A stretch of DNA of 51,792 nt from an uncultured Clostridia bacterium. Lineage in GTDB: Bacteria > Bacillota > Clostridia > Oscillospirales > Ruminococcaceae. A model generated the notes under the pieces. That model saw only the letters and a program-made list of their open reading frames with translations, was not told where the DNA came from and did no database searches. Positions 1 through 51,792 of the stretch are shown here, one piece after another (the first letter of the stretch is position 1; every line of letters starts with the position of its first letter). The DNA lies in contig CANPWL010000011.1 in the NCBI GenBank assembly GCA_947584375.1, positions 1 to 51,792 of the forward strand, read 5' to 3'. The position numbers and the translations under genes were made by a program.

Positions 1-929
1 GCGTTGTTGCCCCATTGTGAATAACTTCCGCTTGTGCCGTCACCGTTAAAATCCCATGGATCATAGTAGTGAACTGAAACCATTATTCTCATTTCATCAG
101 CCGGTATATATGAATCTCTGTTTTCGTCTTTCGGAACAGCAAAGCCGTAATCTTTGACTGTATAATCTATATTTGTAAACCATCCGGGAACCAATAACCA
201 TCTTTTATTATTGTTTCCCCCTGATTTGCGGACGGTATCTACGAAAATCTGATTATAATTGTTTATAATATTGTAATACCTTTTACTAGGACTTCCGGAA
301 ACACCTACTTCATTCATAGACTCGAAAATAAGATGTTCGTCATAATCTTTAAATGTACTTGCTATTTGGTTCCATACTAAACCAAATTTCCTGTTAACTT
401 CTATCTGTTCTTCATTAGTATAAGATTTAGCCGTTACACCATTTATTCCTGATGTTTCAGGGGTGGACATGATCCAAGCATTCCTTACTGTTGTATATCC
501 GTCGCCGTGTATATTGATGATTACATAAAGTCCTTCTTCAATAGCATAATCAACAACCTCCTGAATTCTGTTAAGCCAACTAGCGTCTATTGTGTAATCA
601 GGTGCTGAACCTATTTTAGTCAGATATGAAATAGGAATCCTTATTGATTTGAATCCTGCTTTCTTTACCGCTTGAATAAGCTCTTTCCTGATAATAGGAT
701 TTCCCCATGCCGTTTCATCAGGAGTTCCTGCACTGTTACTAGCTTCAAGCTGGTTACCTAAGTTCCAGCCTGCGCCCATTGCCTCAGTTATTTCTGACTG
801 ACTTTGATCATCAAAAGCGTCGCTTTTTACTGTATCGACAGCATTTGCTGTGACAGAGATCATACTCATTGTGGCTGATATTGCCATAACGGCTCCTATC
901 AGTCCGGACAAAATTCTTTTTGCTTTCAT
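1..929 (-). CDS. Secreted GH5-family glycanase (endoglucanase-like), 3' end outside window
   Basis: This is the first 309 codons of a minus-strand gene whose end lies beyond the window. It opens with a signal peptide (MKAKRILSG, a hydrophobic core, then TANA as the likely cleavage site near residue 30). The mature part starts like a GH5 (beta/alpha)8 glycanase: GAGWNLGNQLEAS is the usual first barrel strand, NIHGDGY follows, and FESMNE carries the probable acid/base Glu207. HYYDPW near the cut end normally sits shortly before the nucleophile Glu, so the nucleophile should lie outside the window. GH5 enzymes retain configuration while cleaving beta-1,4-glucans or mannans; the substrate cannot be fixed here. 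A GAGAGG ribosome site precedes ATG 929. It is divergent from the LRR surface-protein gene. Any cellulose-binding or dockerin module would lie downstream and is not visible. Confidence 0.9.
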   Translation of the reverse strand, partial: MKAKRILSGLIGAVMAISATMSMISVTANAVDTVKSDAFDDQSQSEITEAMGAGWNLGNQLEASNSAGTPDETAWGNPIIRKELIQAVKKAGFKSIRIPISYLTKIGSAPDYTIDASWLNRIQEVVDYAIEEGLYVIINIHGDGYTTVRNAWIMSTPETSGINGVTAKSYTNEEQIEVNRKFGLVWNQIASTFKDYDEHLIFESMNEVGVSGSPSKRYYNIINNYNQIFVDTVRKSGGNNNKRWLLVPGWFTNIDYTVKDYGFAVPKDENRDSYIPADEMRIMVSVHYYDPWDFNGDGTSGSYSQWGNN

Positions 930-1170
930 TTTTTTACCTCTCTTTTTAAAATTTTGAGAAGCAGCAAGACATTCTCAATTAAAATCTTATATTATAATGC
1001 TATCATATTTCACAATTTTTTTCAATATTTAATTCTTTTAAACTGTCAGAAAAAAATAAATATGGTGTTTTATTATCTTCACAAATTGACATAACAGCTT
1101 TTAAATAGTATAATAAATATAGATTTTTATTTTGAGTACAGTTTTCTTTTGTCAGATGTAAGGAGAGCAT
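930..1170. other. Divergent intergenic region between the GH5 gene and the LRR gene
   Basis: AT-rich spacer holding the promoters of two divergent secreted-protein genes. The only site resolved with confidence is the plus-strand promoter at 1086-1114. Confidence 0.6.
1086..1114 (+). promoter_or_regulatory. Sigma-A-type promoter of the LRR surface protein
   Basis: TTGACA (1086-1091), a 17-base spacer and a perfect TATAAT (1109-1114). The predicted transcript start is near 1121, giving a leader of about 50 bases before an AAGGAGAG ribosome site and ATG 1171. Confidence 0.75.
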
Positions 1171-2577
1171 ATGAAAAGAATTATAACTGTTTTTACTGTA
1201 ATGTGTATGTTGTTGATGATCGTATCAGCTGAGGGAATATTGTCATCTGCTTATGAAATTTCAGACATTGATTTTCAAGATGCAGTGTCAATAGATTGCG
1301 GTACGATATATAGAGTATCTGTTGAGGGTAACGGTGAATTTGCATTGTGCAGCTTTGAAGCTCCTGAAAGCGGATATTATCTGTTTGAAGCTTTAGGCGA
1401 TTTATGCAATACAAGTATTTTTAACGGAAATAGATATTATGAACCTGTTGCTGCACTTTATGACAGTAATAAAAATGAAATACAATATGTTGAATTTGAC
1501 CAATATTATCCGGAAATCAAAAATAACGCCCCGTATGCAAAAATGGTTCAGTGGCTTAAAAAGGGAGAAATTTGTTACTATAAAACTGCATTGCTTGACC
1601 CTGAAATGAGCGGTACATATATTATTAGAGTAATAAGTTCTCCGGATTTAGTTTTCACATATTCATCGTCAGATGAATATGAAGGTTATTATGAGCTTTA
1701 TAGATATGCAGGTACTTCAAAGGACTTTACGTTAAACGGCAGCTATATTGTAAGTACTGATGAATCGCTTTATACTCCTCTTAAGAATATTCCTTTGAAT
1801 GTTATAGGTTTGGGAGCGTTTGAGGGAAATGAATATCTTGAAAATATTACTTTGTCATATGATATAGATTGTATTGCTTCTGAGGCGTTTTTGAATTGTA
1901 AAAATCTTAGGAATGTTAATCTTGGCAAGAATGTTTTTACTATTGGTTACAGGGCTTTTGCAGGATGCGATTCGCTTAAAAGTATTACAATAGAATGCGA
2001 CGATGTGATTCTTGAACCTCAATGCTTAGGTTACGATGAAAATGGAAATAAGTACAGCGACTTTATTATAATATGCAATGAAAACTCTGCTGCGGAGGAG
2101 TATGCCAAAGCAAACGGGATAAATTATACTTTACTAAAATCAGAACCAATAAAAAATGTTACTTCTAAAACAAGTATGAAATCTTCTGCAACAACAACAA
2201 CTACTACTATGACTAAAATTACTACTGCTTATAATACAGTCCCAAATGTCAATATTGTAAAAATACCTAAGGTAAAAAGGGCTTCAATTAAAAAAGTTTA
2301 TAAAACTTCAAAGAAAAAGAGGCTTAAAATTAAATGGAAAAAGATAAGCAACGTATCAGGGTACCAAATAAAATGCGGGCTTAATAAAAAGATGACTAAG
2401 GGAAAGAAAGTTATTTTGACAAAAACCAATGGAACTTCTAAAACTGTTAAGGGCTTGAAGTCTAAGAAAATATACTATATTAAGGTAAGAGCATATAAAA
2501 CATACAGGTCTGAAAACGGTGAAATGCGAAGGTCATATGGAAAATGGTCTAAGATTAAAAAAGCAAGAACGAGATAA
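1171..2577 (+). CDS. Secreted leucine-rich-repeat (BspA-type) protein with C-terminal FN3 domain
   Basis: 468 residues. An N-terminal signal peptide (basic start, hydrophobic core to about residue 25) shows export. Residues about 30-170 form a beta-rich region I do not recognise. Residues about 205-320 hold BspA/LRR_5-type repeats (GLGAFEGNEYLENI, SEAFLNCKNLRNVNL, YRAFAGCDSLKSI), followed by the usual NSAAEEYAKANGINY cap. A threonine/serine linker (about 330-355) leads to a very lysine-rich fibronectin type III domain (GYQIKCGLNKKMTKGKK ... YYIKVRAYK). This layout is common in gut Firmicutes surface proteins; the ligand is unknown. There is no sortase motif or C-terminal membrane helix, so the basic FN3 may hold it to the wall by charge (inference). 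The start is fixed by AAGGAGAG seven bases upstream. Confidence 0.8.
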   Translation: MKRIITVFTVMCMLLMIVSAEGILSSAYEISDIDFQDAVSIDCGTIYRVSVEGNGEFALCSFEAPESGYYLFEALGDLCNTSIFNGNRYYEPVAALYDSNKNEIQYVEFDQYYPEIKNNAPYAKMVQWLKKGEICYYKTALLDPEMSGTYIIRVISSPDLVFTYSSSDEYEGYYELYRYAGTSKDFTLNGSYIVSTDESLYTPLKNIPLNVIGLGAFEGNEYLENITLSYDIDCIASEAFLNCKNLRNVNLGKNVFTIGYRAFAGCDSLKSITIECDDVILEPQCLGYDENGNKYSDFIIICNENSAAEEYAKANGINYTLLKSEPIKNVTSKTSMKSSATTTTTTMTKITTAYNTVPNVNIVKIPKVKRASIKKVYKTSKKKRLKIKWKKISNVSGYQIKCGLNKKMTKGKKVILTKTNGTSKTVKGLKSKKIYYIKVRAYKTYRSENGEMRRSYGKWSKIKKARTR

Positions 2578-2656
2578 ACAATTCATATGCGAAACCGTAA
2601 GTACGGCACTTTAAATATTCCCGGTTAGTTTTTATATGTTTTCAATACAGCTATTG

Positions 2657-2685
2657 TTGACATAACCGATAATATATGCTAGAAT
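2657..2685 (+). promoter_or_regulatory. Promoter of the hydrogenase-maturation operon
   Basis: TTGACA (2657-2662), a 17-base spacer, TAGAAT (2680-2685). The predicted start near 2692 leaves an unusually long leader of about 197 bases before ATG 2889. Confidence 0.7.
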
Positions 2686-2691
2686 ATATTC

Positions 2692-2888
2692 GTAAGCAGA
2701 AAGGCTTTTAGTTCTGACTGCGAGCGTTCAAAAAACATAAATCGTTCTGATAACAAAGGTTTATTCTGAGTTGCAAGGCGAGAGAATAGCGAAGCTTTTG
2801 TCAAATCATTTTTTGATTTGATTTATGAGATAATTCTATCCTTTTGCCTTATGGTGAAAGGATTTTTTATATTGAGAAGAGGTGTAAT
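2692..2888 (+). promoter_or_regulatory. Long structured 5' leader of the hyd operon, unidentified
   Basis: About 197 bases with several short helices: CAGAA/TTCTG near 2699-2715, TATTCT/AGAATA near 2763-2796, CAAATCA/TGATTTG near 2801-2820, and a terminator-like hairpin at 2838-2868. I do not recognise a known riboswitch or T-box motif. An ORF reading from TTG 2844 into the first gene lies inside the hairpin and is not used as a start because AGAGGTG precedes ATG 2889. Confidence 0.4.
2838..2868 (+). terminator. Terminator-like hairpin in the hyd leader (possible attenuator)
   Basis: ATCCTTT (2838-2844) pairs with AAAGGAT (2857-2863), extended by two wobble pairs, and is followed by six T residues (2863-2868). 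It lies only 20 bases before the first start codon of its own operon, so it can end transcripts before the genes or modulate them. Confidence 0.55.
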
Positions 2889-3149
2889 ATGGAGGTCGAT
2901 AACAGTACGACAAGGCTTGCAATAATAGCAATAATTGTTGAGGAGATCGAACAGACAGAACGGCTTAATAAAATTCTGCATAATTATTCTAAGTACATAA
3001 TAGGCAGAATGGGTATACCGTATCAGAAGAAAAACGTCAATGTAATAAGCGTTGTTGTTGACGCTCCGAACGACGTTATAGGTGCGATTTCGGGAAAGCT
3101 GGGAATGATAGAGAATATAACGGTTAAAACGGTTTATTCAAAGCTTTGA
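2889..3149 (+). CDS. TM1266-type [FeFe]-hydrogenase system regulator (ACT-like fold)
   Basis: 86 residues from ATG 2889, preceded by AGAGGTG. The sequence (TRLAIIAIIVEE, IGRMGIPY, VNVISVVVDAPNDVIGAISGKLG) matches the small ACT/NikR-like family named for Thermotoga TM1266, which accompanies [FeFe]-hydrogenase maturases and is annotated as a putative iron-only hydrogenase system regulator. A first beta-strand, a helix and a second strand with the conserved DAPND and GKLG turns are visible. Its stop codon lies 20 bases before the chosen hydE start, so the genes are cotranscribed. No DNA-binding helix is evident; it may act by binding a ligand or partner (inference). The longer reading from TTG 2844 is rejected because it starts within the leader hairpin. 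Confidence 0.8.
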   Translation: MEVDNSTTRLAIIAIIVEEIEQTERLNKILHNYSKYIIGRMGIPYQKKNVNVISVVVDAPNDVIGAISGKLGMIENITVKTVYSKL

Positions 3150-3169
3150 TGCTGAGTAATAGGAGTTTT

Positions 3170-4228
3170 ATGAATAACAGAGAATTAATAGAAAAACTGA
3201 AGAATGAAAGAGCTTTATCAAAGGATGAGTTTACACAGCTTATCGGTACATATACTGATGTTGACAGGGAACTTGCCGCAAAGCTGGCAAGAGCCGAGGC
3301 AAACAGGGTATTCGGCAACAAGATATTTGTAAGGGGTCTGATTGAATTTTCAAGCTATTGCAAGAATGATTGTTACTATTGCGGCTTAAGACGTTCTAAT
3401 AAAAATGCTGAACGCTACCGTCTAAGCAAAGAGGATATACTAATGTGTGCTGACGAGGGTTATGAACTAGGCTTTAGAACCTTTGTACTGCAAAGCGGTG
3501 AGGATGGTTTTTACACTGACGAGATTTTATGCGATATTGTAAAGAGCATTAAAAGCGCACATTCTGATTGTGCGATAACTCTTTCATTGGGCGAGAGGAG
3601 CGAGGAGAGCTATAAAAAGCTTTTTGACGCAGGCGCTGACAGGTATCTTCTTCGCCACGAAACGGCGAATGCAGGGCATTATTCAAAGCTTCACCCTAAA
3701 AGCTTAAAGGCAGAGCATAGGCAGGAATGTCTGCGAACTTTAAAAAGAATAGGTTACCAGACAGGCTGCGGATTTATGGTAGGCTCGCCGTTTCAAACGG
3801 CAGAAAATTTAGCAGAGGATATGCTTTTTATTAAAAAGCTCGACCCTGAGATGGTAGGAATAGGTCCGTTTATCCCTCAGCACGACACTCCTTTCAGAGA
3901 TGAGCAAAAGGGCAGTCTTGAGGATACGCTTTTTATGCTGTCGCTTATAAGGATTATGAAACCGAATGTTTTGCTCCCTGCGACTACCGCTTTGGGAACT
4001 ATTTCACCTGTCGGAAGAGAGCAGGGGATATTGGCAGGAGCAAATGTTGTTATGCCTAATCTCTCGCCGACTGAAGTAAGGTCTAAATATCTTTTGTATG
4101 ACAATAAGATATGCACAGGAGAGGAATCTGCACAATGTAATGTGTGTCTGAAAAACAGAATGAAAAGCATTGGGTATGAGATAGTTACCGACAGGGGAGA
4201 TTATCAGGAATTGACAATGGATAATTGA
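3170..4228 (+). CDS. hydE: [FeFe]-hydrogenase H-cluster radical SAM maturase HydE
   Basis: 352 residues, close to the usual 350. HydE is a radical SAM enzyme that helps build the dithiomethylamine-bridged diiron subcluster of [FeFe] hydrogenase. The SAM-cluster motif C64-x3-C68-x2-C71 (YCKNDCYYCGLRR) is present, followed by LQSGEDGFY, LRHETAN and GIGPFIPQHDTPF, all typical of the HydE/biotin-synthase-like barrel. Start ATG 3170 is chosen for AGGAG four bases upstream; ATG 3149 would overlap the previous stop codon but lacks a ribosome site. The last five residues (LTMDN) and stop are encoded by the first unit of a dispersed short repeat (4211-4240), so the C-terminus seems to have been rewritten by that element. 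Second gene of the operon. Confidence 0.95.
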   Translation: MNNRELIEKLKNERALSKDEFTQLIGTYTDVDRELAAKLARAEANRVFGNKIFVRGLIEFSSYCKNDCYYCGLRRSNKNAERYRLSKEDILMCADEGYELGFRTFVLQSGEDGFYTDEILCDIVKSIKSAHSDCAITLSLGERSEESYKKLFDAGADRYLLRHETANAGHYSKLHPKSLKAEHRQECLRTLKRIGYQTGCGFMVGSPFQTAENLAEDMLFIKKLDPEMVGIGPFIPQHDTPFRDEQKGSLEDTLFMLSLIRIMKPNVLLPATTALGTISPVGREQGILAGANVVMPNLSPTEVRSKYLLYDNKICTGEESAQCNVCLKNRMKSIGYEIVTDRGDYQELTMDN

Positions 4229-4240
4229 CAATGGATAATG
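4211..4240 (+). repeat. Tandem TTGACAATGGATAA repeat at the hydE 3' end
   Basis: Two direct copies of a unit of about 15 bases (TTGACAATGGATAAT). The first copy supplies the last codons and stop of hydE. Related copies are at 13645-13660 and 44742-44773. Confidence 0.75.
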
Positions 4241-4282
4241 AACATATTTGTGTTTAAATAAAATCAAAAACGGAGGATAATT

Positions 4283-5704
4283 ATGAAGTATGATGTTAAA
4301 TCTATGAAAGCTGAGGAATTTATCAACGACGCTGAAATTTTAGATACATTGAAAGAGGCGCAAAAGCGTAAGGATGATAAGGAATATGTAATGTCGCTTA
4401 TTGAGAGGGCAAGAGATTGTAAAGGTTTAAGTCACAGAGAGGCGGCAGTGCTGCTTGAATGTGAAATACCGGAGTGCATTGAGGCTATGGAAAAGACGGC
4501 AATGGAGATAAAAGAAAAATTATACGGCGACAGAATAGTAATGTTCGCGCCGCTGTATCTTTCCAATTACTGTGTAAACGGCTGTACATACTGTCCGTAT
4601 CATCACTGTAACAAGCATATAGCAAGAAAAAAGCTTACTCAGGAGGAAATAAAAAAAGAGGTAATTGCTCTTCAGGATATGGGACACAAAAGGCTTGCCA
4701 TAGAATCGGGCGAGGACCCTGTGAATAATCCTATTGAGTATATTTTAGAGAGCATAAAAACCATTTATTCCATAAATCATAAAAACGGAGCTATAAGACG
4801 TGTTAATGTAAATATTGCGGCAACGACAGTCGAGAACTACAAAAAGCTCAAAAAGGCAGGAATAGGAACATATATTCTATTTCAGGAGACCTATAACAAG
4901 CACGATTACGAGCTTTTGCACCCGACAGGTCCTAAGCACAATTACGCTTATCACACAGAGGCTATGGACAGAGCAATGGAAGGCGGAATAGACGATGTCG
5001 GAATAGGTGTTTTGTTCGGGCTTGAAATGTATAAATATGATTTTGTCGGTCTTTTGATGCACGCAGAGCATTTGGAAGCCGTTCACGGAGTAGGACCTCA
5101 TACCATCTCTGTGCCGAGAATATGCGGAGCCGACGACATTGATAAAGCTGATTTTTCAAATGCGATATCAGATGATATTTTCGCAAAGATCGTTTCGGTT
5201 ATCAGAATAGCTGTTCCATATACCGGAATGATAATTTCGACCCGTGAGTCGAAGAAGTCAAGAGAAAGAGTTTTAAAGCTGGGTGTATCTCAAATCAGCG
5301 GAGGCTCTCAAACAAGCGTAGGCGGATATGTTGACCCTGAACCTGAGGAGGAAAACTCTGCACAGTTTGATGTCACCGACACAAGAACTTTGGACGAGGT
5401 AGTAAACTGGCTTTTGGAAATGGGTTATATTCCGAGCTTCTGTACAGCTTGTTATCGTGAGGGAAGAACAGGAGATAGGTTTATGAGTCTGTGTAAATCA
5501 GGACAGATAGCAAACTGCTGTCAGCCTAACGCTCTTATGACTTTGAAGGAGTATTTAGAGGATTATGCCAGCGAAGATACAAAGCAAAAGGGAGAGGCTT
5601 TGATTAAAAAGCAGCTTGAGCTTATTCCTAATGAAAAGACTAGAAGAATCGCTAAAGAGAGAATTGAGAAAATTCATTTGGGAGAGCGTGATTTCCGATT
5701 CTGA
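4283..5704 (+). CDS. hydG: [FeFe]-hydrogenase H-cluster radical SAM maturase HydG
   Basis: 473 residues, the usual length. HydG cleaves tyrosine with SAM to p-cresol and dehydroglycine and makes an Fe(CO)2(CN) synthon for the H-cluster. The N-terminal radical SAM motif is C97-x3-C101-x2-C104 (NYCVNGCTYC). The C-terminal auxiliary cluster motif C-x2-C-x22-C is complete (FCTACYREG ... NCC), so CO/CN formation should be intact. The GGAGG site at 4273-4277 precedes ATG 4283. It lies 54 bases after hydE, in the same direction. No structural hydrogenase gene is in the window, so the client enzyme is encoded elsewhere. Confidence 0.97.
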   Translation: MKYDVKSMKAEEFINDAEILDTLKEAQKRKDDKEYVMSLIERARDCKGLSHREAAVLLECEIPECIEAMEKTAMEIKEKLYGDRIVMFAPLYLSNYCVNGCTYCPYHHCNKHIARKKLTQEEIKKEVIALQDMGHKRLAIESGEDPVNNPIEYILESIKTIYSINHKNGAIRRVNVNIAATTVENYKKLKKAGIGTYILFQETYNKHDYELLHPTGPKHNYAYHTEAMDRAMEGGIDDVGIGVLFGLEMYKYDFVGLLMHAEHLEAVHGVGPHTISVPRICGADDIDKADFSNAISDDIFAKIVSVIRIAVPYTGMIISTRESKKSRERVLKLGVSQISGGSQTSVGGYVDPEPEEENSAQFDVTDTRTLDEVVNWLLEMGYIPSFCTACYREGRTGDRFMSLCKSGQIANCCQPNALMTLKEYLEDYASEDTKQKGEALIKKQLELIPNEKTRRIAKERIEKIHLGERDFRF

Positions 5705-5747
5705 TTTATAAGAGATTAATAGGAGAAATTTGAAAGGCGGAATGTTT

Positions 5748-6947
5748 ATGCCGACGTTAAATGAAACACCAAGATCAGACAGACTTCATATAGGCTTTTT
5801 CGGAAAACGTAATGCAGGAAAGTCAACTCTTATAAACGCTTTAACAAAACAGCAGATATCAATAGTATCTAACGTTGCGGGAACCACGACCGATCCTGTG
5901 TTTAAGTCTATGGAGATTGCAGGAATAGGAGCTTGCGTATTGATCGATACAGCCGGCTTTGACGACATAGGTGAACTGGGTAAGATCAGAGTTGAAAAAA
6001 CAAAAAAAGCAGCGGAAAGAACAGACATTGCCGTCATTTTGTTTTCCGATATTGATATAAAAAAAGAACTAGAATGGTTTGAATATTTCAATAAAAAAGG
6101 TACACCGGTTCTTTCGGTGATAAGCAAGGCGGATGCAATGTCCGATGATGAAATTTCACGTATAAGCTCTGAAATCCATAAAGCGACAGGCAATGAGCCT
6201 TTGATTATAAGCGCTGAGAATGAGAATATTACACAAAAGTTTAAAGATACGCTTATGAGGCTTATTCCGGAGGATTTTGGAAACCGCAGTATAACAGGGG
6301 ATTTGGTCAAAGACGGCGACCTTGTACTTTTAGTTATGCCGCAGGATATTCAGGCGCCTAAGGGAAGGCTTATACTTCCACAAGTTCAGACAATTCGTGA
6401 TTTGCTTGATAAAAAATGTATTGTTATGAGTTGTACTACCGACAGGCTTGATGAAACTATAAATGCATTATCCTACTCTCCTAAGCTGATAATTACCGAT
6501 TCTCAGGTATTCAAAACGGTTTATGATAAAAAGCCTAAGGAGAGTATGCTGACTTCTTTTTCTACACTGTTTGCAGGGTATAAGGGCGATTTGGAGTACT
6601 ATGTAAAATCTGCCGAAGCAGTAGAGCTGTTGACCGAGAAGTCTAAGGTACTTATTGCAGAGGCTTGCACCCATGTGCCTTTAGCAGAGGATATTGGCAG
6701 AGAAAAGATACCGAGAATGTTAAGAAAAAAGGTCAGTGAGGGACTGACAGTAGATATTGTCAGCGGTCCCGATTTTCCTGATGATTTATCTGAATACGAT
6801 TTGGTAATTCAGTGCGGAGCGTGTATGTTTAACAGAAAATATGTGCTTTCGAGAATTGACAGGGCAAAGGAACAGGGCGTGCCGATGTCAAACTACGGAG
6901 TTATAATTGCATATTTGAATAATATTTTAGATAAAGTTTCATATTAA
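5748..6947 (+). CDS. hydF: [FeFe]-hydrogenase H-cluster maturation GTPase HydF
   Basis: 399 residues. HydF is the scaffold that receives the diiron subcluster from HydE/HydG and delivers it to the apo-hydrogenase. Visible parts: an Era/TrmE-like GTPase domain with Walker A GKRNAGKS (19-26), switch motif DTAGFDD and SKAD; a dimerisation region; and a C-terminal [4Fe-4S] site with CTH and CGAC. In many homologues the residue before CxxC is His; here it is Gln (IQCGAC). Start ATG 5748 follows AAAGGCGG with a 7-base spacer and gives the family's usual N-terminus (LNETPRSDRLHIGFFG); TTG 5730 and ATG 5742 are less likely. It is the last gene of the operon and runs into the terminator at 6953-6974. 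Confidence 0.96.
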   Translation: MPTLNETPRSDRLHIGFFGKRNAGKSTLINALTKQQISIVSNVAGTTTDPVFKSMEIAGIGACVLIDTAGFDDIGELGKIRVEKTKKAAERTDIAVILFSDIDIKKELEWFEYFNKKGTPVLSVISKADAMSDDEISRISSEIHKATGNEPLIISAENENITQKFKDTLMRLIPEDFGNRSITGDLVKDGDLVLLVMPQDIQAPKGRLILPQVQTIRDLLDKKCIVMSCTTDRLDETINALSYSPKLIITDSQVFKTVYDKKPKESMLTSFSTLFAGYKGDLEYYVKSAEAVELLTEKSKVLIAEACTHVPLAEDIGREKIPRMLRKKVSEGLTVDIVSGPDFPDDLSEYDLVIQCGACMFNRKYVLSRIDRAKEQGVPMSNYGVIIAYLNNILDKVSY

Positions 6948-6952
6948 AAAAC

Positions 6953-6974
6953 GGCTGATGAGTATTCATCAGCC
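6953..6974. terminator. Shared convergent terminator of hydF and the PFL operon
   Basis: GGCTGATGA (6953-6961), GTAT loop, TCATCAGCC (6966-6974). Read on the minus strand the hairpin is followed by GTTTTTT, a strong intrinsic terminator for pflA; on the plus strand the tail is only moderately T-rich. The stem includes the pflA stop codon. Confidence 0.85.
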
Positions 6975-7733
6975 ATATTTAATATTATCCTTTTTTCTTG
7001 TAGTTTTTATTCCGCTTAATATGATCTTTTTAGCTTTTAAAGCGTCCTCTTTAGAAAGCGGAGGAGTATCCTTTAACGGATATTCAATTCCAAGCGATCT
7101 ATATTTAGGCTTTCCCATATCGTGATAAGCCAACACATCGATTGATTGGAGATTTTTGAGAGTTCCTATATATTTTCCCAACTCAAAGAGGTAATGCTCA
7201 TCATAGGTAATCCCGGGCACAACTACATGACGTATACATACAGGAATCTTTTTTTCTTCAAGATATTTTGTAAATTCAAGTATATTCTTATTTGAGAAAC
7301 CTGTAAGCTTTCTATGCTCGCTATCATCTATATGTTTTATATCCAGCAGAACTAAATCGGTATATTTTATAAGTCTGTCAAAATCTTTTAATTTCTTTTT
7401 ATTGTCTTTGTCAAATAGAACTCCTGATGTATCAATACAAGTGTGAATACCCTGTGTCTTAGCCGCCTTAAAGAGCTCTGTAACGAACTTTATTTGCATA
7501 AGCGGTTCTCCGCCGCTGACAGTTATTCCCCCGTTTCGGTAAAAGCTCTTTTTAGAGTTGTATTTAGATATAATTTCCTTAACACTAATAACCTCTCCGC
7601 CTGACATATCCCATGTATCCGGATTATGACAATACTTACATCTCATAGGACATCCTTTTGTGAAAATCACCATTCTTACACCCGGACCGTCTACTGTACC
7701 GAAGCTTTCTATTGAATGTATATGACCAAGCAT
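6969..7733 (-). CDS. pflA: Pyruvate formate-lyase-activating enzyme (radical SAM)
   Basis: 254 residues. PflA uses a [4Fe-4S] cluster and SAM to abstract hydrogen from the conserved glycine of PFL. Motifs: FGTVDGPGVR near the N-terminus, cluster cysteines C28-x3-C32-x2-C35 (GCPMRCKYCHNP), GGEP-type SAM contact (TVSGGEPLMQ), and DIKH before a closing IDVLAYHDMGKPKY. AGGAAGG precedes ATG 7733. It is the last gene of the PFL operon, 93 bases after the glycyl-radical subunit. An internal terminator in that gap (7784-7801) should lower its level relative to its substrates. Confidence 0.95.
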   Translation of the reverse strand: MLGHIHSIESFGTVDGPGVRMVIFTKGCPMRCKYCHNPDTWDMSGGEVISVKEIISKYNSKKSFYRNGGITVSGGEPLMQIKFVTELFKAAKTQGIHTCIDTSGVLFDKDNKKKLKDFDRLIKYTDLVLLDIKHIDDSEHRKLTGFSNKNILEFTKYLEEKKIPVCIRHVVVPGITYDEHYLFELGKYIGTLKNLQSIDVLAYHDMGKPKYRSLGIEYPLKDTPPLSKEDALKAKKIILSGIKTTRKKDNIKYG

Positions 7734-7783
7734 TTGTTTTCCTTCCTTTCAGATCAGGAATATTATGTCTGAATATTAAAAAA

Positions 7784-7801
7784 CCAAAGGCGATCCTTTG
7801 G
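7784..7801 (-). terminator. Intra-operon terminator between the glycyl-radical subunit gene and pflA
   Basis: On the minus strand CCAAAGG, a four-base loop, CCTTTGG, then TTTTTT. The 7-bp stem is modest, so partial read-through into pflA is expected; this fits a catalytic activase being needed in smaller amounts. Confidence 0.75.
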
Positions 7802-7826
7802 CTTTTTATTTTAAATTTTTTAGAAA

Positions 7827-8078
7827 TTAAAGTTTATCGTGGAATGTTCTGGATATAACTTCATCCTGCTGTGATTTTGTTAGTTTAACAAAGTTTACGG
7901 CATAGCCGGACACACGAACAGTCAGCTGAGGATATTTTTCAGGATGTTTTTGTGCGTCAATTAAAGTTTCACGAGATAATACGTTTATATTTAAGTGATG
8001 TCCTCCTTCCTCTGCGTAGCCGTCTAAAATAGAAACAAGATTATCAATTTGGTCTTTATTAGCTTTTACTTTTGACAT
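7827..8078 (-). CDS. grcA: Stand-alone PFL glycyl-radical domain subunit (GrcA/YfiD-like)
   Basis: 83 residues equal to the C-terminal glycyl-radical domain of ordinary [35 protein letters not shown], and the radical loop RVSGYAVNF with Gly58. In E. coli GrcA is a spare part that repairs oxygen-cut PFL. Here the large subunit gene in the same operon lacks this domain altogether, so this protein should be an obligatory subunit rather than a repair part (inference). A perfect GGAGG ribosome site precedes ATG 8078. The gene lies between the glycine-less paralogue and pflA. Gene symbol by homology only. Confidence 0.9.
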
Positions 8079-8137
8079 AATTATTCCTCCTTTTTATTCG
8101 AACCTCAAATTGCTAAATGGAAAAGTTATTATTTTAT

Positions 8138-8374
8138 CTATTGAAGAGATTCATTTCCGTCATCATCTAATCCCTCAAAAAGAGTAGGCGAACTGCAAGC
8201 TGTGTTTCCCTCAATGCAGTCTAGGGATCTTGAAGTTTTAACACTTTTTTGTTTATCTTTATATTTTATTTCGCCGTTATTATTAACCTTGATGTTCATA
8301 TGTCCGCCCTTATTGGACATAAAATCGTCTAACATTTTAACAATATCATCTATTCTCTTGTCTGAAGTCAGCAT
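8138..8374 (-). CDS. Glycyl-radical-domain paralogue lacking the radical glycine loop
   Basis: 78 residues. Residues about 5-30 (DKRIDDIVKMLDDFMSNKGG, then HMNIKV) align with the start of the neighbouring glycyl-radical subunit ([23 protein letters not shown]). After that the proteins diverge: the [11 protein letters not shown] segment is absent, replaced by a basic stretch, two cysteines (CIEGNTAC) and an acidic tail (LFEGLDDDGNESLQ). It has its own GGAGG site 7 bases before ATG 8374 and sits between the two real PFL subunits, 59 and 50 bases away, so it is probably expressed with them. It cannot carry the radical. It could occupy the radical-domain docking surface of the large subunit, or be a decaying duplicate. 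Function unknown. Confidence 0.7.
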   Translation of the reverse strand: MLTSDKRIDDIVKMLDDFMSNKGGHMNIKVNNNGEIKYKDKQKSVKTSRSLDCIEGNTACSSPTLFEGLDDDGNESLQ

Positions 8375-8424
8375 AATAAACCTCCGTTACTTAAAAGTTA
8401 AAATTAAAAGTTTCAATTCTGCGT

Positions 8425-10506
8425 TTAATATTCACTGTTAAAGCTGTCGGTTTCAGAAAGCTCAATATCAACATCTATATCGCCTACAAAGATCTTATTA
8501 TCCTTTCCGAGCGATTCTGGAATTATCGAGAATGTATTGGAAATACCGTCCTGAGCGTCTTTGAACGGAAGCTTTGAAACAGATTTTAATGATGCAACAG
8601 CACCGTTGCTGTCACGGTTGTGCATAGGGTTTGCACCGGGTGCGAACGCTTCTCCTCCCTTGCGTCCGTCGGGCGTAGAGCCTGTATTTTGTCCGTAGAC
8701 AACATTTGACGTAATAGTTAGTATGGAAGTTGTAGGTATGCCGCCCCGATAGGTATGGTTTCCTTTAATGTAGTTCATAAATATGTGGACTATTTCGCCG
8801 GCGATTTCATCTACTCTGTCATCATCATTGCCGTATTTAGGAAAATCTCCTTCGACTTCATAATCTATTGCTATGCCTTTTTCGTTTCTTATAGGTTTTA
8901 CTTTTGCATATTTTATTGCAGACAGTGAGTCTGCAACAACAGAAAGACCTGCAATTCCTGTTGCAAACCATCTTGTAACCTTCTTGTCGTGGAGAGCCAT
9001 TTGTATTCTTTCATAGCAATATTTATCGTGCATATAGTGAATGATATTCAATGCGTTTACATAAACCGAAGCCAGCCATTTCATCATATCCTTAAACTTA
9101 TCCATAACCTCTTTATAGTCAAGGTATTCTGAAGTGATTGGTCTGTATTTTGGTCCGATTTGCTTCATTGAGATTTCATCCACACCGCCGTTTATGGCAT
9201 ATAACAAGCATTTTGCGAGATTTGCTCTTGCCCCGAAGAATTGCATTTCCTTACCTATTCTCATAGAGGATACACAGCAGGCAATTGCATAATCGTCTCC
9301 ATGAGTAACTCTCATAAGATCGTCGTTTTCATATTGGATCGAAGAAGACTCAATTGAAGTTTTTGCACAGAATCTTTTGAAATTGTCAGGGAGATTTACT
9401 GACCACAGAATAGTAAGGTTAGGTTCGGGAGCGGTGCCTAGATTTTCAAGAGTGTGAAGATAACGGAATGACATCTTCGTGACCATATGGCGTCCGTCGA
9501 CGCCGATACCTCCTATTGATTCTGTAACCCAAGTAGGATCTCCTGAGAACAGCTCATTATATTCTGGAGTTCTTGCAAATTTTACAAGTCTGAGTTTCAT
9601 TATAAAGTGGTCGACAAACTCTTGAATTTGTTGCTCTGTAAAAGTACCGTTTTTAAGGTCACGCTCGGCGTAAATGTCAAGGAAAGTTGAGGTTCTTCCA
9701 AGCGACATTGCAGCACCGTTTTGTTCTTTAACAGCCGCTAAGTATGCTAAGTATGTCCACTGGATAGCCTCCTGTACGTTTTTGGCAGGCTTAGAAATGT
9801 CAAATCCGTAAATTTTACCAAGCTCGATAAGCTCGCCTAATGCCCGTATTTGTTCAGAAAGCTCTTCTCGTTCACGAATAACGTCAGAGTACATAGTTAT
9901 TCTTGTTGAATCCTTTTGGTGCTGTTTATCCTCAATAAGTTTGTCCACTCCGTAAAGAGCAACTCTTCGGTAGTCTCCTATAATTCTTCCTCTGCCGTAA
10001 GCGTCAGGAAGTCCTGTTATAATGTGGCTGGAACGGCAGGCTCTCATTTCCGGTGTATATGCATCAAATACTCCTTGATTGTGGGTTTTTCTATGAACGG
10101 TATAAAATTTGCAGATATCAGGATCTACCTCGTAGCCGTTTTCTGAGCAAGCTTTCATTGCCATACGTATCCCGCCGTTAGGCTGAAGCGATCTTTTAAA
10201 CGGCTTGTCAGTCTGAAAACCGACTATTTTTTCCTTTTCTTTGTCGAGATAACCCGGACCGTGAGAGGTAATGGTTGAAATTATTTTTGTATCCATATCC
10301 AAAACTCCGCCTGCTTCACGTTCCCTTTTTGACAGTTCCATAACCTGCTCCCAAAGGTCTTTAGTAGCTTGCGTAGGTTCGGCAAGAAATTTGTCGTCGC
10401 CGTCATATGGACTATAATTTTTTTGTATAAAGTCACGTACATTGATTTCTTTTTTCCATATGCCGTAATTAAAATCGTTCCATTCTTCAAATTTCATAGT
10501 TTTCAT
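8425..10506 (-). CDS. pflB: Pyruvate formate-lyase catalytic subunit without its glycyl-radical domain
   Basis: 693 residues versus about 750-760 for complete PFL. The enzyme converts pyruvate and CoA to acetyl-CoA and formate. The catalytic cysteine pair is present (C410-C411 in [10 protein letters not shown]), as are [16 protein letters not shown]-type and [15 protein letters not shown] segments of the PFL barrel. The protein stops after [18 protein letters not shown] and an acidic tail, exactly where normal PFL enters the C-terminal radical domain; no RVSGYA motif follows. That domain is encoded by the separate gene at 7827-8078. The reading frame is intact up to the stop, so this looks like a stable gene split rather than a sequencing error. 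First gene of the operon; the leader from the predicted promoter is about 200 bases. Confidence 0.93.
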
Positions 10507-10663
10507 ATTTGTGCCATCTTTCTCCCTGTTTTATGTTATCAAATGCTTTTTGGGTTGAGCATTTGTCTTTATTAAAGATCTAACTTAATTTTTAATATAC
10601 AGAGTTTTATATTATTATTATAATATCCTATATAAATTATTATTCGCCAATATTTTCATCGGA

Positions 10664-10679
10664 ACACAATATATAGTGG
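10664..10679. promoter_or_regulatory. NrdR-box-like palindrome 1 upstream of PFL
   Basis: The 16-mer ACACAATATATAGTGG matches the published NrdR consensus acaCwAtATaTwGtgt at 15 of 16 positions. It lies 158 bases before the PFL start codon. Confidence 0.65.
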
Positions 10680-10695
10680 TTGCTTCTTCCTTATA

Positions 10696-10711
10696 ACGTC
10701 ACTACTAGTTA
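10696..10711. promoter_or_regulatory. Second, weaker NrdR-box-like site upstream of PFL
   Basis: Begins exactly 32 bp (three helical turns) after box 1. Only about half of the consensus is kept (ending CTACTAGTTA), but the CTAGT core is at the same offset as in the nrdD pair. It overlaps the predicted PFL transcript start and touches the -10. Confidence 0.45.
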
Positions 10712-10738
10712 TTATAATATAATTTAAAAAAATTTCAA
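10711..10738 (-). promoter_or_regulatory. Probable PFL operon promoter
   Basis: On the minus strand TTGAAA (10738-10733), a 16-base spacer, TATAAT (10716-10711); predicted start near 10704. The NrdR-like boxes cover the start point and early transcribed region, a position suited to repression. Confidence 0.55.
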
Positions 10739-11015
10739 GAGGTCTTTTCATTAAATCGGATTTAATTTTTTAAGTTTTATAAAATAAACAATCAAAGTAT
10801 TTTTCAAAAATCAAATATAAGCTTATTACTTTTATAAAATAGTATGATTTTTATAAAAACAGTAATAATATTTTGTGCAATTCATATAATATAATGCCTC
10901 ATATGCTTGATAAATATAATGATTATTTTACCAAAAATACCAATAAAAACAAATCGTAAATATTCAATTAATTTTTATTCATATACATAAATATAGAACA
11001 TTATTATAAATTTTG

Positions 11016-11031
11016 ACACAATATATAGTAT
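11016..11031. promoter_or_regulatory. Third NrdR-box-like palindrome, isolated
   Basis: ACACAATATATAGTAT matches the NrdR consensus at 15 of 16 positions. A possible half-site (ACTATTAGT, 11057-11065) follows but is about 4 bp out of register with the other pairs. The target is unclear: it is 510 bases from PFL and 172 bases from the ddl promoter. Confidence 0.45.
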
Positions 11032-11187
11032 TTTTTCATAGTAAAAAATATAGCTTACTATTAGTTAAAACACCTGATAAACTTTACTAAGCTAAATTAT
11101 ATTTCGTAGTTTTATACATTAAAAATATATAATTATTTCTATATTCTAAAGAGATATGTTTGTTTATTTTAGACATATAGTCCGTTG

Positions 11188-11216
11188 TTGCAAAGAAAAT
11201 CGGTTTATGTTATACT
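11188..11216 (+). promoter_or_regulatory. Promoter of the ddl-murI operon
   Basis: TTGCAA (11188-11193), 17 bases, TATACT (11211-11216); predicted start near 11223, giving a 50-base leader. Confidence 0.65.
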
Positions 11217-11272
11217 ATTATAGTATTGAATATTTCAGCTGTTGGCTGATAATGGATACAAGGAGGATTAGA

Positions 11273-12340
11273 ATGGCAAAAACAAGGGTTGCCGTTATAT
11301 TCGGCGGCGTGTCAAATGAGCATGAGATTTCGCTTTTGTCTGCTACGAATATTATTAACAATATACCACGAGACAGATATGACGTTGTTTGTATAGGAAT
11401 AACTAAAAAAGGACGATGGCTTCTATATATAGGCGACACATCAAAAATTGCCGACGGCTCATGGGAACAAGACAGTGATAATGTTTCCTGTATTCTTTCG
11501 CCTGATCCAATTCATAAAGGATTTATTGCCATTTTGAACGATGGTCAGATCCAGCCCGTTAAGGTTGACGTTATTTTTCCTGTGCTTCATGGCAAAAACG
11601 GTGAGGACGGTACTATTCAGGGTCTTTTCACGTTGTCGAAGATACCTTTTGTCGGATGTGACTGTATTTCTTCCGCAAACTGTATGGATAAGGAGATCAC
11701 ACATATTATTCTTCAGGCGCATGGGATCAAGACGGCAAAATGGATGTCAATAAACAGCTATGACATTGAGAGAATAGATAAGATCGCAGATAAAATGGAA
11801 AAGAACTTAGAATATCCTATGTTTGTTAAACCTGCAAACTGCGGTTCATCGGTGGGGATCTCAAAGGTAAATAACAAAGAGGAGTTAGTAAACGGAATAA
11901 AGAAAGCTTTTGCTCATGATAAAAAGGTAGTAGTTGAAACCGGCGTCAAGGGTATAGAATGTGAGTGTGCTGTTATGGGAAATTGCGGTGCCATTGCATC
12001 TACGGTTGGTGAGATCGATTCGGCGAATGAATTCTATGATTACGAAGGCAAATATCAAAGCGATGAATCCCGTACATATATTCCTGCACGAATTAGTGAG
12101 GACAATATTTTTAAAATAAGACAAACAGCTCTTAAGGCTTATTCGGCTATGGGATGTACAGGTCTTGCAAGGGTAGATTTTTTCCTAACTGACGACGGTG
12201 AGATTATATTAAATGAGATAAATACAATTCCGGGTCATACTGCTATCAGTATGTATCCGAAGCTTATGGAATATGAGGGACTTTCTCCTTCAGAACAGAT
12301 ACACAGACTTATTAATTTAGCATTTGAGGCACAGAGATAG
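11273..12340 (+). CDS. ddl: D-alanine--D-alanine ligase
   Basis: 355 residues. The cytoplasmic ATP-grasp enzyme joins two D-alanines for the peptidoglycan stem. Visible motifs: VIFGGVSNEHEISLLSA at the N-terminus, VLHGKNGEDGTIQG, the ATP-grasp segment MFVKPANCGSSVGISK, and ARVDFF ... ILNEINTIPGHT near the C-terminus. The omega loop reads EFYDYEGKY with the Tyr typical of ordinary D-Ala-D-Ala ligases, so it is not a VanA-type D-Ala-D-Lac ligase. Start ATG 11273 follows AAGGAGG; the longer reading from 11156 crosses the predicted promoter and is rejected. The stop codon directly abuts the murI start, so the two are translationally coupled. Confidence 0.95.
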   Translation: MAKTRVAVIFGGVSNEHEISLLSATNIINNIPRDRYDVVCIGITKKGRWLLYIGDTSKIADGSWEQDSDNVSCILSPDPIHKGFIAILNDGQIQPVKVDVIFPVLHGKNGEDGTIQGLFTLSKIPFVGCDCISSANCMDKEITHIILQAHGIKTAKWMSINSYDIERIDKIADKMEKNLEYPMFVKPANCGSSVGISKVNNKEELVNGIKKAFAHDKKVVVETGVKGIECECAVMGNCGAIASTVGEIDSANEFYDYEGKYQSDESRTYIPARISEDNIFKIRQTALKAYSAMGCTGLARVDFFLTDDGEIILNEINTIPGHTAISMYPKLMEYEGLSPSEQIHRLINLAFEAQR

Positions 12341-13150
12341 ATGAATAATAATGCAATTGGTGTTTTTGACTCAGGCGTTGGAGGTTTGACCTGTGTGTCT
12401 GAGCTTCAAAAAATTCTTCCTCACGAAGACATAATATATTTGGGAGATACAGCAAGGATCCCTTACGGAACAAGGAGCAGAGAAACTGTTTTTGAATATG
12501 CAAAACAGGATGTTGCTTTTTTCCGCGAGCACAATGTTAAAATGATAATAGTTGCCTGCGGAACGGTTTCTGCTGTAATGATGACATATCCTATTTTTGG
12601 CGAAGATGAACTTTACAGCGGAGTTTTATATCCTGCTGTTAAAGCTGCGTGTGACGCTACTAAGAATAAGAAAATAGGAGTTATTGCTACAAGCGCTTCA
12701 ATAAAATCCGGCGGATACGGGAAAGCTATACGTGAAATCATTCCTGACGCTAAACTGGTAGGGAAGGCTTGTCCTATGTTTGTACCGCTTGTTGAAAACG
12801 GCTATACAAACAAGGATAATGAGGTGGCAAAAATAATTGCGGGAGATTATCTTCAGGTTATGATAGATGAAGGCGTTGACACCCTTATAATGGGATGTAC
12901 GCATTATCCTCTGCTGAAAGGAATTATAGGGGATATTCTCGGAGATAAGGTTACTTTGATTTCTCCCGGTGCGGAGGCTGCAAAATATGCTTTGCGTACA
13001 TTGTCTGAAAGGGATATGCTCTCAAGCAATAAGGCAAACGGAAAGCTGGAACTTTATTGTACCGACAGTGTAGAGCTTTTTACCGAAAATGTAAAAACAA
13101 TACTTGGTTCTGATATTAACGGTAAAATTTACAGGACTGCTCTTAAATAA
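12341..13150 (+). CDS. murI: Glutamate racemase
   Basis: 269 residues. It supplies D-glutamate for peptidoglycan by cofactor-independent racemisation. The catalytic cysteine pair is present: Cys73 in VACGTVSA and Cys186 in MGCTHYPLL. Asp10-Ser11 (FDSGVGGLT) form the substrate-side motif. The usual ACNTAS motif reads ACGTVS here, so the Asn after the first Cys is Gly; this does not remove a catalytic residue but is a departure from the textbook motif. It follows ddl without a gap, a sensible pairing of two D-amino-acid steps of wall synthesis. Confidence 0.95.
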   Translation: MNNNAIGVFDSGVGGLTCVSELQKILPHEDIIYLGDTARIPYGTRSRETVFEYAKQDVAFFREHNVKMIIVACGTVSAVMMTYPIFGEDELYSGVLYPAVKAACDATKNKKIGVIATSASIKSGGYGKAIREIIPDAKLVGKACPMFVPLVENGYTNKDNEVAKIIAGDYLQVMIDEGVDTLIMGCTHYPLLKGIIGDILGDKVTLISPGAEAAKYALRTLSERDMLSSNKANGKLELYCTDSVELFTENVKTILGSDINGKIYRTALK

Positions 13151-13197
13151 ATTTTCCTGTTTCAGAACTAAAATGCAAGAGGTTAGATGATATAATA

Positions 13198-13623
13198 ATG
13201 AATGAAAAAGATGTGATGATTACATTAAATACTAAGCAATTTGACGGTGTCAACAGTGAGCAGACAGAGATTATCACTAAAGGAAAATACAATAAATTTG
13301 AAGATGGATATATAATCTCTTATGAGGACTCGGAAGCAACAGGCTTTAAAGGTTCGTCAACTGTTTTGACTGCTACAAAGAGCAATAAAGTTGAAATAGA
13401 AAGAATGGGAACGGCACAATCTCAGCTTATTGTTGAAAAAGCAAAAAAGCATCATTGTCATTATGGAACTCCTTATGGAGCCGTTATGATCGGCATAACT
13501 GCCAGAGAGATCAAATCACGGCTTGATGACGAGGGCGGAGATTTGTTTTTCAAGTATGTTATTGATATAAATTCCAGTTTTATTAGTGATTATGAGGTAA
13601 ATATAAATGTAAAACCGAGTTAG
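13198..13623 (+). CDS. DUF1934 (YwiB-like) small beta-barrel protein
   Basis: 141 residues with alternating strands and the family's typical ends (FDGVNSEQTEIITKGKY at the start, KYVIDINSSFISDYEVNINV at the finish). The family has a calycin-like beta barrel with no settled function. Its position directly before argS is conserved in Bacillus subtilis (ywiB-argS), which supports the assignment. It has no signal peptide. A GAGG sequence about 15 bases before ATG 13198 is the only ribosome-site candidate, so the start is less certain than most here. Confidence 0.75.
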   Translation: MNEKDVMITLNTKQFDGVNSEQTEIITKGKYNKFEDGYIISYEDSEATGFKGSSTVLTATKSNKVEIERMGTAQSQLIVEKAKKHHCHYGTPYGAVMIGITAREIKSRLDDEGGDLFFKYVIDINSSFISDYEVNINVKPS

Positions 13624-13630
13624 ATATCAG

Positions 13631-13689
13631 TTGATAATCGGCAGTTGACAATGGATAATTATGCTTTTGTTTTGCGTTATAATTATCAA
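13631..13689. repeat. Dispersed TTGACAATGGATAAT repeat with inverted ends
   Basis: Contains TTGACAATGGATAATT (13645-13660), matching the hydE-end repeat. The ends TTGATAAT (13631-13638) and ATTATCAA (13682-13689) are inverted, so the segment can fold as a hairpin between the DUF1934 gene and argS. Confidence 0.6.
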
Positions 13690-13734
13690 TTCTTATAGCG
13701 ATCGGCTGCAAGTAAGGAAAGGTAAGAGAAGTTA

Positions 13735-15495
13735 ATGACAAATATAATCAATGATTTAACGAAAATAGTCAGCGAGGCATTTGAAGAGTGCGGATATGAT
13801 AAAAGCTTAGGCGCAGTTTCAGTATCGGACAGGCTGGATCTATGTCAGTTTCAGTGCAACGGAGCATTTGCCGGTGCAAAGCTGTATAAAAAAGCTCCGT
13901 TTATGATAGCTGATGAAGTGGCTGAAAAAATAAGTAAAAATGAGATTTTTAAATCCGTTGAAATGGTAAAGCCCGGTTTTATCAATATTACTTTAAATGA
14001 TGAATCGATTCTCAAAAAGATCTTAGAAATCGCAGACGATATTAATTTAGGTATTCCTCAATCGGATAAATGTGAAACTATTGTTTTAGATTACGGAGGT
14101 CCTAATGTTGCAAAACCGCTTCATATAGGACATCTTAGATCTGCCATTATCGGGGAATCGTTAAAGAGAATCGCAAGAGCAATGGGAAACAGGGTTATTT
14201 CTGATGTTCATTTGGGAGATTGGGGATTGCAGATCGGACTTGTTATTGCAGAGCTTTCTGAACGCAATCCCGGCTGGATATGCTTTTCTCCTGAATTTAA
14301 TCCTGATAAAGACAAAGTAGATCCCATAAATGTCGACGAACTGAATGAAATATATCCATTTGCAAGTCAGAAGAGCAAGTCGGATGACGATTTCAAGGAA
14401 AAGGCAAGAACTATTACAGCTGAGCTTCAAAGCGGTCATAAGGGATATATGGCAGTTTGGAAAGAGATAATGCGAGTTTCGGTAAAGGATTTAAAAGAGA
14501 ACTACCAAAAATTATATGTTGACTTTGATCTATGGTATGGTGAAAGCGATGCTGATAAGTATGTGGACGAGCTTATAGATCGTCTTAACGAAAAGGGCTT
14601 GCTGTATGAAAGCGACGGAGCTATGGTTGTAGACGTTGAGGAGGAAACCGATAAGACATCAATTCCTCCTGTAATTATAAAGAAATCAGATAATTCAAAT
14701 ATTTATGCAACGACTGATTTAGCTACAATAATTCAACGTCAGAAGGATTTTAATCCGGACAGAATATGGTACGTAGTTGATAAAAGACAGGGATTGCATT
14801 TAACTCAGGTTTTCCGCTGTGCAAAGAAAGCAGGTATCGTACCAAAGAGTACCGAGCTTGCTCACTTGGCGATAGGAACGATGAACGGCAAGGATGGAAA
14901 GCCTTATAAGACAAGAGACGGCGGAGTAATGCGTCTTTCTGATCTGCTTAATACTGTAATTGAGGCGGCATATGAAAAGATGTCAGATGAGAACTTTGAA
15001 TCTGTTGAAGAAAAAAGAGAAGCGGCACAAAAGGTTGCAGTTGCCGCTGTTAAGTTCGGTGATTTGTCAAATCACATTACAAAAGACTATATTTTCGATA
15101 TAGAAAAATTCTTGTCCTTTGAGGGTAAGACCGGAACATACTTGATTTACACAGTTACAAGAATAAATTCCATACTCAGAAATCTTGGGATTGATGAGGA
15201 TAATCCTATAAAATTCAAAGGGATTTATTCTGATGTTGAACGTGAACTTATGCTCAATATAATTCTTAGCGGTGAGGCGTTTAAACACTCTTTTGATGAA
15301 AGAGCCCCCAGTGTTATATGTGATAACGCATATCGGCTTGCGTCGTTGTTCTCCACCTTCTATCACGATAATCACATTATGGGAGAGACCGATGAGGATA
15401 AGCAGTCTACCTGGATTTCGCTTTGCATATTGGTTAAAAAACTGCTTGTAAAGCATTTGGATGTACTCGGAATCAAGGCTGTTGAAAGAATGTGA
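13735..15495 (+). CDS. argS: Arginyl-tRNA synthetase
   Basis: 586 residues, class I synthetase that charges tRNA-Arg. The HIGH motif is clear (NVAKPLHIGHLRSAIIGE), followed by SDVHLGDWGLQIG; the KMSKS region is the relaxed form seen in many ArgRS (KPYKTRDGGVMRL). An N-terminal Arg-S domain covers about residues 1-95, and the C-terminal DALR-type anticodon-binding domain ends in the usual short hydrophobic plus ERM. A ribosome site is present in the purine-rich stretch before ATG 13735. The gene is followed by a terminator at 15504. Confidence 0.97.
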   Translation: MTNIINDLTKIVSEAFEECGYDKSLGAVSVSDRLDLCQFQCNGAFAGAKLYKKAPFMIADEVAEKISKNEIFKSVEMVKPGFINITLNDESILKKILEIADDINLGIPQSDKCETIVLDYGGPNVAKPLHIGHLRSAIIGESLKRIARAMGNRVISDVHLGDWGLQIGLVIAELSERNPGWICFSPEFNPDKDKVDPINVDELNEIYPFASQKSKSDDDFKEKARTITAELQSGHKGYMAVWKEIMRVSVKDLKENYQKLYVDFDLWYGESDADKYVDELIDRLNEKGLLYESDGAMVVDVEEETDKTSIPPVIIKKSDNSNIYATTDLATIIQRQKDFNPDRIWYVVDKRQGLHLTQVFRCAKKAGIVPKSTELAHLAIGTMNGKDGKPYKTRDGGVMRLSDLLNTVIEAAYEKMSDENFESVEEKREAAQKVAVAAVKFGDLSNHITKDYIFDIEKFLSFEGKTGTYLIYTVTRINSILRNLGIDEDNPIKFKGIYSDVERELMLNIILSGEAFKHSFDERAPSVICDNAYRLASLFSTFYHDNHIMGETDEDKQSTWISLCILVKKLLVKHLDVLGIKAVERM

Positions 15496-15503
15496 TATTC
15501 AAG

Positions 15504-15533
15504 CTCTCAGGGCATATGCTTTGAGGGTTTTAT
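15504..15533 (+). terminator. Terminator after argS
   Basis: CTCTCAGGGC (15504-15513), ATAT loop, GCTTTGAGGG (15518-15527), with some G-U pairs, followed by TTTTATTATA. Confidence 0.7.
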
Positions 15534-15567
15534 TATATTTATACATTAATATTTATAATATTTACAT

Positions 15568-15596
15568 TTGTAAAATTAAATATATAATAGTATAAT
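15568..15596 (+). promoter_or_regulatory. Promoter of the ogg gene
   Basis: TTGTAA (15568-15573), 17 bases, TATAAT (15591-15596). Confidence 0.6.
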
Positions 15597-15626
15597 AAGT
15601 ACACTACATATAAAAGAGGTAAACTA

Positions 15627-16490
15627 ATGAACTATAAAGTTTCAGGAAATGATATCATACTGGTTCAAAGCGATTTTGATTTAGACGAAACTCTTGACTG
15701 CGGACAGGCTTTTCGCTGGGAGAAGATAGATAAAAACAGCAAAGACGCCGATATTTTGGCAGATGTTGATTTTGACAAGGCATATAAAGGCTTTAAACTT
15801 AACAGCCCTCTTTTGATCAGTCAAAAGAAAAGTGCAGAAAACAGCAATGAAAGTCAGATAACTTTACACAACACCTCAGAACACGATTTTTTGGGCATTT
15901 GGGTAGATTACTTTGATCTTGAAACAGACTACTCGGTTTTGAAAAGGGATTTTTCAATTGATGAAACAATGAGCTGTGCCTGTAAGTTTGCTCCCGGTAT
16001 AAGAATGTTAAAGCAGGATAAATGGGAAGCTCTTTGCTCATTCATAATTTCTCAGAACAATAATATACCTCGTATTAAGGGCATAATATCAAGAATGTGC
16101 GAGTATTACGGGGGATTTCCTGATTATGAAGCTATTGCAGGAGAAACTGTGGAAAGTCTTGCATTTATGCGGGCAGGGTTTAGGGCAAAGTATCTTATTG
16201 ACGCTGCTCAGAGATTGGCAAGCGGTGAGATAGATTTGAATATTATTTCTTCAATGGATTTGGATTCTGCAAGAAAATCACTTATGACAATAAAAGGAGT
16301 AGGACCGAAAGTTGCAGAATGTGCACTGCTTTACGGAATGTACAGAATTGATGCATTCCCGATAGATGTATGGATCAAGCGTGTGATGGAGGAATACTAT
16401 CCGAACGGACTTCCCGCTTGTGTTAAGGGACGGGAGGGAATTGCACAGCAGTATCTTTTTCACTATATAAGGAACAAAGAAAACAAATAA
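15627..16490 (+). CDS. ogg: 8-oxoguanine DNA glycosylase/AP lyase (OGG1 type)
   Basis: 287 residues. It excises oxidised guanine from DNA and nicks the abasic site. The N-terminal OGG domain has the characteristic LDCGQAFRW. The helix-hairpin-helix-GPD domain carries TIKGVGPKVAECALLYG with catalytic Lys228, and DAFPIDVW with the activating Asp247. These match the eukaryote-like OGG1 subfamily rather than MutM. GAGGTAAAC precedes ATG 15627. It stands alone with its own promoter, consistent with the oxygen-defence genes elsewhere in the window, though no shared operator was found. Confidence 0.92.
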   Translation: MNYKVSGNDIILVQSDFDLDETLDCGQAFRWEKIDKNSKDADILADVDFDKAYKGFKLNSPLLISQKKSAENSNESQITLHNTSEHDFLGIWVDYFDLETDYSVLKRDFSIDETMSCACKFAPGIRMLKQDKWEALCSFIISQNNNIPRIKGIISRMCEYYGGFPDYEAIAGETVESLAFMRAGFRAKYLIDAAQRLASGEIDLNIISSMDLDSARKSLMTIKGVGPKVAECALLYGMYRIDAFPIDVWIKRVMEEYYPNGLPACVKGREGIAQQYLFHYIRNKENK

Positions 16491-16795
16491 ACCACTTATA
16501 TCGGATATAGTATGCCGAATGGTAAATATTTTACATTTTTTAAGATAAGTATTTGGTTAATCGGGATTAAAAAATCTTTTCAACATTTAGGACTCAGTTT
16601 GAAGAAAGCCGAATAATCGCATAGTTTTCAACCTTTTCAACAGAGTTTTAAACATTTTTTATTAACATTTAAACCTTTTCAACAGACTTTTCAACAAAAT
16701 TTTGTGTCTTTTTAAAATCTTGTTGAATAATGAAAAAATTACGGTCAATACTAGCTTTGAGCGAATTTTATTTATGTCGGAGGTTTAATCCAAAT
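16491..16795 (+). other. Intergenic region with clustered CTTTTCAACA repeats
   Basis: Four exact direct copies of CTTTTCAACA at 16576, 16633, 16675 and 16687 and one inverted TGTTGAA at 16721, in AT-rich sequence. An ORF could extend from ATG 16730 through the end of this region, but the ribosome site favours ATG 16796. I see no terminator with a T tract after ogg. Confidence 0.5.
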
Positions 16796-17059
16796 ATGAT
16801 CAAGGGAATTAATAAACAAATAGTAGAAATTAAATGTCCTAAAAATGAACAGTATGAGAAGATATTACTGTTCACAAAACAGAACAGTGATATTAACCGT
16901 GTATGCGAAATTGATGAGGATATGCTGGAAATGTATCGTTCAATAATGAACCAGTCTAAGCAGGACAATCACGAGCGAAACAGTGCCGTAGCATGTATTG
17001 TGCTGCTGTCGTTGTCGTGTTTGTTTCTTTTGGGATTTTTAGTTTTCACCCTAATATAA
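16796..17059 (+). CDS. Small tail-anchored membrane protein, unknown
   Basis: 87 residues if translation starts at ATG 16796, which follows GGAGG with a long (12-base) spacer; a 109-residue version from ATG 16730 lacks any ribosome site. A soluble N-terminal part with mixed charge (QYEKILLFTKQNSDINRVCE) is followed by one C-terminal hydrophobic helix (about residues 64-87, ACIVLLSLSCLFLLGFLVF). That suggests a tail-anchored or single-pass protein with its N-terminus in the cytoplasm. I do not recognise the family. It lies between ogg and the rlmB promoter and may be monocistronic. Confidence 0.55.
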   Translation: MIKGINKQIVEIKCPKNEQYEKILLFTKQNSDINRVCEIDEDMLEMYRSIMNQSKQDNHERNSAVACIVLLSLSCLFLLGFLVFTLI

Positions 17060-17121
17060 ATGCTATATTTTTGCAAGAAAATTAAAAAATTATTTTTTAG
17101 TAAAAAAATCTTCGAAAGCTA

Positions 17122-17150
17122 TTGGCTTTTGGGGATTTTTATGTTATAAT
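17122..17150 (+). promoter_or_regulatory. Promoter of rlmB
   Basis: TTGGCT (17122-17127), 17 bases, perfect TATAAT (17145-17150). Confidence 0.65.
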
Positions 17151-17192
17151 GTAAATTGAGTAGTTGGATTTAAAATCAGGAGTAATTATTAT

Positions 17193-18080
17193 ATGAGTTT
17201 AAATAATATAAACAGCGGCAGTAAAAATCATAAAAAGAAATATAACAAAACGCACAGCTCATCTAAGATCAAACATACTTCTGACTTAAATGAAACTTAT
17301 AATGAAAATGATGCTGATAAATTGGGATACAACGCACTTGATGGCAGTAATATTATCTTGGGACGTAATCCTGTTATTGAAAGTCTTAAATCCGGAAAGC
17401 TGATTGACTCAATTTATATAAACAGTGAGGCAGGCGGTTCAATATCAGTTATTTGCAAAATGGCAAAAGAGCAGGGTATTGTTATTAAGCGGGTTAATGA
17501 GCAAAAGCTTAATAAAATGTCAAACGGTGCATCGCATCAAGGCGTTATAGCTATGACAGCTTGTGCTGAATATGTGGAAATAGAGGATATTTTAGATATT
17601 GCCAAAGCAAAGAACGAATCTCCGTTTATTTTGATTTGCGATGAGATTGAAGATCCGCACAATTTGGGCGCTTTAATAAGAACTGCTGAAGCAAGCGGAG
17701 CTCATGGGGTTATAATTCCTAAAAGAAGAAGTGCTTCGCTTAACCATACGGTTTATAAAACATCGGCAGGTGCGGCGGCATGGGTACCCGTAGCAAGGGT
17801 AGCAAATCTCAGTCAGGCTATTGATACGCTTAAAGAAAACGGCGTATGGATTTACGGCACTGATGCAAAGGGAGAGGATTACCGCAATGTATCATTTAAA
17901 GGAGCTGTCGGTCTTGTTATTGGTTCTGAGGGATTTGGAATGAGCAGACTTATAAAGGGGAAATGTGATTTTTTAATTAAACTGCCGATGGTCGGTAAGA
18001 TCACATCGCTTAATGCTTCGGTTGCAGGCGGAATTTTTATGTATGAGATATTAAAGTCAAGGACGAATACAGAAAGTTAG
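17193..18080 (+). CDS. rlmB: 23S rRNA (guanosine-2'-O)-methyltransferase, RlmB/TrmH family
   Basis: 295 residues. A basic, Asn/Lys-rich extension of about 50 residues precedes the SpoU substrate-binding domain (ILGRNPVIESLKSGKL). The SPOUT knot then shows its three motifs: DPHNLGALIRTAEASGAHGV, LVIGSEGFGMSRL and LPMVGKITSLNASVAGGI. The family methylates a 2'-OH in rRNA or tRNA using SAM; RlmB (G2251 of 23S rRNA) is the closest textbook member, but the exact nucleotide is not provable here. Start ATG 17193 follows CAGGAGT. The gene lies upstream of the large membrane protein with a 138-base gap. Confidence 0.88.
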   Translation: MSLNNINSGSKNHKKKYNKTHSSSKIKHTSDLNETYNENDADKLGYNALDGSNIILGRNPVIESLKSGKLIDSIYINSEAGGSISVICKMAKEQGIVIKRVNEQKLNKMSNGASHQGVIAMTACAEYVEIEDILDIAKAKNESPFILICDEIEDPHNLGALIRTAEASGAHGVIIPKRRSASLNHTVYKTSAGAAAWVPVARVANLSQAIDTLKENGVWIYGTDAKGEDYRNVSFKGAVGLVIGSEGFGMSRLIKGKCDFLIKLPMVGKITSLNASVAGGIFMYEILKSRTNTES

Positions 18081-18218
18081 TATTAGTTTTTGCGGAAGCA
18101 TTTTGTTTTTCCGCATAACGGCAGGGTCGTATTTGGTTGAAGACAAGAGAAATCTTGATCGATATAAAGACTATGAGTAGACAACGGAAACAGCAATATT
18201 GAAAAGGAAGTGTAGGAA

Positions 18219-20873
18219 TTGGCAGATAATTTTAATCTTGATGATATTTTAGACGAATATTCTGACAAGGCTAAAAGCGTTAATCCTCTGTCTGATGCGG
18301 ATGTTGACGCACTTATCGGTGCGGACGTAAAGCAAGAAGAGGGAACTGACAAAACTGAAAGAAAATCTATTATCGACGAATCAATTTTTGACGAGGTAAT
18401 TGATGACGGACGACCTAAAGAGACAATTAAAACTGAAACAATCAGTGAAAGCAAAAACGGCGGAATAGAAGATTTAGATATAGATTCTCTTATTGATGAA
18501 GCTGTATCTGATGTTGAAGAAACGCCAATTATGCAGGATGAAGATCCGACGCTTGTTAAAGATGAAAAAATAAAAAATTTAGACGACTTTACACTTCCTG
18601 AAATCGAAGTCGAAGATCATGTGCAAGAGCAAAGTTCTGACAATAAGAAGAATAAAAAAGGTTTGGCTAAAATATTAAGTCAAAAGCTTGAGGCGGAAAG
18701 AGAAAAGATTGAAGCTGAAAAAGCTGAGGAAGAGGAAGCGGAAAGAGAAGGTCTTGAAGCAGGGCTTGGCAGCAGATTCAGATTGAGAAAGACATCCGGC
18801 AACACAGCAATTATTGAAGGTCTGCTCAAATTGAAGAGAGAAAGAGGAACTGTAAGCAGAGATGCAAATGTATCTCCTGTTAAGCGGCTCAGAATAAAAG
18901 ATGTAGATCTGGGGTTGGAAGGCAAGATCATTCCGAGAACAGAGCAGTTTGACAAGATAAGTATCGATGATGATGATGTTATCTTTCCTGAAGGCGCTAC
19001 TGACACAATGAAACTTCGTATACTTGCTGAAAGAAGAAAAGACAAGGTAGATAACTTTGTTTTGGAAAATTCGGATAGCGATGCATTGAGCGATGTAAAG
19101 GACAGTGAAGCCAGAAAACACGTTAAAGATTTCACGGACTATAATGAGGCTTCAAAAGTTTTAGATGATATAGTACAGCTAAAGAGCAATCTTATAATAA
19201 GATTCTGCATTCTTATATTTACATCGCTTTTCAGCTTATACATAGCATTTGCGAACGATTTTGGCTGGCCGATTATTGAAACTTTCAAGAGAACAAGTGC
19301 TGAATCATATATATTTACAAACATAGCGTTGGGACTTGTTTCTGCATTCGTTTCGTATACGGTTTTAATTTCGGGAATAAAAAAGCTTATAAAGAGAAAC
19401 GCTGATTGTGACACTATTGCCGCACTTGGTATAGGCTCATCGCTTATATCTTCGTTGCTGTTGTTTATTAATCCGGGAATTATGCAGACAAAATCATATC
19501 ATATTTATATGTCTGCGGCTATACTGGGTCTTTTGTTCAACACGCTGGGAAAATTACTTATAGTAAACAGAACTGAAAGAAATTTCAAATATGTTGCAGG
19601 TGAATATGATAAATTTGCCGTTACAAATGTTTTAAACGAGGATGTTGCCTCTAAGTTTACAAAGGGAGCATTGCTAAATGATTTTCCTGAGCTTGCAACA
19701 ATGAGAAAAACCGAGTTCAACAATAATTTTTTAGAACATTCATATTCAACTGATATAGCTGACAAATACAGCAAAAAATATGCGCTTATATTCCTGCTTG
19801 CAAGCGTTTTAGTAGGATTGCTTTCTATTATTTTTGATAGAAATGCTTCAGGCGTATCACAAAAGATATTAGCGGGCTTTGCCACATTTTCAGGAACGAT
19901 TTCAATTGCGGCTTCTTTTGCTTTGATGCTTGTCGTTAATTTCCCGCTTGGAAGAGCGTCGAGGAGATTTTTGCGTTCGTCAGGAGTTATGCTCGGATAT
20001 TCTGCTGTTGAACAATTTGCCGATACAAATTCAGTGTTGGTTGATGCACGTCAGCTTTTCCCGGAGGGTATGATAAATCTTGTTAATCTAAAAGCTATGT
20101 CATCAACTCCTATTGAGGATTCTATATTGATGGCTGCAAGTCTGTCGTGTCAGGCAGGAAGTGTTCTCCAGTCAATGTTCTATAATATGCTCAGGGGAAA
20201 GACTGAAATGCTTTATCCTGTTGAAAGCTATATATATGAGGACGGACTTGGTCTTTCGGGATGGATTGATAATCAAAGAATACTTTTCGGAACAAGAGAA
20301 CTTATGGAAAACCATTCAATTGAGGGACTTCCTCCGCTGTCAAAGGAAAAGCAATATACAAAAGGCTATATTCCTATGTATCTTTCAATATCAGGAGTTG
20401 TTTCTTCGCTTTTTGTCATTACGGTCAATTCCAGCATAAGTGTGAAAAAGTGGCTTCAGGTTCTTGAAAATCAAAATATAACCACGGTGATAAGGTCGGT
20501 TGACGGTTTTATTTCGCTTAATTTAATGTCTGAGCTTTTTGACGTATCACCTGATTCATTAAAGTTGCTTCCGTTTAGATACCATGACGAATACGAGGAG
20601 CAGACAGGTTTTATTCCAAAGGCTTCGGCATCAATGTTGTGTTCTGGACATTTTCCGTCATTTGCAATGCTGATAAGCGGTGCAAAGAAGCTTCATTTTA
20701 TCACAAATTTAGGAATGACGATTCTTCTTGCGTCTGTATTGCTGGGACTTATAATAGCTCTTGTTATGCTTCTTGTAGGTTCGTTCAGCTCATTATCGGC
20801 GTCGGTTGTTGTACTCTATAATTTGATCTGGTGCGCAGTAATTATAGGAATACAATATTTTAAAAAGTTATAG
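18219..20873 (+). CDS. P-type-ATPase-like membrane protein lacking the catalytic motifs (pseudo-ATPase)
   Basis: 884 residues from TTG 18219 (AGGAAG eight bases upstream). Residues 1-320 are cytosolic and acidic, with a charged coiled coil near 145-190. Hydrophobic segments fall near 325-345, 365-388, 398-420, 428-450, 526-544 and 550-575, then two at the C-terminus: a 4+2+2 arrangement like P1B heavy-metal ATPases. NFPLGRASRRFLRSSGV resembles the segment after the ion-site helix. Where those pumps have DKTGT this protein has DARQL (Asp609). EDGLGLSGWIDNQRILFGTR (about 672-691) resembles the nucleotide-domain strand (GVEGWVDG-R-LVGNR). No TGE actuator motif or GDGIND motif is visible. It is therefore probably not a pump; scaffold or sensor roles are speculation. 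Terminator at 20889. Confidence 0.65.
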   Translation: MADNFNLDDILDEYSDKAKSVNPLSDADVDALIGADVKQEEGTDKTERKSIIDESIFDEVIDDGRPKETIKTETISESKNGGIEDLDIDSLIDEAVSDVEETPIMQDEDPTLVKDEKIKNLDDFTLPEIEVEDHVQEQSSDNKKNKKGLAKILSQKLEAEREKIEAEKAEEEEAEREGLEAGLGSRFRLRKTSGNTAIIEGLLKLKRERGTVSRDANVSPVKRLRIKDVDLGLEGKIIPRTEQFDKISIDDDDVIFPEGATDTMKLRILAERRKDKVDNFVLENSDSDALSDVKDSEARKHVKDFTDYNEASKVLDDIVQLKSNLIIRFCILIFTSLFSLYIAFANDFGWPIIETFKRTSAESYIFTNIALGLVSAFVSYTVLISGIKKLIKRNADCDTIAALGIGSSLISSLLLFINPGIMQTKSYHIYMSAAILGLLFNTLGKLLIVNRTERNFKYVAGEYDKFAVTNVLNEDVASKFTKGALLNDFPELATMRKTEFNNNFLEHSYSTDIADKYSKKYALIFLLASVLVGLLSIIFDRNASGVSQKILAGFATFSGTISIAASFALMLVVNFPLGRASRRFLRSSGVMLGYSAVEQFADTNSVLVDARQLFPEGMINLVNLKAMSSTPIEDSILMAASLSCQAGSVLQSMFYNMLRGKTEMLYPVESYIYEDGLGLSGWIDNQRILFGTRELMENHSIEGLPPLSKEKQYTKGYIPMYLSISGVVSSLFVITVNSSISVKKWLQVLENQNITTVIRSVDGFISLNLMSELFDVSPDSLKLLPFRYHDEYEEQTGFIPKASASMLCSGHFPSFAMLISGAKKLHFITNLGMTILLASVLLGLIIALVMLLVGSFSSLSASVVVLYNLIWCAVIIGIQYFKKL

Positions 20874-20888
20874 AATTAATATTCAGTT

Positions 20889-20915
20889 AAGCCGTCTTAA
20901 AACAAGACGGCTTTT
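20889..20915 (+). terminator. Terminator after the pseudo-ATPase gene
   Basis: AAGCCGTCTT (20889-20898), AAAAC loop, AAGACGGCTT (20904-20913), then TT and a T-rich tail. Perfect 10-bp stem. Confidence 0.85.
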
Positions 20916-21053
20916 ACTGTATTTGTTAAATTTACAGCTTCGGTTCAATCCTATTTTTTATTTTAAATATTAAATTAAATTATTAAAAAGTAATAGGATT
21001 GTTTGTAAATGAATAAAAATAAAAGGTAATAATTATCATATTAATATGTGCTA

Positions 21054-21082
21054 TTGAAATAAATGATTTTTTGTGGTAGAAT
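21054..21082 (+). promoter_or_regulatory. Promoter of the secreted-protein cluster
   Basis: TTGAAA (21054-21059), 17 bases, TAGAAT (21077-21082). Confidence 0.6.
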
Positions 21083-21141
21083 ATACTTTAATATGAACAG
21101 TTTGGAAAATTGTATTTGGTTATTCGGAGGATTATTTGATT

Positions 21142-21903
21142 ATGAAATTGAAAAATGCTGTATGCACTGCAATAGGTTCAATTGCATCATTAGTGCTTTT
21201 AATAACTTCTGTATTGCCTGCATATGCTGATGATAATAATCTTACCTATGAAATAGGAAAGGAATTCACGGCTGAAAATGACGCTGACACATATTTTTTT
21301 GATGAAAGCTTCGGTTCTGAAATTGCAGTAAATGCAATGAAGCTTATTGTAAGCGTGACTATTGCGGATTTTAATGCAAACGGCGGATTTGGTTTAAAAT
21401 TTATTATCAACAACAACCCGGACAGTGATGATTTTTATTTTTTGACAATGAATACAAATTCATGGGCAAATACTCAAACCAAGGATCCTATTGAAGCTAA
21501 CTCAAAAGGAACATATACGCTTGAGTTTGATTTATCCAAGCTGGGTCAGATTGCAAGTATTCAAGGAGATTTATGGCAGGGAACAGTTATACTTAACGGA
21601 TTGCAGATTTTGGATGGTGAGGGTAATGATCTTATAACATATGGAAACATTATTGAGCCTACTGTCGGTTACTATAAAGCAGGTGTGGGAAAAGTCTCTA
21701 AAACAACGACTGCAAAAACCACGACAACGTCAACCTCTGTATCAACGGCAACATCGGCTAATCAGTCAGTGTCAATTGCAACGACAGTTATATCAAATAA
21801 TAACAGTTCAGGCATAAGCTTTTTTTGGATCGGTATTCCTGCAGCAGCAGTTGGTCTGATTTTAATTATTTTGGCAATTGTATTCACTAAAAAAATGAAG
21901 TAG
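21142..21903 (+). CDS. Secreted protein with Thr-rich stalk and C-terminal membrane anchor
   Basis: 253 residues. A signal peptide (to about residue 29, PAYADD) is followed by a single beta-rich domain (about 35-175) with aromatic clusters (DDFYFLTMNTNSWAN, GDLWQGTVILNGLQILDG), which looks like a jelly-roll carbohydrate-binding module but matches no family I can name. A Thr/Ser stalk (KTTTAKTTTTSTSVSTATS) and a C-terminal hydrophobic helix with KKMK follow, so the domain is displayed outside the cell on a stalk. No LPxTG-type motif. GGAGG at 21126-21130 serves ATG 21142; TTG 21136 is possible. First of three consecutive exported proteins. Confidence 0.65.
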   Translation: MKLKNAVCTAIGSIASLVLLITSVLPAYADDNNLTYEIGKEFTAENDADTYFFDESFGSEIAVNAMKLIVSVTIADFNANGGFGLKFIINNNPDSDDFYFLTMNTNSWANTQTKDPIEANSKGTYTLEFDLSKLGQIASIQGDLWQGTVILNGLQILDGEGNDLITYGNIIEPTVGYYKAGVGKVSKTTTAKTTTTSTSVSTATSANQSVSIATTVISNNNSSGISFFWIGIPAAAVGLILIILAIVFTKKMK

Positions 21904-21948
21904 TCAAACATGCAAGAAGTAATTTACTCTTACAAGGAGTTGGTATTT

Positions 21949-22239
21949 ATGAAGAAATTTATATTATCATTATTAATTTCATCACTTTTGTTTTCCTCAT
22001 CAGTATTCGGTTTTACGTTTGCCGCTTTTGCAGAGAACGGTACTACGGCTGTCAATGTTCAGAACACAACTGTAATTACGCAGTCGACCGCTGAACGTAC
22101 AGATGACGATCCATTTGCTGACAGCAAACCGTCCATTGATAAAGAAACACCTACTTTCTATTATATTTTAGGAGGAGTGGCAGGAATAGTTATTATTTTT
22201 GCAATTGCCGGATTTATCACCTCAAAAAAGAAAAAGTAA
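21949..22239 (+). CDS. Small exported single-pass protein, unknown
   Basis: 96 residues: a signal peptide (SLLISSLLFSSSVFG, cleavage near FAAFAEN), about 35 polar residues (TTAVNVQNTTVITQSTAERT, then DDDPFADSKPS), and a C-terminal membrane helix (YYILGGVAGIVIIFAIAGFI) ending in SKKKK. It is essentially a short, Thr/Asp-rich external loop on a membrane anchor. It starts 45 bases after the previous gene with AAGGAG nine bases upstream, so it is probably cotranscribed. It could be an accessory to the neighbouring surface proteins; no family recognised. Confidence 0.6.
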   Translation: MKKFILSLLISSLLFSSSVFGFTFAAFAENGTTAVNVQNTTVITQSTAERTDDDPFADSKPSIDKETPTFYYILGGVAGIVIIFAIAGFITSKKKK

Positions 22240-22322
22240 ACTATTTCTACTATTTTAAAAATGCTGATTAATTATTGTGCAATATAACTATAATTAATAC
22301 AGTTTTTTTGTATAAGTAAGCA

Positions 22323-22351
22323 TTGCAAATAGCTAAAGAATATGTTAAAAT
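22323..22351 (+). promoter_or_regulatory. Promoter of the large wall-anchored protein
   Basis: TTGCAA (22323-22328), 17 bases, TAAAAT (22346-22351). It lies where a longer reading of the gene would have to begin, which supports the internal ATG 22431 as the true start. Confidence 0.6.
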
Positions 22352-22430
22352 ATACTGTGTAAAATTATATTTTCCCATTATAAAAGGCAAATTACATATT
22401 TTGTTATTTAATTTATTAGGAGGATTAACA

Positions 22431-24566
22431 ATGAAATTCAAAAGATTAATTTCAGGAGTAGCAGCATCTGCTTTGCTTGTTTCGTCTATGAGCTTTTCGG
22501 TTTCTGCAAATTTAAATGCTAAGCCGGGTGAAGTTGGATTTGAAACAGCTCGTGAAACACAAGACTCAGATATGTGGGACTTTACTGATAAGCCGTATTC
22601 ATTAACTTCCGGAGACTATTATATGGGTCTTGGAGTTCAGACCGGTACCTGGACATACCGTAATGCTATCGGTACACCTGATAAAGGTTCGGATAAGGTT
22701 AATGCAAACGGAGTTAAAATTACAGGTATTAATACAGTTTGTCCTTGGTCTCATCTCTATGGCGGAGGATACGCTGTAATAAATAAGGACTCTAACGGAG
22801 TTGCATTCAGAGGTAATGATGAGGTTTCTGCAGTAGGACCAACGGGAATATTCTTTAAAGAGGGCGAAGGCGATAACGGTATTAAAGAATATGCGGTGCT
22901 TCACGATGCAAAAATAGGTGATAACGGTACATATACAGTAGGTATTCAGGGATATAACTTTAAAATCGATTCTGCGAATAATCTGGATGGAGACGCAGGA
23001 AACGGTATTAATCTATTCTATCTTTCATCAAATATCAAGTATCTTGAAAAGAATGGAGTTTCTATCAGCAACCCTGTTTTAAAGCTGTACAATACAAAGG
23101 AAGAATATGAAGCTAAAAAGCCTTATAAAACGATTCCGGCAGGTTATTGGGTTACAACCTTAGGTGATAATAAAACAGGTTATGTACAATATAATTTTGT
23201 AAATAACTGGACAGATAATAATGCTGAAAACAAAGAAGCAGGAAAAGTTTTAAATTTTGACAAGAAATATGAGAGTAACAAACATACGCTTGACGTATTT
23301 GGAATTTCAGGATTTTCCGGCACTCCGGATTCTAAATTCAAATCAGGATATTCCGGATGTTCGTTCCTTCCTGAATATGCAATGGAGCTTACTTTCAATG
23401 TAAATTCACCTGACAGTATGATGAATAAGGTCATTTCTAAGCCTTTAGAGTTGGTTCTTGACGAGGTATCAAGCATCATTAATGATGCTAATGAGCTTGC
23501 AGCTGTTCAGGCAAACAACCCATCATTAACTGTTGATCAGATAAAAGAAAAGTTGAATACGGCATACACTTCAGCAAAGAGCGTATTTGACAAGTATGGA
23601 AAATACAAGTCCCTTTCAAAGTCATTGATTACAGAGCCTCAGGCAGCTATTGACAAAGCTCTTTCAGATCTTAAAGGTATTTGTTCAGAGCTCGGAATCC
23701 TTATCTGGGGTGAGCTCAACGGATATATTGAAACAGCAGAGGGAATGGATTTCACAAAGTATACTGAGGATTCATGGAATGCTGTTGAAAAGGCAATAGA
23801 GGAAGCTAAGAATTTAAGAACTAAGTATCAAAACGGTGAGGCAGTTACTCAAGATCAGATCGACGCTGCTACTGCAAAGTTAAAAGCAGCTATTAATGCT
23901 CTTAAAGAAATATCTGAAAAGGTTGATTCTACATCAGGATACGGATATTTGCAGTTTAAGGATTCAACAGGCAAATATCAGTGGTATAACAATGGAAAGA
24001 ACTACAAGAACGTAACGGCAAAAACAGTAGATATTGTTACTTCAGAGAAGGGCAACGGTAAGACTTACACAGTTAAAGCAAAATGTGACGGAACAGCAAA
24101 AGGTTTAGCTGATTGTAATTTGGAGATTCAAGGATTGCTTAAAGAACAAAGCGGTGCGACCGTTACAATTGACGAAGTTAAGTTCGATGGCAAGAAGCAA
24201 AAGCTTACAGGCGTGCCATACACATTGGCAGTTGATAAAACTAATGCATATGTACCTTTGTATGACGCAACGGTAACGGAAATTCCTAAAGACGCATATA
24301 CAAGTACAGACGGCGAGTGTGCAAAGGACGCTTCACCTCAGGCACTATCGCAGGGAGCTAAAAAAGATTATGCTGCATTAGATAACGAGTGGGAAGAACT
24401 CACAGTTAAGTTTACAGTTAACTGGGGTGACCAAGAGAAGGAAACTGAGAAGTCAGATGAAAACAATTCTGAAAACCCTGATACGGCAGGCGGTGTTGCA
24501 GTTGCAGCTTCACTAATGGTTGTTTTAGGAGCAGGATATGTTGTATCTAGAAAGAGAACTAAATAA
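22431..24566 (+). CDS. Wall-anchored surface protein with FIVAR repeats and NPDTA sorting motif
   Basis: 711 residues from ATG 22431 (AGGAGG eight bases upstream). Signal peptide to about residue 28 (SFSVSAN). A large N-terminal beta-rich region (about 30-335) has many Trp/Tyr/Gly, like a carbohydrate-binding fold but unassigned. A helical section (about 345-500) holds two FIVAR-like modules; the second (SWNAVEKAIEEAKNLRTKYQ ... IDAATAKLKAAINAL) is convincing. A second beta domain (about 505-680) follows. The C-terminus is a cell-wall sorting signal: acidic linker, NPDTAGG, hydrophobic helix, RKRTK. The NPDTA motif departs from LPxTG and resembles the LPNTA-type used by class D sortases. No sortase gene is in the window. 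Probably binds polysaccharide or host/fibre surfaces (inference). Confidence 0.75.
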   Translation: MKFKRLISGVAASALLVSSMSFSVSANLNAKPGEVGFETARETQDSDMWDFTDKPYSLTSGDYYMGLGVQTGTWTYRNAIGTPDKGSDKVNANGVKITGINTVCPWSHLYGGGYAVINKDSNGVAFRGNDEVSAVGPTGIFFKEGEGDNGIKEYAVLHDAKIGDNGTYTVGIQGYNFKIDSANNLDGDAGNGINLFYLSSNIKYLEKNGVSISNPVLKLYNTKEEYEAKKPYKTIPAGYWVTTLGDNKTGYVQYNFVNNWTDNNAENKEAGKVLNFDKKYESNKHTLDVFGISGFSGTPDSKFKSGYSGCSFLPEYAMELTFNVNSPDSMMNKVISKPLELVLDEVSSIINDANELAAVQANNPSLTVDQIKEKLNTAYTSAKSVFDKYGKYKSLSKSLITEPQAAIDKALSDLKGICSELGILIWGELNGYIETAEGMDFTKYTEDSWNAVEKAIEEAKNLRTKYQNGEAVTQDQIDAATAKLKAAINALKEISEKVDSTSGYGYLQFKDSTGKYQWYNNGKNYKNVTAKTVDIVTSEKGNGKTYTVKAKCDGTAKGLADCNLEIQGLLKEQSGATVTIDEVKFDGKKQKLTGVPYTLAVDKTNAYVPLYDATVTEIPKDAYTSTDGECAKDASPQALSQGAKKDYAALDNEWEELTVKFTVNWGDQEKETEKSDENNSENPDTAGGVAVAASLMVVLGAGYVVSRKRTK

Positions 24567-24589
24567 TAACATAAAATAAATATCCCCCG

Positions 24590-24678
24590 GCTTATGCAAG
24601 CTTTAATAAAGATTTCTTTGCATAAGTCTGCGGACGTGGAGTCGGACGGACAGTTTAGGCTGTCTGTCCTTTCTTTTT
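24590..24678 (+). terminator. Two-hairpin 3' structure with terminator after the wall-anchored protein
   Basis: A first hairpin pairs CTTATGCAA with TTGCATAAG (about 24593-24627). The terminator proper is GGACGGACAG (24644-24653), TTTAGG loop, CTGTCTGTCC (24660-24669) and TTTCTTTTT. Confidence 0.8.
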
Positions 24679-24767
24679 AGCCGTTTATTCAGTGGCGTTT
24701 TCCACAAGCAACTAACATAATTGAATCAAACATTGTTCAAAAGACTTATTAGAAAGCAGGACTGACG

Positions 24768-25379
24768 ATGATAAATGATGGATCTATTGTAGAACGATTT
24801 GATAACTACTTGAAAAAAAACACAGTAAATGATTTTATTTGCAACACAACAAGAATTGTAATAGTTTGTGAATCTCCGCATACTGATGAGCTTGAAAAAG
24901 GTCTGCCTCTTGTTGGTCGTACGGGAAAATCGGTTTCAAAGCACCTGGGTATTAATAAAAATATTGGATTGGGAGAATATTTGGATTCTCAGGAGTTTCC
25001 TGTCATTGGGATTATGAATGTATGTACGGCACCATTACAAAAAACAGCGTCAAGAAAGCAATCAGATTTTGATTTTAACAAAACAGATTTCATTAGAAAA
25101 AACTATGATCGGCTTTTTTGTCACAGAGATCCGGATATTAATGAAATGGAAAAAATTATAGTCAATGATTTTAAAATGAGACTAAATCAACTTGCAAGAA
25201 ACAACGATTTAACCAAAATAGTTATTTGTGGGAATTATGCCATGCGTTACTTTTGTGAAGTCAGTCAAAATATTGTGCAATTACCAGTCGCATTAATGCC
25301 GCATCCTGCTCGTAATAAATGGTCAAGGCTTACAAACGAGCAAAAATGTATATTGGATGAATTGAAAAATGCGATATAG
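24768..25379 (+). CDS. Uracil-DNA-glycosylase-superfamily-like protein
   Basis: 203 residues, no signal peptide. The N-terminal strand and loop IVIVCESPHTDE, then GLPLVGRTGKSVSKHLG, resemble motif 1 of the UDG fold (a glycine-rich loop with a GxTG-type turn), and MPHPARNKW near the C-terminus resembles the HPS-type motif 2 that inserts into DNA. The middle contains FPVIGIMNVCTAPLQK and IVICGNYAMRYF strands consistent with the fold. I could not place it in families 1-6; cysteines for a family-4-type Fe-S cluster are not evident. It has an isolated position between two strong terminators, with no obvious partner. A lone repair enzyme or a defence-linked nuclease-like protein are both possible. 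Confidence 0.5.
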   Translation: MINDGSIVERFDNYLKKNTVNDFICNTTRIVIVCESPHTDELEKGLPLVGRTGKSVSKHLGINKNIGLGEYLDSQEFPVIGIMNVCTAPLQKTASRKQSDFDFNKTDFIRKNYDRLFCHRDPDINEMEKIIVNDFKMRLNQLARNNDLTKIVICGNYAMRYFCEVSQNIVQLPVALMPHPARNKWSRLTNEQKCILDELKNAI

Positions 25380-25556
25380 TTTTAAATCGATTAAATATGC
25401 GACTATTAATTGCTAGAATGGTTCTTACAGCATTATAATTTGAGATATGCTTTATTTTATTTAGCGAATATGTATATTGTTGATATAGCTAATGCAGTTG
25501 ATGATATTATTACTGCAAATATTTATTAATGGCGTAATTTTATAATAGAGTAATAA

Positions 25557-25605
25557 AGAGTAACGGTGCAGAATTATAATAGACTCTGTACCGTTACTCT
25601 TTTTG
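25557..25605. terminator. Long bidirectional terminator between the UDG-like and lipoprotein genes
   Basis: AGAGTAACGGTGCAGA (25557-25572) pairs with TCTGTACCGTTACTCT (25585-25600) with one G-U pair, followed by TTTTTG on the plus strand. The 16-bp stem should stop convergent transcripts from both sides. The 25380-25556 stretch before it shows nothing else. Confidence 0.8.
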
Positions 25606-25677
25606 CACTCATAAATCGGCTGATTTTATCGGATGTTCAAGGCATCCTTATGACAACCGCCTTTAGCGAGGATTTTA

Positions 25678-26187
25678 TTATGATTTGAATTTTGAAAAAG
25701 TAACCGTATACCCTGATATTTTAAGTGTTTGAGGAATATTTTCTTTGAATACAAGCTCGTAATCCTTTTCTCCGACAGTTCCGCTGGCAATTGTAGAGCC
25801 ATTGTTTGTTTCGTATTCAACATTAGTTGAAAGGGTCGATTTATCCAAAGCAGAAATAATCATGCTGCTGACAGCACTGTCAGGAAGTTCATCACGCTTT
25901 GCGTCAAATTCAAGGTCATTAAGTTTTATTTTATAGCTATCGTTTGAAAAGGTTATCGTCATACCGCTTATGCTTTCAGGTTCGGTGTATGTAACAAGCC
26001 AGCTATTCTCTTTTCGTGAGAGTGTAGCTTTATAAGTATCTCTGTTCTCTTCATCGCTTTTTATAGAAAGCTCGCATGAGTAGGGTATTTTAATCGTGGC
26101 TGCGTCGGTTTTCTTTTTACAGGCGAACATTGTAAAAAACATTGACAGTATCAGGGGAATAACTAGATATTTTGCAGTATTCTTCAA
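25678..26187 (-). CDS. Predicted lipoprotein, unknown function
   Basis: 169 residues from a TTG start (AAAGG about 10 bases upstream; the nearby ATG is followed at once by a stop). A lipoprotein signal ends in FFTMFAC with the lipidated Cys23, so the protein is tethered outside the membrane. The mature part is beta-rich with alternating polar and hydrophobic residues (CELSIKSDEENRDTYKATLS, SWLVTYTEPESISGMTITFS), compatible with a LolA/lipoprotein-localisation-like half barrel, but the match is too weak to name. It is the last gene of the minus-strand run dtd-divergent to acpS-nnr, 65 bases after nnr. Confidence 0.6.
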   Translation of the reverse strand: MKNTAKYLVIPLILSMFFTMFACKKKTDAATIKIPYSCELSIKSDEENRDTYKATLSRKENSWLVTYTEPESISGMTITFSNDSYKIKLNDLEFDAKRDELPDSAVSSMIISALDKSTLSTNVEYETNNGSTIASGTVGEKDYELVFKENIPQTLKISGYTVTFSKFKS

Positions 26188-26252
26188 TTCAATTCATCCT
26201 TTCAAATTAAAAAAGTCTATGTATGAGGATATACCATACACAGGCTTTTTAT

Positions 26253-27779
26253 TTAATCCTCAATTTCTTTGAGAACAAAAGGCAGAATATCTAAAATATC
26301 CCTTGCAATCACAGCTCGCTTTGACATTCTTTTTGAAAGTATATCGGCAGAATATCCTAAAATAAATTGACCTATTGCACAGGCAGAAACAGGATCGCAG
26401 CCCTGTGCAGCGAATGAAGCTATCATTCCTGCCAGCAAATCACCGCTTCCTCCTTTGCTTAGAGCGGAGTTTGCTATGCTTGATAGATAGATTTTTTCGC
26501 AATATGGTGAAACTGCGATACTCTGAGTAGATTTAGAAAGCACTGTGACATTGTATTCATCGCTGAATTGTTTTATCAAATCAAATCGATTTTCTAAAAA
26601 TTCAGAAACAGAAACTCCCAAAAGTCTTGAAAACTCGGCAGGATGAGGAGTTAAAACAACTTTTGCCTTTGTGTTCTTTAGTATATTTATATTCTCACAA
26701 AGACAATTTATTCCGTCAGCATCGATTATTATTGGAATTTTAGTGCGTTCCACTATTTCTTTTACAAGACTTATTGTATGAGCATTTTTTCCTAAACCAC
26801 ATCCAAGTAATACGGCATTTGCTTGGTTTGAAAGTGCAATTATCTTTTCAGCATTTTCACAGGATATATAACCGTTTTCATCGCTGTCAAGCTTAGTGTA
26901 TGTGGCTTCAAAAATATTTGAGGACATAGTTGATATTACATCCTCAACCGAGCATAGATTTACTAATCCTACGCCTGTACGAAGTGCTGATGATGTTGAA
27001 ATTGCCGCTGCCCCTCTATATTCAGAGCATCCGCAAACACATAAAAGTTTTCCGAATGTTCCCTTATGAGCGTTGTCAGGTCTGGGAGGCAAAAGAGATT
27101 TAACTAACTCTTTATCAAGTTTTACGATTTCAAAATCAGTGGGTTCTGCCTGTGTTGGTATTCCTATGTCACGTGTTATAATCTCTCCGCAAAATCCATT
27201 TGCAGGCGAGAGCAAAAGACCAAGTTTTAGAGCGTGAAAGCAAACAGTAAAATCACATTTTAAGGTACCGTTTGACACAAGACCATTCATTGAATTAATT
27301 CCTGACGGCAAATCGCAGGCAATTTTTAAGGCTTCTGATTGGTTCACTGAATTAAAAAGCGTTATAATTTCATCAGGCAGTTCTCCGTGAAAGCCCGTAC
27401 CGAATACCGCGTCTATTATTATATCTGCCCACTTGATTATTGGGTCTGAATCCTTTAAAGGTACCATTTCAACTCTTTTATCAAGGTTTGACATTGCCTC
27501 TTTTGCAAGTTCTGATTTTGGATTTCCTTGTGCGAGGATTATTTTCACATTAAGCGAATTACTGATCAATGTATTAGCACAGACAAGACCGTCGCCGCCG
27601 TTGTTACCGCTGCCGACAAGTATAAGTATATTTTTGAGATTATTTTTATATGCAGTTTTGGTTATTTCTTGGCATAAAGCCAGAGCTGCATTATCCATAA
27701 GTTTAAATAAAGAAATTCCATAATTTTCCGAATTTTTTTCGGCAGTTCCCATTTGTTTGGTAGTTAATATTTTAGGCAT
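26253..27779 (-). CDS. nnr: Bifunctional NAD(P)H-hydrate epimerase/dehydratase
   Basis: 508 residues from ATG 27779 (GGAG six bases upstream); a longer frame to 27857 runs into the acpS 3' region and lacks a ribosome site. The N-terminal YjeF_N domain (1 to about 210) epimerises R/S-NADHX, with ILVGSGNNGGDGLVCA and DAVFGTGFHGELP. The C-terminal ribokinase-like domain dehydrates S-NADHX with ADP, with LLPPRPDNAHKGTFGKLL, VLTPHPAEFSRLL and ALSKGGSGDLLAGMIASF. Together they repair damaged NAD(P)H. It follows acpS by 37 bases; acpS-nnr is a common bacterial pairing. Confidence 0.93.
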   Translation of the reverse strand: MPKILTTKQMGTAEKNSENYGISLFKLMDNAALALCQEITKTAYKNNLKNILILVGSGNNGGDGLVCANTLISNSLNVKIILAQGNPKSELAKEAMSNLDKRVEMVPLKDSDPIIKWADIIIDAVFGTGFHGELPDEIITLFNSVNQSEALKIACDLPSGINSMNGLVSNGTLKCDFTVCFHALKLGLLLSPANGFCGEIITRDIGIPTQAEPTDFEIVKLDKELVKSLLPPRPDNAHKGTFGKLLCVCGCSEYRGAAAISTSSALRTGVGLVNLCSVEDVISTMSSNIFEATYTKLDSDENGYISCENAEKIIALSNQANAVLLGCGLGKNAHTISLVKEIVERTKIPIIIDADGINCLCENINILKNTKAKVVLTPHPAEFSRLLGVSVSEFLENRFDLIKQFSDEYNVTVLSKSTQSIAVSPYCEKIYLSSIANSALSKGGSGDLLAGMIASFAAQGCDPVSACAIGQFILGYSADILSKRMSKRAVIARDILDILPFVLKEIED

Positions 27780-27816
27780 AACAATCTCCGTTTCTGATTT
27801 TAAAGTTGACATATAC

Positions 27817-28182
27817 TTATGTTGTTGTTTTGTAAGCAATAACAACAGCATTAGCAAGTGTATCGGTGTGGCTTATACTTACCGAAAAGTATAAATTCCT
27901 TGAAATTTTTAATGCGTTTCCGGAAAGCTCAAAAAAAGGTTTTCCGCTGTCATCACGTAAAACTGAGATCTCGTTAAGGGAAAAACCTTTTATACCTGTA
28001 CCGAGCGCTTTTGAAAAGGCTTCTTTAGCTGCCCAGTTTCCTGCCATAGAAGGGTAAGGATCTTTCTTTTTAGTGAAGAGATCAAGTTCCTTTTTTGAAA
28101 ACACCCTTGACATAAACCTTACATTTTCAGCACATTTTTTTATTCTTGCAATATCTATGATATCAGTTCCGATTGAATACAT
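27817..28182 (-). CDS. acpS: Holo-[acyl-carrier-protein] synthase
   Basis: 121 residues. It transfers 4'-phosphopantetheine from CoA to ACP. The Mg-binding Asp lies in IGTDIIDIARI at the N-terminus and the catalytic helix is NWAAKEAFSKALGTGI; the last strands read YFSVSISHTDTLANAVVIAY. All are standard for the AcpS trimer family. No strong ribosome site is visible (AAGG about 14 bases upstream), so translation may be weak. It heads a run with nnr. Confidence 0.95.
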   Translation of the reverse strand: MYSIGTDIIDIARIKKCAENVRFMSRVFSKKELDLFTKKKDPYPSMAGNWAAKEAFSKALGTGIKGFSLNEISVLRDDSGKPFFELSGNALKISRNLYFSVSISHTDTLANAVVIAYKTTT

Positions 28183-28243
28183 ACTAATATATCAAGCCTT
28201 TGCTTTGCAAAGACCGCCTTTCTTGATGAAAAAGTATTTCAGA

Positions 28244-28735
28244 TTATTTTCTTATTGTTCTTGGAAGATACTCTTTAATAACGTCAAGCATATCATTATC
28301 AGGTGAAATTAATACATAACACATTCCGAATTTTGAATCTCTGCAAGCAAGAAAATAGTCAGATTCATTTTCGTTTTCGCCTGAAGTTGCGTCAACAATA
28401 CTGTATTCTTTATTAAAAGTTTTGTTCTTAACTAATCCAAAATCTGTTACACTTTTTAGATCGACTGATATAAGTCTTTTCCTCCTGCTTTTTGCTGTTA
28501 TTTTATCGATATCAAGGTCTCCGTTTGTGCATATATATTCGTATTCAACATCAAAGCCTTTAATAAGGTAATATGCGCCCCAAAAAACCAAAGCTATAAT
28601 TATCAAAGACATAACATTAAGAAATATAAACAGTAATACTGCAATTAGCAGTGCCGCTATAAATATTCCCGATCTTTTTATAAAAACTGTATTATCAGGC
28701 CGTCTTGTTATAAGCTGTTCTTTAAAGCTATCCAT
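28244..28735 (-). CDS. Small two-helix membrane protein (DUF6106-like)
   Basis: 163 residues. A short cytoplasmic start (MDSFKEQLITRRPDNTVFIK) is followed by two close membrane helices (about 23-42 and 43-60), then a beta-rich cytosolic domain (VEYEYICTNGDLDIDKITAK, RLISVDLKSV, YFLACRDSKFGMCYVLISPD) that resembles a bacterial PH-like domain. This pattern fits the DUF6106 family seen in Ruminococcus relatives; that name is from memory of the pattern and not certain. 61 bases upstream of acpS on the same strand, so possibly the first gene of that transcript. Confidence 0.6.
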   Translation of the reverse strand: MDSFKEQLITRRPDNTVFIKRSGIFIAALLIAVLLFIFLNVMSLIIIALVFWGAYYLIKGFDVEYEYICTNGDLDIDKITAKSRRKRLISVDLKSVTDFGLVKNKTFNKEYSIVDATSGENENESDYFLACRDSKFGMCYVLISPDNDMLDVIKEYLPRTIRK

Positions 28736-28829
28736 AAATTTTATGCTCCTAATTATTTATTTTACTAAATTATAACACAAGTACATTTTTTTTTCAATAT
28801 TAGTCCGTGATGATAAAAATGTGTGATTA

Positions 28830-28858
28830 TTGATTATTTTATATTGATGTGGTATTAT
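28830..28858 (+). promoter_or_regulatory. Promoter of dtd
   Basis: TTGATT (28830-28835), 17 bases, TATTAT (28853-28858), in the divergent spacer. Confidence 0.5.
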
Positions 28859-28893
28859 GTTTAATGTATACTATCATTAAAAGGAGATAGAAA

Positions 28894-29352
28894 ATGAAAC
28901 TGGTGATACAAAGGGTCAAAAGTGCAGATGTGACGGTTGACGGTAAAATTGCAGGGGAAATATCACAAGGCTATTTAGTCTTGATGGGAGTTTGTGATAC
29001 CGATACGAAATTTGAATGTGAAAAGCTCTGTGATAAGATGATAAATCTTAGGATTTTTTCCGATGAAAACGGGAAAACGAACCTGTCCATTAAGGACGTA
29101 AAAGGAGAGATTTTGGTTGTATCTCAGTTTACTCTTTATGCCGACTGCCGCAAGGGAAACCGTCCAAGTTTTATAAATGCAGGAAAACCTGACAAAGCAA
29201 AAAGTCTTTATGAGTATTTTTTAAAGCTGTGCAGTGAAAGAATAGAAACAAGAGTCGAGCATGGAATTTTTGGGGCTGATATGAAAGTATGCATGATAAA
29301 TGACGGACCTTTTACAATAATTCTTGACAGTGATGAAATAATAAAAAAGTGA
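28894..29352 (+). CDS. dtd: D-aminoacyl-tRNA deacylase
   Basis: 152 residues. It hydrolyses D-amino acids mischarged on tRNA. The two active-site motifs are present: SQFTLYAD and the cross-subunit Gly-Pro motif in [11 protein letters not shown]. The N-terminus [17 protein letters not shown] is standard. AAGGAG precedes ATG 28894. It lies just upstream of sigK, and the hairpin that should end its transcript doubles as the sigK ribosome-site structure. The presence of two D-amino-acid wall enzymes in the window gives a context for D-amino-acid quality control, though not a direct link. Confidence 0.95.
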
Positions 29353-29395
29353 TATATATTATACAATGCAAAGCTGGATTGATAGTAGAATAGAC

Positions 29396-29435
29396 AAACA
29401 CCCCTTTTTCATAAACATACTAAAGGGGTGTTTTT
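29396..29435 (+). terminator. Perfect 12-bp hairpin that contains the sigK ribosome-binding site
   Basis: AAACACCCCTTT (29396-29407), a 14-base loop, AAAGGGGTGTTT (29422-29433), then TT and the sigK ATG at 29436. The 3' arm is both the Shine-Dalgarno (AAAGGGG) and the start of the T tract. It can act as a terminator for dtd and as a lock on sigK translation. Confidence 0.75.
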
Positions 29436-30140
29436 ATGTTTACACATTTGATTGAGATACTTCTATCAAACTGTTTGTATTTTGCTTTGCATCTTGAGAG
29501 AAACGGAGCATTTCCAAAGCCATTATCTGCAAAAGAAGAAAGAAAATGCTTTTGCAGAATGGAGCAGGGAGATGATTCTGCAAGAACAAAACTTATAGAG
29601 CATAATCTAAGACTTGTTGCACATATAGTAAAAAAATATTATTCTAATTCAAGCGATCAGGAGGATCTGATTTCGATAGGAACAATTGGTCTTATTAAGG
29701 CTGTATCAACATTTGATTATAAAAAGGGAACAAGATTTGCAACCTATGGAAGCAAATGTGTTGAAAATGAAATTTTGATGCATTTCAGATCTTTAAAAAA
29801 GTCGGCAGGGGAGCTTTATTTTGACGAACCTATTGATACTGACAAAGATGGCAATCAGCTTACTTTGATGGATATAATATCTGAGGATATAGAGATTATA
29901 GATAAAATAGATATATCTATAAAATCGGGACAGCTTTACTCGTTTTTGCCAAAATGTCTTGATAACAGAGAGCGTGAGATTATCACTCTCAGGTATGGGT
30001 TATACGGTGCTGTTCCGCTGACACAAAGAGAGATCGCCAAGAAGTTTGGCATTTCACGGTCGTATGTTTCCCGAATTGAGAAAAAAGCGCTTGAAAAGCT
30101 TAAGGCTTGCTTTGATAAAAATAAAAAATTTGAAGAATAA
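29436..30140 (+). CDS. sigK: RNA polymerase sporulation sigma factor SigK
   Basis: 234 residues, uninterrupted. A hydrophobic pro-sequence (MFTHLIEILLSNCLYFALHL) precedes GAFPKPLSAKEE, as in pro-SigK of other Clostridia and Bacillus. Sigma region 2 (LIEHNLRLVAHIVKKYYSNS, QEDLISIGTIGLIKAVSTFD, GTRFATYGSKCVENEILMHF) and region 4 (REREIITLRYGLYG, TQREIAKKFGISRSYVSRIE) are complete. Sigma-K directs late mother-cell gene expression in sporulation. No skin-like element or recombinase splits it. Translation initiation appears sequestered in the hairpin at 29396-29433. It precedes an M23/SpoIIQ-like gene. Confidence 0.93.
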   Translation: MFTHLIEILLSNCLYFALHLERNGAFPKPLSAKEERKCFCRMEQGDDSARTKLIEHNLRLVAHIVKKYYSNSSDQEDLISIGTIGLIKAVSTFDYKKGTRFATYGSKCVENEILMHFRSLKKSAGELYFDEPIDTDKDGNQLTLMDIISEDIEIIDKIDISIKSGQLYSFLPKCLDNREREIITLRYGLYGAVPLTQREIAKKFGISRSYVSRIEKKALEKLKACFDKNKKFEE

Positions 30141-30328
30141 AACTTTTTATTTATTGTATAAAGTAAAAAAAACTGTCAAAAATAACCTCATAGAAATCAA
30201 TTAAACATAAGTGAGGTCAAAGTTTGAAGATCAAAGATTTTCAAATCGGTATTGCGTTTTAGATGTATGACACAGTTAGGCTCAATGCCAAAAGACGCAC
30301 AAACCAAAGGAAAGGAAAGTTAATTTAC

Positions 30329-31072
30329 ATGAAAAAGTTATCAGATTTTATCAAAGGAAAGGGAATACTTGTTGGTTTTTTGGTTTTTCTTATGGCTGTC
30401 GGAATAGGAAGCTTTGCGGTGTATAAAAGCACTATGAATAAACTTACAAACAGTAATATTCTTACTAAAATTGAAAGCTCTCAGGTTGCAAATACGATAA
30501 GTGATGTTAAAAAAACTACATCATCGTCAGATAAAACAGAAACAGAAACTGATGAAGAAAGTTCTGCTGAAGAAACAACAGTTAAAGTAACTAAAAGTGA
30601 TACAAGCAAAAGCGACAGCGTTAGTGCAAACAATAATGTTGACACCGAAACACAGCCCTTTGTTATGCCTTTAAAGGGAAAGATCATTAATCCTTTTTCA
30701 AACGGCGAGCTTGTTAAAAGTGAAACATTAGGATACTGGGAAACCCATGATGGAGTGGATATTAAGGCAAAATCAGGCAAAAAAGTAGTTGCTATGACAA
30801 GCGGTACTGTAAAAAAGGTGGTGGAGGACCCTCTATTTGGTACAGAAGTAATAATAGATCACGGAAATAACATCGAGGGACATTATTACAATCTAAAAAA
30901 AGCTGTTGATGTAGCTGAAGGCGATAAGGTAAATGCAGGTGAGAAAATAGGAGCCGTAGGAAAAACAGCAGATGTGGAAAGCAAGCTTCCTGCACATTTG
31001 CATTTTGGTATTAAACAAAATGGAAAATGGATAGATCCTATTTCATTTATAAATCCTGATACGGGAAAATAA
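30329..31072 (+). CDS. Membrane-anchored M23 (LytM) endopeptidase, SpoIIQ-like
   Basis: 247 residues from ATG 30329. One N-terminal membrane helix (about 13-33), a Ser/Thr/Glu-rich linker (about 50-108), and a C-terminal LytM domain. Zinc ligands are intact: His140 and Asp144 in HDGVD, and HLH at 223-225, so unlike Bacillus SpoIIQ it should be an active D,D- or D,L-endopeptidase, as in clostridial SpoIIQ. Position directly after sigK suggests a sporulation role at the engulfment membrane; that is inference, and a vegetative wall hydrolase cannot be excluded. Terminator at 31093. Confidence 0.8.
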   Translation: MKKLSDFIKGKGILVGFLVFLMAVGIGSFAVYKSTMNKLTNSNILTKIESSQVANTISDVKKTTSSSDKTETETDEESSAEETTVKVTKSDTSKSDSVSANNNVDTETQPFVMPLKGKIINPFSNGELVKSETLGYWETHDGVDIKAKSGKKVVAMTSGTVKKVVEDPLFGTEVIIDHGNNIEGHYYNLKKAVDVAEGDKVNAGEKIGAVGKTADVESKLPAHLHFGIKQNGKWIDPISFINPDTGK

Positions 31073-31092
31073 TCTCTATTATAAAATAGTAA

Positions 31093-31124
31093 GGCGGAGC
31101 CGTATATATGGCTCCGCCGTTATT
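31093..31124. terminator. Convergent terminator after the M23 gene
   Basis: GGCGGAGCC (31093-31101), 8-base loop, GGCTCCGCC (31110-31118), GTTATTTATT. GC-rich 9-bp stem serving the two convergent genes. Confidence 0.8.
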
Positions 31125-31154
31125 TATTAGCTTGCTTTTAAAATCATATAAATA

Positions 31155-32708
31155 CTATTCAGCTTTTTGAATAGCAGTTACTTCAGTTTTTAATTTTTTT
31201 GTCTTATAATTCTTATCTGATTTTACAAACTGGTCAACCAGAATATCTTTCATACCTGAGTTTTTAACATTCTCGTTAACTGAAAATTTAAGTTCTCCGG
31301 TTGAGGTCGTGTAGATGTTATCTGTCTCGACAATGCGGTAAATAGTTCCCGTATTGAGTTTTATTTCATAAACCTCAAAATACTTATTAAACGGTTCAAC
31401 ATTTGTTTTTGATTTTGAAATATTGAAATAAGCTTCAACCAAATTTATTTCATAACCGTTAAATGATGAAAGATGCTTGTGCATTTCTGATTTTATATTT
31501 GTGAAATCTATGTCTTTTGCTTTTTCAGCGTAAAAGTCAACATTTTCTACAATATAAGTTCTTTTGTTTTTCAATAATGTAAAGCCTTTGGATAAAAGGG
31601 TTTCATCATTAAAGCCGGGTTTATATTCTGCGGTTACAGTTATAACATCGCCGACTCTCAGGTTTGAGGATTGAGAAATTGAATAGTCAAATGTATTTTT
31701 TATAACAGTTTCTGCATTGTCGGTATTCATTCCGTTTGCGTTGATTTTGGGTGATATTCCTGTAAAATTAACTGTTACGTTTTCAAACGGGTCAAGCTCT
31801 TGTACATTACCTAGGTCGGATACAGTGAACTCACTGCTTGATGATTTGCTGACGATGTATTTTTTTCCGTTATATTCAATTGTTGAATCATCAGGATTAT
31901 ATGAAGGCGATGTACAGTTTGCAACAACAGTAACTATATCACCGTTTGAAAGCTTTCCGTTATCAGACGATTTTGTTATGCTGAATGTGAAGTTATCAAG
32001 AACAATCGGCTGACACTTTGATGTTTTAACTTCAGCAATTCCGAAACCCTCTGTTCCGCTGTAAGTTACTGAAATGTCAGCAAACGGATTCAGGCTTTCA
32101 GCGGGGTTCAAATCGCTCACGTTGACGGTATAAGTTGTATTTATAAGCTTGATTCTGTATTTTCTAAGAGCTTTTTCGTCAAATCTTACTGTAATTGTCA
32201 ATACATCACCGTTTTGTATTTCTGAAATTTTATCAAGTGAGCTGGCTTTTATACTTTCTGTTCCTTTTCTTAATAAAAAGTGTGTATCTTTAGGATCTGA
32301 CGCAATATAGATATCTGCTTTTAGTGCAATTTGCATTTCCTGAGCCTTTTCTAGATTATCTGTATCAAAGACATCGGTTAGCAGAGGAGCATCTTTACCC
32401 GTTTTATTTGCTTTGAAATAATCACTCTCTTCATCAATTGATAAGTATGCAGACGCGTCTCCGGTTGAGCCTTCGATATTAACTTTAATAAGCTTTGAAG
32501 CGTCAATTTCTAGGAATGCAAATCGTTCATAGAAGTAATAAGATGTGCAGCCAAGCGCTGCAATTACTATCGCCCAAAGAATAATAACAAATGCAAGCTT
32601 TGGGGATTTTTTCTTTTTTGCATTTATTCTTGTGTTACAATAAATGCAAATACGTGCATTGTCAGGAATATATTCACCGCAGTTTTTGCATCTGATTTTT
32701 TTTGACAT
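31155..32708 (-). CDS. Zinc-ribbon membrane protein with repeated extracytoplasmic beta domains
   Basis: 517 residues from ATG 32708 (GGAG seven bases upstream). A cytosolic zinc ribbon (CKNCGEYIPDNARICIYC, two CxxC pairs) is followed by a basic stretch, one membrane helix (about 38-60), and an extracytoplasmic part with at least two tandem modules, each opening with a PF-x-x-[IV]-x-V-x-[YF]-x-G motif (NPFADISVTYSG; DPFENVTVNFTG) and containing GDIVTV/GDVITV. The same modules occur in many gut Clostridia zinc-ribbon proteins; their role is not known. Possibly a sensor of envelope state. It is convergent with the M23 gene and has its own upstream region. Confidence 0.7.
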   Translation of the reverse strand: MSKKIRCKNCGEYIPDNARICIYCNTRINAKKKKSPKLAFVIILWAIVIAALGCTSYYFYERFAFLEIDASKLIKVNIEGSTGDASAYLSIDEESDYFKANKTGKDAPLLTDVFDTDNLEKAQEMQIALKADIYIASDPKDTHFLLRKGTESIKASSLDKISEIQNGDVLTITVRFDEKALRKYRIKLINTTYTVNVSDLNPAESLNPFADISVTYSGTEGFGIAEVKTSKCQPIVLDNFTFSITKSSDNGKLSNGDIVTVVANCTSPSYNPDDSTIEYNGKKYIVSKSSSSEFTVSDLGNVQELDPFENVTVNFTGISPKINANGMNTDNAETVIKNTFDYSISQSSNLRVGDVITVTAEYKPGFNDETLLSKGFTLLKNKRTYIVENVDFYAEKAKDIDFTNIKSEMHKHLSSFNGYEINLVEAYFNISKSKTNVEPFNKYFEVYEIKLNTGTIYRIVETDNIYTTSTGELKFSVNENVKNSGMKDILVDQFVKSDKNYKTKKLKTEVTAIQKAE

Positions 32709-32850
32709 AATTATCTCCGTTTCTTTATATAACAAAGTTTATTTATATGTATCGACATAGTTGTCTGAATATATTATAATTAAATTACTTATAAATGTCA
32801 ATCAATAAGACCGGTTAAATCTAAATTTAATTTATACGATCAAATTATAT

Positions 32851-32879
32851 TTGCAAAGTAATATATTTTTTGTTATAAT
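32851..32879 (+). promoter_or_regulatory. Promoter of the GH13 gene
   Basis: TTGCAA (32851-32856), 17 bases, perfect TATAAT (32874-32879). Confidence 0.65.
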
Positions 32880-32934
32880 AACTAAGCTATACTTTTTAAG
32901 CTGAATAGCTTTATTTTTTATCGGAGGTTTAAAT

Positions 32935-34245
32935 ATGTGGGCATATGAAAGTGTTTTTTATCAGATTTATCCGCTGGGATTTTGCGGGGCGCCTTTTGAG
33001 AATGACGGTCTGATAAAAAATAGAATAAGTAAGGTCAAGAATTGGATACCTCATATAAAAAAGCTGGGGGCAAATGCTATCTATTTTTCGCCCGTTTTTG
33101 AATCTGATACTCATGGATATAATACAAGAGATTTCAGGGTGATCGATTGCCGTCTGGGTGATAACAATGATTTCAAAGAGGTATGTGATGAATTACATAA
33201 AAACGGTATCAAGGTTGTTTTAGATGGGGTTTTTAACCACGTAGGAAGAGGCTTTTGGGCATTTCAAGACGTTTTAAAAAATCGTGAAAACTCACCATAC
33301 AGATACTGGTTCAATATTGATTTCGGAGGTAATTCAAATTACAACGACGGTTTATGGTACGAGGGTTGGGAAGGTCATTATGACCTTGTAAAGCTTAATC
33401 TCAGAAACAATGATGTTGTAAATCATATATTTGAATGTGTAAAGGGCTGGATCGATGAATTTGATATTGATGGACTTCGTCTTGATGTAGCATATCTGCT
33501 TGACAGGGATTTTATAAAAAGACTCAGAAGTTTTTGCGATGAGCAAAAAGCAGATTTTGTTTTGATTGGCGAGCTTCTTCATGGAAATTATGCTGAATTT
33601 GTGAATAATGAAATGCTTCACAGTGCAACGAATTATCAGTGCTATAAGGGATTGTATTCCAGCTTTAATTCTATGAATATGTTTGAAATCTGTCACAGTC
33701 TGCAAAACCAGTTCGGTTCTGAGAGCTGGTGTCAGTATAGAGGAATGCATCTTTTATCATTTGTTGATAATCATGATGTATCAAGGATTGCGTCTATACT
33801 GACCAACGAAAGGCATCTGCCGCTTATTTATGCTATGTTATTCGGAATGCCCGGTATTCCATGCATTTATTACGGAAGCGAGTGGGGAACAAAAGCTGAT
33901 AAGAGCGAAGGCGATTCTGCATTGAGAATTTCATTTAAAAATCCTGAGTGGAATGATTTAACTGAATTTATATCACGCTGTGCTGATATACATAAAAACA
34001 GCAAGGCTCTTTGCAGCGGCGATTATAAACAGATAGTTCTAACAAATAAGCAATGTATTTTCCAAAGACAGTTTGAGAACGAGCGTATTCTTATTGCTGT
34101 GAATGCCGACAGTGAAAGTTACACTGCACATTTTGACGCAGGCTGCGGTCAGGCAGAAAATCTGCTCACCGGTGATATTTTTGATTTCGGCGGAGGTTCA
34201 GAGCTTGCTCCATATACAGCATATATTCTTAAGATGGAACAGTAA
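32935..34245 (+). CDS. Intracellular GH13 alpha-amylase-family enzyme (maltodextrin-acting)
   Basis: 436 residues, no signal peptide, so it works on imported oligosaccharides. The (beta/alpha)8 barrel shows FYQIYPLGF, DGVFNHVG, the nucleophile Asp184 in GLRLDVA, acid/base Glu213 in IGELLHG, and Asp281 in FVDNHD; GIPCIYYGSEWG closes the barrel. It is short for the cyclomaltodextrinase/neopullulanase group and lacks their N-terminal domain; a small C-terminal beta domain is present. Alpha-1,4 (or 1,6) hydrolysis of maltodextrins is most likely. GGAGG precedes ATG 32935. It is a single-gene unit; no transporter for maltose is nearby. Confidence 0.9.
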   Translation: MWAYESVFYQIYPLGFCGAPFENDGLIKNRISKVKNWIPHIKKLGANAIYFSPVFESDTHGYNTRDFRVIDCRLGDNNDFKEVCDELHKNGIKVVLDGVFNHVGRGFWAFQDVLKNRENSPYRYWFNIDFGGNSNYNDGLWYEGWEGHYDLVKLNLRNNDVVNHIFECVKGWIDEFDIDGLRLDVAYLLDRDFIKRLRSFCDEQKADFVLIGELLHGNYAEFVNNEMLHSATNYQCYKGLYSSFNSMNMFEICHSLQNQFGSESWCQYRGMHLLSFVDNHDVSRIASILTNERHLPLIYAMLFGMPGIPCIYYGSEWGTKADKSEGDSALRISFKNPEWNDLTEFISRCADIHKNSKALCSGDYKQIVLTNKQCIFQRQFENERILIAVNADSESYTAHFDAGCGQAENLLTGDIFDFGGGSELAPYTAYILKMEQ

Positions 34246-34317
34246 CTTTGTTTATATAATTTTTTTAAATGTATAATTTTTTGCAATGGAAAAATGTATA
34301 ATGTATTATAAATAAAA

Positions 34318-34349
34318 AACTCCTGAGTAGTTTTATCTGCTCAGGAGTT
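34318..34349 (-). terminator. Terminator of the DUF6465/HU run
   Basis: AACTCCTGAG and CTCAGGAGTT arms (34318-34327, 34340-34349) extended by an inner AG/CT pair; on the minus strand a run of T residues follows. Confidence 0.75.
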
Positions 34350-34378
34350 ATAAGTTTTGTTTTTAATTCAGTTATTAC

Positions 34379-34756
34379 TTACAGTGAAACCTTGCCTTCT
34401 ACTTTTCCGTTTACAACGTAATAAGCTGTATCTTCTTCAGGCTTAACATAAATATCAATACTTTTGATTGCAGCTTTATTATTAGCTTTGTAATCTGCTT
34501 CACATGAAGCTGCAACATCACTGGCTGTAATTTGTTTACCGTAAAATTGAATATACACCTTGCTGTCTACCGGCTTTTTAGCAGTTGTTTTCTTTGCAGC
34601 TGTTTTTTTAGTATCAGCTTTTTTAACAGCCGTTTTTTTAGCAGCAGTTTTCTTTTCAGCGGTTTTCTTTTCAGCAGTTTTCTTTACGGCTACGGCAGCC
34701 TTTACTTCAGCTTTAGGAGCAGCAGTAACAGGTGTTTTCTTAGCGTCATTTGCCAT
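34379..34756 (-). CDS. Histone-H1-like Lys/Ala-repeat protein with DUF6465 domain
   Basis: 125 residues. Residues about 18-62 are a tract of AEKKTAAKKTA-type repeats, the composition of eukaryotic histone H1 tails and of bacterial H1-like nucleoid proteins. Residues about 65-125 form a compact domain (VYIQFYGKQITASDVAASCE ... IDIYVKPEEDTAYYVVNGKV) of the DUF6465 type, which resembles a small single-domain fold found in Clostridia with similar tails. The gene sits 51 bases downstream of the HU gene on the same strand, so it is likely cotranscribed. DNA or RNA binding through the tail is expected; what the folded domain binds is unknown. Confidence 0.75.
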   Translation of the reverse strand: MANDAKKTPVTAAPKAEVKAAVAVKKTAEKKTAEKKTAAKKTAVKKADTKKTAAKKTTAKKPVDSKVYIQFYGKQITASDVAASCEADYKANNKAAIKSIDIYVKPEEDTAYYVVNGKVEGKVSL

Positions 34757-34807
34757 AATAGTTACTTCCTTTCTGATTTTAATAATTATAAACCAAATTT
34801 AAAAGGT

Positions 34808-35083
34808 TTATTTTGCAACAGCGTCTTTAAGAGCTTTGCCTGCTTTGAATGCAGGAACTTTTTTAGCAGGAATGCTGATAGGTTCTTTAGTTAAAGGATT
34901 GATAGCATTTCTTGCAGCTCTTTCTTTAACCTCAAAGCTTCCGAATCCTACAAGAGAAATCTTTTCATCCTTTTTCAAGCAATCTGTTATTGTATCAATA
35001 ACAGTTGAAAGAGCCTTCTCTGCATCCTTCTTTGTATAGTCGCCCTTTTCGGCAATCAAATTAATAAATTCTGCTTTAGTCAT
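34808..35083 (-). CDS. hup: HU-family nucleoid DNA-binding protein
   Basis: 91 residues from ATG 35083 (GGAGG eight bases upstream; the reading from TTG 35098 starts inside the ribosome site). The fold is complete: MTKAEFINLIAEKG, GFGSFEVKERAARN, and the DNA-binding arm NPLTKEPISIPAKKVPAFKAG. HU bends and compacts DNA as a dimer. The downstream H1-like gene makes a two-gene chromatin unit. Confidence 0.96.
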   Translation of the reverse strand: MTKAEFINLIAEKGDYTKKDAEKALSTVIDTITDCLKKDEKISLVGFGSFEVKERAARNAINPLTKEPISIPAKKVPAFKAGKALKDAVAK

Positions 35084-35401
35084 TATAAATTCCTCCAATT
35101 TTATTTTACCATTATTTTAAATCATTATTTGATTATAGTCAAGAATTTTAAAGATAAATCAACTTTTTTAATAAGTTTTAAGGCTTAAAAACCGTTTAAT
35201 TGGACATTTCATACAAAAAAATACCGATTTTTAGAGCAATAAAAATCTGTTTAACATTCTATTAAAGGGTAATATTGATATAATTTTTATTTCACATATA
35301 CATTTTTAAATACAATTGTAAATTATTTAGCGGGATAATTTGCATTATAGATTTATTATAACAAATTAATATGTATTTATATAAAAAAATAGTGTAAATC
35401 A
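35084..35401. other. AT-rich intergenic region between HU and MFS genes
   Basis: A 386-base gap between divergent genes. It holds a likely HU -10 (TATAAT, minus strand, 35137-35132) without a good -35, and the MFS promoter at 35402. No repeat or RNA was recognised. Confidence 0.5.
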
Positions 35402-35430
35402 TTGACTTTGTAATATTACTTTGATAAAAT
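35402..35430 (+). promoter_or_regulatory. Promoter of the MFS transporter
   Basis: TTGACT (35402-35407), 17 bases, TAAAAT (35425-35430). Confidence 0.65.
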
Positions 35431-35469
35431 AATCTAAGTATATATCAGAATTATCAAGAGGAAGTTTTT

Positions 35470-36702
35470 ATGACGCTTACATTTAAACATACAAAAACAG
35501 CTTGTTATTTAGGATATATTACTCAGGCTGTTGTAAATAATTTAGCTCCTCTTTTATTTGTAACATTTCAAAGAGATTTTGGTATAGGATTTTCAAAGCT
35601 GGGAACATTGATTGTTGTTAATTTTGCAGTGCAAATTGCAGTTGATTTGCTTTCATCCCGTATCATTTCAATGATCGGTATTAGGGGTGCCTGTATATTG
35701 GCGCATATAATGTCCGTAACGGGTCTTGTACTTATGGGAACTCTTCCTATGATAATGTACAATACGTTTATAGGATTGCTTATTGCATTGGTATGCTGTG
35801 CTGTTGGCGGGGGCTTGATAGAGGTAGTTATAAGCCCGGTAATTGAGGCTGTTCCAAGTGATAATAAAGCTTCGCAAATGGCTTTGCTTCATTCATTCTA
35901 TTCATGGGGACAGGTTTCTGTTGTTTTATTGTCAACTCTGTATTTTGTTACGGCAGGGATTGAAAATTGGTTTTTGCTTCCTTTTATTTATGCGGCTATA
36001 CCTTTTCTTAACTTGTTTTTATTTATAAAGGTTCCAATTGCACAGCTTGTTGAAAAAGGAAAAGAGATGAGTATATCTTCTCTTTTAAGGACAAGAATAC
36101 TATGGATTATGATTTTATTTATGATTTGCTCAGGGGCAAGTGAAATGGTAATAAGTCAATGGTCTTCGTTGCTGGCAGAACTGGGTTTGGGAGTATCAAA
36201 AACAGTAGGCGATATATTAGGACCTTGTTTGTTTGCATTTTTAATGGCACTTTCCCGAATGTTTTTCGGGTTTAAGGTCACAGATAAAAGCCTTAAGCCT
36301 TCGCTAATGATTTGTGCATTAGGATGCTTTTTATCATTTGCAATTGTGGCGTTTTCAAGAGCGTCAATTCTTTCGCTGATAGGATGCGGTTTGTCAGGCT
36401 TTTTTGTAGGGATTATGTGGCCGGGTATTTACAGCTTGTCAGCGTCTAAACTTCCCAAGGGAGGGACCTCGATGTTTATGCTTCTTGCATTTGCAGGCGA
36501 TATAGGCTGCTCAAGCGGTTCGGGACTTGTCGGATATGTCAGTGATATTGTAAAAAGAACAGGGCATTCTATATTTAAAGATATAATTTATTTTGCGGAT
36601 TCTACACAGTTGGGATTGAAAACCGGAATAATAATTGCTATGATTTTTCCTTTAATTCTATTTGCAGGTTTATTTTTAATGATTCGTTTTGCTAAAAGGT
36701 AA
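35470..36702 (+). CDS. MFS transporter, substrate unknown
   Basis: 410 residues with about 12 hydrophobic helices and a short central cytoplasmic loop near residue 195. The N-half motif LLHSFYSWGQ and the overall FucP-like order of helices suggest the sugar:proton symporter-like part of MFS, but selectivity cannot be deduced. AAGAGGAAG precedes ATG 35470. It is followed after 71 bases by ktrB and may be cotranscribed with it; there is no terminator between them. Confidence 0.75.
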   Translation: MTLTFKHTKTACYLGYITQAVVNNLAPLLFVTFQRDFGIGFSKLGTLIVVNFAVQIAVDLLSSRIISMIGIRGACILAHIMSVTGLVLMGTLPMIMYNTFIGLLIALVCCAVGGGLIEVVISPVIEAVPSDNKASQMALLHSFYSWGQVSVVLLSTLYFVTAGIENWFLLPFIYAAIPFLNLFLFIKVPIAQLVEKGKEMSISSLLRTRILWIMILFMICSGASEMVISQWSSLLAELGLGVSKTVGDILGPCLFAFLMALSRMFFGFKVTDKSLKPSLMICALGCFLSFAIVAFSRASILSLIGCGLSGFFVGIMWPGIYSLSASKLPKGGTSMFMLLAFAGDIGCSSGSGLVGYVSDIVKRTGHSIFKDIIYFADSTQLGLKTGIIIAMIFPLILFAGLFLMIRFAKR

Positions 36703-36773
36703 AAAGTATAAATCATTTTTTATCGGAAATAAGAATAAGAAACGGAGGAATGTTCCGAAAGGGGCATAATTAT

Positions 36774-38105
36774 ATGATTAGTAAACTATCTTCTATTCAG
36801 ATTTTGGTTATAGGTTTTTTCGTAATAATTACGTTAGGAACAATTTTATTGCTGTTGCCTTGTGCAACAAGAGATGGTGAAACTACTAACTTTATAAACG
36901 CTTTTTTTACGGCAACATCTGCTACCTGCGTAACAGGACTTGCGGTATTTGATACATACAGCCATTGGACGTTGTTCGGTCAGATAACAATATTGTCAAT
37001 GATACAGATAGGCGGACTCGGTTTTATGTCTATTGCGACGTTTCTTTCACTTGCTATGAGAAGAAAAATCACTTTGAAAGAGCGGGGAATAATACAGGAA
37101 GCGCTTAATATGCCGGAGATTGCCGGTGTAGTCAGGCTTATGAAGCACGTTTTGTTCGGTACGGTTTTATTCGAGCTTTGCGGGGCAATAATTTTCAGCA
37201 TTAGATTTGTTCCAATTATGGGATTTGCAAGAGGAGTATACACTGCGGTATTTCATTCGGTTTCATCCTTCTGCAATGCCGGGTTTGATTTGTTCGGACG
37301 TCTAAATAGCGGATCTTCTATGGAATATTTTAACGGAGATGTTCTTATAAATGTTGTGACCATGGCTTTGATAGTTATAGGAGGAATAGGTTTTTATGTC
37401 TGGGAGGATATCCACAGAAACGGACTTCATTTTAAAAAGTATAAACTTCACTCAAAAATGGTTATTTCTATGACTTTAGTGCTTATTGTAATTCCCGCTG
37501 TGCTATTCTTTGTGCTGGAAAGAAATCATGCGTATAAGGGATTTTCAACTCCGCAGGCAATTATGTCTGCAAGCTTTCAGTCGGTAACTTTAAGAACAGC
37601 AGGTTTCAGTACAGTAGCTTCGTCGCAGCTTACTGATTCGTCGTCTTTACTAGGATGTGTATTGATGCTTATCGGAGGCTCTCCGGGTTCAACCGCCGGC
37701 GGTATCAAAACAACTTCGTTTATGATTTTAATTCTTGGGGTTTTTTCTATAATATCAAAAAGAGACTCTATAACGGCATTTAAAAGAAGATTACCGCATG
37801 GATATTTGTCTAAGGTTTTGGCAATTCTGACAATGTATCTGTTTTTTGCACTATTATCAGTGGGAATTATTTGTGCTATTGACCCGATAGAGCTTAGGGA
37901 ATCACTGTTTCAGGTGTTTTCCGCCATCGGAACGGTAGGAGTAGATATGACGGATACAGGCGCTTTATCAAATATTCCTAAGGTGATTTTATCCATACTG
38001 ATGTTCTTTGGAAGAATAGGCGGGCTTTCTCTTGCACTTGCTTTTTCAAAGCCTATTGTATCTCCGCCGGTTAAGTATCCGATGGAGAAAATATCAGTAG
38101 GATAA
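36774..38105 (+). CDS. ktrB: Potassium uptake channel subunit KtrB/TrkH
   Basis: 443 residues from ATG 36774 (GAAAGGGG nine bases upstream); ATG 36750 lies one base after a GGAGG and is too close. Four M1-P-M2 units are visible with the selectivity-filter loops SATCVTGLA, SFCNAGFDL, RTAGFST and AIGTVGVD. As in TrkH/KtrB the filter is single-glycine per loop. KtrB moves K+ (and Na+) inward and needs the KtrA ring to gate. Next gene is ktrA, 59 bases on. Confidence 0.93.
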   Translation: MISKLSSIQILVIGFFVIITLGTILLLLPCATRDGETTNFINAFFTATSATCVTGLAVFDTYSHWTLFGQITILSMIQIGGLGFMSIATFLSLAMRRKITLKERGIIQEALNMPEIAGVVRLMKHVLFGTVLFELCGAIIFSIRFVPIMGFARGVYTAVFHSVSSFCNAGFDLFGRLNSGSSMEYFNGDVLINVVTMALIVIGGIGFYVWEDIHRNGLHFKKYKLHSKMVISMTLVLIVIPAVLFFVLERNHAYKGFSTPQAIMSASFQSVTLRTAGFSTVASSQLTDSSSLLGCVLMLIGGSPGSTAGGIKTTSFMILILGVFSIISKRDSITAFKRRLPHGYLSKVLAILTMYLFFALLSVGIICAIDPIELRESLFQVFSAIGTVGVDMTDTGALSNIPKVILSILMFFGRIGGLSLALAFSKPIVSPPVKYPMEKISVG

Positions 38106-38164
38106 TAAGTAAAAAGTGGGAAAAGCTTAATATATATTTTGAAATATGGGGATGTGATATTAAT

Positions 38165-38812
38165 ATGAAATCGATATTGATTATAGGTATGGGAAGCTAC
38201 GGAAGATATGCTGCTTTAAAATATATGCAGCTTGGACATGATGTTATGGTAGTAGATGATGACGAAGAAAAGATAACAGAAATTGCTTCAAGGGTCACAT
38301 CGGCGCAAATAGGAGATTGTACCAAGGAAGAGGTTTTGCGTTCACTTAGTATTAATTCATATGATATATGTATAGTGTCGATAGGAGATAATTTTCAGGC
38401 TAGCCTTGAAATTACTTCTCTTCTCAAAGAGCTTGGAGCGTCGTTTGTTATTTCTATGGCATCAAAGGATAATCAAGCAAAGTTTTTGTTAAAGGTGGGA
38501 GCGGATTCCGTTGTTTATCCGAACAAGGACAGCGCCGAGCACCTTGCAATGAAAACAGGGTCAAGGAATGTATTTGAGTTTTTTAATCTGACTTCTGAAA
38601 TTTCTATATACGAGATTCCCGTTCCCGGTAAATGGATAGGAAAATCCATTCAGGAAATTGACGTAAGAAATAAATACGGTATTTCGATTCTTGCAATAAA
38701 AGTAGGGAATGATATCACAGAAGTTCCCAATGCCGATTACACATTTGATGATTCTGAAAATGAGCATCTTATAGTTATGGGAAAAGAAAAAGATATTTAT
38801 AAGCTTAAATAA
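38165..38812 (+). CDS. ktrA: Potassium channel regulatory subunit KtrA (RCK domain)
   Basis: 215 residues. Rossmann-like RCK_N with the nucleotide motif IGMGSYGRYAA and the acidic VVDDDEEKI at the end of strand 2 binds ATP/ADP or NAD(H); RCK_C (about 135-215) in Firmicutes is a c-di-AMP target. The protein forms an octameric ring gating KtrB. GGGGATGTGA precedes ATG 38165. A terminator follows at 38824. Confidence 0.93.
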   Translation: MKSILIIGMGSYGRYAALKYMQLGHDVMVVDDDEEKITEIASRVTSAQIGDCTKEEVLRSLSINSYDICIVSIGDNFQASLEITSLLKELGASFVISMASKDNQAKFLLKVGADSVVYPNKDSAEHLAMKTGSRNVFEFFNLTSEISIYEIPVPGKWIGKSIQEIDVRNKYGISILAIKVGNDITEVPNADYTFDDSENEHLIVMGKEKDIYKLK

Positions 38813-38823
38813 AGAATATTTTT

Positions 38824-38851
38824 GCGTTTCGCAATTTGCGGAACGCTTTTT
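38824..38851 (+). terminator. Terminator after ktrA
   Basis: GCGTTTCGC (38824-38832) pairs with GCGGAACGC (38838-38846), then TTTTT. Confidence 0.8.
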
Positions 38852-39069
38852 CATTGAAATAAATTTAACTTAATATCTAAATTAAAGCGGTTAGATTTGT
38901 CACATAACTGTCACAATTTTGATTTAAAATAATTCTGCAAAAAATGACAAGTTTTACTGATAAACAACAATAAATTTTAACTTTTATATCTATTAATTTC
39001 TTGTTAAAAATATCTTGATGTGATATACTTAGCATAAGTTTAATTACATAATACGGAGGGAATGATCAG

Positions 39070-41559
39070 ATGCTTTCATTAAAAAACATAAAAAAGGATT
39101 ATAATAGCGGTGAGCAGACGGTTCATGCTTTAAAAGGAATAAGCATTGATTTCAGAGAGAATGAATTTGTGTCGGTTCTGGGACAGTCAGGATGCGGAAA
39201 AACAACAATGCTTAATATTATAGGAGGACTTGACAGATATACAGAGGGAGATTTAATTATCAACGGTGTGTCGACAAAACAGTATAAAGCCAAGGATTGG
39301 GACGCTTATCGTAATCATTCAATAGGATTTGTTTTTCAAAGCTATAATCTTATAATGCATCTTACTGTTTTGAGAAATGTTGAGCTTGCTTTGACGTTAT
39401 CGGGAATATCAAAGTCTGAGAGAAGGAAAAGGGCGGTTTCTGCGCTTGAGAAGGTTGGGCTAAAGGATCAGATCAACAAAAAGCCTAATCAGCTTTCCGG
39501 TGGACAAATGCAAAGAGTTGCCATTGCCAGAGCATTGGTAAACGATCCTGATATTATTCTGGCAGATGAACCGACGGGGGCTCTTGATACTCAAACGAGC
39601 ATTCAGGTTATGGAGCTTTTAAAAGAGGTTGCAAATGATAAGCTTGTTATTATGGTAACGCATAACCCGACCCTTGCTGAGAAGTATTCAACGAGAATAA
39701 TCAAGCTTTCAGACGGAGAGGTAATTGATGATTCCGATCCGTTTGAGTATGAATTGGATAAAGAAACAGAGAATGAAGCCAATAACAGGGAAAAGAAAGA
39801 AAGCATAAAGTCAAGAAAGAAAAAGTCTATGAGCTTTTTAACCGCTTTATCATTGAGCTTTAAAAATTTAAGTACTAAAAAGACAAGAACTATTCTTACA
39901 TCATTTGCAGGAAGTATAGGAATTATAGGAATTGCACTCATTCTCTCTTTGTCAAGCGGTTTTCAAACATATATAAACGTAATGGAGGAGGAAACCCTTT
40001 CGTCCTACCCATTACAGATAGATAAGCTCGCAATGGACGGAGAAAGTATGGCGGCTATGTTCAGTGATGATTATGACACTGAAAATGAAAAGGAGTTTCC
40101 TGATGAGAAAAAGGTTCATACAAAGGAAGTTTTAGACTCTATTATAAATTCTTATGCCGATGGCGTTACAGTAAACGATATGAAAAGTTTGAAGCAGTAT
40201 ATTGAGAAAAATCCTGATAAAATCAATCATCTTGTAAACGGAATTCAGTATAAGTATTCAAATGAGTTCAATGTATATTCTTCAGAATATGATGATACCA
40301 AAAACACAAGGAACAATCCTATTGATTTTGACAGCACGTCTGATGTTACTCAGGGCGGAGTAAATATGATGTTTAATCAGACACCTGTGTGGAATGAGCT
40401 TATTGACAATCAAAAGCTTTTAGAATCACAATATGATGTTTTAGCAGGAAGCTGGCCTAAGGATAAAAATGAGGTTGTAATTGTTGTTGATGAATATAAC
40501 AGAATTGACGATTATGTTCTGTATTCACTGGGACTAAGGAGCATTGATGATTATAATAAATCGGTAGAGGCGATTGTCTCAGGAAATACTAAGGATATTC
40601 CTGACCAGGCGACAGAATTCAGTTTTGACGAGTTGTTGAACAGAACATATAAGCTTGTTATGACAAGCGACTATTTTAAAAAGCAAAACGGCGTTTGGTC
40701 AGATATGAGAAATGACGCAAAGTATATGAAATCAGTTTTGGATAAATCATTGGATTTAAAGGTTTCGGGTATTATCAGAATAAAAGACGGAGTTACGGCA
40801 ACTGCATTCGGCAGCGGCGGAATAGGCTACAAAAAAGAACTGACAGACTATATTATTAATTCGGTAAATGCGTCAAAAATAGTTAAGGAACAGCAGTCCA
40901 ACCCCGATATTAATGTATTCACAGGTCGGGAGTTCGGCGGTACTGACACTTTTGAGAATAATCTGACGGTTCTTGGAGTGTCAGATTTGGATGATCCGGT
41001 GTCAATACTTTTCTATGCAAAAGGATTTGACGAAAAAGAATCTTTAGTTAAAGTTTTAGACGACTATAACGGTTCCAGAAAGACGGACAGCGAAAAAGTT
41101 CAGTATACAGATTATGTGGGATTGATGATGAGCTCAATTACTACAATAATAAATTCCATATCATATGTATTAATTGCATTTGTTACGATTTCGCTTGTAG
41201 TTTCTTCTATTATGATAGGAATTATAACTTATATTTCTGTTCTTGAGAGAACAAAGGAAATCGGTATTTTGAGAAGTATAGGAGCGTCCAAGCGGGATAT
41301 TTCACGGGTATTCAATGCTGAAACCCTTATCGTAGGCTTTACGGCAGGAATTATCGGTATATTTATTACTGTTTTGCTTGATATTCCGATAACAATGATC
41401 ATAAAGCATCTTACAGATCTTGATATTGTAGCTATGCTTCCTGCGGCAGGAGGTATAATACTTGTTATAATCAGTATGCTCTTAACGCTTATTGCAGGTT
41501 TGATTCCGTCAAGAATGGCGGCAAAAAAGGACCCGGTAGTTGCACTTAGAACAGAATAA
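39070..41559 (+). CDS. ABC transporter, fused ATPase and FtsX-type permease (MacB-like)
   Basis: 829 residues. Residues 1 to about 225 are an ABC ATPase of the LolD/MacB group: Walker [10 protein letters not shown] (38-46), signature LSGGQ (142-146), Walker [13 protein letters not shown] charged linker (about 230-255) leads to the permease: one helix near 275-295, a large extracytoplasmic domain (about 300-690) and three helices at the C-terminus with FtsX family residues ([20 protein letters not shown]). Such MacB/YvrO-type fusions move peptides or lipids or transmit mechanical signals; the substrate is unknown. There is no membrane-fusion partner nearby. It begins after GGAGGG and is monocistronic. 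Confidence 0.88.
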
Positions 41560-41671
41560 TTTTTAAGATTTACCTTATAATAATTAAAGTTATTTTGTCA
41601 ATAATATCAGATGTGTGTATAAATATATAAAATTTTCTAATAAATAAGTATTTTATTAAGACTAATTAAAA

Positions 41672-41685
41672 GTTGCATTTGCAAC
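41672..41685. promoter_or_regulatory. GTTGCA-N2-TGCAAC palindrome at the fprA promoter
   Basis: GTTGCATTTGCAAC. Its reverse complement is identical to the nrdD site at 48194-48207. With the predicted -10 TATATT (41708-41713) the start is near 41720, placing the palindrome centre at about -41.5. Confidence 0.7.
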
Positions 41686-41689
41686 AGAA

Positions 41690-41718
41690 TTGAAAAATTC
41701 AATATGGTATATTAATAT
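41690..41718 (+). promoter_or_regulatory. fprA-rbr promoter region
   Basis: Two overlapping readings: TATATT (41708-41713) with a poor -35 (CAGAAT), as in an activator-dependent promoter, or TTGAAA (41690-41695), 17 bases, TAATAT (41713-41718). The palindrome just upstream favours the first. Confidence 0.5.
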
Positions 41719-41754
41719 ACAGAAAACAACCTTAAATTGGGTAATATAAAACTA

Positions 41755-41792
41755 GTGAGGAGGAAATGCTTCATTTAAAGCATTAATTAAGC
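41755..41792 (+). promoter_or_regulatory. Ribosome site, hairpin and mini-ORF before fprA
   Basis: A strong GTGAGGAGG (41755-41763) lies about 30 bases before the fprA start, much too far for direct use. Between them ATGCTT (41766-41771) pairs with AAGCAT (41778-41783), which would bring the two to about 11 bases. The same bases also encode a six-codon ORF (ATG 41766, stop 41784-41786). Confidence 0.5.
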
Positions 41793-42998
41793 ATGTCGGC
41801 AATTAAAATAACAGATAACTTATATTCAGTAGGAATTTTAAATCCTGCAATGAGAATTTTTGACGTAATAATGAGAACAGACTACGGAACTTCTTATAAT
41901 TCATATATTTTAAAGGGAAAAGAAAAGACTGCGTTGATTGAAGTAAGCCACGCTAACTTTTTTGATTCATATTTGAACAATATAAAAGAGGTATGCGAGC
42001 CGTCAAGCATAGACTATATCATTCTAAATCACTGTGAGCCCGACCACAGCGGAGCATTAGCAGATATTTTAAAGCATTGCAATGCTAAGATCGTATGCAC
42101 AAGAGCAGGCTCTAACTTTCTGAAAAACATCACTAACAGTGACAGCGTAGATTATATGATAGTCAATGACGGGGATACTCTTGATTTAGGCGGCGTTGAG
42201 CTGAAGTTTATACCTGCGGCGTTTCTTCACTGGCCTGATTCAATGTTCACATACTGTGAAAGCGAAAAAGTGTTGTTTTCCTGCGATGTGTTTGGCTGTC
42301 ACTATTGCGAGCCGTATATGTTTGATAAGTTCATAGCTTATGACAAGTCGTATGAAATCGCATTAAAAGGTTATTACGACGTTATTTTCGGACCGTTCAA
42401 GTCATTTGTAACAGCAGGTATGAAAAAGATCGAGGGTCTTGAGTTTGACACTGTTTGTCCAAGTCACGGACCTATTCTTACAAAGAACGGCAAGCTTAAT
42501 AGTGTATTAGAAAAATACAGAGAGTGGAGTTCTCAACCTAAAAAGGACAAGAAAGTCATCCCTGTGTTTTACTGTTCGGCATACGGAAATACCGCAAAAG
42601 CGGCTTGTGCCATAAGCAAGGGAATTTCTAAAGCTTCTGATGATTTGGAAACAAAGGTCTATGATATAAACGATTATGATTTAACTGAGCTTGCGAAAAT
42701 TATAAATTCAAGCGACGCTTTCGCTATCGGTTCGCCGACAATAAACAGCGATGCGGTCGCACCTGTATGGTCGCTTATAAGTACTATTGATGCTATCAAC
42801 AACCGTAAGAAAAAGGCTCTTGTATTTGGTTCTTACGGCTGGAGCGGAGAGGCTGTTCCAAACCTTATCGGCAGGCTAAAGGGAATAAAAAATGATGTAT
42901 TCGGCGAAGGCTTTAAGTTCTGCTTTGTTCCGACTGATGAGGATTTAAAGGCTGCCGAAGACTTGGGAGAAGAATTTGCAAAAGCTGTTTTAGGCTAA
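41793..42998 (+). CDS. fprA: Flavodiiron protein (A-type flavoprotein, O2/NO reductase)
   Basis: 401 residues. It reduces O2 to water (or NO to N2O) at a diiron site using FMN. The metallo-beta-lactamase-like N-domain has the diiron motif H80-x-E82-x-D84-H85 (NHCEPDHSG), FLHWPDSMFTY, SCDVFGCHYC and SHGPIL. The C-terminal flavodoxin domain (about 255-401) starts with PVFYCSAYGNTAKAA. No fused rubredoxin, so electrons probably come through a rubredoxin domain such as that of the neighbouring reverse rubrerythrin. Start ATG 41793 gives the standard N-terminus but has an odd leader. Likely cotranscribed with the rubrerythrin 60 bases on. Confidence 0.95.
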   Translation: MSAIKITDNLYSVGILNPAMRIFDVIMRTDYGTSYNSYILKGKEKTALIEVSHANFFDSYLNNIKEVCEPSSIDYIILNHCEPDHSGALADILKHCNAKIVCTRAGSNFLKNITNSDSVDYMIVNDGDTLDLGGVELKFIPAAFLHWPDSMFTYCESEKVLFSCDVFGCHYCEPYMFDKFIAYDKSYEIALKGYYDVIFGPFKSFVTAGMKKIEGLEFDTVCPSHGPILTKNGKLNSVLEKYREWSSQPKKDKKVIPVFYCSAYGNTAKAACAISKGISKASDDLETKVYDINDYDLTELAKIINSSDAFAIGSPTINSDAVAPVWSLISTIDAINNRKKKALVFGSYGWSGEAVPNLIGRLKGIKNDVFGEGFKFCFVPTDEDLKAAEDLGEEFAKAVLG

Positions 42999-43058
42999 GG
43001 ATAAAGATTATAACACTGATGTGTTAATAATAAATAATATATTGAGGAGGAAAATATT

Positions 43059-43610
43059 ATGGCAAAATGGATTTGTCCGGTATGCGGATATGTTCACGAG
43101 GGTGACACACCTCCGGAGAAATGCCCGCAGTGCGGAGTTCCGGGAGAGAAATTTAACAAGGCTGAATCGGCTGAAATCACATGGGCTGACGACCACAAGG
43201 TTGGCAGTGCTCAGGGATTGGATCCTGAGGTCGTTCAAGGTCTTAAAGATAATTTCAACGGTGAGTGTTCAGAAGTCGGAATGTATCTTGCAATGGCAAG
43301 AGTAGCATTCAGAGAGGGTTATCCTGAGGTAGGTCTTTACTACGAGAAGGCAGCTTATGAGGAGGCAGAGCACGCTGCTAAATTTGCAGAGCTTCTCGGC
43401 GAAGTTGTTACAGACTCTACTAAGAAGAATCTTGAACTCAGATATATGGCTGAGAACGGTGCCTGCGAAGGTAAGTTAATGCTCGCTAAGAAGGCTAAAG
43501 AGCTTGGATACGACGCTGTTCACGACACAGTTCACGAAATGGCTAAGGACGAGGCTCGTCACGGACGTGCTTTCAAGGGCTTGCTTGACAGATATTTCTC
43601 AGGTAAGTAA
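43059..43610 (+). CDS. Reverse rubrerythrin
   Basis: 183 residues. The order is rubredoxin domain first (C6-x2-C9 and C22-x2-C25, [12 protein letters not shown] and KCPQCG) and ferritin-like diiron domain second ([39 protein letters not shown]), the reverse of classic rubrerythrin. Such proteins act as NADH-dependent peroxide and O2 reductases in Clostridia, usually with a flavodiiron protein as here. GGAGG precedes ATG 43059. The operon probably ends at 43736-43765. Expression probably depends on the palindrome at 41672. Confidence 0.95.
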
Positions 43611-43657
43611 GTTACATAGTAAAGGTTAATTTAGAGGATAGGTAATCTATCCTCTCT

Positions 43658-43733
43658 GGGTGTAGATAAAGCCTTTTTAGGGGCATGCCCTGCAAGAGAG
43701 GGCTGCCCCTAAAAATATACTTTATATACACCC
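43658..43733. repeat. 76-bp near-perfect inverted repeat after the rubrerythrin gene
   Basis: Nested arms: GGGTGTA-G-ATAAAG (43658-43671) with CTTTAT-AT-ACACCC (43720-43733); TTTTTAGGGGCA (43674-43685) with TGCCCCTAAAAA (43704-43715); and GCCCT with AGGGC inside. It is a cruciform-sized palindrome without ORF, like a small MITE or structured RNA. Confidence 0.75.
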
Positions 43734-43735
43734 TG

Positions 43736-43765
43736 AGACCGAAGAATAATCTTCGGTCTTTTTTT
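43736..43765 (+). terminator. Terminator of the fprA-rubrerythrin operon
   Basis: AGACCGAAGA (43736-43745), ATAA loop, TCTTCGGTCT (43750-43759), T-run to 43765. Confidence 0.9.
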
Positions 43766-43786
43766 GTGCTGTATTTGCAAGAATAA

Positions 43787-44665
43787 TTACTTAGCTTGTG
43801 CTTTTCTGTTATTATAAAGAAAATTAACGATTGCCATAGCCACAATTAAAGCATATCCCAAAAAACTCCAAGCGTCGGGAATCTGGTTGAAAATAAAGAA
43901 CGAGAAAAGGGTAGTAAAAATGATCTGCGTGTAGTCGTAGATTGAGATTTCTCTCGCAGGGGCGTATACATACGCAGCGGTAATTGTGAACTGTCCGCCT
44001 GCGGCAGACGCTCCGCAAAGGAGAAGAAATATTATCTGTTTGAGGGTCATAGGTGTGAAATTAAATATCAGATAGGGAAGTGTTACAAGGCAGGAAAAAG
44101 TCGAAAAGAAAAATACTATAAACGGACCTTTAACACCTCGGTTTCCCAAAACTCTTACAAACGTATACGCCACTCCTGCGGAAAATCCGCTGAATAAACC
44201 AATCAAAGAGGGGAGTAGATCGGCATTTATCAGCGAAGGCTTTATTACAAAAAGACTTCCGATAAACGCTATAAGAACTACAAGCCCCTGAAAAGGCGTA
44301 AACTTTTCTTTTAAGATAAAGTATGAGCAGAGTATCGCAAAGAACGGAGACATCTTGTTAAGTATTGACGCGTCCGACAATACAAGATGGTCCACAGCAT
44401 AGAAGTTGCAGAGGATTCCTGCTGTTCCGAATGATGCACGAAGAATTAAATACTTAATATCTCCTTTATGAATCTTAAATGCGCTCTTATCACGAAGAAG
44501 TATGATAAGAGCAAATATAAGTGCAACGAAGTTTCTGAAAAAGCTTTTTTGAACAGACGGAATATCGCCTGCCAGCTTTATAAAAACTCCCATCAGACCG
44601 AACATAAACGCTGACAGGATTATATATATAATACCTTTGTATTTTGAATTAATATTTAATTTCAA
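43787..44665 (-). CDS. EamA/DMT-family transporter
   Basis: 292 residues with ten hydrophobic helices in two EamA repeats (first about 5-140, second about 150-285). Family members export amino acids or metabolites or import nucleotide sugars; the substrate is not deducible. The start is TTG 44665: GAGGAG lies eight bases upstream, whereas the ATG nearer to it is followed by a stop after one codon. It is a single-gene unit; upstream is a small palindrome (CACCAAAGCCTTGGTG, 44710-44725) that could be an operator or leader hairpin. Confidence 0.8.
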   Translation of the reverse strand: MKLNINSKYKGIIYIILSAFMFGLMGVFIKLAGDIPSVQKSFFRNFVALIFALIILLRDKSAFKIHKGDIKYLILRASFGTAGILCNFYAVDHLVLSDASILNKMSPFFAILCSYFILKEKFTPFQGLVVLIAFIGSLFVIKPSLINADLLPSLIGLFSGFSAGVAYTFVRVLGNRGVKGPFIVFFFSTFSCLVTLPYLIFNFTPMTLKQIIFLLLCGASAAGGQFTITAAYVYAPAREISIYDYTQIIFTTLFSFFIFNQIPDAWSFLGYALIVAMAIVNFLYNNRKAQAK

Positions 44666-44741
44666 AACATTTTCTCCTCGTTTATTTTAATACAGTAATA
44701 ATATATTAGCACCAAAGCCTTGGTGTGTCAAACAGATATTA

Positions 44742-44773
44742 ATTGATAATTGAGAATGGATAATGGACAATTA
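44742..44773. repeat. Third copy of the dispersed TTGA-AATGGATAAT repeat
   Basis: Units TTGATAAT-TGAGAATGGATAAT-GGACAATTA. Same family as 4211-4240 and 13645-13660, again in intergenic DNA between two minus-strand genes. Confidence 0.65.
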
Positions 44774-44786
44774 AGTATAAAAATAA

Positions 44787-44824
44787 AGGCGAACATAATT
44801 GCATTTCACAAAATTTGTTCGCCT
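44787..44824 (-). terminator. Terminator of the nrdDG-dut operon
   Basis: AGGCGAACA (44787-44795) and TGTTCGCCT (44816-44824); on the minus strand followed by TTATTTTTAT. Confidence 0.75.
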
Positions 44825-44888
44825 AATTATTTTTACTTTTTATCTGCAAATAACCTTTGTCAATCTTTATAAAGGCACATTTCGCCGC

Positions 44889-45335
44889 TCACCGTTGCCC
44901 TGTTGATCCAAAGCCTCCTGTGCCCCTTGCAGTGTCCGAAAGCTCGTCTGCCTCAACAAATGATGCCTTTAAAAACGGTGCAATAACAAGCTGTGCAATT
45001 CTCTCGCCATCTGAAATGGTCTGCACTGTGTTTGAGTGGTTGTGAAGTGCTACCATTATCTCTCCTCGGTAATCAGCGTCAACAACGCCTACTTTATTTG
45101 CAGGGGCAAGACCTTTCTTTGAGGCAAGTCCCGAACGTGCATAAATAAGACCTGCATATCCCACAGGTATCTCCATAGAAAGGTATGTGTGTACCATAAC
45201 AGTTTCGCCCGAAGCAATTTCCATGTCTCCGTCAGTAACTGCATATAGATCACAGCCTGCTGAAAAGTCCGAGCCGTAGGTCGGGATCACCGCACGGTCG
45301 TTGAGCTTTTTGATTTTTACTTCCTCAATTTTCAT
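44889..45335 (-). CDS. dut: dUTP diphosphatase
   Basis: 148 residues, trimeric dUTPase. It hydrolyses dUTP to dUMP, guarding DNA from uracil and feeding dTMP synthesis. Motifs: SDFSAGCDLYA (1), YARSGLASKKG (2), GVVDADYRGEI (3), GERIAQLV (4), and the P-loop-like RGTGGFGSTG (5) at the C-terminus. AGGAG precedes ATG 45335. It is the third gene of a run with nrdD and nrdG, so dNTP production and clean-up are made together. Confidence 0.96.
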   Translation of the reverse strand: MKIEEVKIKKLNDRAVIPTYGSDFSAGCDLYAVTDGDMEIASGETVMVHTYLSMEIPVGYAGLIYARSGLASKKGLAPANKVGVVDADYRGEIMVALHNHSNTVQTISDGERIAQLVIAPFLKASFVEADELSDTARGTGGFGSTGQR

Positions 45336-45359
45336 AATTTCTCCTGTTTGATTTATTCT

Positions 45360-45905
45360 TTATATCATATTAAGTCTGGGGTCGTCATCATTGATAACGC
45401 AAACCTTGCCCTCTTTAAGCGATTGCTGAACGTCGATTATTCTCTGATTTTCCGAGCCTCTGAACTTGATATTCAGATTCTTTTTTTCTTCGATAAACTC
45501 GCCGTCAACCAGTATGTCTATACAGGATAAAAGTTCTTTTGTACATTCGCAATTGACTTTGCTTTTTTTCGTTAGATCCTTGTCGAACAGATACCCCGAA
45601 TAGCACCAGATGCTCTTTTGCGGGAACTCAGCTTTTACTCTTTTGACAAATGACGCAAGAGAGCGTTGGTTTTCGACCTCGAAAGGCTCGCCGCCCAAAA
45701 GCGAAAAACCGTCAATGTATTCAGGCTTCATCGCTTCAAGAATTTCATTCTCAACATCAGGGGTAAAGGGTTTTCCGTAATCAAAATCCCAAGTTTCGGG
45801 ATTAAAACAGCCTTTGCAGTGGTGAGAACAGCCGCTTACGAACAGTGAGACCCTGACTCCCGGACCGTTTGCAATATCATATTTTTTTATTGTTGCATAA
45901 TTCAT
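45360..45905 (-). CDS. nrdG: Anaerobic ribonucleotide reductase activating enzyme
   Basis: 181 residues. Radical SAM activase that puts the glycyl radical on NrdD. Cluster motif C26-x3-C30-x2-C33 (GCSHHCKGCFNPE), NGPGVRVSLF before it, SLLGGEPFE for SAM. GGGAG precedes ATG 45905. It lies 24 bases after nrdD and 24 bases before dut on the same strand, a tight operon. The C-terminal part (RGSENQRIIDVQ) is normal for the family. Confidence 0.96.
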   Translation of the reverse strand: MNYATIKKYDIANGPGVRVSLFVSGCSHHCKGCFNPETWDFDYGKPFTPDVENEILEAMKPEYIDGFSLLGGEPFEVENQRSLASFVKRVKAEFPQKSIWCYSGYLFDKDLTKKSKVNCECTKELLSCIDILVDGEFIEEKKNLNIKFRGSENQRIIDVQQSLKEGKVCVINDDDPRLNMI

Positions 45906-45929
45906 ATATGTTCTCCCTTGATATAAATA

Positions 45930-48065
45930 TTACAGATGGAGAACTCTTGACTTGATTTCTTTAGTTTTACCGACATTCCAGAAGTTTTCGCCTAAATAAC
46001 CGCAGGTTCTTCTGGTGACGTTCATCTTAGCGTGATCCTTGTTGTGGCACTGAGGACATTCCCACTCGTTGTCGTCGTTGATGATTATCTCGCCGTCATA
46101 GCCGCATGTCTGACAGTAGTCGCTCTTTGTGTTAAATTCAGCGTACTGAATGTTGTCATAGATAAATTTAACAGCGTTTGAAAGAGCTTTCAGGTTGTTT
46201 CTCATATTAGGGATCTCAACGTAGGAGATCGCTCCGCCTGAAGAAATTTTCTGGAACTGACTTTCAAATTTAAACTTGTCAAAAGCGTCTATATGTTCAC
46301 GAACGTCAACGTGATATGAGTTTGTATAATAACCCTTATCTGTAACATCTTCAATTGTTCCGAATTTTTCTTTGTCTATTCTTGCAAAGCGGTAGCAAAG
46401 TGATTCAGCAGGAGTGCCGTAAAGAGCAAATCCTATGCCTGTGTCTGCTTTCCACTTATCACAGGTCGACCTTAATTTATTCATAAGTCTGAGTGCAAAA
46501 TCAAGACCCTCCGGTTCTGTCTGAGGAACGCCCTTCATCAGTTTAGTAACCTCGTAAAGACCGATGTATCCGAGAGAAATTGAAGAATATCCGTTCATAA
46601 GATATTTGTCAATTTTTTCGCCTTTTTTAAGTCGTGCGATAGCGCCGTACTGCCAGTGGATAGGAGAAACATCACTCTTTGTTCCCATTAGCGCATTGTG
46701 CCTGCACATAAGAGCTTCATAGCATAATTCAAGACGCTCGTCTAGAAGCTTCCAGAACTTTTCTTCATCGCCCTTTGCAATTATACCGATTTGCGGCAGA
46801 TTGAGAGAAACAACGCCCTGATTGAATCTTCCTTCAAATTTGTAGTTGCCGTTTTTGTCCTTCCATGGTGCTAGGAAAGAACGGCATCCCATAGGCGAAA
46901 ATACGTTACCCTCGTAATTTTCACGCATCTTTTTAGCTGAAATGTAGTCAGGATACATTCTCTTTGCCGAGCACTTAACAGCAAGCTGAGTCAAATAGTC
47001 GTACTTTCCGCCCTTTAAGCAGTTATTCTCGTCAAGAACATAGACAAGCTTAGGAAATGCAGGCGTAACGTAAACGCCCTGTTCGTTCTTTATACCTTGA
47101 AGTCTTTGCTGTAAAATCTCTTCAATGATCATTGCGTTTTCTTCAATGTATTTATCATCTTCTTCAAGGTGTAAGAACAATGTAACAAACGGTGACTGAC
47201 CGTTTGTGGTCATCAGTGTGTTAATCTGATACTGAATGGTCTGAACACCGGATTTAAGCTCGCTTTTAAGACGTTCATCAACAAGCTTGTCAATGGTTTC
47301 CTGAGGGGTGTTCTTTCCGCAGGCTTTTTTGATAGCCTTTTCAAACTTGTCCTTTGATCTTCTAAGATATTTTCCCAAATGCTTTAAATCAACAGATTGT
47401 CCTCCGTATTGGCTTGAAGCAACAGCGGCAATTATCTGAGTAGTGATGGTACAAGCTACCTGAAAGCTTTTAGGACTTTCAATAAGTTTACCGTTCATAA
47501 CAGTACCGTTATCAAGCATATCGCCGATATTTATAAGACAGCAATTGAAAATAGGCTGAAGAAAATAATCTGCGTCATGAAAATGGAATATACCCTCCTC
47601 ATGAGCCTTTGCCAGTTTCTCAGGAAGCAGAACTCTGTTTGTTAAATCCCTTGAAACCTCGCCTGCTATATAGTCTCTTTGAGTAGATGCAAGAATAGTA
47701 TTTTTATTTGAGTTTTCCTCAGCAAGCTCTTTATTCTCGTTCCTGATAAGACTTAAAATTGAATCGTCTGTTGTATTTGCTTTACGAACCAATGCTCTCT
47801 GATAACGATAAATAATATAAGTCTTAGCAAGTACGAAAAGCTCAAACTCCATCAGCTTTTCTTCAATAATATCCTGAATGTCTTCAACAAGCATTCTTTT
47901 TTTGTTTTTTCCTTCAATGTAGGTCAAAATAGACTCGATCTGCGTATCTGTTGCCCTCTCATTTTCCGCTACTTCAGCATTTGCCTTTTTTATAGCGATA
48001 ACGATCTTGCTGCGATCATAATCTACACTGCTTCCGTCTCTTTTTACAACCTTCATAGCTGCCAT
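45930..48065 (-). CDS. nrdD: Anaerobic (class III) ribonucleoside-triphosphate reductase
   Basis: 711 residues. It makes dNTPs without oxygen using formate or a thiol as reductant. An N-terminal ATP-cone (VVKRDGSSVDYDRSKIVIAI, about 1-90) gives allosteric control. The barrel follows, then a C-terminal zinc site (CQTCGYDG and CPQCHNKD) and the radical loop RRTCGYLG with Gly689, ending in EIKSRVLHL. AAGGAG precedes ATG 48065. Upstream are an NrdR-like box pair and a GTTGCA palindrome. First gene of nrdD-nrdG-dut. Confidence 0.97.
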   Translation of the reverse strand: MAAMKVVKRDGSSVDYDRSKIVIAIKKANAEVAENERATDTQIESILTYIEGKNKKRMLVEDIQDIIEEKLMEFELFVLAKTYIIYRYQRALVRKANTTDDSILSLIRNENKELAEENSNKNTILASTQRDYIAGEVSRDLTNRVLLPEKLAKAHEEGIFHFHDADYFLQPIFNCCLINIGDMLDNGTVMNGKLIESPKSFQVACTITTQIIAAVASSQYGGQSVDLKHLGKYLRRSKDKFEKAIKKACGKNTPQETIDKLVDERLKSELKSGVQTIQYQINTLMTTNGQSPFVTLFLHLEEDDKYIEENAMIIEEILQQRLQGIKNEQGVYVTPAFPKLVYVLDENNCLKGGKYDYLTQLAVKCSAKRMYPDYISAKKMRENYEGNVFSPMGCRSFLAPWKDKNGNYKFEGRFNQGVVSLNLPQIGIIAKGDEEKFWKLLDERLELCYEALMCRHNALMGTKSDVSPIHWQYGAIARLKKGEKIDKYLMNGYSSISLGYIGLYEVTKLMKGVPQTEPEGLDFALRLMNKLRSTCDKWKADTGIGFALYGTPAESLCYRFARIDKEKFGTIEDVTDKGYYTNSYHVDVREHIDAFDKFKFESQFQKISSGGAISYVEIPNMRNNLKALSNAVKFIYDNIQYAEFNTKSDYCQTCGYDGEIIINDDNEWECPQCHNKDHAKMNVTRRTCGYLGENFWNVGKTKEIKSRVLHL

Positions 48066-48165
48066 CTCCTTATAAACATCTTATTATTTGTTTTCTCTCT
48101 TTATATATTTTTGTGTATGCAATAGTTATAGTTGTTTTGTATTATTATTTTACGAGATTGATATA

Positions 48166-48194
48166 AGTATATGATTTTTATTTCGTTATGTCAG
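48166..48194 (-). promoter_or_regulatory. Proximal nrdD promoter
   Basis: On the minus strand CTGACA (48194-48189), 17 bases, TATACT (48171-48166); start predicted near 48159. The GTTGCA palindrome abuts the -35. Confidence 0.6.
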
Positions 48195-48207
48195 TTGCAA
48201 ATGCAAC
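48194..48207. promoter_or_regulatory. GTTGCA-N2-TGCAAC palindrome at the nrdD promoter
   Basis: GTTGCAAATGCAAC, identical (reverse complement) to the fprA site. Centre at about -41.5 from the predicted nrdD start, the class II activator position of Crp/Fnr proteins. Confidence 0.7.
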
Positions 48208-48221
48208 TATTTTAATAATAA

Positions 48222-48237
48222 ATACAATATATAGTGA
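48222..48237. promoter_or_regulatory. NrdR box 1 upstream of nrdD
   Basis: ATACAATATATAGTGA matches the NrdR consensus at 14 of 16 positions and begins 157 bases before the nrdD start codon, the same distance as at PFL. Confidence 0.7.
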
Positions 48238-48253
48238 TTTTTTATGGAAAGAA

Positions 48254-48269
48254 TACATATAACTAGTGG
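48254..48269. promoter_or_regulatory. NrdR box 2 upstream of nrdD, 32 bp from box 1
   Basis: TACATATAACTAGTGG keeps the conserved right half (TAGTG). It overlaps a possible distal nrdD promoter (TTGAAT 48285-48280, 18 bases, TATATG 48261-48256). Confidence 0.55.
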
Positions 48270-48376
48270 TTTAATAACCATTCAAAATTAACTAAATGTT
48301 CTTAAATTGTAGATTGTATACAAAAATCGCACATAAAGTTTGGGCAAGTTTTTTTAACAAAGGTAAATTTCAAATT

Positions 48377-48406
48377 GTTGCAATTGCAACTGTTATATGA
48401 TACTAT
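48377..48406 (+). promoter_or_regulatory. Promoter and autoregulatory palindrome of the Crp-like gene
   Basis: The perfect palindrome GTTGCAATTGCAAC (48377-48390) overlaps the -35 TTGCAA (48378-48383); 17 bases on is TACTAT (48401-48406). Binding here should block transcription. Confidence 0.65.
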
Positions 48407-48436
48407 AAAAATATAATAATATTTTTAAAGAATGGA

Positions 48437-49093
48437 ATGTTAATAATGCCTGAAACAAAAATATTTGATAACATAACTGAAGATGAGATAAACAAGATGA
48501 AAAATTGTTTTAAAGCAGTGAATAGAAAATACATTGAGGAGGAGAGAATTAATAATATTGAAGACGGGAGTTTAGGAATTGTATTATCAGGGGTAGTTGA
48601 AATTATCAGATTTGATTTTGACGGCAACAGAACTATTTTAGAACGCATAAATGAAAACGGAATATTCGGGAGACTGTTTTTCTCACAAATTGACGAAGGC
48701 GATGTACAGATTATTTGTGCAACTGATACTGAGGTTATGTTTGTAGATTACGAACATTTAGTAAAGCAGTGTCATAATGCTTGCAGTCATCATAGCACAC
48801 TTATAAGAAATATGCTCTCAATAGTATCTGAAAAATCCATAAAACTAAGTAACAGGGTAGAGGTTCTTAGTCAGCGAACGCTTAGGAAAAAGCTAATTAC
48901 ATATTTTAATATGATTTCAAAAGAAACAGGCAAGAAAAGTATAGTTATACCGTTTTCTTTAAGCAATCTTTCTGATTATCTTTGTGTTGACAGAAGTGCA
49001 ATGCTGAGAGAAATGAAAAAAATGCGTGATGAGGGACTTATTGATTCTCACGCTAAGAAGGTAACTATACTATATGATCAGACTATGTATTAA
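48437..49093 (+). CDS. Crp/Fnr-family transcriptional regulator
   Basis: 218 residues from ATG 48437 (215 from ATG 48446; neither has a good ribosome site, so the start is uncertain and translation probably weak). The N-terminal cyclic-nucleotide-binding-like beta roll (about 20-115) lacks the cAMP-binding RES motif, and there is no N-terminal Cys array for an Fnr-type Fe-S cluster. A dimer helix follows and a C-terminal winged helix (SLSNLSDYLCVDRSAMLREM, recognition helix VDRSAMLREMKKM). Two cysteines in KQCHNACSHH could sense redox or metal (speculation). It is divergent from nrdD. Three GTTGCA palindromes at fprA, nrdD and its own promoter are its likely targets. It may be a relative of clostridial HcpR-type regulators, not proven. 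Confidence 0.8.
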   Translation: MLIMPETKIFDNITEDEINKMKNCFKAVNRKYIEEERINNIEDGSLGIVLSGVVEIIRFDFDGNRTILERINENGIFGRLFFSQIDEGDVQIICATDTEVMFVDYEHLVKQCHNACSHHSTLIRNMLSIVSEKSIKLSNRVEVLSQRTLRKKLITYFNMISKETGKKSIVIPFSLSNLSDYLCVDRSAMLREMKKMRDEGLIDSHAKKVTILYDQTMY

Positions 49094-49167
49094 ATATAGA
49101 TACTTTTTTTAGTAGAACTTTAACACTGTATATTTTTGATGGTAATAAACAGATAACGGTTGATTAA

Positions 49168-49210
49168 AAGCTGTACACTTTTTAGGGTAAAAAGGTACGG
49201 CTTATTTTTT
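49168..49210 (+). terminator. Terminator after the Crp-like gene
   Basis: AAGCTGTAC (49168-49176) pairs with GTACGGCTT (49195-49203), inner A/T-rich helix, then ATTTTTTAT. Confidence 0.75.
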
Positions 49211-49249
49211 ATAAAATATTATTTAACAAATATATTTTTAAAATACCTC

Positions 49250-49279
49250 TTGACAAGATATACTATGTATGATATAGTA
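49250..49279 (+). promoter_or_regulatory. padR promoter with internal palindromic operator
   Basis: TTGACA (49250-49255), 17 bases, TATAGT (49273-49278). The palindrome TACTAT-N7-ATAGTA (49261-49279) fills the spacer and -10, a classic position for PadR autorepression. Confidence 0.75.
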
Positions 49280-49301
49280 TTGTGTGTAAGGAGGTGTTTG
49301 G

Positions 49302-49625
49302 ATGGATGCACAGCTTAAACACGGACTTTTAGAGGTATGCGTTCTGACAGCGCTTTTTAAGGAGGATTCATACGGTTATCGAATTATAAAGGATACAAGT
49401 CCTTATATAAAAATATCTGAATCAACCTTGTATCCCATTTTAAGGCGTTTAGAATCGTCAAACTATCTGAGCGTGTATTCGGTGGAGCATAACGGAAGGC
49501 TGAGAAAATACTACAAGATAACTGATATGGGAAAAAAGAAAATAGAGGAATTTCTAGAAAGCTGGGACGAGGTTATGAACATCCATAATTATATTGTCAC
49601 AGAAACGAGGGGGAATGCAGAATGA
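49302..49625 (+). CDS. PadR-family transcriptional regulator
   Basis: 107 residues. A winged helix (MDAQLKHGLLEVCVLTALFK, SYGYRIIKDTSPYIKISESTLYPILRR) with the family's YPILRRLE recognition element, then a C-terminal dimer helix (KKKIEEFLESWDEVMNI). PadR-s2 subfamily. AAGGAGG precedes ATG 49302. Its stop overlaps the next start (ATGA), so the three genes form one unit. The operator in the promoter suggests autorepression, released by a signal related to the membrane partners. Confidence 0.92.
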   Translation: MDAQLKHGLLEVCVLTALFKEDSYGYRIIKDTSPYIKISESTLYPILRRLESSNYLSVYSVEHNGRLRKYYKITDMGKKKIEEFLESWDEVMNIHNYIVTETRGNAE

Positions 49626-50263
49626 ATAAATCTGAATTTTTAAATTTGCTTGAAAGCGAGCTTGAAGAACTTCCGGACAGCGAGATAAAAAAGTCATTGA
49701 CCTATTATTCTGAAATGATCGACGACCGTGTTGAGGACGGTGAATCAGAGAGCGATGCGGTTGCGTCTTTAGGCAGTATTGATGAAATCTCAAAGAGCGT
49801 TATTTCACAAACACCTCTGTCAGAACATACAGAGAAACCTGTTAAGCAAAAAAACAGATTTAGCTTACCCGTTATAATTCTGCTCATATTGGGCTCTCCG
49901 ATATGGCTGTCGATACTTTTGGCATTGTTTTCGGTAATAATATCTTTATATGCGACAATAGTGTCAATAATTATAGCAATGTATTCTGTTGTTGCCGCGC
50001 TTTTACTGGGAGGAGCGGCGGCTGTTCTTGGCTCACCGATTATTATGTATACAAACATACATACAGGAATTGCTTTAATAGGCGCAGGATTTATCATGTT
50101 CGGACTTGGTATTTTTTCGGCTTACGGTACGGTAATTCTTTCAAAGCTGATTATTAAATTCACCTATTTTATAGTAGATAAAATTAAGTATGCAATTATT
50201 AAATTAAGATCAGCTAAAAGTTCACAACAAATGGAGGGTGATTTATATGTTCAAAAATTATAA
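49622..50263 (+). CDS. DUF1700 (HAAS-domain) membrane protein
   Basis: 213 residues. Residues 1-60 form the HAAS helical hairpin (MNKSEFLNLLESELEELPDS ... AVASLGSIDEI), followed by four or five membrane helices (about 85-170). The family almost always sits next to a PadR regulator and is thought to anchor or transmit its signal. It starts in a 4-base overlap with padR. The 3' end overlaps the next gene by 17 bases. Confidence 0.88.
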   Translation: MNKSEFLNLLESELEELPDSEIKKSLTYYSEMIDDRVEDGESESDAVASLGSIDEISKSVISQTPLSEHTEKPVKQKNRFSLPVIILLILGSPIWLSILLALFSVIISLYATIVSIIIAMYSVVAALLLGGAAAVLGSPIIMYTNIHTGIALIGAGFIMFGLGIFSAYGTVILSKLIIKFTYFIVDKIKYAIIKLRSAKSSQQMEGDLYVQKL

Positions 50264-51125
50264 AATATGGTTTGCGATAGCAGGAATTTTTATTGTTACA
50301 GGTATTTTGCTTTGCACACTAATGCTTTCAGTAAACGGTTTTGATATTTCAGCCTTCAACACGGAATCTGAAAGAGTAAAAAAAGAGTATAAAATATCAA
50401 GAGATAGTGCAATAAATCTGACTATTGAGACCCGTGACAATGATATAATACTCAAAAAAACTAAAGAAAGTGAAATAAAGGTTACTTGCTATGAAAGTGA
50501 AGAACTGACATATGATATAATTAACGCGGAATTAGATAAAAATCTGAAAATATCAGAAAAGGACAACAGAAAATGGTATCAGAAGATTGATGTTAATTTT
50601 GGTGTACAGGAAACTCCGCTTATAGTTGAAATACCGGATAAAAACTGGGAAAAAGTAAAAATATCAACCTCTAGTGGGGATATAAAGCTATTTGATTTTA
50701 GTTCAGGTGATTTTTCTATAGAAACAATGAGCGGAAATATAACTGCTTTTGATATGAATACAACTAAATTAAATATCGGGGCTTCAAGCGGAGATATAAA
50801 TATAAAGAATTATTTTATAACCGAAGAGCTTACAATAGATACTTCTAGCGGAGAAACGAATATTTCAGAGGGTTATGCAAATGATATGAAAATAGTTTCA
50901 TCCAGCGGAGATATAAGGCTTTCTGAAACGAGTTCGATAGAAAGCAGAATAGAAACTTCAAGCGGCAATATTATAGGGCGTATATTAAATTACAACGGAA
51001 CCATCAAGTTTATTGCAGAAAGCCAAAGCGGAGATGTTTTTGTTCCATCAACTGATAAAGATGGAGAAAAATTATTTTCTGCTGTTACCAAAAGCGGTGA
51101 TATAATGATTTCATATGCAGAATAA
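50247..51125 (+). CDS. DUF4097 beta-helix surface protein
   Basis: 292 residues from ATG 50247 (GGAGGG eight bases upstream; GTG 50238 lies within that site). One N-terminal membrane helix (about 7-28) and an extracytoplasmic right-handed beta-helix with a repeating S-S-G-[DEN]-I pattern (KISTSSGDIKLF, SSGDINIKN, SSGETNIS, SSGDIRLSE, TSSGNIIGR, SQSGDVFV, KSGDIMIS), about 20 residues per turn. The set PadR-DUF1700-DUF4097 is widespread in Firmicutes and linked to envelope stress (compare the DUF4097 protein LiaX). Its role here is inferred only from that context. A strong terminator follows. Confidence 0.88.
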   Translation: MFKNYKIWFAIAGIFIVTGILLCTLMLSVNGFDISAFNTESERVKKEYKISRDSAINLTIETRDNDIILKKTKESEIKVTCYESEELTYDIINAELDKNLKISEKDNRKWYQKIDVNFGVQETPLIVEIPDKNWEKVKISTSSGDIKLFDFSSGDFSIETMSGNITAFDMNTTKLNIGASSGDINIKNYFITEELTIDTSSGETNISEGYANDMKIVSSSGDIRLSETSSIESRIETSSGNIIGRILNYNGTIKFIAESQSGDVFVPSTDKDGEKLFSAVTKSGDIMISYAE

Positions 51126-51138
51126 TATATAACAGCAA

Positions 51139-51178
51139 AGCCGTACATTTTCAAAAGAGAAAATGTACGGCTGAATTT
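51139..51178 (+). terminator. Terminator of the padR unit
   Basis: Perfect 14-bp stem AGCCGTACATTTTC (51139-51152) with GAAAATGTACGGCT (51159-51172), then GAATTTTT. Confidence 0.9.
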
Positions 51179-51182
51179 TTAC

Positions 51183-51281
51183 TACTTATCAAAGCTGGGG
51201 TTAAAAGCATAGAAGTTTTTAGCGTCAAGACCGTCTTGAACCATGCGGAGACCTTCGTTTTGACAAAAAATATCACATATT
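51183..51281 (-). pseudogene. Possible remnant of a gene's 3' end
   Basis: On the minus strand an open frame of about 32 codons encodes NEGLRMVQDGLDAKNFYAFN, then PSFDK and a stop. The preceding frame has a stop codon and no start or ribosome site. The residue pattern looks like real coding sequence cut off at its 5' end. Parent gene not recognised. Confidence 0.3.
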
Positions 51282-51404
51282 TAGAACTGCCGATTAAATT
51301 CTATAGTGAAATTTCAGCATGAGAACGGAAAAGATTTAGGTGTCGCTGTTATTTGCATATTTAAAACATATACAAAGGAATCTATAATAGAAAACACTAT
51401 CCGG

Positions 51405-51440
51405 ACTACCGCATCATCAGATGACGGTAGTTTTTCTTTT
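51405..51440 (+). terminator. Orphan terminator in the decayed 3' region
   Basis: ACTACCG (51405-51411) pairs with CGGTAGT (51425-51431), then TTTTCTTTT. No gene upstream explains it. Confidence 0.6.
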
Positions 51441-51536
51441 AATAAACTAATGTGTTGAGTTTGGATAATCCGTGAGGTAAAAAGAACAATGGATTTTGCA
51501 CTCTTCGAGGAGTAAATTATCGTAAACATTTTATTG

Positions 51537-51629
51537 ATGTTTGAGTACTATGACTACACCTATGACAATGGCAAACTGAATCTTTCAGGTTACTTAATTG
51601 AAAATGTTCATTCTATATCCATTGAATAA
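51537..51629 (+). pseudogene. Short possible coding fragment
   Basis: 31 codons (MFEYYDYTYDNGKLNLSGYL...) ending in TAA, with tyrosine-rich beta-like composition as in the C-terminus of an exported protein. No clear ribosome site except GAGGAG about 20 bases upstream. May be a relic. Confidence 0.25.
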
Positions 51630-51792
51630 ACGGAATAATATTTTAAAATATGAAATAATTTGACAAATAAATAAATAAAGAGTATATTGATTATTGCTCT
51701 AAAAGTAAATAGAGCTTTTATACATTAAAAAACTAAAAAAGCCTATTTAAAACAAATAAGCTTTTCGTAGAATATTATGTTGTACGAAAAAA
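51630..51792. other. AT-rich end of window with small hairpins
   Basis: Two terminator-like hairpins: GCTCT/AGAGC then TTTTATA near 51695-51720, and AAGCCTATTT/AAATAAGCTT near 51739-51763. No gene seen. Confidence 0.4.

Follow-up and report, generated by a model that had tools for sequence, protein, structure and literature searches.

A Crp/Fnr-like regulator and a 14-bp palindrome predicted to control fprA, nrdD and the regulator's own gene in a Clostridia bacterium

In the window, a stretch of 51,792 nucleotides from an uncultured Clostridia bacterium (contig CANPWL010000011.1), a Crp-like protein would act as a class II activator of fprA(-rbr) and nrdD(G) and as a repressor of its own gene via the palindrome GTTGCA-WW-TGCAAC, a reading to which we assign, on sequence grounds, a probability of about 0.75. 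Comparison establishes the box with its placement, conservation and spacing, as well as the ligand set and the association of the regulator with the box; from the same data we infer direct binding, dimer formation, activation, repression and a cofactor. The protein is predicted to bind the box as a homodimer. Because the box at fprA(-rbr) and nrdD(G) is centred at −41.5 and accompanied by a good −10 and a mostly poor −35 element, binding there would recruit RNA polymerase in the class II manner; in the promoter of the regulator gene the −35 lies inside the box, and the bound protein would therefore block the polymerase, resulting in negative feedback. The sensor of O2, NO or redox damage is probably a metal or iron-sulphur site built from Cys24, Cys112, Cys116 and His119.

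When strict anaerobes meet O2 or host NO in the gut, glycyl-radical enzymes such as NrdD and PFL have to be protected and replaced; to our knowledge, the switching of genes of this type in Clostridia is poorly known. The analysis supplies a regulator and a 14-bp site, together with a promoter layout of fixed geometry and a set of residues predicted to be metal-sensing, which, if the reading is true, would reach a large group of regulator relatives.

Boxes and promoter layout

The exact pattern GTTGCA-NN-TGCAAC occurs three times in the window, at 41672, 48194 and 48377, confirming the three palindromes of the preliminary description, each at a promoter. Box 1 (GTTGCATTTGCAAC; 41672..41685, plus strand) precedes fprA (41793..42998, plus strand), encoding a flavodiiron protein of the O2/NO reductase type (PF19583, flavodiiron ODP; PF00258, flavodoxin). 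The rubrerythrin gene rbr (43059..43610, plus strand; PF02915, PF21349) starts 60 bp past the end of fprA and probably shares its transcript; in three relatives rbr has a box of its own. Box 2 (48194..48207, minus strand), written GTTGCAAATGCAAC on the plus strand, reads on the nrdD strand as the same 14-mer as the fprA box, as had been claimed for two of the copies. It lies at the promoter of nrdD (45930..48065, minus strand; PF13597, NF006732 above cut-off), the anaerobic class III ribonucleotide reductase, for which the domain search returned NRDD with an ATP-cone. The gene 3' of nrdD (45360..45905, minus strand) matches PF13353 (Fer4_12) and, slightly below the cut-off, Radical_SAM, and is named as an nrdG-type activase because it adjoins nrdD. 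Box 3 (GTTGCAATTGCAAC; 48377..48390, plus strand) lies at the promoter of the regulator gene (48437..49093, plus strand; 218 aa, cNMP_binding and HTH_Crp_2).

Taking the −10 hexamer to span −12 to −7, the 22 nt between box 1 and the predicted fprA −10 element TATATT (41708..41713, plus strand) place the box centre at −41.5, with CAGAAT standing at the −35 position. The same 22 nt and the same centre are found at nrdD, where sequence inspection predicts TATACT as −10 (48166..48171, minus strand). At the regulator promoter the predicted −10, TACTAT (48401..48406, plus strand), follows after only 10 nt, giving a centre of −29.5, and TTGCAA within box 3 (48378-48383, plus strand) doubles as the −35 with a 17-bp spacer. 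Both placements proposed beforehand are thus borne out on sequence, and they recur throughout the genus: 26/26 aligned target promoters have the −10 at 22 nt after the box, and 14/14 aligned regulator promoters have it at 10 nt, with the −35 provided by the box itself. The fprA box with its 22-nt spacing is present in 9/15 genus genomes, including that of the window; no exact fprA box was found in the other six.

Outside the genus, a spacing of 21–23 nt is kept in 38/39 identified targets (neighbours without identity being left out of this count), compared with a mean of 5.8 and a maximum of 13 in shuffles. The regulator promoters are less uniform there, with TANNNT at 10 nt in only 12/35 (shuffles: mean 1.0, maximum 4). 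The best hexamer 16–18 bp from the −10 matches TTGACA at just 1–3 of six bases in 37/38 of the target promoters outside the genus that keep the 21–23-nt spacing, and one PFL promoter matches at 6/6. For nrdD, ten closer genomes carry CTGACA (5/6 to TTGACA) at the −35 position, so that at these promoters, as at that of PFL, the activator may be dispensable.

These −35 elements bear on an alternative in which the protein represses all three promoters, covering the −35 elements of fprA, nrdD and the regulator gene until O2 or NO releases it. The box does end at −35, touching the hexamer, and CTGACA would be a workable −35. However, a centre that stays near −41.5 while the −35 of most targets is degenerate is how class II activator promoters are laid out; repression would not call for the same spacing at so many unrelated genes, and the promoter of the regulator gene is spaced differently. 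We consider repression throughout improbable. The activator/autorepressor circuit put forward earlier is supported in its geometry, which is base-exact in the genus and recurs beyond it, whereas CTGACA leaves room for a repressor reading of nrdD.

Distribution of the box

Allowing up to two mismatches, the window contains 8 matches to the box, compared with a mean of 1.91 and a maximum of 5 in 100 shuffles. Across the whole genome (1.72 Mb) there are 4 exact sites, against 3 for the reversed-pattern control, and the form with the W-W spacer yields 3 sites against 0. The genome-wide search suggested in the preliminary description therefore returned three exact sites at promoters and a fourth (C19:9106, spacer GT) in a coding frame, that of a HAD-type hydrolase. 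With one mismatch allowed, the pattern is rarer than its control (14 against 27), and the one-mismatch sites disclosed no weaker targets elsewhere in the genome, all 10 lying within mechanically called ORFs. The bare count of 4 against 3 is thus unremarkable and would not by itself exclude a chance origin; it is the placement of the sites that stands out, and placement together with spacing rules chance out.

The 15 genus genomes hold 46 exact sites (reversed-pattern control, 8), of which 36 lie at nrdD, the regulator gene, fprA or rbr and 10 within ORFs. Among 170 regulator relatives, 146 have GTTG-N6-CAAC at their own gene, where shuffles predict 0.7, and within the family the palindrome tracks the regulator. 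A W-W site is present in 38 of 40 genomes with Arg191 relatives (61 sites in total, control 1), an enrichment that partly reflects selection because the exact box had been seen beforehand at 32/40 loci. At the order level, 147 genomes picked without regard to the regulator gave 34 W-W sites (three of them the window's own) in 25 genomes, which is only twofold over the control of 16. The family sample gave 35 sites (control 7), and here the box was present not only in 7/11 genomes with a DR....R regulator but also in 11/54 whose regulator read was of another class, usually with one regulator read per genome, which speaks against a strict link.

The neighbours of 90 of 92 sites from the order and Arg191-genome sets were surveyed, the window's own being kept apart and G312 and G313 left out. 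Targets identified outside the genus comprise nrdD (18 sites), fprA (5), frdX (4), rubrerythrin (4), nitroreductase (3), PFL (2), hcp (2) and desulfoferrodoxin (1), on sequence a coherent set of anaerobic enzymes and O2/NO defence. For 41 of the 90 distinct sites neither a target nor the regulator was identified; 17 of these have no gene in the expected orientation and 24 adjoin unidentified genes only. The regulon is not "local", as first described: the circuit exemplifies a regulator group that extends across Bacillota, with linked targets that change from lineage to lineage.

The regulator and its likely signal

The protein combines a cNMP-binding-type beta roll with a Crp-type HTH, which places it in the Crp/Fnr superfamily, and its AlphaFold2 model has a mean pLDDT of 92.4. 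Sequence comparison assigns it to a wide Bacillota group of probably self-regulated switches spanning Clostridia, Bacilli and Negativicutes. Cys24, Cys112, Cys116 and His119 are all present in 162/170 relatives; C112, C116 and H119 are positioned ahead of the C helix and at its beginning, and C24 is the only conserved N-terminal cysteine.

The recognition helix reads DRSAMLRE (185–192), and Arg191 pairs with C at base 5 of the box in 80/80 cases. The frdX gene is the divergent neighbour in 49/64 non-Arg191 relatives versus 7/97 Arg191 relatives. A scan of the family sample for GTTGGA agreed only loosely with the helix class (4/9 genomes with an ERSA/non-Arg191 regulator versus 4/56 without). 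On a tree built with the helix columns left out, residue 191 changed three times and base 5 four times, giving three independent pairs on all branches and one on supported branches. With three pairs at most, significance for independent evolution of the pairing is out of reach, and the residue-191/base-5 code therefore rests on class counts that share ancestry.

The box could instead belong to another DNA-binding protein, with the regulator as just one of its targets. Three further HTH_Crp_2 matches exist in the genome, of which that on C21 exceeds the cut-off of the family, and regulator–box binding is deduced from sequence; yet most relatives have the box at their own regulator gene, and base 5 of the box varies along with the recognition helix, making a different owner very improbable. 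Returning to the Crp-like protein as owner, we see an even chance that cysteine-based sensing, probably through an Fe-S site, was invented separately by this group within the Crp/Fnr superfamily. On this reading the self-regulated group would share C24 at the end of helix A and C112/C116/H119 at the hinge that precedes the dimer helix, and the change at residue 191 would go with that at base 5, splitting an nrdD/fprA/PFL programme with GTTGCA from one for hcp/frdX with GTTGGA, GTTGTA or GTTGAA.

In analogy to HcpR, the signal is most likely NO/O2 damage that turns activation on. A variant compatible with activation at fprA and nrdD has the opposite sign: a holo form active without O2 and switched off by O2 or NO, like FNR, so that the circuit would serve anaerobic dNTP synthesis and not stress defence. 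The cysteine/histidine set would suit an Fe-S cluster, the targets include glycyl-radical enzymes (NrdD and PFL) functional only without O2, and holo-FNR is among the family members that the AlphaFold2 model resembles. Against this, the remaining targets are O2/NO defence enzymes, and frdX is the usual divergent neighbour in the non-Arg191 class; by analogy, C. difficile HcpR activates frdX-hcp on NO exposure, according to the portion of PMC12915319 used here. The opposite sign is conceivable but somewhat doubtful.

Comparison with known systems

Among titles and abstract openings in the open-licence PMC literature we found no description of the regulator, and six motif forms returned unrelated papers only. 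CRP differs in its box (TGTGA-N6-TCACA) and its Glu181, the regulator having Ser187 at what we take to be Crp position 181. FNR, with C20, C23, C29 and C122 as ligands, activates from −41.5. The regulator resembles it in its Crp fold, the −41.5 layout and the proposed cysteine-based sensing; however, it lacks the FNR ligand cysteines and shows no four-cysteine Fe-S motif of three N-terminal residues and one before the C helix. The FNR box, given as TTGAT-N4-ATCAA in the part of PMC1274295 consulted, also differs from that of the window promoters. An FNR or CRP site is thus ruled out by box letters and protein residues alike, in line with the earlier statement that the motif is unlike both, GTTGCA-WW-TGCAAC being present at all three promoters.

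Of the solved structures, the Listeria regulator Lmo0753 (7t8o), presumably PrfA-like, gives the best profile match; it lacks the Cys3His set in the alignment. The PrfA box shares the 6-2-6 layout, with letters other than those of the window box. NrdR, a zinc-ribbon/ATP-cone repressor of ribonucleotide reductase genes, is unrelated to the regulator and uses another box, the common ground being ribonucleotide reductase genes as targets. An NrdR-box-like element (48222..48237), with two mismatches to the NrdR-box consensus, adjoins box 2 between it and the regulator gene.

The HcpR2 branch of Crp/Fnr proteins comprises redox and NO-defence regulators of anaerobes (Rodionov et al. 2005, PMC1274295, cited here from excerpts). 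Its 14-bp palindrome has the same outline, GTAACnnnnGTTAC against GTTGCnnnnGCAAC, and the excerpts describe a residue-to-base correlation at Crp positions 180/181. HcpR2 proteins with GTAACnnnnGTTAC have Pro at Crp 181, whereas the regulator has Ser187 and its box has TG, not AA, at bases 3–4; the same excerpts mention some HcpR2 proteins with Ser or Gln at this position and other motifs. The linked HcpR2 target is hcp/frdX, in contrast to nrdD, fprA and rbr in the window. The regulators of PMC1274295 are stated in these excerpts to be without an FNR-type cysteine motif, unlike the present group with its conserved Cys3His set. The nearest solved sequences include T. maritima 1o5l and P. gingivalis HcpR (9day), in whose alignment C112 faces a gap, whereas C116 and H119 stand opposite Met and Tyr. 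As far as the sections of PMC12750200 used here report, P. gingivalis HcpR uses heme to sense NO, Met68 and His149 being implicated, and activates an NO-defence gene; the regulator shares its Crp fold and differs in having the Cys3His set in place of this Met/His pair.

Box copies and promoter layout in the host genus

The preliminary description had placed GTTGCA-NN-TGCAAC palindromes at fprA (41672), nrdD (48194) and the gene of the Crp-like regulator (48377), and pattern search together with inspection of the sequence yielded the same positions. Across the genome (1.72 Mb) one additional exact copy was found, in the interior of a HAD-type hydrolase ORF. Since the W-W form of the box (A/T spacer) occurs only at these 3 sites (0 in a reversed-pattern control) and the one-mismatch copies all lie within mechanical ORFs (10/10), the regulon of the host genome, as predicted from the box motif, consists of the fprA, nrdD and regulator promoters. 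Domain searches identified a flavodiiron protein followed by rubrerythrin behind the fprA box; behind the nrdD box they gave a class III ribonucleotide reductase, accompanied by an nrdG-type protein; the regulator (48437–49093, plus strand) contains cNMP_binding and HTH_Crp_2 domains, both above gathering scores.

The box was found in all 15 searched genomes of the genus, with 46 exact sites compared to 8 in the reversed-pattern control, distributed over the nrdD–regulator intergenic region (24), fprA (9), rbr (3) and the inside of ORFs of other genes (10). For five regulators whose mechanical ORF was open upstream past the box, the box was taken to lie upstream, going by the aligned start. 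Two boxes 181–183 bp apart occupy the nrdD–regulator gap of ten genomes, host included; four more divergent ones (regulator identity 49–56%) have a single shared box, and a fifth divergent genome (G005) a shared box with one mismatch. The two boxes of the ten closer genomes, set against one in the distant ones, suggest splitting or duplication of a shared control site. Of the ten closer genomes, nine have the fprA box; it was not seen in the tenth, G008, which is 79% complete. In three divergent members (L050, L051, L066) rbr has a box to itself, with the 22-nt spacing shared by the targets, while the host clade has rbr placed after fprA; one and the same function has changed promoter. Close kin with public names were uncultured rabbit-gut Clostridia and one Ruminococcus sp.

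We aligned 40 promoter sides from the genus, counting a shared box in both directions. At the targets, the box is followed after exactly 22 nt by TATATT (fprA, 9/9), TATACT or TATAAT (nrdD, 14/14) and TATACT or TATTAT (rbr, 3/3), corresponding to box positions −48 to −35 and a centre at −41.5, assuming that the −10 spans −12 to −7; the −41.5 centre proposed earlier for fprA and nrdD thus agrees with a spacing kept in the genus. At the regulator, a TANNNT −10 (TACTAT, TATTAT, TAAAAT and others) lies exactly 10 nt after the box in 14/14 promoters, bearing out the proposed overlap with the −35. As TTGCAA or TTGCAT of the first half-box stands there at a 17-bp spacer, the box itself would be the regulator's −35. 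At the −35 place, fprA promoters read CAGAAT or CAGAAA. The nrdD promoters of the ten closer genomes have CTGACA there, those of the remaining four CTGCTT or CTGCAA; CTGACA would be a fair −35, which argues against strict activator dependence at nrdD.

The nrdD–regulator gap also holds a ACAATATATAGTG-type element (48222–48237), and two more (10664–10679 and 11016–11031) lie between a pflB-like gene (8425–10506, minus strand) and a D-Ala-D-Ala ligase gene (11156–12340). These we take to resemble the NrdR box. The NrdR-like 16-mer had 4 matches in the window against 1.23 expected, a number reached in 3/100 shuffles. Genome-wide, its core with at most one mismatch gave 12 matches (control, 5), and no glycyl-radical gene was linked to the 9 outside the window.

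Regulator family and recognition helix

Scanning named genomes with the regulator alignment gave at least 589 pattern matches, at least 583 of them relatives, of which the best 80, from Clostridia, Bacilli and one Negativicutes, were used. Together with 30 and 60 from genome sets they form a set of 170 regulators that includes close relatives and some duplicates. GTTG-N6-CAAC occurs at the own gene (−320 to +20) in 146/170, compared to 0.7 in shuffled upstream DNA, for both the Arg191 (88/101) and the non-Arg191 class (58/69). Cys24, Cys112, Cys116 and His119 are found together in 162/170.

Residue 191 of the recognition helix, which matches Arg185 of CRP by position, is paired with base 5 of the box. 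Among 125 relatives, leaving out 24 boxless ones and 21 with unequal base 5, base 5 was C in 80/80 Arg191 and 1/45 non-Arg191 regulators, the latter having mostly GTTGGA, GTTGTA, GTTGTT or GTTGAA. The 21 unequal boxes had C in one half for 7/8 Arg191 and 4/13 non-Arg191 regulators. On a tree built without the helix columns, residue 191 changes only three times and base 5 four times, so the pairing is a consistent sequence pattern short of statistical proof.

Neighbours and targets across relatives

Neighbours were counted for the 161 regulators whose loci extend 1.2 kb or more upstream, the reach varying by locus; on the model of the HcpR papers, we call a ferredoxin-like neighbour frdX. The 97 Arg191 regulators diverge from nrdD (41), fprA (12), frdX (7), hcp (4) and rbr (3), with nrdD found in 22/78 outside the host genus, and the 64 non-Arg191 regulators from frdX (49), hcp (18), fprA (4) and nrdD (0). 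Non-Arg191 loci such as L020, L026, L027, L153 and L156 often diverge from frdX and hcp, and their GTTGGA, GTTGTA or GTTGAA boxes lie just before the own start, some 22 nt away from the −10 of frdX. These sister regulators are possibly the Clostridia HcpR type.

A W-W site was present in 38/40 genomes with Arg191 relatives (61 sites, 1 in the control), a contrast partly due to selection, as 32/40 loci were already known box carriers. Contexts were read for 90 of 92 W-W sites from these genomes and an order-level scan: regulator 35, nrdD 18, fprA 5, frdX 4, rubrerythrin 4, nitroreductase 3, pyruvate formate-lyase (PFL) 2, hcp 2 and desulfoferrodoxin 1; at 17 sites no gene pointed the expected way, and 24 had unidentified genes only. 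Pfam confirmed PFL, rubrerythrin, desulfoferrodoxin, nitroreductase, ferredoxin and Hcp for one or two representatives each. TANNNT lies 21–23 nt after the box in 38/39 identified target promoters (shuffles: mean 5.8, maximum 13), 37/38 of these having a −35 with at most 3/6 matches to TTGACA, and at 10 nt on 12/35 regulator sides (mean 1.0, maximum 4). In a redundancy-reduced set, the best mean −10 score fell at 22 nt for nrdD (28 sequences; second, 10 nt), at 10 nt for Arg191 regulators (74), and at 22 nt for frdX of the non-Arg191 class (43; TATA repeats that overlap brought 17 nt close to it); in the same class, no clear −10 offset was seen on the regulator side (52).

Several results weaken the picture beyond the genus, where no more than a third of regulator sides show a recognisable −10. 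At order level, 147 genomes chosen regardless of regulator held 34 W-W sites, 3 of them from the host, in 25 genomes, against 16 in the control. At family level there were 35 sites against 7; a site occurred in 7/11 genomes with a DR....R regulator and also in 11/54 with an other-class regulator read, and a GTTGGA scan agreed only loosely with helix class in the family sample.

Proposed mechanism and comparison with known regulators

There are precedents for Crp/Fnr regulators, for class II activation and for self-repression. Most likely, O2, NO or a change of redox state would switch the regulator through its Cys/His site; it would then bind the box, activate fprA(-rbr) and nrdD(G) from the −41.5 position, and lower its own transcription by covering its own −35. 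Among open-licence PMC papers, we found no description of the box, of the Cys3His set, of an nrdD/fprA/PFL regulon, or of a division between GTTGCA and other types of box.

Least certain is the direction of the signal, for which an FNR-like reading may also apply. C. difficile HcpR is reported to activate frdX-hcp on NO (PMC12915319); should it be a member of this group, that would speak for NO or O2 damage as the activating signal. For the helix, Rodionov et al. 2005 describe residue–base correlations at positions 180 and 181 of Crp, as well as other motifs, letters not given in the text, for HcpR2 proteins with Ser at 181 (PMC1274295). The GTTG boxes may perhaps be the kind of motif belonging to these Ser181 HcpR2 proteins.
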